Part shown: piece by piece, positions 1-64,000 of the stretch
Layout: each line of letters begins with the position of its first letter
Numbering within the stretch: position 1 is the first letter of the stretch
DNA from: Diacronema lutheri
Taxonomy: Eukaryota; Haptophyta; Pavlovophyceae; Pavlovales; Pavlovaceae
Length of the DNA: 64,000 nt
Reading direction: 5' to 3'
NCBI GenBank assembly: GCA_019448385.1
Contig: JAGTXO010000012.1
Span: 890,501 to 954,500, forward strand
The notes under the pieces: generated by a model
Seen by the model: only the letters and a program-made list of their open reading frames with translations
Told to the model about the DNA's origin: nothing
Databases searched by the model: none
Position numbers and translations under genes: made by a program

Positions 1-1332
1 GCCGCATCACGGTGCGCGGCGAGCTGCACGCGGACGGCGTGTTGGTCACGCCCCAGCTGAGTGCTGCAGGACCTGCGCTCAACGTGACCGTTGGCTCCGA
101 GCGCGACGCGGCGTCGGCCTTACTCGCCTTCAACGTGGGCGGCAGCGCGGCCGTCGTCGCGCTCACCCCGGCGGAGCTTCTTGTACGCGCCGACTCGCGC
201 TTCCTTGGCAAAGTGGATGTCCAGCAGCAGCTCGCGGTGGTGCGCGCGCGCGCCGCGCGCGCGCGCACGCGACGCGCACGGCTGCTACTGAGCAAGAGAC
301 ACGGCGCCCGTGCTGCCCGTGCTGCCGCGCGCTGCCGCGCAGGCCGGGCGCATGCGCGTTGGCGGCCAGATGGACATGGACGCCAACATCACCATGCGAT
401 ACGGCACCGTGCTCACAGCAAGCGCCATCGCGTCGGACGGACTCCACCCGCTCCAGCTCGAGAGCGACCATTCCTCGGGCGTTCATGTGAAGGTTTGGCG
501 CGCTGCTCCGACCGCCCACCGCTGCCTGTGCGGGCGCACGGGGGTACGCTCGGCCGATGCGCGCCGCGTTTCTTTCGGAAGGTTGGCGCAACCTGCCGCG
601 GTCGCGTTCACCAAAGCGCTCGCCTCGCGCTCGTGCCTCTCTGCGGCCGACCTCGCCCGCGCCTGCGCGGCAGGTGCTCGGCGGCGAGAGCGTTCGGGTG
701 ACGAGCACCGGCGTGATTGTAGCGGGTGGCCTCGAAGTTGGCGGATGGACCATGTCGCAGCGCGTGCACGCGCGGGCGTCGAACCTCACGCTCAGCACCG
801 ACGCTACAGGCGTCGATTTTGAGGTTGGCAACGCGACCGTCGGCCGCGTGAGCGCCGAGGGCCTCACGATGGCCGGCGGGCGCAACCTGAGCGTGCCGGC
901 GAGCTCGGCCATCGTGCTCGGCGACATGCAGCTGCGCGTGGACGCGGCGGGCAGCTGGCGCGATGCCTCGCCCGCACTCGTGCTCGAGCGCGTGGCGACG
1001 AGCAGCGGCTCGGGCGCGGTTGTGGTCGCGGGCGACCTGCAGGTGGACGCAGGCACGTTTGTGCGGGGGAGCGTGTGGGTGGGCGGCGACCTCGTGCTGA
1101 GCGATCCGACCAGCCGGACGCCCGTGCCAACGCCCGCCAACTCGAGCGCGTCGTGCGAGCAGGTGCGCGCTGCGGCGCACGCGTGCGCCCCCGCGCGCGC
1201 GGGGCTGTAACTCACAGGCGCAGTGTGAGTACCCGCCCGCGCCGGCAGGGGACGCTGCGCTGGGACGCGGATTTCATATACGTTTGCGTGGCGAGCAGCC
1301 TGTGGAAGCGCGCCAACTTGAGCGCCTTCTGA
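1..1332 (+). CDS. Repetitive beta-rich protein, 3' part (5' end outside window)
   Basis: The gene enters from the left edge. Supported exons are 1..239 (or ..236), 343..492, 674..1162 and 1249..1332, all phase 0 with GT-AG introns of 86-181 bp. The protein is made of short alternating hydrophobic/Gly stretches, with recurring patterns like 'GELHADGVLV', 'VLGGESVRVTSTGVIVAGGL' and 'VAGDLQVDAGTFVRGSVWVG', as in beta-solenoid or adhesin-like surface proteins. The last exon ends in a 'GTLRWDADFIYVCV..WKRANLSAF' tail, a terminal module found after such repeats in other proteins. No catalytic motif is visible. A secreted or surface role is an inference only, because the N-terminus is missing. The last acceptor (CAG at 1246-1248) was chosen because it yields this coherent tail; another AG at 1222-1223 gives an implausible one. 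Confidence 0.6.
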
Positions 1333-1414
1333 ACGCCTCCTGACCCAGATTTGTGACTGTCTGACTGCCAGGCGACGCTCGTGACGCCAAGACGTGTGGG
1401 TACCAGCGTCCACG

Positions 1415-2260
1415 ATGGCTGAGCCTGACGACGCGCCGCGCCAGCCGCTCAAGGGCCTCTCGCCTAAGAGGCTGGCCAAGTTCAACGAGGCGAACGCGCG
1501 GAAGGGCGTGTGCTATATCGCGCGCGTGCCGCCCTTCCTCAAGCCGGCCAAGCTGCGCCACCTCCTCGAGGGCTTTGGTACCGACGTGCTGCGCATCTAC
1601 TGCGCGCCCGAGGAAAAGGCCTTGCGCGCGCGCAGGCTGAGGGCGGGCGGGAACAAGAAGCAGATGTTCAGCGAGGGCTGGGTCGAGTTTGCCGAGAAGC
1701 GCGTTGCCAAGCAGATTGCCTCCTCGCTGAACAACACGCCGATCGGCGGCTCGAAGCGCAGCTTCTACGCGCACGACCTGTGGAACATCAAGTACCTCTC
1801 AAAGTTCAAGTGGGACGACCTGACGGAGAAGATCGCGTACGAGCGTAAGGTGCGCGAGCAGAAGCTGCGCCTCGAGCTCGCGCAGGCCAAGCGCGAGAAC
1901 GCTTTCTACATGCAGAAGGTCACGCAGGCCAAGGCCATCGACGCGATGGCGGAGCGCAAGCGCAGCACGGCGCGCCCCGCCCCCGACGTGGGGCACGCCG
2001 CGGCGGCTGGCGCTGCGGCGGCCGAGGCGGGGACAGGGGTGGCGCGAGCGCGGCGCACCTTTGCGCAGAAGCCGGTGCTCAGGCCACCAACCGCGCGGGA
2101 CGCGCCAGTGGTGGGCACGGACGTGCTCGCACGCGTGCTCAGCAGCGGCCGCCGCGCCGAGCCCGACGCGCCCGCGCCGACGGCGACCAAGGCGCGCAAG
2201 CGACGGCACGGCGTTGAGCACGGTTTGATCCCGCAACGCGCGAAGCAGCAGCGAGGATGA
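1415..2260 (+). CDS. ESF2: Pre-rRNA-processing protein ESF2 / ABT1
   Basis: Single-exon gene of 281 residues. The start is the ATG at 1415; upstream in-frame codons are not ATG. An RRM-like domain of the ESF2/ABT1 type covers about residues 30-140: 'GVCYIARVPPFLKPAKLRHLL' begins it, 'YCAPEEKALRARR' and 'FSEGWVEFAEKRVAKQIASS' follow, and 'FYAHDLWNIKYLSKFKWDDL' is the family signature. A basic, helical C-terminal tail follows. The family acts in the nucleolus in the small-subunit processome, where ESF2 aids early cleavages of pre-rRNA and stimulates the helicase Dbp8 in yeast. The length is close to that of known members. A TAATAAA-like sequence lies about 20 bp after the stop. The identification is confident. 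Confidence 0.9.
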   Translation: MAEPDDAPRQPLKGLSPKRLAKFNEANARKGVCYIARVPPFLKPAKLRHLLEGFGTDVLRIYCAPEEKALRARRLRAGGNKKQMFSEGWVEFAEKRVAKQIASSLNNTPIGGSKRSFYAHDLWNIKYLSKFKWDDLTEKIAYERKVREQKLRLELAQAKRENAFYMQKVTQAKAIDAMAERKRSTARPAPDVGHAAAAGAAAAEAGTGVARARRTFAQKPVLRPPTARDAPVVGTDVLARVLSSGRRAEPDAPAPTATKARKRRHGVEHGLIPQRAKQQRG

Positions 2261-2666
2261 ATGAGCGTGCGCGACTCGCCTAATAAACTCCGCTGAAAAA
2301 CTCAATTTCCGCTCAGACCTTCCTCGCTCGGACGCGGCGTTTACCAAGAGGCTCGCACGGGGGGGGGCCTGGGGGGGGGGGGGGAGGAGGGGGTCGCATC
2401 CGCGCGCTCGTCTCATGTCCCGCAGCGCATTCCTGCGCGAGGACGCACCGGGGACGCTCCTCAGAACACTCTGGAAGCCGGTGTGGCGCGCTCGAGCTCG
2501 CATGATCGAACGCTGCGCGCGATACGCCAGCTGGCGCACACCAGCACACGTCGTCGTTCAGAACAGATTGCGCGTCGGCTGCCACCTCTCGCTGGCCCGG
2601 CGGCGCCGCCACGGAGCGCAAGCCACGCGCGGCCGCTTGACCGAATCGCATCGTTCGATGTGGATT
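2261..2666. other. Intergenic region with G-runs
   Basis: About 400 bp between two convergent stop codons. It holds the likely 3' UTR of ESF2 and two long G-runs around 2359-2390 (on the other strand, C-runs). I see no RNA gene or convincing coding signal here. Confidence 0.5.
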
Positions 2667-2828
2667 TCACTGCTTGCCGTCGGCGAGCCGCTGCTGGCGG
2701 CGCTGGTACGAGCGCTGGAAGATGCCACCCATCGAGCCGAAGACGAACACGCCGCTCACGACCGTCACGGCGAGCAGCCCGCCGACCACCACCTTGTGCG
2801 CTGCGTCCGCCACACGCGTCAGCAGCAT
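2667..2828 (-). CDS. COX14-like small mitochondrial membrane protein
   Basis: A 53-residue ORF starting at the ATG at 2828 ('MLLTRVADAAHKVVV'); a longer form from 2876 adds 16 residues. It has one transmembrane segment (about residues 13-34) followed by a basic tail with 'RSYQRRQQR'. The pattern TRVxDxxHKxxV then a Gly-containing TM matches the small COX14 family of cytochrome c oxidase assembly factors (human member 57 aa), which sits in the inner mitochondrial membrane and regulates COX1 synthesis and assembly. Size, topology and the N-terminal motif support the call, but a protein this small cannot be assigned securely by eye. It is divergent from the next gene with 80 bp between start codons. 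Confidence 0.5.
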   Translation of the reverse strand: MLLTRVADAAHKVVVGGLLAVTVVSGVFVFGSMGGIFQRSYQRRQQRLADGKQ

Positions 2829-2908
2829 GGCGGCTCTGACCCTTTGTCCTGCAAGGCCGCCCCGTTCGCCGGTCATGAAACTGAAACAGCCCGGAGAAAG
2901 GCCCCCCG

Positions 2909-4661
2909 ATGGCGCCGTCCAGCGGCTCGCCCGTCTTCGTGCATTTCATGCCGATGCCCTTGCGGGCGGAGGGCAAGAAGCACCTTCCATGGATCGTGCA
3001 CACGTCCGATGGTTCGGCGTGCCTCGAGTCAGCGCACGTCGTCTTCAAAACGCTCGTCGGCTTTGAGACGTACGAGGGATGTCCGCCCGACCAGACTTGC
3101 AAATGCACCGTCTCCAACCACCACCTGCGCGGGCATGGCCGCGTGCGGTGGGAGGGCACGACGGCCGTGATAGAATGCGCGGACGACGACGAGAACCGCC
3201 TCGTCAACGTCGCGTCTTTCCGCGACGACGCCAAGCGGCAGGCGCGCGAGGTGAGCGGCATCCGCACCGAGCTGCGCAGGCTCAAGGAGGACAGCGACAA
3301 GACGCTGGCGGCCAACGGGCAGCTCAAGGCGCGTGTCATCGAGCTCGAGCGCATCAAACTCGAGCACGAGGGTGGGCCATTGCGCGAGGCCGAGGTACGC
3401 ACGCCGAGCGGCCCGCCCCACCCACCCCTGGGCCCTTCGTCCCCTTGTGCGGCAGAGTCCGCTTGCTCCGCCTGCGCGTGCGCGCGCGCGCACCCACGCC
3501 CCGGCCGGCGCCGCGGCCTCGCGAGCGAGTGCCTGCGGGCGTTACGCGTCGGGCCCAGCCCTGGCCCGTCTGCGTACCGCATCGTCTCCGGGCAGAGCAC
3601 CTACCATTCCTTTCCCCCAATCTTCCATTGGGGGGGGGGGGGGGGGGGGGGGGGCGCGTGGACTACGATTGGGCAGCGGAGGCCAGCCGCCATTAATTGC
3701 TACACGCGCGCCCACAACCCTCGCTTCTTGCGCGCGAGCCAAGGCCGCATCCCGCGCCCCGCGCCGTCACGTTGCCACGCCGCTGCGACCTCCCCTCGCT
3801 GCTGCCCGCCCCCCCCCCCCCCCCCCCCGTTGCCCCCAATTGCCCGCCCCCATTGCTCGCAGCTTCTCAAGCGCAGACACGCCTCGCTCGCGCAGCAGTA
3901 CAAGGCGCTCGTCGCCAAGCTGAGGGCGGGTGCGGACGGTGCAGCCGGTGGCAGCGCGGGCGCGGGTGGCGGCGCGGCCAGCCCACGGCGCGCGCCGGTG
4001 GGCGGCGCGTACCGACCGCCCGTCGCACGGCAAAGCGACGGCACGCGGCTCGCCGGAGCGGAGCCGCGCCCGCACGGCGCGCGCGACGAGCCGGAGAGAG
4101 CCGTCGACGTCGACGCGTCCGCGCCGTCCGCGCCGCCACCCGGCCGGGAGGTGTTACTGCGTTACGCGTGCTCGCTCATCCTAGCGGCTGCGAGTTGGGG
4201 CGCGAGGCGCGCGCGAGATGGCGCGCCGGCCGCGCGCGCGCTCGCAGGGCCCGACGCCGGCGCCGGCGGCGAGGGCGCGGGCACGGGCGGCGAGCGCTCG
4301 CGCCTCGCCTCCGCCGGCTCGTCATCGTCATCGGCGACCTCCGAGCCGCACGGCATCGTTGGCCACGCGCCGCCCTGCCCGCCGTGCGCACAAGACGCGC
4401 TGGGCGTCGACGTGTCCCCTCCGCGTGCCCTTCCCGCCGCCGAGCTGGCCGACTGCCAGGCGTCGCTCAAGGCGCTGCTCAGGCGCACGGGCCAGCAAGT
4501 CTTTGTGCTCACAGCCAAGCTGCCCGACGGGACGCGCACGGGCGCGACGGTTTCATCCGCCGTTTCGTGCAGCATGGAGCCGCCGATGCTTTGTTTGAAT
4601 GTGGCGGCTCGCTCGCGGCTGGGCGCGTGCCTCGTGCCCGGCGCGGCCGGCGCCGCGGGAG

Positions 4662-4700
<39 letters not shown>

Positions 4701-5905
4701 GCGTCGCCTTTGTGCTGCACGCGCTCTCCGCACACGGCGAGCCGCTCGCGCGCCATTTCGCCGTCCGCGGCGCCACCGCCGCGTCGCTGTTCGGCGAGGC
4801 GGACGGCGCGCGCGCGCTCGCGCTCGACGGTGTGCGGCTGGGCTCGACGGGAGCACCGCACGACCAGCCGACGCTCGCTTCAGCCGCCGTGCTCGGCTGG
4901 GCGGAATGCGTAACGGCGAGCGCCATGATGGCGGGCGGGCATTGGGTCGTCGCTGCGCACGTGACGCGCGTGCACGTCGGCGCGAGCGGCGCGAGCGCAG
5001 GGGGCGACGCGCCGCGCCCGTCGCCGCCGTCCCCGTCCTCGTCCGCGCCCCCGCTCATCTACTGCGACGCGACGTACACGAGCGTGCGTGCGCGGCCGGG
5101 GGCAGGGCACGCCGCGGTGGGGCAACACGGGGCCGACGACACGGTGGATGGCGCGGCAATCGACGCGTTGAACCGTCCGCTCACCGCGCCGGCTCCGCAG
5201 CACGGCGCGCATTGCCCGCCGGCTGCGCCATTGGTGCCGACGCACGCGCTCGCGTCGCGCGCGCCGCAGCCGAGCGCGCCCGTTGGGGCCGCGTGCTGCC
5301 CGCCGTTGGGCAGCGCGCTGCTGAGCCGCGCGCCGGCCGCGTCGAGCGCTGACGGCTGGGCGGCGGCGCTCGGCAGCGGCGCGGCGGCGAGCCGGGCCGC
5401 CTGCTCGCCGCGCGCGTCCGCCGCCACGTGCTTCTCGCCCGCCGCCTTCTCCTCGGCCATGCGCGGCGCGGCGGGCAGCATGGCCGCGGCCCCGCTCGGA
5501 GCGACTGCGTTGGGCCCGAGTGGCCTTGTCCCGCGGTCGACGGCGCGCCCGCCGGCTGTGGGCGTGGGTCCGGGCGTGCACGCGTCGGCGGGCGGGTCGC
5601 ACCACCCGCTCGCGCGCGGCGGCGGCGGCGCACCGTTTGTCGCGCACGGCGTGTCGAGAGGGCGTGCCCCCTCGCTGACTGTCGTTCCCTCGCTGACTGT
5701 CGTCTCGCTTGGGCTGGGCGTTGTGCCCGTCAGGCGGCCTGAGCTCTTCGCGCAGTCCATGCCGCACGCGGGCCACGCGGGCGGTGGCTTCGGCGGTGGC
5801 GGTGCCCATCACGCCGGCGCATTCTTGGGCGCGGCGGTGCAGGCGGCGCACTTTGGCATCGGCGGTCAGCCGCAGCGCGCGGCGGCTGTGCGCGCGAGGC
5901 CGTGA
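2909..5905 (+). CDS. Flavin-reductase-like domain protein with novel N-terminal region
   Basis: Exons 2909..3394 and 3863..5905 (both phase 0), 842 residues. Residues 1-90 form an unrecognised domain with paired cysteines ('GCPPDQTCKC'), followed by a coiled coil (about 105-200) that runs cleanly across the splice junction. A flavin-reductase-like FMN-binding split-barrel domain spans about 360-560: 'QVFVLTAKLPDGTRTGATVSS', 'SMEPPMLCLNVA', 'LGWAECVTASAMMAGGHWVV' and 'PLIYCDATY' are its characteristic segments, interrupted by a poly-Gly insert. Such domains bind FMN and reduce flavin or act as oxygenase partners. The last 280 residues are Ala/Gly/Pro-rich and probably disordered. The 468-bp intron has a 24-nt G-run and a 20-nt C-run. 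A second intron at about 4151-4247 was considered, but the reading frame argues against it. The fusion architecture is unfamiliar to me. Confidence 0.7.
3395..3862 (+). repeat. Intron with facing G-run and C-run
   Basis: Within the flavin-reductase gene intron an uninterrupted G-run (about 3631-3654) is followed some 155 bp later by an uninterrupted C-run (about 3810-3829). In the transcript these could pair to form a hairpin that brings the splice sites closer, or arise from slippage. Confidence 0.6.
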
Positions 5906-6023
5906 GTACCGGCGGCGGTAGAAAATACAGAGTTTTTCTAAAGGGAGTTGTTGTGTACAAGCGCCCACCGGGGGCCCTACCAGCCGCGCTCTCAGGCAGT
6001 ATGAAACAATAATGGCTGCGGCG

Positions 6024-8152
6024 TTACTTCTTCTTGTCGGCCGTTACCTGCCCGATGGGAGGGGCGGGCGGGGGGCGGCAAGGCGGGGTCAGCAGCACGC
6101 GGCGAGGGACGCGAACGCGTCAGTGCCATGCGCGTGGGGCACGCGCGCGTGCGCTGGCCGCGCCTCTCACGTTGAACTTAAAGTAGCAGATGTCGCCGTC
6201 CTCGACGATGTACTCCTTCCCCTTCTGCATGTACTTGCCCGTCGCCTTGCACTGCGCCTCGGATCCCGCCTCCTTCCAGTCGTCAAAATGCATCACCTCC
6301 GCCATGATGAAACCGCGCTCAAAGTCTGTGTGGATCGTCCCAGCCGCGCCCGGAGCCTGCGCACGCAACCGACGGCGGGCGGCAGCAACGGTGGGAAGGG
6401 AGGGAGGGGGGGGGGGGGGGCGTGCCAGCGGCGCTCAGCGCGCAGCGCGCACTGGCGGCTCGACGGCGCGCGTCGGCCAGCTGCGCATGGGACGACGGCA
6501 AGCAAGCGCCGCATGGTGGGGGGGGGGGGGGGGGGGTCTGGGCAGGCAGGCGGGCAGGCGGGGCGGGCGCGTCACCTTGCACGGGTCGCGTATCGTCCAG
6601 CACTTGACCTCGTCCGCCCCCGCGGTGAAGAAGTGGATGAGGCGGAGGAGGTGGTAGCCCGTCTTGACCACCTTGGGCAGCTGCGATCGCACCTTGTGCT
6701 CGACGAGCAGCGCCTCCCTCGCACCCTCGTCCTCCATCGCTGCGAGCTTTGCCTCAAACTCGGCCGAGTAGGGGATCAACGCCTCGCCGGGGCAGTGCTC
6801 GTCGACGTAGGCCTTCACCTTGCCGAGGAACTTGTTCTTCTGCCGCAGAAAGTCCGGCTCAGACATGTTGACCAGGTACACTGGGGGGAAAGGAGGGAAG
6901 GAGGGGAAAGGAGGGGAAAGGAGGGGAAAGGAGGGGAAAGGAGGGGAAAGGGGGGGGGGGGCGGGGGTAAGCTGCCGGGGTAGGCCGCTGTCCGGGGTTC
7001 GTGCGGGGCTGGCTGGCGCGTCGGGCGGCGTGATGTCTCACTCGCGGGCTTGGCGGTGAGGAGCATGAGCTCATTGAGCACATCAATCTCCTTGTAGCCC
7101 CACTTGTAGTGGTTGACAGCGAAGCGCACGTCCTTCCCCGCCTTGAGCCACTCGAGCGTCGTCTCGAGTGTCGCGAGGCTCTCGGCGGCCTTCTTGTTCT
7201 TCGGGTCGCGCTTGATCTGCCCGCACGGGGGGAGGGGGCAAGGGGGGAGGGGGGTGTCGGCGCACGGAGGGCGAGGCAAAGGGGTGCAGAGGCGCACGGA
7301 GGGCGAGGCAAAGGGGTGCAGAGGCGCACGGAGGGCGAGGCAAAGGGGTGCAGAGGCGCACGGAGGGCGAGGCAAAGGGGTGCAGAGGCGCACGGAGGGC
7401 GAGGCAAAGGGGTGCAGAGGCGCACGGAGGGCGAGGCAAAGGGGTGCAGAGGCGCACGGAGGGCGAGGCAAAGGGGTGCAGAGGCGCGCGTGCGCAAAGC
7501 TCGCGCTGTTGGCGTCGCACCTCCTTCTGCATGTCGGGGATCTTGTTGTTGATCGCGTCCATGTCCTTGAAGCGCAGCTCCGCGCGGATAATGTCAAGGT
7601 CGCGCATCGGGTCGCACGCGCCCTCGGTGTGCGTGACCCCCGTGTCCTTCTCCTCAAACACGCGCACGACGTGGAAGATCGCGTCGGTCGCGCGGATGTG
7701 CGAGAGGAAGGCGTTGCCCAGGCCCTCGCCCGCGTGCGCGCCCTTCACGAGGCCAGCGACTGCGCCGCGCGTCGCAGCCACGGGCCGTCGGGTGCGGCGC
7801 GCGTGAGGAGCGCGCGGCGCGCGCCCGGCGAGCGTCTCCCGGCGCGCCGCGCGTGGCTTGGGCCGCTCTCCGCCGGGCGCGCACTGTCGACGACGGTGAG
7901 CCACGCGGGCACCTTGCTCGCCGGCTGGTACTTGTTGCAGAGCATGTCGAACCTCTCGTCCGGCACCTTGACGCGCGCGGTCGACGGGTCGATCGTGCAG
8001 AAGGGGAAGTTCTCGGCGGCCACGTTCTGCGAGCAGAGCACGTTGAACGTGGTCGACTTGCCCACGTTGGGCAGGCCAACGAGGCCGGCCGAGACGTGGT
8101 TGCCTGGCCGGCCGAGCATCGGCGGCAACTCGACGACCTTCTTCGGCGCCAT
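6024..8152 (-). CDS. OLA1: Obg-like ATPase OLA1 / YchF
   Basis: Six exons: complement of 7885..8152, 7521..7759, 7042..7216, 6576..6880, 6171..6356 and 6024..6047, all GT-AG and phase-consistent, giving 398 residues (human OLA1 has 396). The G domain starts with '[17 protein letters not shown]' (P-loop), then '[21 protein letters not shown]' and '[28 protein letters not shown]' (G2/G3 region; YchF prefers ATP over GTP). A helical coiled-coil domain follows, then the TGS domain '[19 protein letters not shown]'. The last exon codes only 'VTADKKK'. The enzyme is a cytosolic ATPase linked to ribosomes and stress responses. Introns 2 and 3 hold tandem repeats. The gene is divergent from the next with 77 bp between ATGs. 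Confidence 0.97.
6883..6960. repeat. GGGGAAAGGA-type purine repeat in OLA1 intron 3
   Basis: About six copies of a 10-bp purine unit, next to the acceptor of intron 3 (6881-7041). Read on the gene's strand it is a long polypyrimidine tract directly before the AG. Confidence 0.8.
7261..7484. repeat. 32-bp tandem repeat, 7 copies, inside an OLA1 intron
   Basis: Seven identical head-to-tail copies of a 32-bp unit (CGCACGGAGGGCGAGG at its start) fill most of OLA1 intron 2 (7217-7520). The unit length is not a multiple of 3, consistent with non-coding DNA. On the transcribed strand it is pyrimidine-rich. Confidence 0.95.
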
Positions 8153-8229
8153 GGTCCCGCGCCTCGACGACGACCCGCTCTGTGCCGCTCCGGCCCACTC
8201 CACGTGATTTTTCGTGCGAGGGCCAAGCA

Positions 8230-8682
8230 ATGCGGGTTCTCGTCGCGCTGCTCGCCTGCGCATCGATCGCGGTCGACGGCGCTGCGCCGGGGCACGCGCT
8301 TGCGCCACGGCCGCGCGCGCTCGTCGCGCCTGGCCTGCGCCGCGCTCGCGCCGCCCCGCTCGTGCTCGCAGCATCGGAGGACGATGGCGCCGAGGCGCCG
8401 GCCGCGCCGCCGGCCGCGCCGGCGGTGACAAAGGCGGAGCAGCCCGTCGCGCCGCCCGCGCCGGTGCAGCCGATCTGCAACACGTGCGACGGCAGTGGGC
8501 GCATCGAGGGCGGCTGGGGGACGCTGCCGGGCCTCAAATGGGTGAGCACCACCTTTGGCCTGCGCGCCTACCGGCCGTGCCCCGAGTGCGCGCGCGCCGG
8601 CCGACGGTACGTGCGCCGCGGCCAAAACCTCGACGAGATCTACTCGGGTGCGCCGCGCCGGACGCCCAACACGCCCAACTGA
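8230..8682 (+). CDS. Secreted or plastid-targeted DnaJ-type zinc-finger protein
   Basis: A 150-residue ORF from the ATG at 8230. Residues 1-18 ('[17 protein letters not shown]') look like a signal peptide, followed by an Ala/Pro/Arg-rich stretch that could serve as the second half of a bipartite plastid-targeting signal. The C-terminal half has a CxxCxGxG motif ('[13 protein letters not shown]') and a second CxxC ('[12 protein letters not shown]'), as in DnaJ-like zinc-binding proteins of plastids; there is no J domain. Family members act in protein folding or redox assembly of photosynthetic complexes; the role here is inferred. It shares a 77-bp divergent promoter region with OLA1. Confidence 0.65.
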
Positions 8683-8925
8683 GCTGCGCGCTCGCGCTCG
8701 TGCCCGCGTCGCGCGGCGGCGAGAGCGTGCTTGCTTTTCTCAATTTGGCCTCTGCGGCTTCAGCGTGGCCGCGGTCGCCGGCGCGTCCCAGCCATCGTCA
8801 ATCGGGCCGCGCCGCGTCGGCATGGTTGGCGCGTGGACCCAGGCGACGCGGGTGCTGCCGCCACCGCGGTGAGTGCCTTCTCGCAGCCTGTGACGGGGCC
8901 CCTGTCTGGGTCAGGTCATGCACTG

Positions 8926-11040
8926 ATGACGATGGCGGCGGGCGATAGATGGGGTGTTGTCTGCCGGCTGCGCAGCCCGCCCACGGGCTCGGAGGGGGCG
9001 TGCGTGGTGAGCGTTGGCGGGTCGCACACGCTCAATCTGCAGAGCCTTCTCCGGCCGCGCACCTTTTTCGTCGGGCACGCCGTCGACTCGTCCGTCGGCT
9101 CGGCGGAGCTCTTCGAGCGGATCGGCGGGCCGGGAGCGATCGCCCGCGTCCTCGCGGGCGAGGACGCGTTCGTCGTCGCGTGCGGGCAGGCGGGCACGGG
9201 GAAGACGAAAGCGATGCTCGGCGAGGACGGTCTCGTGCGCATGGCGTGCGAGCGCCTCTTGTCGTCCGACATCGACCATTCGTCGGTGCGCGTCGCGATC
9301 ACGTTTGCCGAGCTGTGCGCCGAAGACGTGCGCGACCTGCTCTCGCCCGCGGCGGCCAAGGCGGCCGCCGTGACCGACGCGGCGGCGAGCGCGGTCGCGC
9401 GCCACGCCGACGCGCCCGTCGTCATCTTCGACGCGCGCGACGGCTCCGCTCGGCTCGGCGGCCTCACGCAGATGGCGTGTCGCGAAGGCGCGCTCGTCCG
9501 CCAGCTCGTCCTCGCCGCGCAGGCGCGCAGGCAGCCGGGCGCGCACTTTGTGGTCACGATCTCGCTCGAGCCGGCGGTCGACGAGCAGCAGGGTGGCTCG
9601 CCGCGCGCGCCTGCGCCCCGCCTCGTCCTCGCCGACCTCGCGTCGGCGCCACACCCGCTGCACGCGCCCGGCGCCCAACAGCAGCAGCGCGCGAGCGGCC
9701 CGGCGTTGCGCGCGCTGCTCGACGTGGTGCTCGCGCTCGGCCAGGCGACGACCGAGCGCTCGGCGCGCAAGCGTGCGCGGTTGCTCGACGCGGCGCGCGT
9801 GCACGCTGATTCGCCCCTCCTCCTTCGGCTGATCGCCCCGGCGCTGCGCGGGCAGGCGGCGTGTGTATGGCTGTGCACGCTCTCGCCCCTGCGCTCAGAC
9901 CTGGGCGGCAGCCTGCGCACGATGCGCCTCGCGGCGGCGGCGGCGCAGGTTGACTTCTCACGGCTGCGCTCGGCCGACGGCGCGCGCTCGCCGCCGCGCG
10001 ACGAGCAGGGCGGCGCGCGCGCGCTGGCGGCGCGGGGCGCGGCCGTCGGCTCGGGCGCGCGGCAGCTGCTGCTCGCGCCCGAGGCAAGCGGCGCGGCGAG
10101 CGGTGGCGTCGGCGTTGGCGCAGCCGTGAGCGGCTTGCGCGCGATCCGCCCCGGCTCGGGCATCGGATTGGCCGCCGCTGCGCGCGGGCTGCACCTGCGC
10201 GGAGCGGCGGCGCGCGGCGGCAGCGGCGAGCCCGACGGCGGCGACGGTGACGGCGAGGCCAGCCGGCACGCGCGGCTCCGTCGCCGCTCGACGGACGCCT
10301 CCACGCCCCTCGACCTCAGCGCCCAGCTTCTCGCCACGCAGCGTCGTCTCATCGACGCGCTGCGCGCGCGGCGCGACGAGCTCGCAGCGGAGGCGGAGAG
10401 CAAGGACGCACTGCACGCCCGACTGGGCGGCCAGCTCGCGGCGGCAAGGCGCGGCGTGCAGCGCGGCGGCGGCGACCGGCCGGCCGAGCCGGCAAGCGCG
10501 CTTCGCGCCAGCGGCAGCGGCGGCGCGGCCGCGGCCGGCCGCTCGCCGGCGAGCGGCGCGCAGGGCGCGGGGTGGCGGCCGCGCGCGGCGAGCGGCGAGC
10601 CCAACGCGCCACAGCGCGCCGTGACCCACGCGCCCGCCGTCGCCGCGCCGGCAAGCCGCGCAGAGGCGCGCGAGGCGCGCGACGCGTCTGTGTGCGCCGA
10701 GGGCGCGCGGAGCGTGAGCGGTTACTTGACGAAGCAGGGAGGACTTTTCCCCACGTGGAAGCGGCGGTTCGTGCGGCTCGAGGGACAGACGCTCTCCTAC
10801 TTTGCCGGCCCGCACGCCGCGCAGCCCATTCGCGCGTTCCGGCTCGGCGGCGGCTCGGCGGTGCTCGACGCGTCGGACGCCAATCCGCTCGGCTTCGACT
10901 GTGTGCCCGCGGGCCTCGCGGAACGCATCTTCCACTTCCGCGCGCCGACGCTCGAGGCGAGGCGGGTGTGGGTCGCGGCGCTGCGCGACGCCGCGCCGCA
11001 AGCCCTCGGGCTCTCGTCCTTCCCGCTCCCGCCCAGGTAG
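8926..11040 (+). CDS. Divergent kinesin-like protein with C-terminal PH domain
   Basis: Single exon, 704 residues from the ATG at 8926. An N-terminal kinesin-motor-like domain (about 1-345) keeps the fold landmarks 'FFVGHAVDSSVGSAELFE' and P-loop 'GQAGTGKTKAML', but switch I (NxxSSRSH) is not recognisable and switch II reads 'LADLAS' instead of DLAGSE. A short coiled coil lies near 465-510. A PH domain fills about 597-695 ('SGYLTKQGGLFPTWKRRFV' to 'WVAALRDAAP'). Kinesins with PH domains bind phosphoinositide membranes as vesicle motors. Loss of the switch motifs suggests a weak or non-motile motor, perhaps a nucleotide-binding or scaffold protein. The low-complexity linker is typical for this genome. 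Confidence 0.75.
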   Translation: MTMAAGDRWGVVCRLRSPPTGSEGACVVSVGGSHTLNLQSLLRPRTFFVGHAVDSSVGSAELFERIGGPGAIARVLAGEDAFVVACGQAGTGKTKAMLGEDGLVRMACERLLSSDIDHSSVRVAITFAELCAEDVRDLLSPAAAKAAAVTDAAASAVARHADAPVVIFDARDGSARLGGLTQMACREGALVRQLVLAAQARRQPGAHFVVTISLEPAVDEQQGGSPRAPAPRLVLADLASAPHPLHAPGAQQQQRASGPALRALLDVVLALGQATTERSARKRARLLDAARVHADSPLLLRLIAPALRGQAACVWLCTLSPLRSDLGGSLRTMRLAAAAAQVDFSRLRSADGARSPPRDEQGGARALAARGAAVGSGARQLLLAPEASGAASGGVGVGAAVSGLRAIRPGSGIGLAAAARGLHLRGAAARGGSGEPDGGDGDGEASRHARLRRRSTDASTPLDLSAQLLATQRRLIDALRARRDELAAEAESKDALHARLGGQLAAARRGVQRGGGDRPAEPASALRASGSGGAAAAGRSPASGAQGAGWRPRAASGEPNAPQRAVTHAPAVAAPASRAEAREARDASVCAEGARSVSGYLTKQGGLFPTWKRRFVRLEGQTLSYFAGPHAAQPIRAFRLGGGSAVLDASDANPLGFDCVPAGLAERIFHFRAPTLEARRVWVAALRDAAPQALGLSSFPLPPR

Positions 11041-11182
11041 GGCGCGGCCGCGCTCCGATCGGACGGGCGCGGGCCAGGATGACCTGCACATTCCGCGACG
11101 GCGTCGGCGAATGGTAGGGCGCATTGTAGGAGCAACTATTCTGTGTCCGAGACATTGTGTCGAGTACAGAGAGAGGCGCGAC

Positions 11183-12823
11183 TCAGCTCTTGGGCGGTCG
11201 ACGCTCGCCAAGCTCCAGCGCGGAGGCAGCGACCGGCGGCGCTGGCGGCGCCGAGTGTAGCGGCGGGGTCGGCGGCGCGTCGACCGGCGCGCCCGCGAGC
11301 GTGCCGAGGTCGGCCGCGCCGCCGCCGCGCGTCGCGCTCACCGCGCGGGCGTCGGCGTCGCGCGCGCTGCGCAGCTCGTCGGTCGGCGCGGGCGCGGCGC
11401 GCTTCTCGGCGCGCAGGATGAGCCGGTCGACGGTCGCGCAGACGAAGGCATCGCTCGCCACGTTGACGACGGTGCGCATCCGATCTGTGAGCCAATCAAT
11501 TGCGAGCACGTACGCGGTAAGCGGCGTGATGGCCACGCCCGTCGCCTCCATGCACAGGATGAGGGTGATGAGGCCCGAGGATGGGACGGGCGCTGCGCCG
11601 ACGGAGAGGAGCGCGCTGACGAGCCCGACGTTCGCCACCTGCAGCGCGTTCATCGTCGCGAGCTGGCCGCTCGCATTCGCGAGGAAGAGAACAGAGCAGG
11701 TGATGCCGATGGCCGAGCCGTCCATGTTCACCGTCGCGCCGAGAGGGAGCACGAACGCGGCCACGGGCCGGCGCACGCCCTGCGCGACGACGCTCTTGAG
11801 CGTCGTGCTGAGCGTCGCCGCGCTCGACGCGGTGCCAAAGGCCATCGAGATGGCCGGCGCGATCCCCTTTAAAAAGCGCCACGGGCTCGGCCGCTCAGCG
11901 GGCGCGGCGAGGAGGAGGAGAAGCGAGAGACTGCCCAGCACGTGGAAGGCCATGCCCGCGGCGGAGGTGAGCACGCACGCGGCCAGACCGGCCGCGACCG
12001 TCGCCAGGTCGGGCGTCGTCGCGACGCACGCCGCGACCATCGAGAAGACGCCGAGAGGCGCAAAGAGGACGAGCCAGCCAATGAGCGTGAGCAGGGCCTC
12101 GAACACCCCCTTGGCCATCGCGAGGAGCGGGGCGGTCGCCTCGGGGTGGAGCGGCGCGGTGTGACGGATGGCGACGCCGACCGAGACGCCCGCCGTGATC
12201 ACCGAGAGCAGCTTCATCTCCACCATCGCCTTGAGCATGTTGTCCGGCACGAGCTCGCGGCCGAGGTCGAGCAGACTGTCGAGCATCGGCGCGGGGCCGG
12301 TCGTGCCCTCGGCGGCGAGGCTGAGCTCGGGCGAGGGCGCGCCGCTGAGGTGGGTGTGGCTGCCCGGGCGGAACACGACGAAGGCCACCACGCCGATCGT
12401 CGACGCGAGCACCGTCGTGAGCGCGTAGCACGCGACGGCATACTTTGGCGCACTCGCGCTCGCCGTGTGCGCGTGCAGGTTTGTGCACACGATCATGCTG
12501 CAGAAGATCATTGGCGAGAGCGGCGCCTTGAGCGAGCGGACGAACAGCTCGCCCACGTACCCGAGGAGTACGACGCCCTCGTCGCCAATCCCCGCCGCGC
12601 GCGCACCATAGCCGACGCCCATCCCGACCGCGCACCCGGCCATCGTGAGCAGCGAGAAGTTGCGCTGCACGAAGCGCAGGCCGCGCCCGCCCGCGCGCGC
12701 GGGCGGATCCTCGTCCACCGGCACGGCGTCCTCGATCTCGTTGGAGAGCTGCTGCCCGCCGAAGCTCGGCGGCCCCCTGTCGTCGCTCACGACGGAGCGC
12801 CAGATCTTCAGGTTGGGCAGCAT
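11183..12823 (-). CDS. Dicarboxylate/amino acid:cation symporter (SLC1/DAACS family)
   Basis: Single exon, 546 residues, starting at the ATG at 12823 ('MLPNLKIWRSVV'). It has about eight hydrophobic segments between residues 60 and 480. Family signatures are the serine-rich hairpin 'FGTASSAATLSTTLKS', 'PLGATVNMDGSAIG' (the NMDGT motif that binds Na+/substrate), hairpin 2 'VPSSGLITLILCMEATG' and 'DRMRTVVNVASDAF', whose Asp and Asn contact the substrate. These transporters move glutamate, aspartate, neutral amino acids or C4-dicarboxylates with Na+ or H+ across membranes. The tails are cytosolic and low-complexity. The long upstream reading frame to 13306 lacks a sensible start and runs over another gene, so I left it out. 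It is divergent from bL36m with 51 bp between ATGs. Confidence 0.92.
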   Translation of the reverse strand: MLPNLKIWRSVVSDDRGPPSFGGQQLSNEIEDAVPVDEDPPARAGGRGLRFVQRNFSLLTMAGCAVGMGVGYGARAAGIGDEGVVLLGYVGELFVRSLKAPLSPMIFCSMIVCTNLHAHTASASAPKYAVACYALTTVLASTIGVVAFVVFRPGSHTHLSGAPSPELSLAAEGTTGPAPMLDSLLDLGRELVPDNMLKAMVEMKLLSVITAGVSVGVAIRHTAPLHPEATAPLLAMAKGVFEALLTLIGWLVLFAPLGVFSMVAACVATTPDLATVAAGLAACVLTSAAGMAFHVLGSLSLLLLLAAPAERPSPWRFLKGIAPAISMAFGTASSAATLSTTLKSVVAQGVRRPVAAFVLPLGATVNMDGSAIGITCSVLFLANASGQLATMNALQVANVGLVSALLSVGAAPVPSSGLITLILCMEATGVAITPLTAYVLAIDWLTDRMRTVVNVASDAFVCATVDRLILRAEKRAAPAPTDELRSARDADARAVSATRGGGAADLGTLAGAPVDAPPTPPLHSAPPAPPVAASALELGERRPPKS

Positions 12824-12874
12824 TCCGCCTCTTTCCACCGCCCGGTTCGATTTGGGTGAAATTTGAAGAACGCC

Positions 12875-13196
12875 ATGCTGAGCCTCTTCCCCAGCCGCGT
12901 GGCCCTGCGCGCGCCGCGGCCGCTGATGGTGGGCATGACGTCGCGCTGGTTCAAGGTGCGCGCGTCGGTGAAGAAGATGTGTGACGCGTGCTACATCGTT
13001 AAGCGCAGCGGCCGCGTCCATGTGCTCTGCAAGCGCGACGCAAAGGTGCGCATCGCGCGCCGTGCGCGCGAGCGTGCGCCGCGTGTGGGCGGCCGCGCTC
13101 GCAGTCGTCGGCGCTGAGCGCGGTGCGGGCATCCCTTGTTCCTCCCTTTCTGCCCGCTCCACACTCTGGGCGCAGCACAAGCAACGGCAAGGATGA
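12875..13196 (+). CDS. Mitochondrial ribosomal protein bL36m
   Basis: Two exons, 12875..13045 and 13176..13196 (GT-AG, phase 0), 63 residues. The N-terminal 25 residues are a basic, hydrophobic presequence; then comes the complete bL36 core '[20 protein letters not shown]' and '[18 protein letters not shown]' with the zinc ligands (Cys, Cys, Cys, His) conserved. The second exon encodes only HKQRQG, the hallmark last residues of the family. It is a large-subunit protein of the mitochondrial ribosome (a plastid copy would normally be organelle-encoded in algae). The start is the only ATG before the core that gives a presequence. Confidence 0.92.
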
Positions 13197-13530
13197 GGCA
13201 CAGCCGCGGAGGGGGTGCAACGCAGTGTCGGCCTGCTTGCGAGCGCGCAGGTCGTGCACGGGCGCACCGGCGGCACGCACAGTCTGAGACTGTAGCTCGC
13301 CATCAAGCGGTGGAGAGGCTGACGATGAGAATTTTATCGCCGCGGTCTGCATCTCCCTCTCGGAGGTTGGCCAGCGCATGGTCGTGACTCGAGAGTCGAG
13401 ACTAGTGCTTCCGCTCCTCAACTGCACGCCGCCATGAAAATCATGATTAAGTACACATAATTATGGGAATATCGAAGAATACTATGCCCAAGATATCAAA
13501 AGGATGGCGCGCGCGAATTCAACCGGCTGA
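13197..13530. other. Intergenic region
   Basis: About 330 bp between bL36m and the kringle gene. The stretch around 13420-13500 is clearly more AT-rich than its surroundings and is the likely promoter area of the kringle gene. No gene or RNA is seen. Confidence 0.5.
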
Positions 13531-14649
13531 ATGCGGGGCACACTCGCGTGCCTCGCCGTCGGCGTGGGCTTCGCCGCCGCGCCGCGCGCTGCGCACGTGC
13601 ACTCGCTCGCGCGCACTGCGCCCGGTTTTGCGCCTCTCGAGCCGCGTGCCGCGCTGCGCGCACCTCTGCCGCCGGCGCCGCCGCCGATCGCCCCGCCGCC
13701 GATCGCCCCGCTGCCGTCCACACCGGCGCCGTCGCGCCCGCTGCGGCCGCCGCCGCCGTCGCGCCCGCCGCCGCCCTCGCCATCACCACCACCCTCGCCG
13801 CCACCACCGCCCTCGCCGCCGCCGCGCCCGCCGCCGCCGCCCGCGCCGCCGTCGCCGCCGCCACCACCCGCATACGAATGCCACGTGCTGCACGACGGCT
13901 CCGACTACCGCGGGCGGCAGAACGTGACGGCGAACGGCTTCGCCTGCCAGTCGTGGGCGGCGCAGTACCCGCACGCGCACCCGTACGCACCGCTCTCCGC
14001 CTGGGCGCATGCCGGCGTCGGCGCGCACAACCACTGCCGCCGGCCGGGCGGCTACCCGTGCGCGTGGTGCTACACGCTCGGCGGCTCGGGCCGATTTGCG
14101 ACATGGGACTGCTGCGAAATCGGCCCGCCGCGCGAGGCGTGCACCCTCTCGCCGCCGCCACCGCCGCCGCCGCCGCCGCCCAGCCCACCGCGCGCGCCGC
14201 CGCCACCGCGCGAGCCTCCTCCTCCCTCGCCGTTTCCGTTTGTGTGGATCGGCGCGCTCTCGTCCGGACACGAGCCGCCGCCGCCGCCGGACGCGCCGCC
14301 GAGCCCGCCCGCCCGTCCGCCCGCGCGTCCGCCTCCATCGCCGCCACGCCCGCCGCCCGCGCGTCGGCGGCGCGCGCCAGCTGCCGCGCCGGCGGCGGGC
14401 GCGCCGTCGGGCTCGGCGCTCGAGCGGCGCGCGCGCGCGTGGGGCGAGCGGCGCGCGCTCGCCGCGCTGCTCGCGCTGGGCGTCGCTGGTGCGCTCTTCT
14501 GGCCCTACGTTGCGCACGCCGCGCGCGGTGTGGGTGGTGCGCGCCTGCTTCCGGTGCGCGCAAAAGTGGACAACACTTCGGAATCTCTGATTGCACCTCC
14601 GCGGCCTCCGCTTTCAGGGCAGGCCCGTAGACCCCACGGCCTCTGGTGA
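13531..14649 (+). CDS. Kringle-domain, proline-rich membrane or cell-surface protein
   Basis: Single ORF of 372 residues. Residues 1-21 form a signal peptide. Two SPPP/PPPP hydroxyproline-type linkers (about 45-112 and 208-290) flank a kringle domain at about 115-205: 'YECHVLHDGSDYRGRQNVTA', 'GFACQSWAAQYPHAH', 'NHCRRPGGYPCAWCYT' and 'WDCCEIGPPREAC' hold the six expected cysteines, the NxCRxP loop and the tryptophans. A hydrophobic segment (about 305-330) is a probable membrane anchor. Kringles bind proteins, lysine side chains or membranes in animals and occur sporadically in protists. The Pro-rich arms suggest an extracellular-matrix or flagellar-surface location (inference). The 3' end overlaps the convergent RNA-ligase ORF by 145 bp, so the last about 45 residues are uncertain. 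Confidence 0.8.
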   Translation: MRGTLACLAVGVGFAAAPRAAHVHSLARTAPGFAPLEPRAALRAPLPPAPPPIAPPPIAPLPSTPAPSRPLRPPPPSRPPPPSPSPPPSPPPPPSPPPRPPPPPAPPSPPPPPAYECHVLHDGSDYRGRQNVTANGFACQSWAAQYPHAHPYAPLSAWAHAGVGAHNHCRRPGGYPCAWCYTLGGSGRFATWDCCEIGPPREACTLSPPPPPPPPPPSPPRAPPPPREPPPPSPFPFVWIGALSSGHEPPPPPDAPPSPPARPPARPPPSPPRPPPARRRRAPAAAPAAGAPSGSALERRARAWGERRALAALLALGVAGALFWPYVAHAARGVGGARLLPVRAKVDNTSESLIAPPRPPLSGQARRPHGLW

Positions 14650-15834
14650 TTCAGGAGCACGGTGCCGTCGGCGAGGCAGACGGCGCGTGCGCTGCCGTCG
14701 AGGCCGTGCAGCGCGTCGACAGGCACGTGCTGCAGCACGGCCAGGCGCGCCGCGCCGTCCATCTGGCCGAGCAACCGCGCGCCCGCCTCGGCGCGCACAT
14801 GCAGCGAGTCGTTGGACGTGCGCGCGTCGGCGGCCGAGCCAAGCCGGCCGGCGTGCGCATCGTGCGCGAGCGCGAGCTGCGCGGGCGTGATGAGCGAGCC
14901 GTCGCGCCAGCGCGTCTCGAGCTGCAAGAAGCGCGCGAGCGCCGCGCCGTCCGCCGCGCCCGCGTCGGCCGCGAGCGCGACCGCGCGGTGCGCCTGCGCG
15001 ACGACGAGCGCGACGCCCACGAGCACGTGCGCGCGCAGCCGCGAGACGTACGGCGTGAAATCGGCGGGCGCGCCCGCGCCGAGCGCGCTGAGCGCGTCGA
15101 GGCCGTTGCGCGCGTCGACGAGCGCGGCGTGCGGCGTGAGCGCGTGCTGCACGCGGGCGAGGCGGCAGTACGCGTCCGCCCTCACCCTCACGCGGTGCGC
15201 GGAGCCGTCTGCGAGCTGGAAGCGCAGCACGACGCCCTCGCGCGCGCTGCCGTCGGGCGCGGCGCGCACCGCGCGCACGAGCGCGCGCAGCGCCGCCGCG
15301 CCGTTGGTCGCGGGCAGCGCGCCGCAGCCGACGAGCGGCACGCAGCGCAGCCCCGACGCGGCCGCGGCCGCCTCGACCTGCGTGCGGCTCAGCTCGACGC
15401 CGCGCGCGTCGTACGCGCCGAGGAGGTACACGCCCTCGTCCTCGTCCGCGTAGCGCACGGCGACGAGGTTTGCGCGAAAGAGGATCTCGCACAAGTAGGA
15501 CGTGCCCTCCGTGAGCGCCGCCACAGCGCAGCTGCGCAGCCTTCGTTCGGCCCACTGCGCCTGCTCAGAGTGGCACGAGCGCTGCGTGAGCACGCGCCAC
15601 TCGCCGCCGACGTGCGCGAGGAGGCCGAGCGAGCCGTTGAGCTTCTCCGTCGCCTCCCACCGCATTGAGCGCGCGCACAGCTCGTCAATGGACACTTCGT
15701 CCGCCTCGAGGTTGAAGAAGCGCGGGAACGGGGTGACGCACACGTTCGTCTCGCGCGCGCGCGCGTCGCGCGGCGGGAACGAGCGCTCGACGATCACCAG
15801 GCCGCGCGCGAGCAGCAGCGGCGCGCTCCCCGCA
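14505..15834 (-). CDS. T4 Rnl1-like RNA ligase region
   Basis: An open frame of about 440 residues on the minus strand. Nucleotidyltransferase ligase motifs appear in order: the N-terminal 'ARGLVIVER...TPFPRFFN' (before motif I), motif I 'WEATEKLNGSLGLL' with the adenylated lysine, 'YLCEILFRANLVAVRY' (motif III region), 'EGVVLRFQ' (motif IV) and 'HRVRVRADAYCRL' (motif V). An alpha-helical C-terminal domain follows, as in the Rnl1 family. Such enzymes seal RNA breaks with ATP, as in tRNA repair or splicing. No ATG precedes the start of the domain; the first in-frame ATG (15665) lies just before motif I, so this region probably belongs to a longer gene together with the ORF upstream of it, which is read in another frame. 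The 3' end overlaps the kringle gene. Confidence 0.75.
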
Positions 15835-16752
15835 GAGCGCGAGTGTCTCGGGCACGAGCGCACGCAGCGCGAGCGCGCGCGCCGGCCCGGCATCCGTCGC
15901 CCACGCGTCGAGGAGCGAGGCGCGCCAGCACGCGTAGGATCGCGCCGATGCGGTCGACGCGCCGAACGTGCGGTGGACGATACGCAGCAGCGGCGAGAGC
16001 GGAGCGCCGTGCGCGTCGAAGGCGGCGCGCACGGCGGTGGCAAGCGCGGCGCGGTCCAGCTGCTCCGCCGCCTCCGTCGCGATCAGGTGGCAGTCGAAGA
16101 GCTCCGCGGCAAAAAGGCGCGCGTTCTCCGCCTCGAAGAGGCTGTAGAGCTTCCACGCGCACAGGCTTTCGAGGCGCGCGCACGCGGCGACGCGCACGGG
16201 CGGGCCGAGCACGGCAGGCAGCAGCTCGGCGCGCGCCGGCGGCTCGAGCGGCTCACCCCAGCCGAGGTTGATCGACGCGAGCGCCCACTCGCCGTCGCCG
16301 ACCGCGCGGTGGCGCACGCCGAGCGTGACGGTCGGCTGCTCGGGGTGATCGCTGTGGCGGCGCGCGTACACGAGCTCGAGCTCGATACCGTCATCGCTCG
16401 TCGCCGCGCATACCTCGCGCACGCGCGCCGCGCTCAGCTCGAGGTCGTTGGGCCAGAGCGCGAGGAAGTTGAGGGTGTCCGCGCGGCGCGGCGACGACGG
16501 CACGTGCAGCCGGAGGAGCAGGCTTCCGCGCAGTACGAGCGTGTCGGCGTGTGGCGTGCGCGTGAGCTGCCGGAGGAACCCCTCGAGCGCGTGCAGCGTG
16601 CGCTCGTACGCACTCAGCGAGCGCAGCCGCGCGCGGCACGCGTCACGTGCGCGCGCGCGCAGCCGCACCAGCAGCAGCGCCGCGCCGAGCACGGCCGTGC
16701 AAAGCACGGCGCCGCCGAGCGCCAGCCGGCTTGCACGACGGTTCTCCAGCAT
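15685..16752 (-). CDS. Membrane-anchored nucleotidyltransferase-like ORF upstream of the RNA ligase
   Basis: An ORF of 355 residues from the ATG at 16752. The N-terminus has one transmembrane segment (about 12-30) followed by Arg-rich residues. The region 45-305 resembles MNT-type nucleotidyltransferases: 'DTLVLRGSLLLRLHVPSSPR', 'LNFLALWPNDLEL', 'GIELELVYARR', 'INLGWGEPL', 'LESLCAWKLYSLFE' and 'ELFDCHLIATEAAEQ' follow the order of the helix-strand core and the helical C-terminal part of that superfamily. A clear GS..DxD catalytic pair is not evident, so activity is uncertain. The last about 45 residues look like out-of-frame sequence; coding sense moves to the neighbouring RNA-ligase frame and I see no convincing intron. 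It may be one fused protein or two adjacent genes. Family assignment is tentative. Confidence 0.5.
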   Translation of the reverse strand: MLENRRASRLALGGAVLCTAVLGAALLLVRLRARARDACRARLRSLSAYERTLHALEGFLRQLTRTPHADTLVLRGSLLLRLHVPSSPRRADTLNFLALWPNDLELSAARVREVCAATSDDGIELELVYARRHSDHPEQPTVTLGVRHRAVGDGEWALASINLGWGEPLEPPARAELLPAVLGPPVRVAACARLESLCAWKLYSLFEAENARLFAAELFDCHLIATEAAEQLDRAALATAVRAAFDAHGAPLSPLLRIVHRTFGASTASARSYACWRASLLDAWATDAGPARALALRALVPETLALCGERAAAARARPGDRRALVPAARRARARDERVRHPVPALLQPRGGRSVH

Positions 16753-16929
16753 CGCGCCGCGCCGGCCCGCGCGCGCCGCCGCCGCCTCGACGCCGACGAT
16801 GTACAGAACGCACGCGAGGCCAGCACCCGTGCAAGTTTTGACCTGTTATCCAGGTGAGTCAAAGGCGAGCCCCAAAACCGCCTTAATCATAAAAATATGG
16901 CGCCCATGGTTTAAGACGACGGAGCGCCG

Positions 16930-19137
16930 TTAAAGGACAGTGCGCGAGAAGACCGCGCTCCCCAGCCTCCCCTTGGCGCGCTCACCGCGCGCCGTGTCGG
17001 GCTGGCCGGTGACGGCGATCACGCGCTCCCACGTGCGGCCGTTCGGCTCCATCATGCGCGGCGAGTTCGCCACGAGCGCGTTGATCGGGATGTACACGAG
17101 TCGGTTGTTGACCATCCCCACGCTGTACGCTGTGTACCACGCCTGCACTCGCACGCCGCAGCGCGCCGCGCGGCGATGGCGTGCGGTGGGCGCGCAGTAG
17201 GGCCAGGCGGGGAAGTGGGGCCGAACGAGCGAACCGGCGCACACGCAGCCGGCGCGGGCCGGCCGCACCATCGCGCCGTGCACCGCGTTCTGCGCGAGGA
17301 GCAAGCAGTAGATGGCGTCGGCGGCGTTTGCAGGCACCGAGCGAATCATGTACGACGGGTCGATGTACTTGACCGTCACCTTTTTGTGCGCAGAGCCAAA
17401 GTGAGTGCCGATGCGCTCCTTGAGCCACAAGCCGAGCTCGGGCAGCTTGCGGTTGCCGCCCGCGTCGACCGTCGCCGACTGCCCGAGGATCTCCTCGCCG
17501 GCGCCCTCCGCGACGACGACGAGCGCGTGCCCCTTTCGGTGCAGTACGCGCTCCAGGTGGCACAAGAGACCATGCTCGCCGTCCAGCACGACAGGCACCT
17601 CTGGCACGAGGCACAGGTCGACCTCGCCCGACGCGAGCGTCGCGTGCACGGCTATGAATCCGGACGAGCGCCCCATCAGCTTGACGATCCCGATGCCGTT
17701 GGGCAAATTGCACCGCGCCTCGACCTGCGCCGAGCGGATCGCCGCCTGCGCCTCCTCCACGGCCGTCGCAAAGCCAAACGAGCGGTCGATCAGATCAATG
17801 TCGTTGTCGATCGTCTTGGGAATGCCGACCACCTGCGCGCGGACGACCGGTGGGCGCCGGGCGCGCCGCGCGTGAGCGGGCGACCACGCGTGCCGCGCGC
17901 GCGGGTGCGCGCGGGTGCGCGCCGTGCGCCGCGCGCACCGCCACGTTGAGCTCGAGGCGGCGCGCCTCTTCGGCAATCTCGTTGGCCGCGCGGTGCGTGC
18001 CGTCGCCGCCGACGACGTACCTGGCGCGAGCGCGGGCGGGCGACGGCTCAGCGCGGCGTGCGCGCGCGTGCACGCCGGGCGCAGGGTGGCGGCGCGCGGC
18101 GCGCGATGCGCCAGCGGCGCGCGACGCGCGCGCTCGCACAGCTGGTTGATCGCGCGCTCCTGCAGAAAGTCGATGGTGCGGCGCAGATCGAAGGAGCCGC
18201 GCCCGCTGCCCAACAGCGTGCCGCCCTGGTGCTGCAGCCCGACCACCGCGTCGAGGGTCAGATCGACCGGCTCGCACCCCGCCTCGTCCGCGCGGAAGCC
18301 CTGGTAGCCGCCGCGCACGCCCAGCACACCGTGCACGCCGTAGAGCGAGAGGAGCGTGCGCACGAGCCCCTGGATGATGTTGTTCAGCCCGGGGCACAGC
18401 CCGCCGCACGTGACGATCGCCGCGCGCACGAGCGACGGGTCAAAGTGCAGCGACGCGCGCGGGCCGGCGCGCAAGTAAGCGGTGGTCACAGCGGGCGAGC
18501 CACGCTTGCGCACAATGTCGCGCAGCACGACGTCCGACACGCCGAGCAGCTGGTGGTAGGGCTGCTGCAGCGGCTCATCGGCGGCGCCGTCGCCGCCCAC
18601 GCCGAGACCCATCACGTTGGTCACGCCGGCTGGTCGTGCGTACTGCGAGAGGTGCGGCACGGCGAGCACGAACACGTCGGACAGCGTAATGTCGGCCAGC
18701 CGCACGAGCTCGCAGTTGAAGCCCTGCGGGTGCCGGCGCACAAACTCCGCCGTCACGAGCTCGTGCGCGCGCTGCCACTTGCCGGCCGCCGAGCCGCGGC
18801 CGACATGGGCTGCGGGGGCTCGGCCGGCGCAGGCCCCTCCCGATCGGGCTCGGCCGGCGCAGGCCCCTCCCGATCGGACGGTGCAAGCCGGGCCTCGCTC
18901 GGTGCAAGCCGGGCCTCGCTCTCTTTGCGGGAGAAGAAGCCCATCAAACTCGCCCTCTGCGAGCGCGCTTGTCGTCGGACTGGTGCCCGGCGCAGCAACG
19001 CCGGGAGATTTCCAAGAATTGGTGTGGGAGGGAGTTCCAACCCGCGGGCTTCCTCCAGTGTCCGCTTCCTCCAGTGCCGCACGGCCGCGCCCACGCGCAG
19101 GAACAGCGCAGGCGGGCGGGGAAACAGGCGCGGACAT
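16930..19137 (-). CDS. PFK: ATP-dependent 6-phosphofructokinase, plant type
   Basis: Exons on the minus strand: 18140..19137, 17939..18020, 17269..17832 and 16930..17142, phase-consistent GT-AG, about 618 residues. Motifs of the group III (plant/PPi-like) PFK family: 'AAIVTCGGLCPGLNNIIQG', 'YVVGGDGTHRAANEIAEEA' (GGDGT, as in ATP-dependent members; PPi enzymes have GGDD), 'VVGIPKTIDNDIDLIDRSFG', 'GIVKLMGRSSGFIAVHATLA', 'AEGAGEEILG' and 'KYIDPSYMIRSVPANA'. It phosphorylates fructose 6-phosphate in glycolysis. The 5' end is unclear: the in-frame ATG is at 19137, yet a more natural-looking N-terminus ('MGFFSRKESEARLAPSE') starts at 18944 in another frame, with 21-bp and 30-bp direct repeats. Core confident, start not. 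Confidence 0.88.
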   Translation of the reverse strand: MSAPVSPPACAVPARGRGRAALEEADTGGSPRVGTPSHTNSWKSPGVAAPGTSPTTSALAEGEFDGLLLPQRERGPACTERGPACTVRSGGACAGRARSGGACAGRAPAAHVGRGSAAGKWQRAHELVTAEFVRRHPQGFNCELVRLADITLSDVFVLAVPHLSQYARPAGVTNVMGLGVGGDGAADEPLQQPYHQLLGVSDVVLRDIVRKRGSPAVTTAYLRAGPRASLHFDPSLVRAAIVTCGGLCPGLNNIIQGLVRTLLSLYGVHGVLGVRGGYQGFRADEAGCEPVDLTLDAVVGLQHQGGTLLGSGRGSFDLRRTIDFLQERAINQLCERARRAPLAHRAPRAATLRPACTRAHAALSRRPPALAPGTSSAATARTARPTRLPKRRAASSSTWRCARRTARTRAHPRARHAWSPAHARRARRPPVVRAQVVGIPKTIDNDIDLIDRSFGFATAVEEAQAAIRSAQVEARCNLPNGIGIVKLMGRSSGFIAVHATLASGEVDLCLVPEVPVVLDGEHGLLCHLERVLHRKGHALVVVAEGAGEEILGQSATVDAGGNRKLPELGLWLKERIGTHFGSAHKKVTVKYIDPSYMIRSVPANAADAIYCLLLAQNAVHGAMVRPARAGCVCAGSLVRPHFPAWPYCAPTARHRRAARCGVRVQAWYTAYSVGMVNNRLVYIPINALVANSPRMMEPNGRTWERVIAVTGQPDTARGERAKGRLGSAVFSRTVL

Positions 19138-19319
19138 CGACTGGCGACTCGCGGCGGCAGCACGCAGAGCACTCTCACTGCGCGGATGGCATTGCAGGTG
19201 CGCTCGTGCGTCGCTCGAGTCTCGACGCCACCGCTTCCGGGTTCGCAACCTCCGGCCTGGTGAGCTGCCAGGGCGGTCAGCGGCACGGCTGGCGGGCGCC
19301 TGCTCGCGCGTTGCGCCGC

Positions 19320-19815
19320 TCAGCGTCCGCGTGTCACCTCCATGGTCGCCGTGCCGTTGTGCAGCGCTTCGCTCGGCCCGTCGGCACGTTGGACCAACTC
19401 GCCGCGACCTGCGGCAAAGTGCGCGGCGGACGGCTGCGCAGAGCCGCGCGTGTCGGCTGCGTGCATGTAGCCCGAGATTACAAAGATGACACCGAGGATG
19501 ACGGCCACCGCTGCGGCGCGAGCGCAGCGGCGTGGGACACAGCGATCCGTCGCGCGCTTGGTCAGCGTGCCTCGCGCGCGCTGGGTGGGCGCGCGGGCGT
19601 AAACGCGCACGCGGCGCGACGAGCGGGGCGGCGCATGTACCGGCCGTGCGCTTGAGCACCGTGTGCCTCGGCGCCTCGCGCTTGAACGGGTTGTTCGCGG
19701 CGTACCACGCTGCATCCATGAGCTCACGCGTCCGCCATTCTTCCCAGCGTGGCGGAAAGGGACGCGCGGGAGCGAACTCGGGGGCGGAGCGGGGGAGGGC
19801 CGCAGGCGAGGCCAT
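19320..19815 (-). CDS. Small single-pass membrane protein, unrecognised
   Basis: Two exons, 19641..19815 and 19320..19510 (GT-AG), 121 residues. The N-terminal part is Pro/Ala-rich with 'PPRWEEWRTRELMDAAWYAA' and 'NNPFKREAPRHTVLKRT', then one transmembrane helix ('AVILGVIFVISGY') and a short hydrophilic tail. Size and layout resemble small inner-membrane subunits of mitochondrial complexes, but I cannot assign a family. The start codon at 19815 is the first in the frame and overlaps the start codon of VPS26 on the other strand within one CATG; a start at 19719 would remove that overlap and lose the 'WEEW' segment. Confidence 0.6.
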
Positions 19816-20972
19816 GGTGCGCTCGCGGCGCGCGGTGCGGCCGCGCCGCGGCCGCGTATCGCTCTGCGCACCCGTGCTGAGCAGGCGTCGCGCGCCTGCG
19901 CCGTCTGCGCCGCCCGCAGGCCTCGCTCTTTGGCTTTGTGGGCGCGAGCCCGACGATTCACATCGCGCTCGCGGATGCGGACACGCGCAAGCGCGTGCCG
20001 GTGACGGTGGGCGGCAAGGCGAGCGAGCTGTACCTCTTCATGGCGCAGGATGACGTGCGCGGCACGGTCACCGTTGAGCCACCCAAGGGCAAATCGCGCC
20101 TGGAGCACATGGGGATCAAGATTGAGTTGATAGGCAGGATCGGTGCGAGCGGCTGCGCGGCGTGCGCGCGGCGCGGGGCATGCGCTTGGGGCTCTCGCGC
20201 GCGAAAGGGCGTGCGCGCCCACGTGTTCCTCTTCCTCCGGCGCCGCGCTGCGCCGCGCCGTCCGCCGCGCGTGCGCGCTCGCGTGCGCGCAGAGGTTGCG
20301 AATGACCGTGCGGGCCGCTCCGAGTTCACGTCGCTGCTGCGCGAGCTCGAGCCGGCGGGCGAGCTGAGCGGCGTGCGGCAGCTGCCGTTCGAGTTTGCCA
20401 ACGTGGAGAAGCAGTTCGAGTCGTACGACGGCATCAACGTGCGGCTGCGCTACGTGCTCAAGGTGACGATCGCGCGGCAGTACAATTCAAATGTGAGCGC
20501 CGAGCTTGAGCTGCGCGTGCACGTGCTCTCGTACGAGCCGGAGATCAACTCGTCGATCAAGATGGAGGTGGGGATCGAGGACTGCCTGCACATCGAGTTT
20601 GAGTACAACCGCGCCAAGTACCACCTGCGCGACGTGATCCTCGGCCGCATCCACTTTTTGCTCGTGCGGATTAAGATCAAGCATATGGAGCTCGCGATCA
20701 TCAAGCGCGAGCAGTGCGGCTCGGGTGGCGGCGCGTACAACGAGTCGGAGACGGTCACCAAGTTTGAGGTGATGGACGGCGCACCCGTCCGCTCCGAGTC
20801 GATCCCGATCCGGCTCTTCTTGTCGGGCTTTGACCAGCTCACACCGACGATGCGAAACGTGAACAACAAGTTCTCGGTCAAGTACTTCCTCAACCTGGTG
20901 CTCATCGACGAAGAGGACAGGCGCTACTTCAAGCAGCAGGAGATCACACTCTGGCGCAAGCTCTGTGTCTGA
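19814..20972 (+). CDS. VPS26: Retromer subunit VPS26
   Basis: Exons 19814..19816 (only the ATG), 19920..20142 and 20293..20972, GT-AG, 301 residues. The protein begins 'MASLFGFVGASPTIHIAL' and shows the arrestin-like VPS26 fold throughout: 'RLEHMGIKIELIGRIE', 'YDGINVRLRYVLKVTIAR', 'SSIKMEVGIEDCLHIEFEYN', 'KYHLRDVILGRIHFLLVRIK', 'MDGAPVRSESIPIRLFLSG' and 'KYFLNLVLIDEEDRRYFKQQ'. VPS26 is the arrestin-like component of the retromer cargo complex (VPS35-VPS29-VPS26) that recycles receptors from endosomes to the Golgi. The first coding exon of a single codon is inferred because a clean GTGCGC donor follows an ATG at the right phase; the remainder is certain. Confidence 0.93.
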
Positions 20973-21087
20973 CTTTCGGAGGGCCAGAGGCCACAGGCCC
21001 ACAGCTCACAGTTGCACAGCCACGGCCGTGTTTGAACGGCGGGTGCGCTTCGGCGGGAAAAGCGCGCGATGGCGTAGACGATTGTCC

Positions 21088-24000
21088 ATGGACATCTTCC
21101 CCGACGCGATCGCCACGCCGGAGGACGAGGGCGGGCCGGCCGTCGGCGGCATGCTGGCCGCGGGCTCGCCAGCGGCTGCCAGCCTTGCGCGTGCGCTGAG
21201 CAATATCACAAACGACGCGCCGCTCTCCGCACGGAGCGCAAAGGGCGCGCGGACGCCCGCGCCGTCACCGCGCGCCGCCACGCCGCGCGCTCTCACGCCG
21301 CGCGGCACGCTGCCGCATCGCGCGAGCACCACACTCGCGCATGGGCGCGCGCTAGACGGCGTGCCCAGCGCCGGGCTCGCCGCCCCTTGGTCCGGCGGCG
21401 GGCGGGGGCGCAGCGACGCGCCGCGCGCGCTCGCGTCGCCGCGCTCCTCACCGTGGCGGGCGCCTGAGCAGTTTGCCACCGACGGCGAGATCGAGGGCGA
21501 GGGCGAGAGCGACGCGTCGGCCTTGGGACAGGAGCCGCTCGACGCCCTGCTTGACGAGGCCGAGCGCACGGCCGTCGAGTTGGGCGGCGATGGCGGCGGC
21601 GGCGGCGGCGCCGAGCTCGCGACGCTCGCACGTCGCGCTCGCGCGCTCGCACACGAGCTGCGCGCGCAGCGCGAGCTGGGCGCGGCCGAGCGGTCTCGCT
21701 TCGCCGGCGCGCTCGCTGCGGAGCGCGTGCGTGCCACCGCCGAGCTCGACCGTCAGCGCGCGTCCGCGGCCGCGCAGCTGCGCGCGGCGCGCGCGCTCGA
21801 CGAGGCGCAGCGCGCGGCGCTCGTCGCCGAGTGCGAGCAGCGTGTGCGCGTCGCCGAGCTGGTGCGCGGCGGCGGTGGCGGCGGAAGCGGCCGCGTCGAC
21901 GATGCTTCGCACGACGAGCGCGAGCGTTTGCGCGCCGAGCTCGACCGCAGCGCGGCCGCGCTGCGCGCGCTCGGCGCGGCCGCGCGCGCGCGCGAGTCTG
22001 AGATCGACACGGCGCTCGCGACCATCGACGCGGACGCGCGGGGCCGCGTGCGCGAGGCGGAGGAGGCGGCGGAGGCGCGCGTGCGCGCGCTCGAGCGCGC
22101 ACACGCGCGCAAGCTGGGCGCGCTGCGCGCCGCCGCCGTCGAGCACTCGCGCGGCGCGGCGGCGGACGCGCGCGCGGCGCGCGACGCCCTTTGCCGCGAG
22201 CGCGACAATGCGCGCCGCGCCGAGCGCGCGGCGCGTGCCGACGCGATGGCGAGCGCGGCCGCGCTGCGCGACGGGACGGCCGCGCACGCCGCCGCCGAGG
22301 CGCTGCTGCGCGCGTCGCTCGCCGCCGAGCGGCAGGGCGCGCGCGAGGCGTCGCGCGAGCTGGCCGCCGTGCTCGCGCCGCGCGAAGCGGCCGGCGCCAA
22401 CCGTGCCGCTGACGGCGCCGACGCGCTCGCGGCGGCCGAGGCGGATATCGCGCTGCGTGGCGCGGCCGCCGCCGTCTCCGCCGCGCTCGCGCGCGCGGAC
22501 GAGCGCTGGGCGGGCTGGTGGGCCGCTGCGGCCGGGCCGGCGAGCGGCGCGTGCGCGTCGGCCGCGCCTCACGTCGTCGTCCGGCTGCCGGCCGCGCTCG
22601 CCGGCGCGCCGTCGTGCGCGCCGCAGCTGCCGCGCGCGCTACGCGCCGCGCCCGCGCAGGGCGCCGGGCCGCCGCGTCCGCCTTCGCCGCCGCTGGCCGG
22701 CGCCAACGCCACCGCCACCGCCACCGCCGACGCCACCGGCGACGGCGCGCGCGCGACGGCGCCGCCGACGCGTCGGCCGTCTCCCGACGCGAAGGGCGGC
22801 GGGCGGGAGGGCGGCGGGCGGGAGGGCGGCGATTTCGGCGCGGTGGGCGAGCTCGGCGCGCGCGCGGACGACGCGGCTGATGCGCACAGCGCACGGCTTC
22901 GCGAGCGGCTGGCGCGCGCCGACGCGGAGGCGGCGCAGGCGTCCGACGAGCTCGCCGCCGCGCGCGCCGCCGCGCGTGCCGAGCTCGCACGCGCGGCCGC
23001 AGAGGCGGAGGAGCGGCTGCGCGCGAGCGAGGCGGGCGCGCGCGCGCTCGGCCTTCAGCTCGCGTCCGCGCGCGCGGAGGCGGCGAGCGCCGCCGCGCAG
23101 CTCAGCGAGGCGCTCGGCGAGCGCGCGCGCGAGGCGGACGCGCGCCGGGCGGCGGAGGGCGCGGCGGCTGATGCGACGGCGGCGCTCGCCGCCGAGCTCG
23201 ACGTCGCGCGCGCGGACGTGGCCGGCGCGACGGCCAGCGCGGCGGCGGCGCAGAGCGCGAGCAGCGCGGCGCGCGCCGAGTGCGCGGCGCTCGCCGCCGC
23301 GCTGCGCGACGCCGACACGACGCTCGCGCGCGCGCGCGCCTCCGAGCGCGACGCGGCCGCGGCAGCCGCGCAGGCCCTTGCGGACGCGCAGGCGCGCGCG
23401 GGTGATGCGCCCGGCGAGGTGGCGCGCGCGGAGCGCGATGCGCGCGCCGAGGCGGCGTGGCAGGCGGGGCGCGAGCGCGGCGCGGCGGACGCGGCGGACG
23501 CGGCGGCCCAACTCGCCGCCGCCGAGGTCGCGCGCGCGTGGGCGGCCGCGCGCGAGGCGGCCGCGCGCGCCGAGGCGGCGGCCGCTGACGCGCACGCGGC
23601 GGGCGCGGCGCGCGCCGACGCGAGCGCGCGAGCGGCCGATGCGGAGGCGCGCGCGCGTGCGCAGGCGGCCGCGGCGTCCGCCGCGCACGCGATCGTTCGC
23701 GACGAGCTCGACGCCGCGCGCGCGCTCGGCGGCGCACGCGAGGCAGCCGCGGCGAGCGCGCGCGCTGCCGCGTCGCGCGCGGCCGTGGAGACGGGCGTGT
23801 GGCGCGACCGCGCAGATGCGGCGGGCCGACGCGCGCACGACGCGGCCTGCGCGGCGGCGCGCGCGCGCGCTCGCGCGCGCGCGCTTGAGGCTGCGCTACG
23901 CGACGCCGACGGCGAGCTGCAGCAGCAGCGCGCCGCGGCACCGTCGGTAGCGCCGGCTGTGCCCCCGACGCCGGTGCAAGCCGAGCGGGGCGCGCAGGCG

Positions 24001-27000
24001 GCCGAGCAGCCGCCGCAGCCGCTGCGGCCGCCGATCGAGGCGCGGCCGGCGCGCGCCGAGCCCCGCTCGCCCCGCGCCGCGAGCGCCGCGACGGCGGCCG
24101 CGGCGGCCGCTGCGGCTATCGACGCGGCCGCCGAGCGCGCGCGCGCCGAGCGCGCGGAGGAGGCTGCGGGCTCGGCAGCGGTCGCGGCGGCGGTCGAGGC
24201 GGAGCGCGCCGCGTCGTTTGAGCGCGTCGCGGCCGACGCGCGCGCGCGCGCGCGCGACGAGCGCGCGCGCGCGGACGAGGCGCTCGCGGCCGCGGCCGCG
24301 GCGGGGGCGCGCGCCGACGGCGCGGAGGCGCGCGGCTCGGCGATTGGCGCCGAGTGCGCGGCGCTGCGCTGCGCGCTGCGCGCAGCGGGCGGCGCGCTCG
24401 CAGACGCGGACGCTGACCTGGACGGCGCGCTGCGCTGCGCGGCCGATTCGGCCTCCGAGACGAATGGCGCGCTGCGCGCGCTCGCCGACGCGCGCGCAGA
24501 CGCGATCGGCGCGCAGCGCGCGGCGGGCCGCGCGGCGTCGGCGGAAGCGGCGGCGCGCGCGGCAGCGGGCGCGGCGGACGCGCGCGCGGGCAGCGCGGCG
24601 GACGACTCGTCGCGCCACGCCGCGCGCCTCGCGCGCGCGTCCGCCGAGGCCGCGCTGCTCGGCGCTGAGCTGCGCTGCGAGGAGGCGGCAGCGGCGGGCG
24701 CGCGCGGCTCGCTGCGCGAGGCGGCCGTCGCGCTGCGCGCGCACCGCGCGGCGGCGGAGGAGGCGGCGGCCGCGCTCGGCGTCGAGCGCGCGCGCTGCGC
24801 GCGGCTCGACGACGCGGCACGCGACGCGGACGCGCGGCGCCGCACGACGGGCGACGACGTGGCGGCCGTGCGCGCCGCGTCGGCGGGCGACGACACGGCC
24901 GTCGCGCTCGCCACCACGGCGCAGGCGGACGTCGCGCGCGACGCGGCCGCGCGCGGCGCGAGCGAGGCGGCGGCGGCGTGGGCTGTGCTGCGCGCCGACC
25001 TCACGACGATGCGCGGCGCCGTCGCCGAGCTCGCGCGCGGCGCCGCGGCTGACGCGGAGCGAGCCGCCGCGGCGGAGGCAGACGTGGTGCGCGCGCGCGC
25101 GGTCGGCGCGGCGGCGCAGGCCGACACGTCGCGCGCCGCCGCCGCTGGTCGGGCGGGCGCCGCCGCCCTCGCCGCCGCGCTGCACGACGCCGACTGCGCG
25201 CTCGACGCCGCCGCGCGCGACGCGCACGGCGCGCGCGCGCGCGCGCGCGCGGCCGAGCGGCTGGCGGCCGAGTCGACGGCGGCGGCCGCGCAGCTGCGCG
25301 ACGAGTCCACGGCGGCGCGCGACGGCGCGGACGTCGCGCGCCGCGCCGCGGCGGCGGCGGGCGGCGCGCGCCGCGCCGCCGAGACGCGCGCGGCCACGGC
25401 CGTGCTCGAGCTGCACGCGCTCGGGGCGGCGTGCGAGGCGGATGCGGCGGACGCGCGCGCCACGCTCGGCGCGTTGCGCGCCGATCTAGCGCGCGCGGAC
25501 GACGCGATGCGCGACGCGCGGGCCGGCGCCGATGCGGCACTCGCGCGGTTGCGCGCTGAGCGCGATGCCGCGGCTGCCGCGGCATCGGCCGCCGCGGAGG
25601 ACGCGGCCGCGGCGCACGCCGCGCGCGCGCTGGCGGACGCAGCGCGCGACGGCGCGCTCGGCCGGGTGGCGGACGCGGAGATGCGCGCGGCAAGCGCCGT
25701 GAGGGCGGCGGAGGCAGCTGACGCCGCGCGCGCCGCGCTTCGCGCACCGTCCGTGCCGCGGCCCGGCCTCGCGCTGCGCGACGGCGTTGGCGCCGCCGAG
25801 CTGGCCGGCCTGCGCGAGGGTGCGGCCGCCGCGCGCAGGCAGCGCCACGTCTTCCTCGAGGCGATGGCCGCCGCGCTGTCTGAGGCCGACGTGTGTGCGG
25901 CCGCGGCGGCTGACGACACGCGCCGGCTGGGCGTGAAGCTCGTTGCCGCACGCAAGGGCGCGGCGCAGGCGCAGGCGCGGGCGGAGGAGGCGAGCGAGCG
26001 CCTTGGTGCAGACCTCGCCGCCGCGCGCAAGGGCGCGGCGCAGGCGGAGGAGGCGAGCGAGCGCCTGGGTGCAGAGCTTGCCGCCGCGCGCAAGGGCGCG
26101 GCGCAGGCGGAGGAGGCGAGCGAGCGCCTGGCTGCAGAGCTTGCCGCCGCGCGCAAGGGCGCGGCTCAGGCGGAAGAGGCGAGCGAGCGCCTGGGTGCAG
26201 AGCTTGCCGCCGTACGCAAGGGTGCGGCGCAGGCGGAGGAGGCGAGCGAGCGCCTGGCTGCAGAGCTTGCCGCCGCGCGCAAGGGCGCGGCTCAGGCGGA
26301 AGAGGCGAGCGAGCGCCTGGGTGCAGAGCTTGCCGCCGCGCGCAAGGGCGCGGCGCAGGCGGAGGAGGCGAGCGAGCGCCTGGCTGCAGAGCTCGCCGCC
26401 GCGCGCAAGGGCGCGGCTCAGGCGGAAGAGGCGAGCGAGCGCCTGGCTGCAGAGCTTGCCGCCGCACGCAAGGGCGCGGCGCAGGCGGAGGAGGCGAGCG
26501 AGCGCCTGGCTGCAGAGCTTGCCGCCGCACGCAAGGGCGCGGCGCAGGCGGAGGCGGAGGCTGAGGAGGCGAGCGAGCGCCTGGGTGCAGAGCTTGCCGC
26601 CGCGCGCAAGGGCGCGGCGCAGGCGGAGGAGGCGAGCGAGCGCCTGGCTGCAGAGCTCGCCGCCGCGCGCAAGGGCGCGGCTCAGGCGGAAGAGGCGAGC
26701 GAGCGCCTGGGTGCAGAGCTTGCCGCCGTACGCAAGGGTGCGGCGCAGGCGGAGGAGGCGAGCGAGCGCCTGGCTGCAGAGCTCGCTGCAGCGCGCAAGG
26801 GCGCGGCGCAGGCGGAGGAGGCGAGCGAGCGCCTGGGTGCGGAGCTTGCCGCCGCGCTCGATGGGCGCAAGGCAAGCGCCGTGCAGCTGCACGCCGCTCG
26901 TGAGGAGCTCGATGCGGCGCTACGCGCTTCGGCAGGTGAGCAGATCGCGGCCGTTTCGGAGCTCGCCGTTGCACGCACAGCGCGCGAGCGAGCCGAATTA

Positions 27001-30000
27001 CAAGCTGCTGTGGCACACGCAGAGCGGATCGCCGCGCTGCGGAGGGCGGAGGCCGAGTGCCATACAGCCGTCGAGGCTGTGGCGCGCGAGCGGAGCGCCA
27101 TCGCTCGTGCCGAAGCCGCCCAGGATGATGCCGCGGCGCGCACCGAAGAGGTGGGCATGGTGAACGCACGCTTGGCGCAGGAGCGCGCTGAGGCGGCCGC
27201 AATCGGCGCGTGCACACACGCTGCGCTCGCCGATGCCGACGCTGCACGCGCGCGAGCTGAGCGGGCTGTCAATGAGTTGCGCGTGCTCCTTGCCGCCGCG
27301 CGTGCCGACGGGGTGGCTGTGGCGTGCGCACGTGATGCGCGCGCTGCGGAGCTCGTTGCATTGCGCTCCAGTGCGGCGGAAGCAGGGCGCGCGGCGCGCG
27401 TGCAGCTTGACAGGCAGTCGGAGCAGCTCGAAGCGGCACGTGCCAGCGCTCAAGAGGCGGCTGCTGCAGCTCAGGCAGCGGCCGAGCGGCTGAGCGCTTC
27501 GTCTAGCGCTGCCGAAGCCGCGCAACGCGAGGTGGTGGAGCAGGCAACGCGAAAGTGTGAGGAGGCTGCGGCTGGCTCTCGGGCGGCGCATGCAGAGACA
27601 ACGGCGGCGGCTTTGCGCCTCGGTTCTGAGCTTGCCGCCGCGCGCAAGGGCGCGGCTCAGGCGGAAGAGGCGAGCGAGCGCCTGGGTGCAGAGCTTGCCG
27701 CCGCGCGCAAGGGTGCGGCCCAGGCGGAGGCGAAGGCGGAGGAGGCGAGCGAGCGCCTTGGTGCAGAGCTCGCTGCAGCGCGCAAGGGCGCGGCGCAGGC
27801 GGAGGAGGCGAGCGAGCGCCTGGCTGCAGAGCTCGCTGCAGCGCGCAAGGGCGCGGCGCAGGCGGAAGAGGCGAGCGAGCGCCTGGGTGCAGAGCTTGCC
27901 GCCGCGCGCAAGGGCACGGCCCAGGCGGAGGCGAAGGCGGAGGAGGCGAGCGAGCGCCTTGGTGCAGAGCTCGCTGCAGCGCGCAAGGGCGCGGCGCAGG
28001 CGGAGGAGGCGAGCGAGCGCCTGGCTGCAGAGCTCGCCGCCGCGCGCAAGGGCGCGGCGCAGGCGGAGGAGGCGAGCGAGCGCCTGGCTGCAGAGCTCGC
28101 CGCCGCGCGCAAGGGCACGGCCCAGGCGGAGGCGAAGGCGGAGGAGGCGAGCGAGCGCCTTGGTGCAGAGCTCGCTGCAGCGCGCAAGGGCGCGGCGCAG
28201 GCGGAAGAGGCGAGCGAGCGCCTTGGTGCAGAGCTCGCCGCCGCGCGCAAGGGTGCGGCGCAGGCGGAGGAGGCGAGCGAGCGCCTGGCTGCAGAGCTCG
28301 CCGCCGCGCGCAAGGGCACGGCCCAGGCGGAGGCGAAGGCGGAGGAGGCGAGCGAGCGCCTTGGTGCAGAGCTCGCTGCAGCGCGCAAGGGCGCGGCGCA
28401 GGCGGAGGAGGCGAGCGAGCGCCTGGCTGCAGAGCTCGCCGCCGCGCGCAAGGGCGCGGCGCAGGCGGACGTGGCGAGCGAGCGCCTGGCTGCAGAGCTC
28501 GCCGCCGCACGCAAGGGCGCGGCTCAGGCGCAGGCGCAGGCGGAGGAGGCGAGCGAGCGCCTGGCTGCAGAGCTCGCTGCAGCGCGCAAGGGCGCGGCGC
28601 AGGCGGAGGCGGAGGCGGAGGAGGCGAGCGAGCGCCTGGCTGCAGAGCTCGCTGCAGCGCGCAAGGGCGCGGCGCAGGCGGAGGAGGCGAGCGAGCGCCT
28701 GGCTGCAGAGCTTGCCGCCGCGCGCAAGGGCGAGGCGCAGGCGCAGGCGCAGGCGGAGGAGGCGAGCGAGCGCCTGGCTGCAGAGCTCGCTGCAGCGCGC
28801 AAGGGCGCGGCTCAGGCGGAGGAGGCGAGCGAGCGCCTGGCTGCAGAGCTCGCTGCAGCGCGCAAGGGCGCGGCGCAGGCGGAGGCGGAGGCGGAGGAGG
28901 CGAGCGAGCGCCTGGCTGCAGAGCTCGCTGCAGCGCGCAAGGGCGCGGCGCAGGCGGAGGAGGCGAGCGAGCGCCTGGCTGCAGAGCTTGCCGCCGCGCG
29001 CAAGGGCGCGGCGCAGGCGCAGGCGGAGGCGGAGGAGGCGAGCGAGCGCCTGGCTGCAGAGCTCGCTGCAGCGCGCAAGGGCGCGGCGCAGGCGGAGGAG
29101 GCGAGCGAGCGCCTGGGTGCAGAGCTCGCCACCGCGCTCGATGGGCGCGAGGCGAATGCATTGCAGCTGCACGCCGCGCGCGAGGAGCTCGCTGCTGTGC
29201 GTGTTGAGGCCGGCGCTGCCGCGCTTGTCGCAGCCGCCGAGGCAGCTGCGCAGAGGGAGGCGCTCGCTGCCGAGCTGCGAGACGTGCGGTCGGTCGCGGT
29301 TGTATCAGCAGACGCCGCCGCACGCGCGCTGGCGGAGGCGGGTGCACGCGAGAAGGCGCTCGCCGCCGGGATGAGCGCGCTTGATGCAGCGCTTGCCCGA
29401 ATGGCGGGTGAGGCCGCGGCTACGGACGCGCGCGCGCGGCAGGTCGAGCGCCGTGCTGCGGAGCTCGATGCTGCGCGTGCGCACGCGGTTGGCGCGGCGG
29501 TCGCCGCGTGCGCCGAGGCGGATGCATCGGAGGCTCGATCTGCGCGCCAACTGACGCGCCTGAGTGCGCAAGTGGACTCGGCCGGCGCGCAGCTCGCCGA
29601 GGCGAACGCGCTCGTCTCACGGCTCGCCGCGCAGCTCGAGGCGCTGACCGCGCAGCTCGACTCGGCACGAGCGTCCGCCGCGGCGATGGGAGCTGCGCAG
29701 CACGAGGGCGAGGACCGCCTGCGCGAGCGCGAAGCTGAGCTGGCGGCGACGCGCGCGCGCGTCTCGGTGGCGAACGCGGCGCTCGCCGCGTCGACGGCGG
29801 CGCGCACGCGCGCCGCCACCGAGCTGGAGGCCACGCGACGCGAATGCGATGCGGCGCGCGCGGCTGCCGGCGCATCGGCGAGCGCGCTCGGCGCCGAGCT
29901 GCGTGCGCTCGAGGCGTCGTGCGAGGCGATAGCGTGCCAGGCCGCGGCCGCCGAGGTGCGCGCGGCGCAGGCCACCCGCGCGACCGCCGTTGCCACGTCC

Positions 30001-33000
30001 GACGCGGCGATGCGCGAGGGCGTGCTCGGTGCGAATGTCGAGCTGCTCGAGCAGCGGTGTGCTGCTGCCCACGCGGCCGCCGCGGCGCTCGAGGATGAGG
30101 CCACGCGGCGCACGCGCGACGCCGTCGTGGCGTGCACGTCCCACGGCGCGGTCGCGCACGTGCTGCGTTGCGCGCTCGCCGACGCGGACGTCGAGTTGCG
30201 AGGCGCGGATGACCGGCTCGAGCACGCGCGCGTGCAGCTGGCCGCCGCGACCGACGCCGCCGCGGCGGAGGCCGAGCGCGCGCGCGCGCACCACGCGTCG
30301 GAGGGCCGCGCGCTCGCCGCCGGCGCGCTGGCGCGTGCGCGCGCGCGCGCAGCGTCGGCGCTCGCGCACGCGGCGGATGGAGCGCGCGCGGAGGCGGAGC
30401 GCGCGGCGGCGGCGTGCTCGGCAGACGGCGCAACGGCGCGCGTCGCGGCGTGCGCGCTCGCCGCCGAGCTTGCCGAGGCCGAGGCCGAGGCGGCGGAGGG
30501 CGGCGAGCGCGAGCGCGCGCTCTGCGCCTCGCTGCGCGGCGCGGTGCGCGACGCGGAGACGGGCGCGGCGAGCGCGGCCGGTGAGGCGGCGAGGGCGCGA
30601 ACGGCGCACGCCGCGTCGCTCGCCGCTACGGCCGCCGCGGTCGCGCGCGCCAGTGGCGCTGAGCGCGCGCTGTGCGAGCTTGGCGCTGCGCACGCGGCCG
30701 ATCGCCTTCGCTGGCGCGCGCTGCTCGACGCTCAACTCTCTCGCGCGCGCGAGGGCGAGGGCGAGGGCGAGGGCGTCGACCGTGGGCGTGGGCGCGAAAC
30801 GACCGTGCTGCACGACGCGCTGCTCGGCGCACGCGCCGAGGCGGCCGCGCTGCGCAGCGCGCTGCGCGACAGCGGCGAGAGCGCGGCGGGTGGCGCGCGC
30901 GCGGGCGCGCTCGTCGCCGAGCTGCGCGCGCGGCTGCGCTTCGAGATCGACGCGGCCGACGCGGCGGCCGAGCTCGCGGCCGCGCGCGCGCGCGCGCATG
31001 CGGCGCGCGCCGCGTCCACGCTCGCGCTGCGCGCGCGCGTCGAGGCCGACGCGCTGCGCGCCGAGTTGCGCGCCGCCGAGGACGACGCCGCGGGCGCGCG
31101 GGTGAGCGCGGCGCACGCGGCGCGCCACGCACCGCGCCGTCCACCCGCGTCATTGGCCGCGAGCGCGCGCTCACCCCCGCCACGCGCGCGTGCGCGCGCC
31201 GCGCGCTCGCCAGGCGGGCTCTCGCCGCGCGCTCGGCCGCTTGGCGAGCGCCAAGGCGGGCGAGTCCGCCGCCGCGGCCGAGGCGGTGTCGGTGCGGCGC
31301 GAGCTCTCGCGCACGCTCGCTGCGCGCGCGGCCGAGACGCAGCGGCGCGCCGAGCAGCTTGGCGAGCTGGCGACGGCTGCCGCTGCGGTGCGCGCCGCGC
31401 CGGGGTGGGCGCGCGCGAGGCGCGCGCGCGCGCCGCCGCCGCGCGCGCCCACCCGCTGTGCTCGCCGCACGCGCGCGCGCGCACCTCTGGCGCAGGCGCG
31501 GGCGAACGAGCGCTCTCCCTCTGCTGCCCTCTCGCCGCTCCCACCGGTCGACGAGCTGGACGCGGCGCAGCCGCCGAACGCGCCCCTCACGCCGGCCCGC
31601 ACGCCATGCTCGCCGCCGCTCGCGCCGTCGCCTGCCGCGCGGCGGAGCGCGACCGACGACCTGGGCGCTCAGAGCGATGGCGACGGCGCGCCCGCTGCGC
31701 CGCCGTGCACGCCGCCGCGGCCGGCGATGCGCGGCTCGGTCGTCGTCGCGTGCCGCCTGCGCGCCGCGCCGCCGGGCGTGCCGGTCGTCGCGCGCGCCGA
31801 CGCGTCCGCCCGACGTGTGCTCATCGGCAGCGTTGATTTCGCGCCTGCTGGCTCCACTGCTGCCTCCGTCGATGGCTGCTTCGGCCCGTATGTGGCGGTG
31901 TATGGAGGGCGCGCGCCGCAGGGCGAGGTCTTCGGCGCGCTCGAGCCGCTCTGTGAGCACGCGGCGGCGGGCGGCGCGGCGCTCGCGCTCTTTGTGGGCG
32001 CCACGTCGTCGGGCAAGTCGCACTCTTTCTGGGGGCGCGCCGCGCAGCCCGCGGGCGGAGCGACCGGCGCGGCCGCCGAGCCAGGCCTCGCGGTGCGTGC
32101 GCTGTGCGAGCTGCTTCGCCTAACGCAGCGCGCGCTAGGCTCGGTCAGCTGCTCGGCGCCGCGGCCGTTCGACGAGGCGCCGCGCAGCGCGCGCGCGGGC
32201 GCATGCGGCGGTGGCGGTAGCGGCGGTAGCGGCGGTGGCGGTAGCGGCGGTAGCGGCGGTGGCGGTAGCGGCGGCAGCGTGCTCGTCTCGCTGCTGCAGG
32301 TGTACAATGGCGCCGTGTACGACCTGCTCGGCACGAGCAGCTCACACACCCCGCGCGCGCGTGACGCACCCGCCGCAGCCGACGCGTCGGCCGGTGCCGT
32401 ATGCGTGGTCGCGCAGCCGCCGCTCGAGGTGCGCTGCAGGACGGCAGCGGACGTGCGCGCATGCCTCGCAATTGGCGGCTGCTTCCGTCGCACCGCCGAC
32501 TCGGGCCTCAACACGCGCTCCTCCCGCGCGCACACGCTCGTCGTCGCGCGGCCGGTGACGGCCGCGGGCGAGCGCGCGCGCGGCGTGCTGCGGCTGGTCG
32601 ACCTGGCGGGCGCCGAGGCGGCAGAGGCGCGCGCGAGCGTGCGCGTTGGCGCGGCCGCCGATTCAGCTGACGAGTCGGCGCGAGCGAGGTCGGTCGAGGC
32701 GACGCACATCGAGGCTTCGCTCGGCGCGCTCGACGCGGCGTTCCGCGCGATGGCCGAGCGGCGCGCGCCCGAGCTGGGCGCGGATGCGCTCACGCGGCTG
32801 CTCGCGCCCGCGCTCGATCTTGGCCGCGGCGCGCGCGTGCTCGTCCTCGCGCACGTGCACGAGGGCGGCCGCTGGCTCGCGCACTCGCGCAGCACGCTCG
32901 AGTTTGCGCAGCGCGCGCACGCGTGCAACGTGTCCGGCGCGCCGGACGGCGGCGCAGGCGTGCGTCTCGCCTGCGCGGCCGACCTCGTCAACGCGCGCGG

Positions 33001-33028
33001 CCGCGAGGGCAGCGGACACGCTGCCTAG
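21088..33028 (+). CDS. Giant C-terminal-motor kinesin-like coiled-coil protein
   Basis: Exons 21088..31101, 31214..31387 and 31496..33028, phase 0, about 3,906 residues. A disordered N-terminal head is followed by about 3,200 residues of Ala/Arg/Glu-rich coiled coil, including two blocks of near-identical 21-residue repeats. The motor lies at about 3474-3890: 'SVVVACRLRAAPPG', P-loop 'GATSSGKSHSFWG', 'LVSLLQVYNGAVYDLL', switch I 'NTRSSRAHTLVV' and switch II 'LRLVDLAGAE'. Motor last and stalk first is the kinesin-14 arrangement, usually minus-end directed. A GGGGSGGS unit occurs three times inside the motor loop before 'VLVSLLQ'. The third exon's intron (31388-31495) keeps frame and could be retained. 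The 10-kb first exon is exceptional here. Confidence 0.8.
25936..26865. repeat. 63-bp coding tandem repeats, block A (about 14 units)
   Basis: About 14 head-to-tail units of 63 bp, each coding three heptads of the form ELAAARKGAAQAEEASERL, with alternating G/A after RL. Two units carry an extra 12 bp (four residues). Nucleotide identity between units is very high, including synonymous sites, which signals recent amplification or gene conversion. Confidence 0.95.
27625..29135. repeat. 63-bp coding tandem repeats, block B (about 22 units)
   Basis: About 22 units of the same 63-bp repeat as block A. Nine or so carry a 12-bp insert coding AEAK, AQAQ or AEAE before EEASERL. Both blocks end in the same non-repeated sequence (ALDGRxA..LQLHAAREEL), so the whole block seems to have been duplicated. 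Confidence 0.95.
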
Positions 33029-33090
33029 CCCGGCTCGCGCTCGCCGAGAAATTCAATGATTGTAAACTTTTTTTGGACGCTTTCCTCGCG

Positions 33091-33959
33091 ATGTCCGCCG
33101 TCGCGATGGCACGAAAAGGGCTTACCCTCCTCGCGCTGATGAGCGTAGGGGTCCGTGGCTGGGGGGCGTCGGAGAAGGAGCGCTACGTGCACCTGCAAGA
33201 ACACTTAAGGCACGCGCACGCCGTGCCCTCGCGTGCACGTGGCGCCGCGCACCCCGCCCTGGTAACTCGCGCCGGCGGTTGCTTGGCGCTCTGTCATGCA
33301 GGTTCGAGCCGAAAGGCGTCCTCGACATTGGCGCGAACCGCGGCGAGTGGTCAAAGATGATTCACTCCATTTGGCCTAGTTCACCCATCTTCATGATCGA
33401 GGCCAACGCGGACCACAAGGAACGGCTGCTTGCCACAGGCTTTCCGTTTGAGATCGGGCTCCTTGGGAACGAGAGCCGCACCGTGACGTACTTTCGAGCG
33501 CCCGTTTCCGTGGATAGCGGCGCGATGCAGTACGCCGACACGGGCAACGGCATTTTCCCAGAGGCGACCGCCTCTGGCGTGCACAAAATCTTCCAGCGCG
33601 AGACGCGCGTGATGCACACGCTCGACAGCCTCGCGCGCGGCCGTGGGCAGTTCGACCTTCTCAAGCTCGACGTGCAAGGCGCCGAGATCATGGTGCTGCA
33701 GGGCGCGACGAACGTTCTTCGGGGCGTGCACTTTGTGCAGCTCGAGCTCGCCGTCGTGCCGTACAACATCGGCGCGCCTCTGTGGACCGAAGTGCAGGCG
33801 TTCATGCATCGCATAGGCTTCGAGCCGTACGATCTTCTCGCCACGCAGCGCAAAAAGGGCGTGCTGATCTTTGTGGACGTGCTCTTCGTCAGGCACGACA
33901 GCCCCTTTCGTAAGGCGGCTCACCGCAAGGCACGCCTCATCGTGAATCGCAATTCGTGA
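33091..33959 (+). CDS. FkbM-family methyltransferase, secreted or ER-targeted
   Basis: Proposed exons 33091..33209 and 33302..33959, 258 residues. The first exon gives a hydrophobic signal-like N-terminus ('KGLTLLALMSVGVRGWG'). The second holds the FkbM SAM-dependent methyltransferase domain: 'PKGVLDIGANRGEWSKM' (motif I, SAM binding), 'PIFMIEANADHKERL' (acidic residue after strand 2), 'FDLLKLDVQGAEIMVLQGA' and 'VHFVQLELAVVPYN'. FkbM enzymes O-methylate sugars or small molecules, often on extracellular glycans. The intron fits only a GC donor (AAG|GCACGC) if the frame is to hold; the alternative GT at 33262 would break phase. Exon 2 is secure and exon 1 is tentative. Confidence 0.75.
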
Positions 33960-34114
33960 GTCGCAGCCCCACCATGCGTGGTGCGTGATGCCGTTGGCCA
34001 CACACTCGGGGAGGGGTTCGGTAACTAAACAGAAGACCCCGCTGACGTAAGCGCCGTTAGTACTAAACAGAAGACCTCTCTCTGGGGTGGTTTCGTGTTA
34101 GCGAGCGAATAGAA

Positions 34115-35896
34115 ATGGCCGCGGCCGCGGCCGCGGCGCGCGCCGAAGCCGCCGAGCCGCCCCGCGCCGCACCCGTCCGCGTGAACACGGCGCGGATGAG
34201 CGACCGGTATTATGCGGATGCGCTGCGTGCGGCGCTCGCCGAGCTCGGCTGGGCCGAGGTTCGCGGCACGACGGGCGCGGACGCGGACGCCGAGGTGGTC
34301 TGGTGGGATGGGCCCGTCGCACGCGCGCATTTTGCGCTCGTGCGGCCGGGCCAGGCGATCAGCCGCTTCCACGGGATGGTGCGGCTATGCCGCAAGGTGT
34401 GCTTTGCGCACCAGCTGCGCTGGGCCGTGCAGCTCTACGGCGGCGCGTGCGACGTTGCGCCGCAGACGTGGTGTCTCCCCGAGCAGCTCGATGCGTTCCG
34501 CGCGCACGCCAAAGCAGCGTACGGTGGGAGTTCAGCGGAGCCGGGCGAGTACTTCATCGTCAAGCCTGACGCGGGCTGCCAGGGTGACGGCATCGCGCTC
34601 CTCACGGCCGACGGCGTCGAGCGGCGCTCGGCGGCGGCGCGGCGCGCGGGCGTACGCGCGGTCGTGCAGGCGTACGTGCCGCGGCCGCTGCTGCTACGCG
34701 GGCACAAGTTCGACTTGCGTTTGTACGCGCTCCTCCTCTCCGCGCAGCCCTTCGAGGCCTACCTGTGCACGCGCGGCCTCGCGCGCTTCGCGACGCAGCC
34801 GTACGCGCCCGCCGCGCAGTCGCGCGGGCGCGCGCTGCTCGCGCACCTGACCAACTCGACGCTCAACGCGCAGTACGCCGGCGGCTCGAACAAGCGATCG
34901 TGGGCCGCCGTGCTCGCCGCGCTCGCCGCATCGGGCGGCCTCGCGCCCGCGGGCGCCGCTGGTGGCGCGTGGGCTGCGATCGCGCGCGTCGTGTGCGTTG
35001 CGCTGCGCGCCATCTGCCCACTCGCCGCCGCGCTGCAGACGGAGGCGGCGAGCGAAGCGCGGCTTGCAGCGCCCGGTCGCTTCAACTTCCAACTGATCGG
35101 CGTCGACGTGCTGCTCGACGAGGACGGGCGCGCGTGGCTTCTCGAGCTCAACCACTCGCCCAGCATGGCGCTGATCGACGCCGACGACGACGAGCGCGCC
35201 GCAAAGGTCGGCGCGCTCGCGGCCGCGCTACGCCTCGCGACGTGCACCGGCCCGGCGGACGTGCGCATCGCCACCATCTGCGAAGCGCACGCCATTGAAC
35301 CGCTCCACGCGCTGCCGTGGCCGCCGGCGCCCGTGCCGCCGGCCGACGCGTGCGCGCCGAGCGAAGCGGCGGCTCTGTTCGCCGAGCACGCGCTGCCACG
35401 CGCGCGCGCGCGCGCGCAGCCGGCGCCCGACCGCACGCTCGGCCGTGCGGCGTGGCTCGGGCTCGCGCATCGCGCGCGCCTCGACCCGGCCGTGGCCACG
35501 CGCGCGTACGGCGACGCGCTCGCGGCGGCCGACGCGCTCGGCATGGGCTGGGAGGCGGCGGAAGGCATGCGGCGCGAGGGCCTGCCGTTCCACGCCTTCT
35601 TTGGCGCGCTCGTCGAGCTCGCCGCGCGCGCACGCGGCGGCGAGGGCGGCGCGGCTGCTGGCACGCTGCGCGCGCTGCTCGAGCGCATGCGCGCGCCCGG
35701 CGCTGCGTGCGGCAACGACGAGCAGCGCGCGCGCGGGGGCACAGGCGACGGCGCGGGCTCGGGCGCCTTGCCGGGCAGCGCGCGCGCTCGCTCGCATTCG
35801 AGCAACGATGCTCACGCGCCGGTAAGCGTGCAGCTGCGTGTGGGGCGGGAGAGCCCCTCCCCCAATCAAATGATCATTTCCAGCCCGATCATATGA
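34115..35896 (+). CDS. Tubulin-tyrosine-ligase-like (TTLL) protein
   Basis: Single exon, 593 residues. The ATP-grasp TTL core covers about 75-385: 'ISRFHGMVRLCRKVCFAH' (the FPG/K-D region of TTLLs), 'EYFIVKPDAGCQGDGIAL' (ATP-binding Lys and Gly loop), 'VVQAYVPRPLLLRGHKFDLR', 'LTNSTLNAQY' and 'WLLELNHSPSMALI' (metal-binding E-x-N). These enzymes ligate amino acids, usually glutamate or glycine chains, to tubulin tails in cilia and cytoskeleton. The C-terminal about 200 residues are helical and Ala-rich with no known domain. Which amino acid is added cannot be read from the sequence. Confidence 0.88.
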   Translation: MAAAAAAARAEAAEPPRAAPVRVNTARMSDRYYADALRAALAELGWAEVRGTTGADADAEVVWWDGPVARAHFALVRPGQAISRFHGMVRLCRKVCFAHQLRWAVQLYGGACDVAPQTWCLPEQLDAFRAHAKAAYGGSSAEPGEYFIVKPDAGCQGDGIALLTADGVERRSAAARRAGVRAVVQAYVPRPLLLRGHKFDLRLYALLLSAQPFEAYLCTRGLARFATQPYAPAAQSRGRALLAHLTNSTLNAQYAGGSNKRSWAAVLAALAASGGLAPAGAAGGAWAAIARVVCVALRAICPLAAALQTEAASEARLAAPGRFNFQLIGVDVLLDEDGRAWLLELNHSPSMALIDADDDERAAKVGALAAALRLATCTGPADVRIATICEAHAIEPLHALPWPPAPVPPADACAPSEAAALFAEHALPRARARAQPAPDRTLGRAAWLGLAHRARLDPAVATRAYGDALAAADALGMGWEAAEGMRREGLPFHAFFGALVELAARARGGEGGAAAGTLRALLERMRAPGAACGNDEQRARGGTGDGAGSGALPGSARARSHSSNDAHAPVSVQLRVGRESPSPNQMIISSPII

Positions 35897-36058
35897 TTGC
35901 GAGCATGGATTGCACGATGCCTCGTTTGGCCTCGTGGCGGCACGCTCCGTCCCAAAATCCATCAAAATCGGCGGCCCAAAACCGTCCGTCCCCAGGAGGC
36001 TGACCCGGGTCCACGGTCGCCGCCAAAAGCCAAGGGCTATCAGTTTGCCGCCTACAAC

Positions 36059-37770
<1,712 letters not shown>

Positions 37771-38204
37771 TTTGCCCAAGTCCTTGCACGGCTCGAGAGT
37801 TGCGCGACCGACGCAGCCGAGCACATGCGCATGCACCGAGTCTTCTGCACACCACGGTCGCATCGCTGCCGGCAGCGATGCGCGCGCGACGCCGAGCGCG
37901 CGCGCCGCAGCGCGTGCGACGAGCCCCTGGCTGCTCCCCAGCCGAATGCTCCGCTCGGGGCGCGCCGTGCGGTGCGCGCGTCCATGAGGTGTCTCGCTGC
38001 ACGCGGCACTTTGCAACCTGCACCATGCGTGCCTTGCAAATTGATTTGAAGGACATGCGCTCCGGGACGTGCACTCGGCAAGTTGAAATCATTGAGCGCG
38101 CTCAGGCTGTTCGCGTGGTTCAGAGCGCAGATTGGCAGTGGCCGAGCCTTTCCGCCCGCTGTCTGCATGAGCAAGAGCTGACACGTGACGCCCCCGTCGG
38201 CACG
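37771..38204. other. Intergenic region between convergent genes
   Basis: About 430 bp separating the zinc-finger gene and NRDE2, which end toward each other. Base composition is somewhat less GC-rich than in the flanking genes. I see no coding or RNA signal. Confidence 0.5.
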
Positions 38205-39435
38205 CTACCACCATGCAGCCGCGCCCTCGTCGTCGGGCGGCTCCGGCTCGCTCTCCCCGGTCCAATCGTCGCCGTCGTCGCTGTCCGAGTGCGCGTTGCC
38301 ACCCACGAGCTCTTGGCGCGCGCGCTCGCCGTCGGCAGCAGCGGCGGCGGCGGCGGCGGCGGCGGCATGCTCCGCCTCGTCGCGCGCTCGCTGCAGCAGC
38401 TCGTCGAGGCTGGCGGCTGCCCAGAGCGGCGGTGGCGCGCTCTGCTCGGCACGCGCACGCTCCGCGTCCGTGCGCGCGGCCGTCGCACCCTCTGCCGCCA
38501 CGCTCGAGCGCGGCGGCAAGTCGCCGCCCGCGCCGCCGCCACTGTCGCCGCCCGCGTCAGCGCACAGCGTCGGTTGCGGTGACGATGGCGGTTGCGGTGA
38601 CGATGGCGGTTGCGGTGACGATGGCGGTTGCGGTGACGATGGCGGCGGCGGCGGCTCGGCGCCCGGCGGCTCAATGCGAGCACGCAGCCCACGCGCGACG
38701 CCGAGCTGCGCGAGCTCGGCGCTGCGCCGCGCGCCGCGCTCGGGGAGGGCGCGCAGCGCGTCGAACCAGAGCGCGCGCGCGGCCGGGCACTGCTGCAGCG
38801 CGCGCAGGCAGACGCGCTCGCGCGCGCTCACGGGTGCGGCGGCGGGTGCGGCGGCGATTGCGACGGCGGGCAGCGGCGGCGTGGGCTGGGGCGGGCCCTC
38901 CTCAGCGGCGCGCTCAAAGTCGAGATACGCGCGCCACAGAGCCGCGCTACCACCCGCCGCATCGGGCAGCACCGCCTCCTCAAAGAGCGCGCGCAATCGC
39001 GCGAGCGACTCGGCCGCGCCCACCGCCCAGCCGTCCGCGCCCGCCGCTGCGAGGAGGTGCGGTAACCCGGCGAGCTGCGCGCGCGCGACGCGCTGCGCGT
39101 GCGCGCGCGCGAGCGGCGCGTTGGCCGCCGCGAGCGCGTACAGCCAGCCGAGCGCGACGCGCGGCGCGGCGCGCGCGGCGCGGAGCAGCGCGCGCGACGC
39201 GGCCGCGCGCGCGCTCGGCGCCACGCCGGCGGTGGGCCGCGCGCACTGCGCGAGCTGCGCGGCGAGGAGCTGCGCGCATGACGGCGCGGCGGCGAGGCCG
39301 GCGGCGAGCGCGGCGCGCAGCTCGTGCGCCGGCAGCGCGCCGCCGAGCGCCTCGTGCGCGCCGCAGAGCGCAAGGCGGTGCGCGCACAGCCGCTCGCTCA
39401 CGTACCCGCGCGAGCACACGGCCGGCGCGGTCATG

Positions 39436-39466
<31 letters not shown>

Positions 39467-39470
39467 AGGA

Positions 39471-39502
<32 letters not shown>

Positions 39503-42500
39503 TGCTCGGCGGCGGGCTGCCGAGCACCGCGGCGTACGCGCTGAGCGCCGGCCGCAGCTCGCCCGCGCGTGCGCGCGCGCGCAGCGCTCCGCCCCCGCCC
39601 CCGCCCCCGCCCCCGCCCCCGCCTGCCGCGTAGGCGAGAAGGACGGAGCACTCAGCAATGGCGACGGTGAGACGCAGCGCCGGCTGGCCGAGGGAATCTT
39701 CCGCGAGGGCAGCCGCCTCGGCGGCGAGCTCGGCGCAGCGCGCCGCGTCCTCCTCCGCCTCGGCGCGCGCGCCTGGCGCGACGCCGCCCGCCGCGGCCGC
39801 CACGTCCGCGGCGTCGTCCGCGGCGCGCGCCGCGTCGGCGGCCGCGTCGGGCGCGTCGCCATCCGCCGCGCGCGCGGCGGCGAGGAGGCGAAGGAGCGCG
39901 TGCAGCTGGCGCGTGTACGCGGCGGCGGCGCGCACGATGGCGATGGCCGACGGCGTATCAGCCGACGCTGCCTCGCATTGCGCTGCCTCGCCGATTGCGC
40001 ACACGAGCGCGCGCACGCAATGCGCGCGCCAGCCGCAGCCGGTGCGCGCGCCGGTCGCTCGCGCCGCCGCGTCGCTCGTCGGCTCGACGGCGGCGCGCGC
40101 GTCCGCCGCGGCGGCGAGGATTGCACCGAGCGCGCAGTCCGCTGCGAGCTCGAACGTGTGCGCCGCCGCGACGACGGCGGCCTCGGCGCGCGCGGCCGAA
40201 TCGATCGCGCGCGCGTCCGCACCGTCGTCGCCGCCGCCGCCGTCGCCGTCGCCGTCGCCGTCACCGTCGTCGTGCTCGCCGCCGTCAGCGTCAGCCGCGC
40301 CGACGCCCGCCTCGCGCGCCAGCCAGCGCACGCCGCGCACGCCGCCGCCCCGCCCCTCGGTGCTGTCCGCCAGCAGCGCCGCCGCGCGGCTCAATGTCCG
40401 CACCCAGCCCGGCCGGCCGCCGGCGGATACGCCGCCGCTGGCGCGCGCGCCGTCGCGGCGCGGCGCGTCGCGCGCGTGCGCGCGCTGCACGGCGGCATAC
40501 GCCGCCCACAAGCCAGCGTCCTCGGGCGCGGCAGCGAGCAGCCGTCGGCCCTCGGCGCGCAGACCGTCGTCGCCGCCCGCGAGCGCCGCGCAGTGGAGCG
40601 CGCACGCCGCGACGTCGGCGACGTTGGCCTCGGCGGGCTGACGCGCGAGGAAGCGCGCGCACGCGCGCTGCGCAAAGAGCGCCGCGTCGCGCACGCGCGC
40701 GCGCGCGGCCGCCGGCGCGCGCTCGTGCGCGCGGAGCATCGCGCGCGCGACGCTTTCGTCCGCCGCGCAGCCGCAGCCGCCGCCCGCCGCGAGCAGCGCG
40801 GCCGTGTCCGCCCACCGGCAGCCATCGTGCGCACGTCGGCTGGCCGAGCGGAGCAGTGGGCGCGCCGTGTGCGGCCACGCGCACAGCGCGCCCTCCGACG
40901 CGGCGGTAAGCGCCGTCTCCGCAAGCGCGAGAAGCGGCAGCGCACACACGCCGCCGTCCGAACCGAGCGGCAGCGCGCACGGCGCAACGTCGTCCCACAT
41001 GGGCAGCCTCTCCGGGTCGTCGCGCGCGGCGGTGGCGGGGTCGAGCGCGCGCCGCGACCGCTGCGCGTGCTGCGGCGGGCGCTGCTCGTCGACACGCTGT
41101 GGTGCGTGCGCCATCGTGCCGGGCTCGTCGAGCAGCCGGAGCGGCTGCCACAGGTGCGCAGCGAGAAGCTTCTCGTACTCGCACCACGCGACCACACGCG
41201 CGCGCAGATCGCGCAGCGCGCGCCCCGCGCCGTCGCCGTCGCCGTCGCCGTCGCCACCGCCGTTGCCGCCACCTGCGCCGTCGCCGTCGCCGCCACCTGC
41301 GCCGTCGCCGCCGCCGCCGTCGCCGTCGCCGCCGCCGTAGCACAGGGCGCGCGGCGGCGACGGGATGGCGGGCGTGCGCGCAGGCTCGGCCGCGGGCGCG
41401 TTGCCGGCTTCCCACGCCGCCCAGCCGCCGCCGAGGCCGCCGCCCGGCGCATCGTCGCCAACGCGCGCCGCCTCCGCCTCCCAAAACAAGCGCAGCCGCG
41501 CGGCCGCGCCCTCGTCCTCCGCCTCAAGCGCGCAGAGCGCGGCGGCCGTACCGTCGGTCAAGGCGCGCGGCGGCGGCGCGCCGGGCGGCGGCGGCGGCGG
41601 CGGCGGCGCGCGCCGCGGCTGCGCCATCGCACCGCGCCGCGCGTTGCGCTCACACGCCGCCTGCAGCAGGCCGAGGGCGCGTTCAGCATGGCCGCTGGCG
41701 AGCTCGAAGCGCGCGCGGAGGATGAGCAAGTTGGCGAGCGCCTCGGCCGCGGCGACGCGCACGGCGTGCGGCTGCGCCGCCGCGTCGGCGCAGCGCGCGG
41801 CGAGGCGCGCGGCGCGCAGCGCGTAGCACGAGACGGCGCGCTGCCCGTGCGCGGAGAAGGTGGAGAGGGAGACGAGGCGCGCCTCGTCGCACGCCGCCCA
41901 CAGCGCGGCGGCGTTGCCGACGGCGCAGCGTGCGCGAGAGGCGGCGGCCGCGCGCGAGGCCGGCGCGCCGGGCGCGACGGCGCGCGCGAGCAGCGCGCGC
42001 TGCGCCGCCGCCGACGCGCGAAGCAGCGCCGCGTCCCACGCGCCGAGCGCCGCCTCGCCGCCGTGCACGCGCGCGAGCAGCGCGCAGCGCGCGCGCACGA
42101 GCGCGCAGCGCAGCACACCAACGCCGGACTCGCCGCCGCCGGACTCGCCGCCGCCGGACTCGCCGCCGGCGTGGCCGCGCGCCGCGTCCGTTGCGTCCGC
42201 CGCGTCCGCCGCGCGCTCGGCCGCCTCGGCGATCGCAAGCTGGCGCGCCGCGGCCGCGCGCGCGCCGCGCCGCCCGCCGCGCGCCGCGTGCGCCGCCGCG
42301 TCGAAACGCAGCACGCGCAGCCACGCCGCCGCCACGCACGTCGCCACGCACGCGCTCGTCGTCGGTGCGGCGGTCGTCGCGGCGGCGCGCGCCGCCTCGT
42401 TGAGCTGCGCGGCACGGCGCAGGCTCCATTCCTCCCATGCAGCCCACGCCGCCGAGCCGCCGGCCGGCGCGGCCGCGCGGGCGTCGCCGCCGGCCGCAAG

Positions 42501-43269
42501 GCGCGCGGGCGCGAGCGGCAGCCACGCGGGGCCGCCGCCGAGCGCGCCCGCATCGACTGAGCCGCCCGCCGCGAGCACACGCGCCGCGATAGCGCGCGTG
42601 TGCACCGGCGCGCGCGCGGAGATCCGCCGGCGCTCGTCCCAGTAGCGCGAGCGGAGGCGGCGGCCGGCGCCGGCCGGCGGCTCGGCGGCGCGCGCGAGCG
42701 CGTCGGCGCGGCCGGCGGCGTCCTCGGCGGCGGCGGCGGCGCGGCTGACGCGCATTGGCGGCGCGTGCGCGGGCACGTGCGGCCGGTACAGCCGTCCAAA
42801 GGTCAGGTTGCTCACGTCGCCGCGCGTGTCGATGGCGAAGACGGCCGCGCCCGGCCGTGGCGCGCTCGGTGCTTCAGCCGCGCGCGCGCGGGCGGCGGCG
42901 AGCAGCCAAGGCGAGTCGTGCAGCGCGGCGCGTGGGTCGGTGGACGCGGCGGCGCGCTCGGCGGCCACGAGCTCCATGCGCTCGAGAATCAGCGGCCGGC
43001 AAAGTGGGTCCTCCGCCTCGCGCCGCGCGTCGGGCGCGGCGGCGCGCGCGCGTCTCGGCCGCTCGGCGCGCCGGTCCGCCGTGCGCGCCTTTTTCGACGG
43101 CTTGTCCGCGCGCGCGCCGGCGTGCTTGCCCCGCTTCTCGCGCTCCAAGCGCCGCTCCGAGCGCGCGCGCTCGCGGTGCGTCGAGCGCGCGCGCTTGGGC
43201 GCGCGCCGCTCGCGCGCGCGCGCGGGCGCGGACGAGCCGGCGGAGGAGGATGTGGTGGAGGACGAGTCG

Positions 43270-43315
<46 letters not shown>

Positions 43316-43472
43316 GTGGTGGCGGCGCTTCGGCCGGCGGTGGAGGCGGTGGCTGCGGCGGCTGCGGCGGCGGCGCCTCGTCTTGCGTGGGCGCGATGAA
43401 GGACGCGCACGCCAACCAGGAGCCACCCATCGCGTATCCCGCCGCCATCGTCTGTCGGTTCGGCTCGCTCAT
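38205..43472 (-). CDS. NRDE2: NRDE2-like nuclear RNA-surveillance protein
   Basis: Single exon, 1,755 residues from the ATG at 43472. The N-terminus is poly-Pro/Ser, then a basic nuclear-localisation-like region ('RRAPKRARSTHRERARSERR'). The diagnostic NRDE-2 segment is at about 190-330: 'DSPWLLAAARA', 'FAIDTRGDVSNLTFGRLYRP' and 'RSRYWDERRRISARAP'. The remaining 1,400 residues are helical HAT/TPR-like repeats, for example 'LWRAYLDFERAAEEG' and 'ALWFDALRALPERG'. NRDE2 associates with the exosome cofactor MTR4 and with splicing factors in the nucleus and acts in nuclear RNA interference in nematodes. It is longer than usual because of Ala-rich and Gly-rich inserts. It is divergent from the next gene with 36 bp between ATGs. 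Confidence 0.85.
38572..38643. repeat. 18-bp tandem repeat, 4 copies, in NRDE2 coding sequence
   Basis: Four perfect 18-bp units (GGTTGCGGTGACGATGGC) near the 3' end of NRDE2, coding a six-residue SSPQPP-type unit on the gene strand. Likely length-variable. Confidence 0.9.
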
Positions 43473-43508
43473 GACCTGGGCGGGGTAGAGCCAGCAGGTG
43501 GCGCGAAG

Positions 43509-45184
43509 ATGTCGAGCGCGCCGTCGTGGGCGGATGGGTTGCCCGCGGGGCTCGCCTTCCTCGGCGCGCTCACGCAGCTGCAGCTCGCGCTCGTTGGCAT
43601 CCTTGCCGTGATCATCTGCTCGATCGGCGCGTACGTCGCGCCGACGCTCCGCCAGCGCGCGTTTGCCGGTGCGGCGCAGGGCGAGGACGACGCGCTGAGC
43701 GGAGGGCGGCTGCTGAACTCGACGGTGCCCATCTTCGTACTGACGCCCGTCGAGATCGTCGACCTGCTCCTGCGCGACGAGATCGAGACGGAGGAGGAGG
43801 TCGAGTATTCGGAGGAGGCGCGCTTGCGCCGGCGCCAGGCGAGCGCGCACGCACGCGCACGCGCGCGCCGCCTCGCGCGTGCGCCGGCGGTCGCACGCTC
43901 GGCGCGCACGCGCGGCGCACTTTTGCTTCAGCCCCTCCACCCCGCCCCTCCCCCCCTCCCCCAGCCCAGCCGCGCCGCGCTCGGCTCACGCGCCGCAACG
44001 CCCGCCCTCGCCGCGCGCGCGCACGCGCCGCCGCGGCCGGCGCGCAGCTTGCGCTGCAGCTCGAGGAGGCGCGCGCGACGCTCGCCCAGTCGAGGCGCAC
44101 GCTGCCGTCTGGCGTGCAGCAAACGGTGCTGCAGCCCTACGTGGTGCTCACCGTCGGCAGCCGCTGCATGAAGACGCGCATCTGCTCCATGTTCAAGGAC
44201 GATCTGCTCGACGCGCACCACTCTCGCGCAAAGTTTTGGTCGGCCGAGGCGTTCCAGCTGCCCATCGAGGGCGAGGCGGCGGGCGGCGCGGAGCACGTGC
44301 TCTACGTGCAGGTCTTCCACCACGACGTGCACTCTTCCGTCGCCGACCTCCGCCTGTGCGTCGGCTTTATCGACCTCCGCCCGCTCCTTCGACAATCGGC
44401 TGACACGGGCGACGCGGCGACGGCGGGCGGGCGCGCGACCGAGCTCGCGATCGAGCTGCACGGCGCGTTCCGAGGGACGCTGCGGCTGCTCGTCGAGAAG
44501 CGCACGGTGCACGCGCACCCGGCCATCGACCACCAGACCGTGATGATCGACGCGCAGGCGCGCTGGCCGTCGCATGGCGGCTTTGTGGGCGTGGCCGTGT
44601 CCTTTGTGCAGTCGCCGCGCTGGATGGTGATCTTGCGCGCGCTGATGCCCGAGACGCACGCGATGGTCGTCGCGTCGCTGCACCTGCCGCACCGCGTGCT
44701 CCTGCTGCTGCAGCACAACCCCGTCCTCTCCGCGTACGGCCTCGTCGTATCGGGCGGCACGCAGCAGACCGAAGCGACCATCGACGGGCGTGCCTTGTAC
44801 CAGTCCGCGGCGCTCGAGCTGCCCGTGGTCCTCGACGAGGGCGCGCCGGCGCGGCTCGACCTCGCGCTCGTCGGGCACGGCACGCGCGCGCAGACCATGT
44901 TCCTCGCCGCCTTCAAGCGGCCAATGATCGTTGACAACGACGTCGCCTCCTTCCTCTCCGACGAGAGGCAGGCGCTCTCCGTCGGCGCGTGGCTCGAGCT
45001 CTTCGCAGCTGCGCTCAACGTCGCGACGCGCGGCGCGCGCTACCGCCCGCTGCTCCCAATGATGCGGCCCGACGAGGTCGCCGACATGGCGCGCCGCCGC
45101 GCGCACATGGTGACGCTGCCCGCGAACGTTACGGAGGCGTACGCCGTGCACGTCACGGCGGCGGCGGCGCGCGGCGCGGACGGC

Positions 45185-45215
<31 letters not shown>

Positions 45216-46519
45216 CGGCGGCGGCGGGCGGCAAGCCGCTCACGCGGCCGCCGCGCGGCAACGTGGCGCGGCTGATTGGCGCGTCGCTTCGCGCGCAGGT
45301 CGAGGAGGCGAGCGGAGCGAACCACCGCTTCCGTCCCCTCCTCGACCGGCTCGAATTTCATTTCGAGCCGACGCCGCCGCTGCCGCCCGCGTCGCCGTCG
45401 CGCGCGCCGAGCCCCGCGGCGGGCGCGCACGGCGGGCACACGGGGAGCGGCACGTGGGGCGCGCGCAGGCGCGCCAGTCGCAGCAGCCGCCGTGCGAGCG
45501 CGCAGCCGGCGGAGCGCGCAACGTCGGTTACGCGTGCAACGTCGGTTACGCGCGATGGCGGCGCGGTGGCGCGCGCAGCGTCCGGCGGCGCGGACGGCGG
45601 CGGTGCGCGCGGCGCGCGGGGTGCGCCGGTCGCGGCTGCACCCGCCGCCGCGCCGCGCGCGCCGCCGCGCCGCGCGCCTGCGCACCCGCGCGACGGCGCG
45701 GACGGCGGCGGTGGCGGCGGTGGCGGCGGTGGCGGCGGTGGCGACGGTGGCGATGGCGGCGGCGCTGGCGGTCTTCTCGGCTGGCTTGGGCTGAGCTGGG
45801 GCGTCACGCCCGCCGCCGCGCCCGCCGCGCCGGCGGCGGAGGCGGCGGCGGCGCCCGCTGGCGCGGAGCACGCGCCCGCGTCCGAGCTGGCAGCCATCGA
45901 GGTCCTCTCCGTCGGCCGCCACGCCGAGTCGAGGCGCGGCGCGCATTCGACGGGCGCGGCGCCGGGGGGTACGCTTGGCCGGCTGCGCATGTGGGCGCGC
46001 GACTGGTTGGACGGCGGCAGCGGCGGCGGCGGCGAGGGCGACGACGCGGAGCGCGAGGGCGGCGCGGACGACGAGGCGGCGGCCGCGCGCCCGGCGGCGT
46101 GGAGGGCGCCGCTCCCGCGCGCGTGGCTGAAGAACGCCAAGCGATCGGACGGCGAGCTCAGCCAATCGTTGCTCTCGGACGCGGCCGCGCAGACGGTGAC
46201 GTCGCTCCTCTCGCGCGCGCACTCGCTCGACGGCGGGATCCACCTCGACGTGCGCCCCATCACGACGTCCACGCAGGCGCTCGCCGCCACCGGCCGCCTC
46301 CGCCCGGCCGTCGACGGTGTCGGGATGTCGCCGCCGCCGCAGCCGATTGGCGGCGCGCACGGCTTGGCGGCCCCGTGCGTGGACGGCGCGGCCGGCGGCG
46401 GCGCGAGTAACGGCGCGAGCGGCGCGACGGCCTCCGGGGCGGCGACGAGCGTTGTCTTGCGCTGCGCCTCGTCCGCGTCCGTCCTCTCCGACTCGGCGGC
46501 GGCGGCAGCGGCGGCGGCG

Positions 46520-46551
<32 letters not shown>

Positions 46552-48050
46552 GCGCGGCGGTGCGGGCGGCGGGCGCGCACCGTCGGATGAGCCGCTGCTG
46601 CGGCTGCGCGACGTGGCGACATTTGTGGAGGCCCTGCGCAAGAGCCGCGTGCACACCGCGTCGCTCTCGCTGCCCGACGACGAGATGCTTGCGTCGATGC
46701 AGCCGCCGCGCCCGACCTTTTTTGCGCGCCTCGAGGGACTCGAGGTTGCGCTGCGCAAGCGGCGCGTTGAGGTGGGCGCCATCGTGATTCTCGACGTGCT
46801 CTCGCTGATGGTCGAGCAGGGGCAGGCGGGCGGCCGGCTGACCAAGGTGTACGCGCGCAACGCGGGCGCGATCGAGCGCGTCCGCCGGCTGCAGCGCACC
46901 TACTATGTGTCCGTTGGGCTCTACGTGCAACAGCTGCCACTCTCCGCACAGGGGTGGGAGACGGCGGTTGACATTCTTGAGCGCCAGCCGTTACTCTTCC
47001 CGATCGGCCTGCTGCACAACCTGCGCCTGCCACGCGCCGAGCACCGCGCGCACGGCGGCTCGCCGTCGCACTACGACAGCCCCGCGACGTCGTGGGTGAC
47101 GGCGGAGGCGCTGGTGCAGGAGGAGGTGCGCACCGAGCGGATGCTCGTCGACCACGTCAAGGCGGAGATCGACGCGTGCCACCACACGCTCCTCGAGACG
47201 GGTCACGCTACTCTCGTCATCTGGATGCACAAGCTGCTCTCCGCGCGGTGCAAGCGTGCCGACCAGCAGTACGTTCTCGCGCTGATGCGCGACGAGCCTG
47301 AAGCGCCGGGCGCGCGCGGCGCGCAGCCGCGCGCGCGCACGGACGCAGGGCTCGGCGGCGGCCGCGTGGCGACGGCGTCGGCGGCGGCGGCCGTCGTCGC
47401 GGCGACCGCCGCCGCCGCCGCCGCCGCCGCCGTCGGCATCGGCATCGCGACCGGCGGCGCGGCGGGCCGGCCAAGCGCGCCCGCGCGCGCGCGCGAGCCG
47501 CGCGCGCCCGCGCGGCGCGGCGAGCGCGCGTGCCAGCTGTGCCGCGCGTTCGGCTTCAAGTTCCTCTTCCTCAAGTTTGCGGGCGTGTGCGCGACAGAGC
47601 TGTGCCGGCTGCTGCGCGACGCGGGCTTCTTCTCCGCCCTCGAGCAGCGCACACGCGTCGAGGTGGTCGAGTGGCTCGTGCGGCTTGCGACGTCGCCGGG
47701 CACGCAGGAGGCGATCGCGTGCATCTTCGAGTCGTCCGACCCGGCCGAGTGCGCGCAGCTGGCGGAGGTGATCGGTATGCGACTGCTCCACTTCTCCGTC
47801 GGTGGCACCTACTGGCAGCGCCTGAAGGCCTCCTTTGCAAACTCGTTTGTCAACCCAAACTCGATCTACGGCGCGCGCGCGCACTCGGCGGACCCGTTGC
47901 TCCTCTACCGCCACTTCAAGCTGCAGGTGACGGGCATGTACGAGATGGCAGCGCCGAGCGCGCGCAAGGGCAAGCTCACGTGCGCGCGCGCGACCGCGCG
48001 CGACCGCGCCGCGGTGCGCGCGCCGCGCAGCGCAGCGTCGCGCTCACGCC

Positions 48051-48090
<40 letters not shown>

Positions 48091-48101
48091 CCCCCCCCCC
48101 C

Positions 48102-48151
<50 letters not shown>

Positions 48152-50242
48152 CCCCCCCCCCCTCCCCCCCCCCCCCCCCCCCCCCCCTCCCCCCCCCCCC
48201 CCCCCCCCCTTCCCCTTCCCAGGCGCAAGGAGGAGGTGGACGAGAACACGCCGTGGCGCGAGGTGGCGCCAATGGTCGACACGGCCGACGTGCTGCTGTG
48301 GGTGGACACGCGCGAGCTCGACGGGCCGCCGCGCGGCGCTGGCGTGGCCGCTCCTCCGATGCTCCGTCGGGCGGCGATGAAGTCGCGCGCTCTCTCCTCC
48401 ACCGACTCGATTGCTGCCTCCTTCATCGCGTCGACGAGCGCGCTCTCGGCCGACGCCATCGCGCAGCTCCTTGCCAAGGAGCGCGAGCAGGCGTACACGC
48501 ACTGCGGCATTGTCCTCCGGCTGCGCGACCGCGACAACGACCTCGCCTCCGTCCTCGCGACTGCGCAGCTCGGCGCGGCACACGGCGGCAGCGACAGCAG
48601 CAGCGGCGGCGTCTCGCCCGACGGCGACGGCGTCGACGACGGGCTGCTCGGCGCGGGCGCGCACGAGTCGCCGCCGCGCGTCGCCCACCGCGCCGCGCGC
48701 GGCGCGCCTGCCGTCGCCGGCAGGAGCGAGCGCGCCGACACGATCCTCGTCGTCGCCGCGCGCTACGCGTGGGCGGCGGACGGCTCGGTGCTCCGCTCGA
48801 CGGTCGTCACGTCGCTGTCGTCTCTCCTCTCGCAGCCGTGCGCGCGCCGCGCCCGAGCCGCGCCGACCCGCGCCGCGCGCCGACGCGCGCACGCGCGCAC
48901 GCCGACCTGCGCGCCCGGCGCGCCGTGCGTGCCGCCCCCGCTTTGCCTCCACCATCCCCCCATCCCCGCCCCCTCCCCATCCCCGCCCCCTCCCCATCCC
49001 CGCCCCCTCCCCATCCCCGCCCCCTCCCCATCCCCGCCCCCTCCCCATCCCCCATTTTTCAATGCCGGGCGCAGGCACGTTTCGGACGTTGCGATCCGCC
49101 ACCTGATCGGCGAGGACGACTCGGAGGGCTCGGCGGACTCGGCGGCGTGGTACGCCGCGCTCGTCGGCCCGCCCGTCTCGCTGCCGCGCGAGGAGGTTGC
49201 GCTGCACTGCGGCGGCGAGGTGACCGCCGAGCAGCTGCCGACGGAGGCCGCGCTCTCACAGCGGCTGTGCGCCGAGCTCGTCTGCTCGAGCTACCAGCAC
49301 TTTGGGCTGCTCGAGCGCGTGACGGAGGCGGGCCCGGTGCAGCCTCTCGCGCTCTCGCGCGTGCGCAGCCTCGCGCCCGGCGGCGAGCTCAACCAGCTCC
49401 TCGTCGGCGCCGCGTGGCTCGGGCCGCCGCGACGCATTACGCTGACGCCGCCTACGCGCGCGCACGGCGCGGCCGAGCCGCTCGACGCGGCGGCGATCGC
49501 GCTCGCGCTCGTGCAGGCGAACCTGTCGCGCGCGGCGCGCGCCGCCTTCCTCGCCGCGCCGCGCCTCGACGGCGCGCTCGGCCTGCTCGGCGCGCAGGCG
49601 TCGGTGTGCACCGCTGACATCGTGCTGCTCCACGCGGGCGAGCACGGCGCGTGCCGCGCGCTGCAGATGGTCGGCGGCTGCGCCTACTGCCATGTCGGGC
49701 TGGTCGTGCGGTTGGGCGCGCGCCGGCCGCTCCTCCTCGAGGCCGAGCCCGCCGCCTTCGCGCCCGACCGCGCGATTGCGGCCGCCAAGCCGATGCGGCT
49801 CGTCGACCTCGAGCACCGTGCGCTCGACTGGCTGCGCGCGCACCCGCACAACGTCGTCGCGCTGCGCAGGCTGCGAGGGCGCGCGCTGCGGCAGCGGATG
49901 GAGCGCGACGGCACCGCCGCGCTCCTCCGGCTGCACGACCGCACGGACGCGCTGCCGCCCAGCCCGGTCGCAAATGGCGGCGCCTCCTTTTTAAAGGCGC
50001 TCTTCTCCGACCGCTTCGTCGCGGGCGTGCAGCTCGAGGCGATGGCGGCGGGCGCGTGCCCGCTGCACGCGGGCGAGGTTGTCGCGCACGCGCTCGCCGC
50101 GCTCGGACTGCTCACCGACGCGCCAGTCCCGCGCGGCGCGTGCCGCATCCGCGACCTGACGGGCGACGGGCCGACGCCGTCGCTGCCGCTCGCGCCGCGC
50201 GCGCGCTGGCACGGCCCCGTCGCGCTGCGCGACGGGCGCTGA
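43509..50242 (+). CDS. Giant membrane-anchored protein with two permuted-papain (YiiX/DUF830-like) domains
   Basis: Exons 43509..43838, 44048..47979, 48223..48837 and 49075..50242, about 2,014 residues. One N-terminal transmembrane helix (about 20-45) precedes a short coiled coil and a C2-like domain (about 135-270; 'PYVVLTVGSRCMKTRICSMF', 'VLYVQVFHHDVHSSVADLRL'). Long Gly/Ala/Pro linkers follow, then helical regions ('ILDVLSLMVEQGQAGG', 'WMHKLLSARCKRADQQYVL'). Two C-terminal copies resemble the permuted NlpC/P60-papain fold: copy 1 has the His in 'AYTHCGIVLRLRD' (about 1513) and the Cys in 'LCAELVCSSYQHFGLL' (about 1690); copy 2 has 'YCHVGLVVRLGARRPLLLEA' (about 1830), but its second motif is 'HAGEVVAHALAALGLL' without the cysteine. 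Such folds hydrolyse amide or acyl bonds. The first intron is best read as GC-AG (CAG|GCGAGC). The other two contain C-rich repeats. Confidence 0.75.
48053..48209. repeat. 157-bp almost pure poly-C tract in an intron
   Basis: Inside intron 2 of the papain-fold gene (47980-48222) lie about 152 C residues broken only by five single T residues. The Ts at 48088/48102 and 48149/48163 repeat with a 61-bp offset, hinting at tandem duplication. The tract ends at the acceptor CAG. Confidence 0.9.
48955..49051. repeat. 17-bp tandem repeat, about 6 copies, in an intron
   Basis: About six copies of CATCCCCGCCCCCTCCC in intron 3 of the papain-fold gene (48838-49074). It is a C-rich strand with the transcript sense, like other introns in the window. 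Confidence 0.9.
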
Positions 50243-50375
50243 GCCGCGCGCGCGGGCTCACGCGGACACGTCCTTCCTCGTATTGCTGTGCTAGGGCTAG
50301 CAAACTACACCGCGCAAAGCGCGGGCCGCCACGGGCGCACAGGCCCGGCCACTCGTCACGCGGTCGGCGCGCCGC

Positions 50376-50738
50376 TCACTCCTTGCCCGCGCCGCGGCGT
50401 CGCTCCTTGATCTCGGCGAGCCGCGCGGCCTCGCCAATGTCCTCGACGTACTCGGGCACTTTGGACGTGCTAAAGTGCAGCTGCGGGTCGGGCTTGAGCT
50501 CAAAGTTGCCGCGCTCGTTCCGCACGGTCTGCACGACGCTCTGGCGCATGAAGGTCGCGGTGTCGAGCGCGTCGGCCACGAGCGACGCCGCGAGGGACGG
50601 GTCGGCGACCTCGCGCCACTTGTGAAACTCGGCGCGCGTCTGCTCGTGCGCGGCGGCAAGCGCGCGCGTGTCCCCCGCGAAGAGCGCGCGCTGCGCGCGA
50701 AGCAGCGCGCGATAGGCCCCGCGCGCCGTCGGCGCCAT
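50376..50738 (-). CDS. LYRM7: Complex III assembly factor LYRM7/MZM1-like (LYR motif protein)
   Basis: A 120-residue protein from the ATG at 50738. It begins 'MAPTARGAYRALLRAQRALF', a variant of the LYR tripeptide motif, followed by 'RAEFHKWREVADPSLAASLV', 'TATFMRQSVVQTVRNERGNF' and 'ELKPDPQLHFS'. This order is typical of MZM1/LYRM7, a mitochondrial matrix chaperone that binds and stabilises the Rieske Fe-S protein before insertion into complex III. The size matches (human 104 aa). No separate presequence is evident. It is divergent from the next gene with 59 bp between ATGs. Confidence 0.8.
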   Translation of the reverse strand: MAPTARGAYRALLRAQRALFAGDTRALAAAHEQTRAEFHKWREVADPSLAASLVADALDTATFMRQSVVQTVRNERGNFELKPDPQLHFSTSKVPEYVEDIGEAARLAEIKERRRGAGKE

Positions 50739-50797
50739 CGTGGCTGCGCCAGCTCCAGACCGGCAAGGTGATTGGCGTGCACTCGTTTCGCCCCGCA

Positions 50798-52197
50798 ATG
50801 GGCGCCGGCAACTCGACGCCGGACATGCCGCGGACGCCCAACCGCGCCCTGGTGGTGCTGCCGATCAAGCCCACGGCGTCGAGCAGCCTCGCGGTGGAGG
50901 CGCCGACGACGCTGCCGCAGCAGGTGCGTCCCCGCGCCGGCCGCCGCGCGCGCGCGCATCGTGAGGCGGCGCGAGTCTCACGGCTCCGCGCATCCGGGCG
51001 CGGACGCGCGACGGCGCGCAGCTGGCCGGTCGGCTGACGGCCGAGGAGTTCAACGCGATCGTCGGCCTGGCGAACGAGACGCTCAAGCGGCACGGCGGCC
51101 TCGGCCTGCTTGTGCTGCTGCTCCCTCTGCTTCTCCTCGACCTGCTGTCGGTTGCGCTCCTCGCCCTGCTGAATCCGTGGCTGCTGCTCGCGCCGTGGGA
51201 CTTTGCGCTCGGCGACGTGGTGCTGCCCATCTCGCTCGAGTTTATCCTCTTCTTCTGCATCTTCCCAGGCATGCACCGGCGCTTGCGCGCGCGCGCGCGC
51301 GTGCGCCCGCGCCCGAGGCGCGTCGGGACGTGCCGCGCCTTGCGCCGCGCTCACTCCGCGCTGGCCCTCGCGCGCGCAGTGACCGTGTACGCGCTCAACC
51401 GCAAGATGGCCGCGACGCAAGCGCAGCTGCGCACGCAGCTCGACGAGTTGAGCGCGGCGTACGCCGAGCGCGGCATCTCGTTTGCGCTTCGGCAGCGCGT
51501 CGGCTCGGCGCGCGGCTGCAGCCTGTGGCTCGAGCTGTCGGTCGCTCCAGTCGTGACCGCGATCCTGCCCGTGCCCATCCCCGTACCCGCGCCCTATCCG
51601 ATGCTCGTCCACGGCGCCCACGCGCAGCACCCGCGCGCGGGCGCGGGCCCGCGCGCGGGCGGCGTGGAGCGCGTGGCGGCGACCGGTGCCCAAGGCGGCG
51701 GCGGCCCGCCGGCGGGCGACGCGGCGGAGGCGCCATCTTGCTCGCCGCCGCCGCCGAGCGCGGCCAGCGCTCGTGCTGGCGGCAATGCGCCCGGCGGCGA
51801 CAACGCGACGGCGGCCGGGTGGGGCGTCGCCGAGGCGATGGGCGCGCAGCTCGGCGCGCTGCACTCGGAGTGTGTGCGGCTGTTGCACGAGAACGGACTA
51901 CTGCGCGCCGAGCTCTTCGCGTGGCAGCAGGCGGCGCTGCACGCCAGCCAGCAGCAGCACGCCGTGGCGGCCGCGGCCGCCGGCGGGCAGCCGTTCGCCT
52001 GGGCGCCGCCGCACGAGGCGCGGCACGCCTTCGATTTTGAGACGCGCGGCCGGCCCGCGGGCGCGGCGCCCGGCGCGAGCCCCGGCGCCGGCGCGGCGGA
52101 GCATGGCGCGCGTTCGCCGCTCGGCTGCGGGTCGGGCGCGGCTGCGTCCGGCGCGGCGGCGTCGCCCGCGGCGCAGCAGCACTTGCACGTCGAGTAA
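50798..52197 (+). CDS. ERF4/Golgin-A7-like membrane protein
   Basis: Exons 50798..50923, 51022..51268 and 51380..52197, phase-consistent, 396 residues. The region about 20-175 fits the Golgin subfamily A member 7/ERF4 domain: 'LAGRLTAEEFNAIVGLANET' (gRit..eF...i..lN), two hydrophobic helices ('LGLLVLLLPLLLLDLLS', 'LPISLEFILFFCIFP'), 'VTVYALNRKMAATQAQ' and 'YAERGISFALRQRV...LWLEL'. ERF4/GOLGA7 pairs with a DHHC palmitoyltransferase (Erf2/ZDHHC9) at ER or Golgi for Ras palmitoylation. Intron 2 fits a GC donor (CAG|GCATGC); being 111 bp without a stop it could also be retained. The C-terminal half is low-complexity with a short coiled coil. Family call moderate. The stop is followed by a very AT-rich polyadenylation-like stretch. 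Confidence 0.6.
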
Positions 52198-52240
52198 AAA
52201 TATTTTTATAAAAAATAAAATAATAATAATTTAGCTCGCA

Positions 52241-52749
52241 GTGGCCGATGCGGCCGATGCGCGTGTCGCCCGCTCGGCCCTGGCTGCATTGGCTGCCGAT
52301 GAACCCGCAGCCGAGTGGGCGACACGCGCTTCGGCCGACTCGTTGAGTTCCGCGTTGGAGGGCGCGCCGACGGGCCCGCCGGCGGCCGCGCCACGCAACA
52401 AGGTGGACGCCGACAAGGCGAGCCGCGCCGCTCGCCGCGCTCGGGAGGCGAAGGGCGCGCGCCCCTCTGAACGTTGCGCGCCGTTGAACGGCTGCGTTAC
52501 TTAGTATCATGAACGAGCGCCCCACCAACTACCGGAAGCGGGCGCGCGTGCGGGGGGACCGGGGGAGGCATTTCAGTCGGTCGACGAGCTCGCGCAGGCG
52601 CTTCGGGAGGAATACATTGACCCTCTCGACACGCCGCTCTACAACATGGCGGTGCGTCGCTTTGAGGTCGACATCCGCCGGCACAACGTGACGCAAAGCG
52701 CGTGCGCGCAGCTTCGATGCGCGACCGCCGCAACCGCGCGCTTCTTTTG
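52241..52749 (+). other. Coding-like fragment(s), unrecognised
   Basis: A frame from 52241 codes 'MADAADARVARSALAALAAD' and ends at a stop at 52504. The same frame resumes at 52505-52749 with natural-looking sequence ('FQSVDELAQALREEYIDPLD', 'PLYNMAVRRFEVDIRRHN'). Either a small gene with an unseen intron, or the remnant of a gene or element next to the inverted-repeat element. No family is recognised. Composition is less GC-rich than in the neighbouring genes. Confidence 0.3.
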
Positions 52750-53101
52750 ACTCCCGTCAGCGTGTGTTGTTACATATACTAACGACGCTTACAGGCGGGT
52801 CAGCAGGAGGGGCGCGCACGGGGCCGAGGCTGGACAAACGGAGCGAGCGAAAGGGCGCACGCAACATCAGGCCACAGGAAGACCCTGTGCTACTAGGAAG
52901 CGCCGGTTGATAAAGGTGACTTCAACTTCCCATCTTGGGAGTTCCGTACTTGTCGACGTTTCAAACTTTGCCTCCGTACTTTTAGACAAATCGTCGAAAA
53001 GTACGGAGGCGCCGTCGAAAAGTACGGAGGCGCCGTCGAAAAGTACGGAGGCGCCGTACTTTTCGACGTGTTATTCCGTACTTTTCGACGCGCAGCTGAA
53101 C

Positions 53102-53680
53102 TCACTTAGCTCTCTGCTGCTCGAGCTCCGGGCAGCTCCTCTTGTTGTGCCCGGGCCTCCCGCACTGCTTGCAGCAGTTCTGCTTCCGCTGGTTCACTTC
53201 GCCATGCGGCTGCTGCTGCGCGCCCATGCTTGTCTTGCGGCGCTTTTTGGGAACGTCTTCAGACGAATCATCGTAGTCCTCCCAGTCCTCCTCGCCGCCG
53301 GCCGGAGGGGGCGCCGGCGCCGGCGAGCCGGCCACAGCAAAGCAGTGGCCGCATAGGTAGTCGCCGTCGCCCTCGCCGTTGCAGACCTTATCGCAGAAGA
53401 TGGCCGCGTGGATAGTTTTGGGTCCAGCGTCGAAAAGTACGGAGTCCGGGCGGAGTCCGGGCGAAAGTTTGCAAACATTTTGGAAGTGTCTAAGGCCCGT
53501 TCCCTGTAAACTTTTTGGCGTCAAGTTTACGAAATTTGGGGTTTCGGCATATGTGACGATACCGAAAATCCATGGCGGCGCAAAATCGAACAGGGGCCCG
53601 AAGAGCGTCACGATTTTTGTCTGCAGAAATTTTTGTCTCCAGGGAACGCCCCCCCCCCCCCCCCCGTTCCCTGGAGACAA
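53102..53680 (-). CDS. Zinc-knuckle ORF inside the inverted-repeat element
   Basis: 192-codon ORF whose first part is the palindrome read through, so the meaningful portion is roughly the last 110 residues. These contain a Cys/His-rich piece ('FCDKVCNGEGDGDYLCGHC'), an acidic stretch, a basic patch ('PKKRRKTS', NLS-like) and a terminal CCHC zinc knuckle ('CKQCGRPGHNKRSC'). The GHNKRxC form is common at the C-terminus of MULE- and piggyBac-type transposases. No catalytic DDE region is present, so it may be a transposase tail or a captured accessory gene. Confidence 0.5.
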   Translation of the reverse strand: MSPGNGGGGGGVPWRQKFLQTKIVTLFGPLFDFAPPWIFGIVTYAETPNFVNLTPKSLQGTGLRHFQNVCKLSPGLRPDSVLFDAGPKTIHAAIFCDKVCNGEGDGDYLCGHCFAVAGSPAPAPPPAGGEEDWEDYDDSSEDVPKKRRKTSMGAQQQPHGEVNQRKQNCCKQCGRPGHNKRSCPELEQQRAK

Positions 53681-53820
53681 AAATTTCTGCAGACAAAAAT
53701 CGTGACGCTCTTCGGGCCCCTGTTCGATTTTGCGCCGCCATGGATTTTCGGTATCGTCACATATGCCGAAACCCCAAATTTCGTAAACTTGACGCCAAAA
53801 AGTTTACAGGGAACGGGCCT
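53493..53820. repeat. 156-bp perfect inverted repeat with 16-nt poly-C loop
   Basis: Left arm 53493-53648 and right arm 53665-53820 are exact reverse complements; the loop is 16 C. The right arm abuts the right terminal repeat of the element. Such a long perfect palindrome is unstable and implies recent formation, or an assembly fold-back. Confidence 0.95.
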
Positions 53821-53970
53821 AAAAGTACGGAGGCAAAGTTTGAAACGTCGAAAAGTACGGAACTCCCTTCAATCTTTGTCCAGCGAAATAACGGCCGCGG
53901 CTGCCCGCTCTGGTCGCAGGCGGCTCGCGCGCGCGGACGAGGAAGGGGCGCGGGTCGGCCCGCGCGCGCC

Positions 53971-54775
53971 ATGAGCACGAGTGCCTCGCAGACCGACCTG
54001 CACCACAAGGTACGCGCCGAAGGCCCGCGCCGTCGAGCTGCGGCGCGCGCGCGCGCTGCGCACCTCACGCGCGGTCGCGCGCCACGGCGCGCGCGCGCGC
54101 GCGGTCGCGCGCGCGGCGCAGATGAGTAAGAAGATTGCGCAGCTGACCAAGGTGATCTACCATCTCAACTCCAAGGGCGAGGACCACGACGCGCAGCTCG
54201 CGCAGCTCGCGGCCGCGTACGAGGGCGAGATTGATGACATCATCCGCGACGCGGCGCAGCGCATCGAAAACCACCGCGCCGCCGCCGCGCGCGCGGCGGC
54301 GCGCGAGGCGGACCGCACGGCGCTGCTTGACGCGAAGAAGGCGTACGAGCGCGAGACGTCGGCCGCGCGCGCGCAGCTCGCGCAGGCGCGAGCGGACGCC
54401 GCGGCGGCGGTCGCGGACGCGCGGCGTGCAGCCGAGTGCAAGGCGACAGAGCTCGCGGCCGACGTCGCGGCGGCCAAGGACGAGCTCGCGGCGGCGATGC
54501 GCGCGTTCGCAGCAACGGCCGCGGCGCTCGAGGACAAGGCCGCCGCCGCCGCGCGCGATGCGGACGGCGCGCGCGTCGCCGAGGTTGAGACGACGGTGCG
54601 CGAGCACAACGCCAAGTACGCGCAGATGCTGCGCGAGAGGCTCAATGCCGAGGAGGAGCAGAGGGCGCGCGCGGACGAGGCGGAGCGAGGCGCGGAGCAG
54701 GCGCGCGCGCAGGCGGACGCGGCGCAGCGCGATGCGGCCGCCGCTCGGCGCGCCGCCGAGGTTGCCGACGCGCGC

Positions 54776-54809
<34 letters not shown>

Positions 54810-57761
54810 GCGGCGACGCGGCGGGCGCGCGCGACGCGGTGCGCGCCGCCGCGGCGGACGCGGACACGGCGCGCGCCGACGCGGCACGCGCGCGCGACGA
54901 GGCGGGCGCGGCGCGCGCCGACGCGGCCGCCGCGCGCCGCGAGCTCGCCGCCGAGCGCGCGGGCCGCGCGGCCGACGCGGACGCCGCCGCGCGCGCGGCG
55001 GACGGTGCGACGCTCAAGGCGTCGGCGGCGGACGGCGCGGCGAGGCGCGCGCTCTCCGAGTACGCGGCGCAGCTCGCGGCGGCAGAGGAGCGCGCGGTGG
55101 CGCTCGAGCGCGAGCGCGACGCCGCGCGCGCCGACGCCGCCGCGCAGCGTGACGCCGCGTCCTCGTCGCTCGAGCGCGTGTCCGACACGGCCGCGTCTGC
55201 CGACAAGCTGCGAGCTGCCCTTGCCGAGCGCGAGGCGCAGCTCGCGCGCCGGCGGGAGGAGCTCGTGGCGGCGAGCACGCGCGCGGACGCAGCGACCGCG
55301 CGCGCCGACGCCGCCGACGCCGCCGCCGCCGCCGATGGGGCGCGCGCCGCCGCCGCAGAGGCGGACGTGGCTGCCGAGCGTGCGGCGAGTCGCGCGCGCC
55401 TCATCGAGGCGCACGCCGACCACGAGCGTAGGCGGCGCGCGGACGACGAGGCGCACGCCGCGGCGCTCGGCGCGCTGCAGGCGAAGCTGAACGCCGCGCT
55501 CGCCGATGCAACCGCCGCCGCGGCCGACGAGGCGGCGGCGTCCGAGCGCGCGGCGCGCGACCGGCTCGCAGCGGCGGGCGCGGCGGCGGCGGCCGATGCG
55601 GCGGCGGCGTCCGAGCGGCACGCCGCGGCGATGGCCGCGCTCGTCGAGCGCTCGGAGGAGCAGCGCCTCGCGCTCGAGGCGGCGGCGGCCGACGCCGCCA
55701 CCGCCGCGCGCGCCGAGCTCGGCGCTGCGCGCGCCGAGCTCGACGCGCTGCGCGCGCTCTCCGCGGGCGAGGCCGAGTCGGCGGCCGCGCGGCTCGCGCG
55801 CGAGGCGGCCGCGGCCGAGGCCGCGGCGAGCGCGCTCGCCGACGAGCGCGCGCGGCGCGAGGCGTCCGAGGCGCGCGAGGCCGCGGCGAGCGCGCGCGCC
55901 GACGAGGCGCTCGCCGCCGCCGCCGCCGCCGCGCAGGCCGCCGCCGACGCGACGGTGGTGCGCGAGGCGGCGGAGCTCGGCGGCGCGGCGGCGGCGGAGG
56001 AGCGGTCGGCGGCGCTCGACGCGGCGGCGCGCGCGGGCGCGCAGGCGGCGGCGGCGGCGCAGCGCGCGGACGCCGCCGACCGCGACGCGCGCGCCGCCGC
56101 CGCTCGTGCCGACGCCGCGGAGCGCGCCCTCGCCGACGCGCGCGCCGAGCTCGGCGCGCGCGCGCGGCTCTCGGACAGCGAGGTGGCGGCGCTCCGGCAG
56201 CAGCTCGCCGATGCGCGGCGCGGCGCGGCCGCGGCGGCCGCGCAGCTCGACGGCGCGCTCGCCGACGCGGCGCGCGCGCGCGAGGCCGCCGCCGCCGAGG
56301 TCGCCGCGCTGCGCGCCGACACAGACGCGCGCGCGGCGGAGGCGGCGGCGGCGCACGACGCGGCGCTCGCCGACGCGCGCGCGGCCGCCGCGGCGGAGGG
56401 GCGGCAGCGCGCGGGCGCGCACGCAGCGCTCGAGGCCGCGCGCGCTGAGGCCGCCGCCGCCGCCGACGCGCAGGCCGCCGCGCACGCGGCCTCGCTCGCC
56501 GACGCGCGCGCGGACGCGGACGCGGCCGAGGCGCGCGCGCGCATCGGCGGCGCCGACGGCGCGCGCGCCGACGCGGCGGCAGCGGCGGCGCGCGCGGCGG
56601 CGCAGTTCGACGAGGCGCTGCGCGCGCAGCGCGAGGCCGCGCAGCGAGCCGCCGACGCGTCCGCGCGCGACGCGTCGCGCGCCGCGTCGCGCGCCGCCGA
56701 CGAGCTCGCGGCCGCGCGCGCGAGCGCCGACGCCGCCGCCGCCGCGCGCGACGCGGCGCTCGCCGCGCGCGGCGCCGAGGCGGCGCGCGCGGACGCGGCG
56801 GAGCGCCGCGCGGCGGAGTCGGAGCTCGCGCGCGAGCGCGCCGCCGAGGCCGCGCGCCGCGCCGCCGTCGACGCGGCCGCCGACGCGGAGCGGCGGCGCG
56901 CGGACGCGCTTGCGCACGCCGACGCGATCGCCGCCGATGCGCTCGCCGCGCTGCGCGCCGACGCGCTCGACGCGGCGGCGGTCGCGGCGGAGCGGCTGTC
57001 CGAGCTTGAGGCGGAGCGTGACGGCCTCGCCGCGCAGGTCGCGCTGCGCGAGTCGCGCGCCGAGGACGTGGCGGAGATCGGCCGGCTGCGCGAGGCGCTG
57101 CTCGACGCGCAGGCCGGGCTGAAGCGCGCACACGAGGAGCTGCGCTATTTTAAGCTCGAGCTCATCGTACGCGCGCGCGCGCGTGCGCACACGCGCGACC
57201 GAAGCGCTGCCGCGCCTGCCGCGCGCCGAGCCCCAAGCGCGCGTGACTCCGCGCCAATCTGCGCCTGCGCCCCGCCCCGCCCCGTCCTGGCCCGTCCTGT
57301 TTCCCCTCTGTTGGGGCCGTTGGCACTTTGGGCAGAACCGAGAGACCAACTTCAACAAGGTCTTCAACGCAAACCCGAGGGTGGGCGTGCTCTCGCCCTT
57401 CGCAGCAGCGGCGGGCGGCGGGCCGCCGCAGCTCGCAACGGGCGGCAAGCCGTTCTCGACGACGGGCGCCGTCGACGGCGCGCCGGCCCTGCACGTGAGC
57501 GCCACGGCCGCTCGCGCGCCCGTCCGCGCCGACCGTCGGGCGGGCGCAGCTTCCCCTCACGGCCGCCTCGCTGCCCCCCTCCCCCTCCCTCTGGCTGCGC
57601 GTCCTCGCGCTCGCGCCGCCGCAGGCCGCACCGCGACGGCTGTCCGGCCCCCCGCCAACCGGTCGAGTGCAGCGCGCCAACTCGATCAGCGCGGCGGCAG
57701 CTGCGAGCGGCGGCCACAGCAGCGCGCGCACGGCCTCGAGGCCCGGCTCTGCCGGCAATAG
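53971..57761 (+). CDS. FAM184-like coiled-coil protein
   Basis: Exons 53971..54009, 54122..57166 and 57336..57761, all phase 0, 1,169 residues. The N-terminus 'MSTSASQTDLHHK' splices to 'MSKKIAQLTKVIYHLNSKGE', the diagnostic start of the FAM184 domain, followed by 'DHDAQLAQLAAAYEGEIDDI'. About 950 residues of Ala/Arg/Asp-rich coiled coil follow. The C-terminal FAM184 signature returns at 'ELRYFKLELI' + 'NRETNFNKVFNANPRVGVLS', across the second splice site, which validates it. FAM184 proteins are found in flagellated lineages with poorly known, cytoskeleton-related roles. The Pro/Arg-rich tail after residue 1060 is disordered. Confidence 0.85.
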
Positions 57762-57790
57762 ATAGAGTCGGCGCGCTGTCAGCAGCCCAC

Positions 57791-60700
57791 TCAGATGGCA
57801 AGCAAATTGGCCACGGGCTCCAAGAGCACCTCGGTCAGCATGTGGCGCGCGCCGAGCGGCAGCCGGCGCGCGAGCATCGAGAAGAGCGGCGCGCCGACCG
57901 CGAGCGCGGGGTCGCCGACCAGCACCTTGCCCGCGTAGATCTCGGCGAGCGCGAGCAGCACGCCCGCCCTCCACGCGCCCTCGTCCGCGAGGGCCGCGTT
58001 CGAGAGGGAGGAGAGGGCGATAGTGGCGCAGAGCGCGGCGGCGATCGCGAGCTGCAACAACCAGACGAGCACCTCGCGCCATGGCCTCGGCTCGGACGCC
58101 CACAGCTGCGCGTCTGCCGCCTCCCACTCGGCGATCCGAGCGTACGCCTCGAGCAGCGCGGCCGGCGCCGCGGCCGCGTCCGTGCGCGCGCGCGCGCGCC
58201 GCAGCGCGAGGAGCAGCTCGTGGTTGGCGACGGCGACGTCGAGGCGCACGTCGGCGAGCTGCACCGGCCGGCCGCTCTCAAACGGGCTGCGCGCGTACGC
58301 CGCGCGCACAATGTCGACCGGGCCCGAGCCGGGCGCGGCGCGCGCGTCGGCGGCGCGGGCGCGTTGCGCGGCGCCGTCGGCAGCATCGCGCGCGAGATTG
58401 GCGTAGAGCGCGGCCTTGGCGCCCGACCACAGGCGCGTGGTGAAGAAGGCCTTTGCGCGCGCGCCGCCGCCGAGCTGACGCCAAAACGCCGCGGCGGACA
58501 CATCGGGGACGTCGGTCACAAGCGCGACGGGCACGAAGCGGAGGGGTGGGCAGCCGGCGGGCGGCGCGTCCGCGGCGGGCAGCTCGCACATGCGGCCGCT
58601 CACCCAGACAGTGAGCGGCCGCGCCACTGCCGCCACCGCCGCCGCGCCGAGCTCAAAGGGCAGCGACCGGCGCGCACCCTCGCCGCCGCCGTCGCCAATG
58701 TCGGACCGCCGCGGCGCGCGCGCGGCCTGCCGCGCACCGCGCCGCGGGCTCGGCGACGAGCTCGGCGGCGGCCCGGACGCGACGGAGTTGGACGCGGCGG
58801 GCTCGGACGCGGTGGGCCCAAGCGCACGCGCCGGCGGTGCGCGGGCAACGGCCGGCTCGCCCGCCGCGTGCGCGCCGTCAGCAGCCGCGCCCGTCCGCGC
58901 GGCCGCGAGCGGGTCGAGCGCGAGCGATGCGCGCGTCGACTCGCCGGCAGGCAGATCGTCGACCGGCGCCGTCGGCCGCGCCACGCCGTCCTCGCCGCTG
59001 CCGCCGCCGCCGCCCTCTCGCGCGCCGGCCGCATGGTCGCACGCGCTTACATAAAAGCCGACGAGCTCGCCGCGGCGCGTGCGCACGGCGAGAAGGCCGT
59101 CGATGGGGAGGAGCAAGGACAGCAGCGGGCGCTGCTCGGCGGCAGCTGCGCGCGCGCTCTCGATCGGCGCGCGCTGCTGCCGGTCGGACGGCTGCGGCGG
59201 CTGGCGAGCGCTCTCGGCGGGCGCGTCCTGCGTCGAGCCGTGCTCCATCCACTCCCCCTCCGCGTGGCCGCGCACGTAGGCGCGCGCGTGCCCGCTCAGC
59301 GCGCTACGCGGCCGCACGTACAGCAGGCGGTGCTCGCTCGGCTGCGGCGATGCGCGCACATCGGCGTCGCTCACTGGCGCGAGCTTGGGGAGCGCGCGCG
59401 CCGCGCCCGCCACACCCGCGTCGCCCACCGCCGCGTCGCCCGCCTCCGCATCGCCCGCCGTGGTCGACGCGTGCGGCGCGGGCCGTGGATGCATCGCGCG
59501 CGCGCCCGCAGCCGCGCGCGCCCGGGCGTGCAGGCTCTCGAGCTGCGCCCGACGGTTCGCAAAGCGAAAGAGGCGCGCGAGCAGCCACTCGGCCGGGTAG
59601 CCGGCGACGATGGCGAGCGCGGCCGCGGTGAGGAGCTGCGCGGGGGAGGGGTTGGCGTCAACAGTGCCGAGGAGCAGCAGCACGATTGCCGTCTCGAGGA
59701 GAAGCACGTTCACGAGCCGCATCACGCGCTGCTTGCACGTCTCGAGCTCGCCGGGCGCGCGCATGAGCCACGCGACGAGCGTCGAGTGGCGAAGCAGCGC
59801 CGCGCCCACCTGCTGCCAGAAGGAGCCGCGCTCCCACTCCGCCCAACGCGGCAAGTTCGGCTCGCGCTCGACCTGCGCGTCCTTGGCGAACGCCACGAGC
59901 ATGAGCAGCACGCCGCACCCTACCAGCACGGCGACCGCAACGCCGCCGAGTGCGCGCAGCTGCAGCGGGGCGTCCGCCGTCACGTCGGCGCGCAGGCTGA
60001 TGTCATTCAGCTCGACCGTGCCCAGCCCCGTCCCCGGTTCGGCGCTCGCCGCCGCGTCGAAGGCGCGGATCACCGCGACAAAGTCTGCGCAGCGCGCACG
60101 CGCGCACGGCGCGCGGCGCACGGCGCGCGGCGCATGCGGCGCGGTCGGCATCGGCTTGCGGGTGCGGTGGGGTAGCGATGCGTCGGCCGCGCAGGCGGGG
60201 CACGCGGTCGCGCGCGGGCGCGCGCACCGGTGAGGTGTTCGCAGCCGCAGCACAGCACGCCTCCGCTCACGCCGAGCGCCGTGCAGCCCGCGCCGTCCCA
60301 GCTGTCCCGCCGCTCGTCCCAAAACGCACACTTTGGCGTGCCCACGTAGCTCGTGGGCAGTGGGATGGAGATGTTGAAGACGCCGGACGAGCTTCCTGTG
60401 CCGTTGACCGGCAGCTCCGCTGTGCCATTGAGCAGCGTGACGCCGACGATGGTCGTTCCGAGCGTCGCGCCCTCGCCTGCCGGCGTGGACGCGCGGAAGT
60501 TTGGCAGCGAGACGAGGAGTACGCTCAGCTGCACGGGGGAGGAGGCGCGCGAGAGCACGTCGGCGAGGAGCGCGGTCGAGACCGAGAGCGCCGCGCCCGT
60601 CGATCCGAAGCCCTCCTTGTCCGAGTCGGAGAGCGCGAGCACCTCCTCCCCGCTGCTCCCGTTGAGCGCGCCAGGGCGCAGCCGCGCGAGCGCGACGCGC

Positions 60701-62706
60701 AGCGCGCCAAACTCGCCGAGCGGGATGACCACGTTGGCGGTAGCGCCCTCGACAAGCGTGCTTGCAAGCCCGCCCGCAAAGCCGCTCACGGCGCGGCTGA
60801 CGACGGCCACGCGCTCGGCTGCGCCCGCGCCACTGAGCGCCGTGCCGCCGACCAGCTCGCCCAGCTCTGCGCTGAGCTCATCGCGCACGGCCTCCTCCTC
60901 CGCGCTCAAAGGGGGCGGTGACGGCGGCGGAAAAGCGGGCAGCGGCGGCGGGCTGGGCGGCGGATGGGGCAGCGGCGGCGGGCTTGGTGGCGGGCTCGGC
61001 GGCGGCTGCTTGGGCGGCGCGCTCGGAGGCGGGCTCGGCGGTGTGCTGGGCGGCGGACTGGGCGGCGGTGGGCTTGGCGGTGGGCTGAGCGGCGAGCTCG
61101 GCGGCGGCGGCTTGGGCGGCACGCTCTGGGACAAACTCCCTGGCGGCGGCTTGGGTGGCACGCTCGGCGACAAGCTCCCTGGAGGCGGCTTGGGCGGCAC
61201 GCTCGGCGACAAGCTCCCTGGCGGCGGCTTGGGCGGCACGCTCGGCGACAAACTCCCTGGCGGCGGCTTGGGCGGCACGCTCGGCGACAAACTCCCTGGC
61301 GGCGGCTTGGGCGGCACGCTCGGCGACAAACTCCCTGGCGGCGGTGAATTGGGTGGCACTGAATTGGGCGGGGCGCTCGGCGGCGGCGGGGACGAAGGCG
61401 TCGAGGGTGGCGGACGCGGCGGCGAACGCAGCGGCGGACGCGGCGGCGGAAGCTGCGGTGCCGGGCTGGGCGGCGGGCTTGGCGGCGGGCTTGGCGGTGG
61501 GCTGGGTAGTAGGCTGGGCGGTGAATTGGGCGGTGGGCTGGGCGGTGGGCCGGGCGGCGGGCTGGGCGGCGGGCTCGGCGGAGGTGGGCTCGGCGGTGGG
61601 CTCGGCGATGGGCTGGGCGGTGGGTTCGGCGGTGGGATGGGCGGCGGACTGGGCGGCGGGCTAGGCGGTGGGCTGGGCGGCGGCGGGCTGGGCGGCGGAC
61701 TGGGCGGCGGGCTGGGCGGAGGGCTGGGCGGCGGACTGGGCGGCGGCGGGCTGGGCGGCGGGCTAGGCGGCGGGCTGGGCGGCGGGCTGGGCGGAGGTGG
61801 GCTCGGCGGTGGGCTCGGCGGTGGGCTGGGCGGTGGGCTCGGCGGTGGGCTCGGCGGTGGGCTGGGCGGTGGGCTTGGCGGCGGGCTCGGCGGTGGGCTG
61901 GGCGGCGGACTGGGCGGCGGCGGGCTGGGCGGCGGGCTAGGCGGTGGGCTGGGCGGCGGCGGGCTGGGTGGCGGACTGGGCGGCGGGCTGGGCGGCGGCG
62001 GGCTGGGCGGTGGGCTCGGCGGCGGGCTCGGCGGCGGCGGCGAGGGAGGTGGGGACGGCGGCGGCGGGCTCGGTGGCGGGTTCGGTGGCGGGCTCGGCGG
62101 CGGCGGGCTTGGCGGCGGGCGTGGCGGCGGGCTAGGTGGCGGAATGCTTGGCGGTGGGCTTGGCGGTGGGCTTGGCGGTGGGCTGGGCGGTGGGCTGGGC
62201 GGCGGGCTGGGCGGCGGGCTTGGCGGCGGGTTTGGCGGTGGGTTTGGTGGCAAGCTCGGCGGCGGCGGGCTGGGCGGCGGACTGGGCGGCGGGCTGGGCA
62301 TAGGTGGGACCGGCGGTGGGCTCGGCGGTGGGCTCGGCGGCGGGCTCGGCGGCGGCGGCGAGGGAGGTGGGGACGGCGGCGAGCTTGGCGGCGGGTTCGG
62401 TGGCGGGCTCGGCGGTGGCGAGCTTGGCGGTGCGCTTGGCGGCGGGCTAAGCGGCGGGTTGCGCGGCGGGCTCGGCGGTGGGTTTGGTGGCGAGCTCGGC
62501 GGCGGCGGGCTGGGCGGCGGGCTGGGCGGCGGGCTGGGCGGAGGGCCGGTCGGCGGGCGTGGTGGTGGGCTTGGTGGTGAGCGTGGTGGCGGGCTTGGCG
62601 GCGGGCTTGGCGGCGGGCTGGGCGGGAGGCTCAGCGCGAATGCCCGGCTCACCGCTGTCGCCGGCAGCAGCGCGAGCGCAAGCGAGGCCAAAGCACGCGA
62701 GACCAT
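57791..62706 (-). CDS. GAIN/GPS-domain multipass membrane protein with long SPPP ectodomain
   Basis: Exons on the minus strand 60228..62706 and 57791..60084 (GT-AG), 1,590 residues. A signal peptide ('SRALASLALALLPATAVSRA') precedes about 570 residues of SPPP repeats. Then comes a globular region (about 600-815; 'FGALRVALARLRPGAL', 'VSTALLADVLSR') ending in a GPS motif: 'KCAFWDERRDSWDGAGCTAL', 'GGVLCCGCEHLTDFVAVI'; the splice falls inside HLT|DF. The C-terminal half has about five transmembrane helices and a long cytosolic Pro/Ala loop. Such GAIN/GPS proteins self-cleave at HL/T and occur in adhesion GPCRs and polycystins. The order resembles the front half of polycystin-1 without a visible ion channel. 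A surface sensor or adhesion role is inferred. Confidence 0.8.
60905..62640. repeat. SPPP-coding low-complexity tract
   Basis: About 1.7 kb in the GAIN/GPS gene coding (S/N)PPP(S)-type repeats on the minus strand, built from irregular 12- and 15-bp units. SPPP blocks are typical substrates for proline hydroxylation and arabinosylation in algal walls and matrix proteins. Confidence 0.95.
61110..61345. repeat. 39-bp tandem repeat coding GSLSPSVPPKPPP (about 6 units)
   Basis: Six near-identical 39-bp units inside the SPPP tract, coding a 13-residue variant with a lysine (GSLSPSVPPKPPP; one unit has Q for P). Regular and distinct from the surrounding pure SPPP; probably recent amplification. Confidence 0.9.
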
Positions 62707-62795
62707 TCCTCGAAAGTTCCGGCATTCCCCTAAACAAATTTCACCGTTCCTCGTGTCAGTGGGGACTGGGGACCGCCACCGCGGCGGACGCTCAC

Positions 62796-64000
62796 TCAAC
62801 GCGCAAAACGGCCTCCAGCGGGCGGCCGCGGCGGCCGCGGCGCGCGCGCGCGCCGCTCCACGCCGGCTGCGCGCTCGTGGTTTTGCCCGGGCGCGCGCAC
62901 GGGCGCTCGTTCGCGGCCGGCCACGCCGCGTGTCGCCGCGCGCGCCTGGCCCCAGTCCGGCTTTGAGCCCTCGCCATCGCCCCCCTTGGCCTTGTCCTTC
63001 TCCATGCCCAACGGCGCTCGCTCAGGGACAGTGTTGCCCCCGACCCCGCCCTCTCCCTCGCTCTCCGCCTGCGATCGTGGCAGCCACGTTGACGAATCCT
63101 CAGCGAGCGGCCGTATGCGCGTGTTGAGCTGCCCGTCAAAAGAGGCGAGCCGCCGTTTCTCCGTCCAGTCGACGAGTGAGACGACGCTTCCACTCGCGCC
63201 CGCGCGGCCCGTGCGGCCGGCGAGGTGCACGTAACGGTCAACATCGGGTGGCAGCTGGAGCAGCATCACCAGACCGACGTGCGGGATGTCGAGGCCGCGC
63301 GCACACTCCTCCGATGCGACGAGGATGGGCGGCGGCACGCCCGCGCGCTCCGCGGCGGTCCGCTGAAGGTCGGCGAGGAGCGCGTGGCGCGCGTCGACGC
63401 GCGCCGCGTCCGGTTGATCGTCGGCGACGTCGCCGCCGAGCGCGTCGAAGAGGCCGCGCACGCTCCGCCCGCCGTGCTCGTCGGCGCCGAGCAGCTCGCC
63501 GAGCGCCGCGACCGCGCGCGGCACCGACGTGCCCGGCAGCAAAAAGATCAACGTGAGCACCGCCGGGCGCGAGGCGAGCAGCGCGGCGGCCGCGCCGAGG
63601 CGATCGGGCACGTCAGCGTAGGCGGCGGCGCAGTACGCATGGCTGACTGTCGGCGGAATGCCCACGCGCCGCTGGCTGGACAGCGCCGGCGCTGGCGACG
63701 CGCCGTCGGCGCCGACGGCGCCGTCCAACGCGGCGCTCGGGTCGGGCGTGGCGAGGAGCTGAAGCGCGTGGACGGACGGCGCCCTGAGCAGCCGCGTGAG
63801 CTCCTCGCGCAGCGGCCTGCCTACCGTCGCCGAGAGCGCGACCGTCTGGAACGCGCCGCACGCCCAGCCCGCCACCTCGGCGGCGGTTGGCCGGCGCGCG
63901 CCAGGCGCGGCGGGCGGCGACGGCGGCGGCAGGGGCCCCAGATGCTGCGCGACGAACTCGGCGAGCGCGAGCGCGGCAGGCCTCGGGTGCGCCGCGCGCT
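62796..64000 (-). CDS. DEAD-box RNA helicase, C-terminal part (5' end outside window)
   Basis: The frame enters from the right edge and stops at 62796. Visible motifs: motif III 'TVALSATVG' (SAT), '[17 protein letters not shown]' (motif IV region), '[20 protein letters not shown]' (motif V, ARGLDIP) and '[20 protein letters not shown]' (motif VI, HxxGRTGRxG). This is the second RecA-like domain of a DEAD-box ATP-dependent RNA helicase, with a Lys/Gly/Arg-rich tail of about 90 residues. Subfamily cannot be read without the N-terminal half. The stop lies 90 bp upstream of the start of the GAIN/GPS gene, in the same orientation. Confidence 0.85.

Follow-up and report, generated by a model that had tools for sequence, protein, structure and literature searches.

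The window (the whole 64,000-nucleotide stretch of Diacronema lutheri DNA analysed here) contains two adjoining open reading frames that lie on one strand, the minus strand, in different frames, as an earlier note on this DNA had described. ORF 1 is open from 16845 to 15685, with its first ATG at 16752, and ORF 2 is open from 16082 to 14505. The earlier note left it undecided whether these encode a fused protein or represent two genes; because GC at third codon positions (GC3) traces a single coding track that switches frame once, near 15,850–15,820, we read them as most probably one gene with a one-base discontinuity, and the idea of two genes is disfavoured. The features at the level of the gene are:

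14646..16752, minus strand: probable single gene encoding a hydrophobic segment, an AbiEii-like domain and an Rnl1-like ligase domain (GC3, frame track)
15819..15849, minus strand: interval in which the coding frame shifts by one base, with a run of four G inside (codon-usage breakpoint scan, GC3)

GC3 is 0.86–1.0 in frame 0 from 16,820 to 15,831 and 0.83–1.0 in frame 2, the ligase frame, from 15,860 to 14,691; for the joined reading across the single discontinuity it is 0.937 over 701 codons. The coding signal is less distinctive from about 15,440 to 14,690, where GC3 in frame 1 is likewise high (0.76–1.0), the ligase-frame value drops past about 14,650, and the precise 3′ end of the gene is unsettled. 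The surrounding genes look nuclear, with matches to PFK, Kringle, SDF symporter and ribosomal L36 in the four neighbouring ORFs scanned, and an Rfam scan of the whole window returned 0 matches.

The earlier claim that the ligase has no early start of its own is borne out, in that the only ligase-frame ATG 5′ of the RGL motif in the stretch examined, at 15893, lies within the coding stretch of ORF 1, and the next one, at 15665, is too late for that motif. Although the ATG at 15893 could in principle serve a separate ligase gene that starts inside the first gene and overlaps it, GC3 5′ of about 15,850 favours frame 0 (0.90 versus 0.60 and 0.83, in two 90-base windows at 15,980–15,831), the ligase-frame residues just 5′ of the RGL motif show by eye no clear likeness to the aligned phage ligases, and overlapping genes on the same strand are unusual in eukaryotes. 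We consider such a pair of genes highly unlikely. A single gene with an intron at the junction, whether ordinary or weak, is the least probable of the explanations that we have weighed. Enumeration of GT-AG pairs in the right phase (30–400 bases, donors 15685–16150, acceptors at 15690 or above) gave only two that spare both W276 and the RGL motif, from 15904 to 15846 (58 bases) and from 15904 to 15825 (79 bases), and a narrower enumeration gave no pair, but its upper bound was set by W284, a residue that is not conserved, and the wider one is preferred; eleven GC-AG pairs of 22–61 bases also fit the junction (donors up to 15,902 only). However, both workable GT-AG candidates end in GAG acceptors, in keeping with the earlier remark that there is no convincing intron, and the interval shows coding-like third positions in frame 0. 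The discontinuity itself may reflect a mistake in the consensus or a recent lesion; programmed frameshifting is the least likely origin. Because the assembly is described as polished with PacBio reads and ~150-fold Illumina coverage (PMC8379373), consensus error should not be assumed by default, and the discontinuity, if real, argues for decay of the gene.

The N-terminal part of the predicted protein has the following features:

16666..16722, minus strand: N-terminal hydrophobic segment, residues 11–29, probable membrane anchor or signal anchor (Kyte-Doolittle mean 2.37)
15958..16578, minus strand: AbiEii/MenT-family nucleotidyltransferase domain, residues 59–265 (PF08843, PDLC02319)
16468..16476, minus strand: catalytic DxD site, which reads T93-L-N95 (D in 72/74 and 73/73 of the relatives with a letter)
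16267..16269, minus strand: site of the third catalytic aspartate, which reads N162 (D in 72/73 relatives with a letter)
16150..16152, minus strand: K201, conserved lysine of the family, retained (K in 73/73 relatives with a letter)

The hydrophobic segment agrees with the N-terminal membrane anchor noted before, and it is helical in the predicted model (block pLDDT 71, 88 and 78 over residues 1–30). The nucleotidyltransferase proposed earlier is present as a family domain and can be placed specifically in the AbiEii/MenT family: ORF 1 alone matches the Pfam AbiEii model PF08843 at 44.5 bits (cut-off 22.5; E 2.3e-11; E 8.8e-11 for the joined reading) and the PADLOC AbiEii model PDLC02319 at 117.7 bits (E 1.6e-34). 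PHROG and NCBIfam give no match to it, and a phmmer search of the PDB yields nothing useful. This part is modelled with low confidence, with a mean pLDDT of 42.5 alone and values mostly below 50 in the joined model. What has not survived is the active site, where the three aspartates have changed from D to T, D to N and D to N, a loss first brought to light here, by comparison with the aligned relatives. At the near-invariant columns of 18 relatives 17/30 are retained, K201, E195 and D220 among them, and 13/30 are lost, including D93, D95, D162, R214, K216 and D217; the key sites were rechecked on 80 ORFs. By inference rather than alignment, we equate K201 with MenT1 K137. The D41A substitution in MenT1 is reported to abolish both toxicity and nucleotide transfer (PMC10435456), and by our own matching of motif spacing D41 corresponds to the first aspartate of the AbiEii motif.

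The ligase part has the following features:

14991..15809, minus strand: T4 Rnl1-like RNA ligase nucleotidyltransferase domain and the start of the helical C-terminal part, approximately residues 315–587 (PHROG 562)
15720..15722, minus strand: R344 in place of an invariant K (PFxKFFN; K in 165/165 relatives)
15642..15644, minus strand: K370, the motif I nucleophile, retained, codon AAG (K in 166/166 rows)
15636..15638, minus strand: N372 in place of the invariant motif I D (KxDG; D in 165/165 relatives)
15180..15188, minus strand: motif V K-x-K, which reads R522-V-R524, both AGG codons (K at both positions in 165/165 relatives)

Assignment to the T4 Rnl1 type, made previously by inspection, is upheld by the match of ORF 2 to PHROG 562 (E 3.5e-15), and our own HMM built from 165 ligase relatives aligns residues 333–591 of the fusion at 132 bits. 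The profile named for this purpose in the earlier note, PF09511, gives no match, nor is there any NCBIfam or PADLOC match to ORF 2; PF09414 scores 23.0 bits, under its cut-off of 27, and a phmmer search of the PDB with the ligase on its own brings up no RNA ligase. The predicted fold appears ligase-like, with block pLDDT of 76–97 over residues 341–580. Among the near-invariant columns 24/35 are retained, including K370 and the motif III and IV glutamates E422 and E505 (166/166 rows each), and R316 and Y528 are likewise kept; the 11/35 that are lost include four polar positions that are identical in 165/165 relatives. These four (R344, N372, R522 and R524), which we take to be the equivalents of K75, D101, K240 and K242 in T4 Rnl1, are likewise a new observation of this analysis.

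The retention of K370, E422, E505, R316 and Y528 in the ligase, and of K201 in the AbiEii-like domain, would be compatible with an active membrane-tethered RNA-repair enzyme in which the Arg and Asn substitutions are tolerated. We regard this as a long shot, as T93, N95 and N162 stand in place of the active-site carboxylates, MenT1 D41A is reported as inactive (PMC10435456), and the four otherwise invariant ligase positions are altered; the working unit for end modification and ligation that the earlier note envisaged is thus poorly supported.

Comparison with known systems reveals both shared and distinctive properties. The AbiEii-like domain belongs to the same sequence family as the AbiEii/MenT (DUF1814) toxins over ~210 residues and keeps the conserved lysine, but it has lost the catalytic DxD and the third Asp, it is joined to a ligase and encoded in the nuclear genome of a eukaryote, and the four neighbouring ORFs that were scanned give no antitoxin-like (AbiEi/MenA) match. 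Similarly, motifs I, III and IV of the T4 Rnl1-type ligases of phages and bacteria are recognisable and the nucleophilic lysine is retained, whereas four invariant K/D positions are replaced, and the N-terminal stretch that bacterial ligases have 5′ of the RGL motif is unrecognisable, and the AbiEii-like domain lies in front. The arrangement also recalls the RlaP systems, in which an RNA-ligase-associated Pol-beta nucleotidyltransferase is described as working alongside an RNA ligase and is predicted to replace missing nucleotides before the ends are joined (PMC7824862). Here, in contrast, the nucleotidyltransferase matches AbiEii, is fused to the ligase and is without the catalytic carboxylates. 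For the nucleotidyltransferase part, Pfam matches taken up to E 10 comprised AbiEii only; an RlaP model is presumably also present in Pfam.

In the ligase tree the fusion has a long branch (2.53) and falls with ligases from planctomycetes and cyanobacteria; the Phycisphaerales ligase L011 is nearest, and an open group that includes Calothrix and Rivularia comes next. We compared it with ligase loci L005–L169, which comprise the best 80 of 212 from genome contigs, the best 80 of at least 277 from viral contigs, and five phage records; identity to the genome-contig and viral-contig loci is 22–38% (best segments). None of these loci has an AbiEii relative beside the Rnl1-type ligase, either among ORFs of at least 60 residues by phmmer up to E 10 or with an HMM of 18 AbiEii relatives up to E 1, and the ligase HMM has no match within flanks of up to 1.5 kb in 82 AbiEii loci among the matches listed. 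Single-sequence searches found no relative of the AbiEii part in plasmids, phages, genome contigs or viral contigs, and none of the ligase in viral contigs. Among the titles listed by the literature searches, leaving aside the RNA-repair survey of Burroughs and Aravind 2016, we found none describing an AbiEii–RNA ligase fusion.

Starting from the observed domain order, single coding track, family assignments and lost residues, the explanation that we favour, at somewhat short of even odds, is that this is one nuclear gene for an anchored AbiEii/MenT–Rnl1 fusion that has long evolved as an expressed, catalytically crippled protein. The gene, or at least its ligase part, would be of bacterial ancestry, and the anchored protein may bind RNA ends without adding nucleotides to them, and would then be a tethered pseudoenzyme for RNA binding or sensing; we infer RNA binding by analogy with the parent families only. 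The ends bound would most likely be tRNA acceptor or cleaved-tRNA ends, since these are substrates of the two parent families. Self-adenylation at Lys370 may persist, and completed ligation seems unlikely. The long branch (2.53), combined with a frame that is nevertheless open and GC3-rich over 700 codons, is what would be expected of a product that went on evolving as a protein. A more specific version, that a domesticated bacterial conflict pair forms an anchored non-catalytic sensor that captures damaged tRNA ends at a membrane, and that a +1 frameshift controls how much of the ligase half is made, seems to us improbable.

A non-catalytic anchored RNA-binding protein has a close rival in a decaying gene, which is a serious though somewhat less probable alternative. 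On this view the fusion would once have been an active RNA-repair enzyme whose catalytic residues disappeared as selection relaxed, and the break in frame would be a lesion in what is left. The discontinuity within otherwise continuous coding, in an assembly described as polished to a degree that makes consensus error not the default, and the loss of catalytic residues in both domains all point this way, as do the motif V arginines, which are still AGG, one step from AAG. Only three of the 76 Arg codons of the fusion are AGG and two of them are these substitutions (P ~0.001), which suggests recent losses, compatible with ongoing decay. Against decay, there is only one lesion in ~2.1 kb, in-frame GC3 is still 0.937, and the near-invariant columns are retained at about two thirds in the ligase and at 17/30 in the AbiEii part.

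Should the gene prove to be expressed and conserved, it would represent a fusion, in a eukaryote, between an AbiEii/MenT-family domain and an Rnl1-type ligase, and would show two RNA end-processing domains that have jointly lost important active-site residues; this joint loss would open RNA binding without catalysis to a direct test. In the case of decay, it would record how a haptophyte acquired a bacterial RNA-conflict module and then lost it. Both outcomes weaken the proposal that a membrane-bound RNA-repair machine is at work at this locus.

D. lutheri has a second Rnl1-type ligase, on contig C88 (PF09511, E 4.9e-11), which lies far from the fusion ligase in the tree. It shares the Rnl1-type ligase domain with the fusion and differs in keeping its motif residues (K, K-x-D-G and K-x-K, with AAA/AAG codons) and in its partner matches, which are to R3H and CNPase, below cut-off, with a HAD-like motif seen by eye. 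Because this ligase retains its lysine motifs, the changes in the fusion are not dictated by high GC alone, and the case for high GC as the cause of the Lys-to-Arg changes is weakened; the Asp-to-Asn changes run against GC pressure. Low lysine is partly a trait of the genome, with 2 Lys in 702 residues of the fusion, 8 in 730 of the C88 ligase part, 1 in 372 of the Kringle ORF, 10 in 546 of the SDF symporter, and 2 in 270 and 9 in 300 of the PFK parts. A reading of AGG as lysine is not needed, judging by eye from the contexts of four AGG codons in HSP70-family stretches. Among seven such stretches on the right strand, lysine makes up 7.3–8.8% of five, 4.2% of one and 1.3% of one.

The minus-strand fusion gene opens with a hydrophobic segment (residues 11–29, Kyte-Doolittle mean 2.37), and the nucleotidyltransferase search advised by the earlier note identified the domain that follows as a member of the AbiEii/MenT family (PF08843, 44.5 bits, cut-off 22.5; PDLC02319, E 1.6e-34), the predicted structure of which is of low confidence. 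The second frame contains a T4 Rnl1-type RNA ligase domain (PHROG 562, E 3.5e-15; 132 bits against an HMM made from 165 relatives). PF09511, the ligase profile also advised, does not match this domain and matches a different gene, on contig C88 of the same genome. A phmmer search of the PDB with the fusion-gene ligase alone found no RNA ligase, and a profile combining it with four phage relatives found T4 Rnl1 (E 2.8e-31), with most of that signal coming from the phage rows. The published assembly is described as 43,502,671 bp in 103 contigs with 73.25% GC (PMC8379373); our own-genome searches, covering 43,492,796 bases in 103 contigs, gave a single AbiEii match and two of the Rnl1 type.

Features of the fusion gene, its neighbours and the second ligase (window positions unless a contig is named)
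16752, minus strand: fusion-gene start codon (ATG), opening the frame that holds the hydrophobic segment and then the AbiEii part
16930-20037, minus strand: phosphofructokinase gene (PF00365)
13531-14649, plus strand: ORF whose Kringle domain (PF00051) is flanked by proline-rich stretches; it runs towards the fusion gene
12860-13117, plus strand: small ORF matching ribosomal protein L36 (PF00444, E 1.6e-12)
Neighbour of the fusion gene: sodium:dicarboxylate symporter (profile match)
Contig C88, ~244501-250032 (locus L200:2-5533), minus strand: second Rnl1-type RNA ligase, 1844-residue open frame (PF09511)

The neighbourhood looks nuclear, and the L36 product is perhaps organellar. By eye, GC-rich introns seem to interrupt the phosphofructokinase gene, with GTGCG at the donor and CAG at the acceptor; the reading frame apparently continues through some of them.

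The AbiEii and ligase parts are best read from the sequence as one gene with a one-base frame discontinuity. Third-codon-position GC follows frame 0, that of the AbiEii part, until ~15,850 and frame 2, that of the ligase, from ~15,820, with a second frame likewise GC-rich at third positions farther 3′; a codon-usage scan, trained on the fusion gene itself, places the switch within 15,849-15,819. As the earlier note had it, the ligase lacks an early start of its own: before the conserved RGL motif, the stretch examined has a single ligase-frame ATG (15893), which lies within the first coding stretch. Its view that the junction holds no convincing intron also stands, as just two GT-AG pairs would leave the conserved flanks intact, both with GAG acceptors. 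The discontinuity may stem from an error in the consensus, from a lesion or from programmed frameshifting; a simple error is made less likely by the reported polishing of the assembly with PacBio and Illumina reads (PMC8379373).

Both active sites are altered. Among 18 AbiEii relatives, 30 columns are identical in at least 17; the alga has retained 17 of these columns, and the 13 lost include both DxD aspartates and the third aspartate. In a larger sample (80 ORFs from the 82 loci listed, counting rows with a letter), the first is T93 in the alga and D in 72/74 relatives, the second N95 (D in 73/73) and the third N162 (D in 72/73); K201, a lysine in 73/73, is retained. Motif spacing would match the first aspartate to D41 of MenT1, where D41A is reported to abolish toxicity and nucleotide transfer (PMC10435456). 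For the ligase, identity among the 165 relatives listed (rows from bacteria, archaea, phages and viral contigs, with near-duplicates left in) reaches at least 95% in 35 columns; 24 are kept, including the nucleophile K370, E422 and E505, and 11 lost, four of them invariant in 165/165 (K344R, D372N, K522R, K524R). We infer that these substitutions lower ligase activity, and infer likewise the extent for each residue; a literature search found no published measurements of activity loss per substitution.

An active membrane-tethered unit combining end-modification and ligation, as first proposed, is thus unlikely, since the catalytic AbiEii aspartates and four invariant ligase residues are replaced. 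The best-supported reading is of a membrane-anchored protein with two RNA-end-binding folds, which would retain little or no catalysis. A former repair enzyme now decaying is a close second; we note that only three of the 76 arginines use AGG codons and that two of these are the motif V changes (chance ~0.001), which therefore look recent. The anchored protein might bind tRNA ends, by analogy with the parent families: MenT toxins are reported to target acceptor stems (PMC10435456) and T4 Rnl1 to seal cleaved tRNA (PMC3400036).

The C88 ligase, read from its motifs, retains all four of the invariant residues that are replaced in the fusion-gene ligase, and could be the tRNA ligase or a repair enzyme of the alga itself. 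Its frame also contains what by eye resembles a HAD motif, together with R3H and CNPase matches that fall under cut-off.

A 68-row tree (66 that we selected from the 165 listed relatives, plus the two algal ligases) places the fusion-gene ligase within a 40-row clade of bacteria and viral contigs (support 100/99). There it adjoins a Phycisphaerales ligase (97/77) and belongs to an open group that includes Calothrix and Rivularia ligases; this placement is unsure, as the tree program warns, given the long branch (2.53) and deviating composition of the fusion-gene ligase. No AbiEii match lies beside the ligase in the 165 loci listed (phmmer and HMM) and no ligase match in the 82 AbiEii loci listed (HMM), and therefore no bacterial operon in those samples explains the fusion. 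The Calothrix (loci L012, L170) and Rivularia (L030, L171) genomes each contain an open-group ligase and an AbiEii match, these being the best two PDLC02319 matches among those listed for 32 genomes; in Calothrix the two lie ~0.8 Mb apart.
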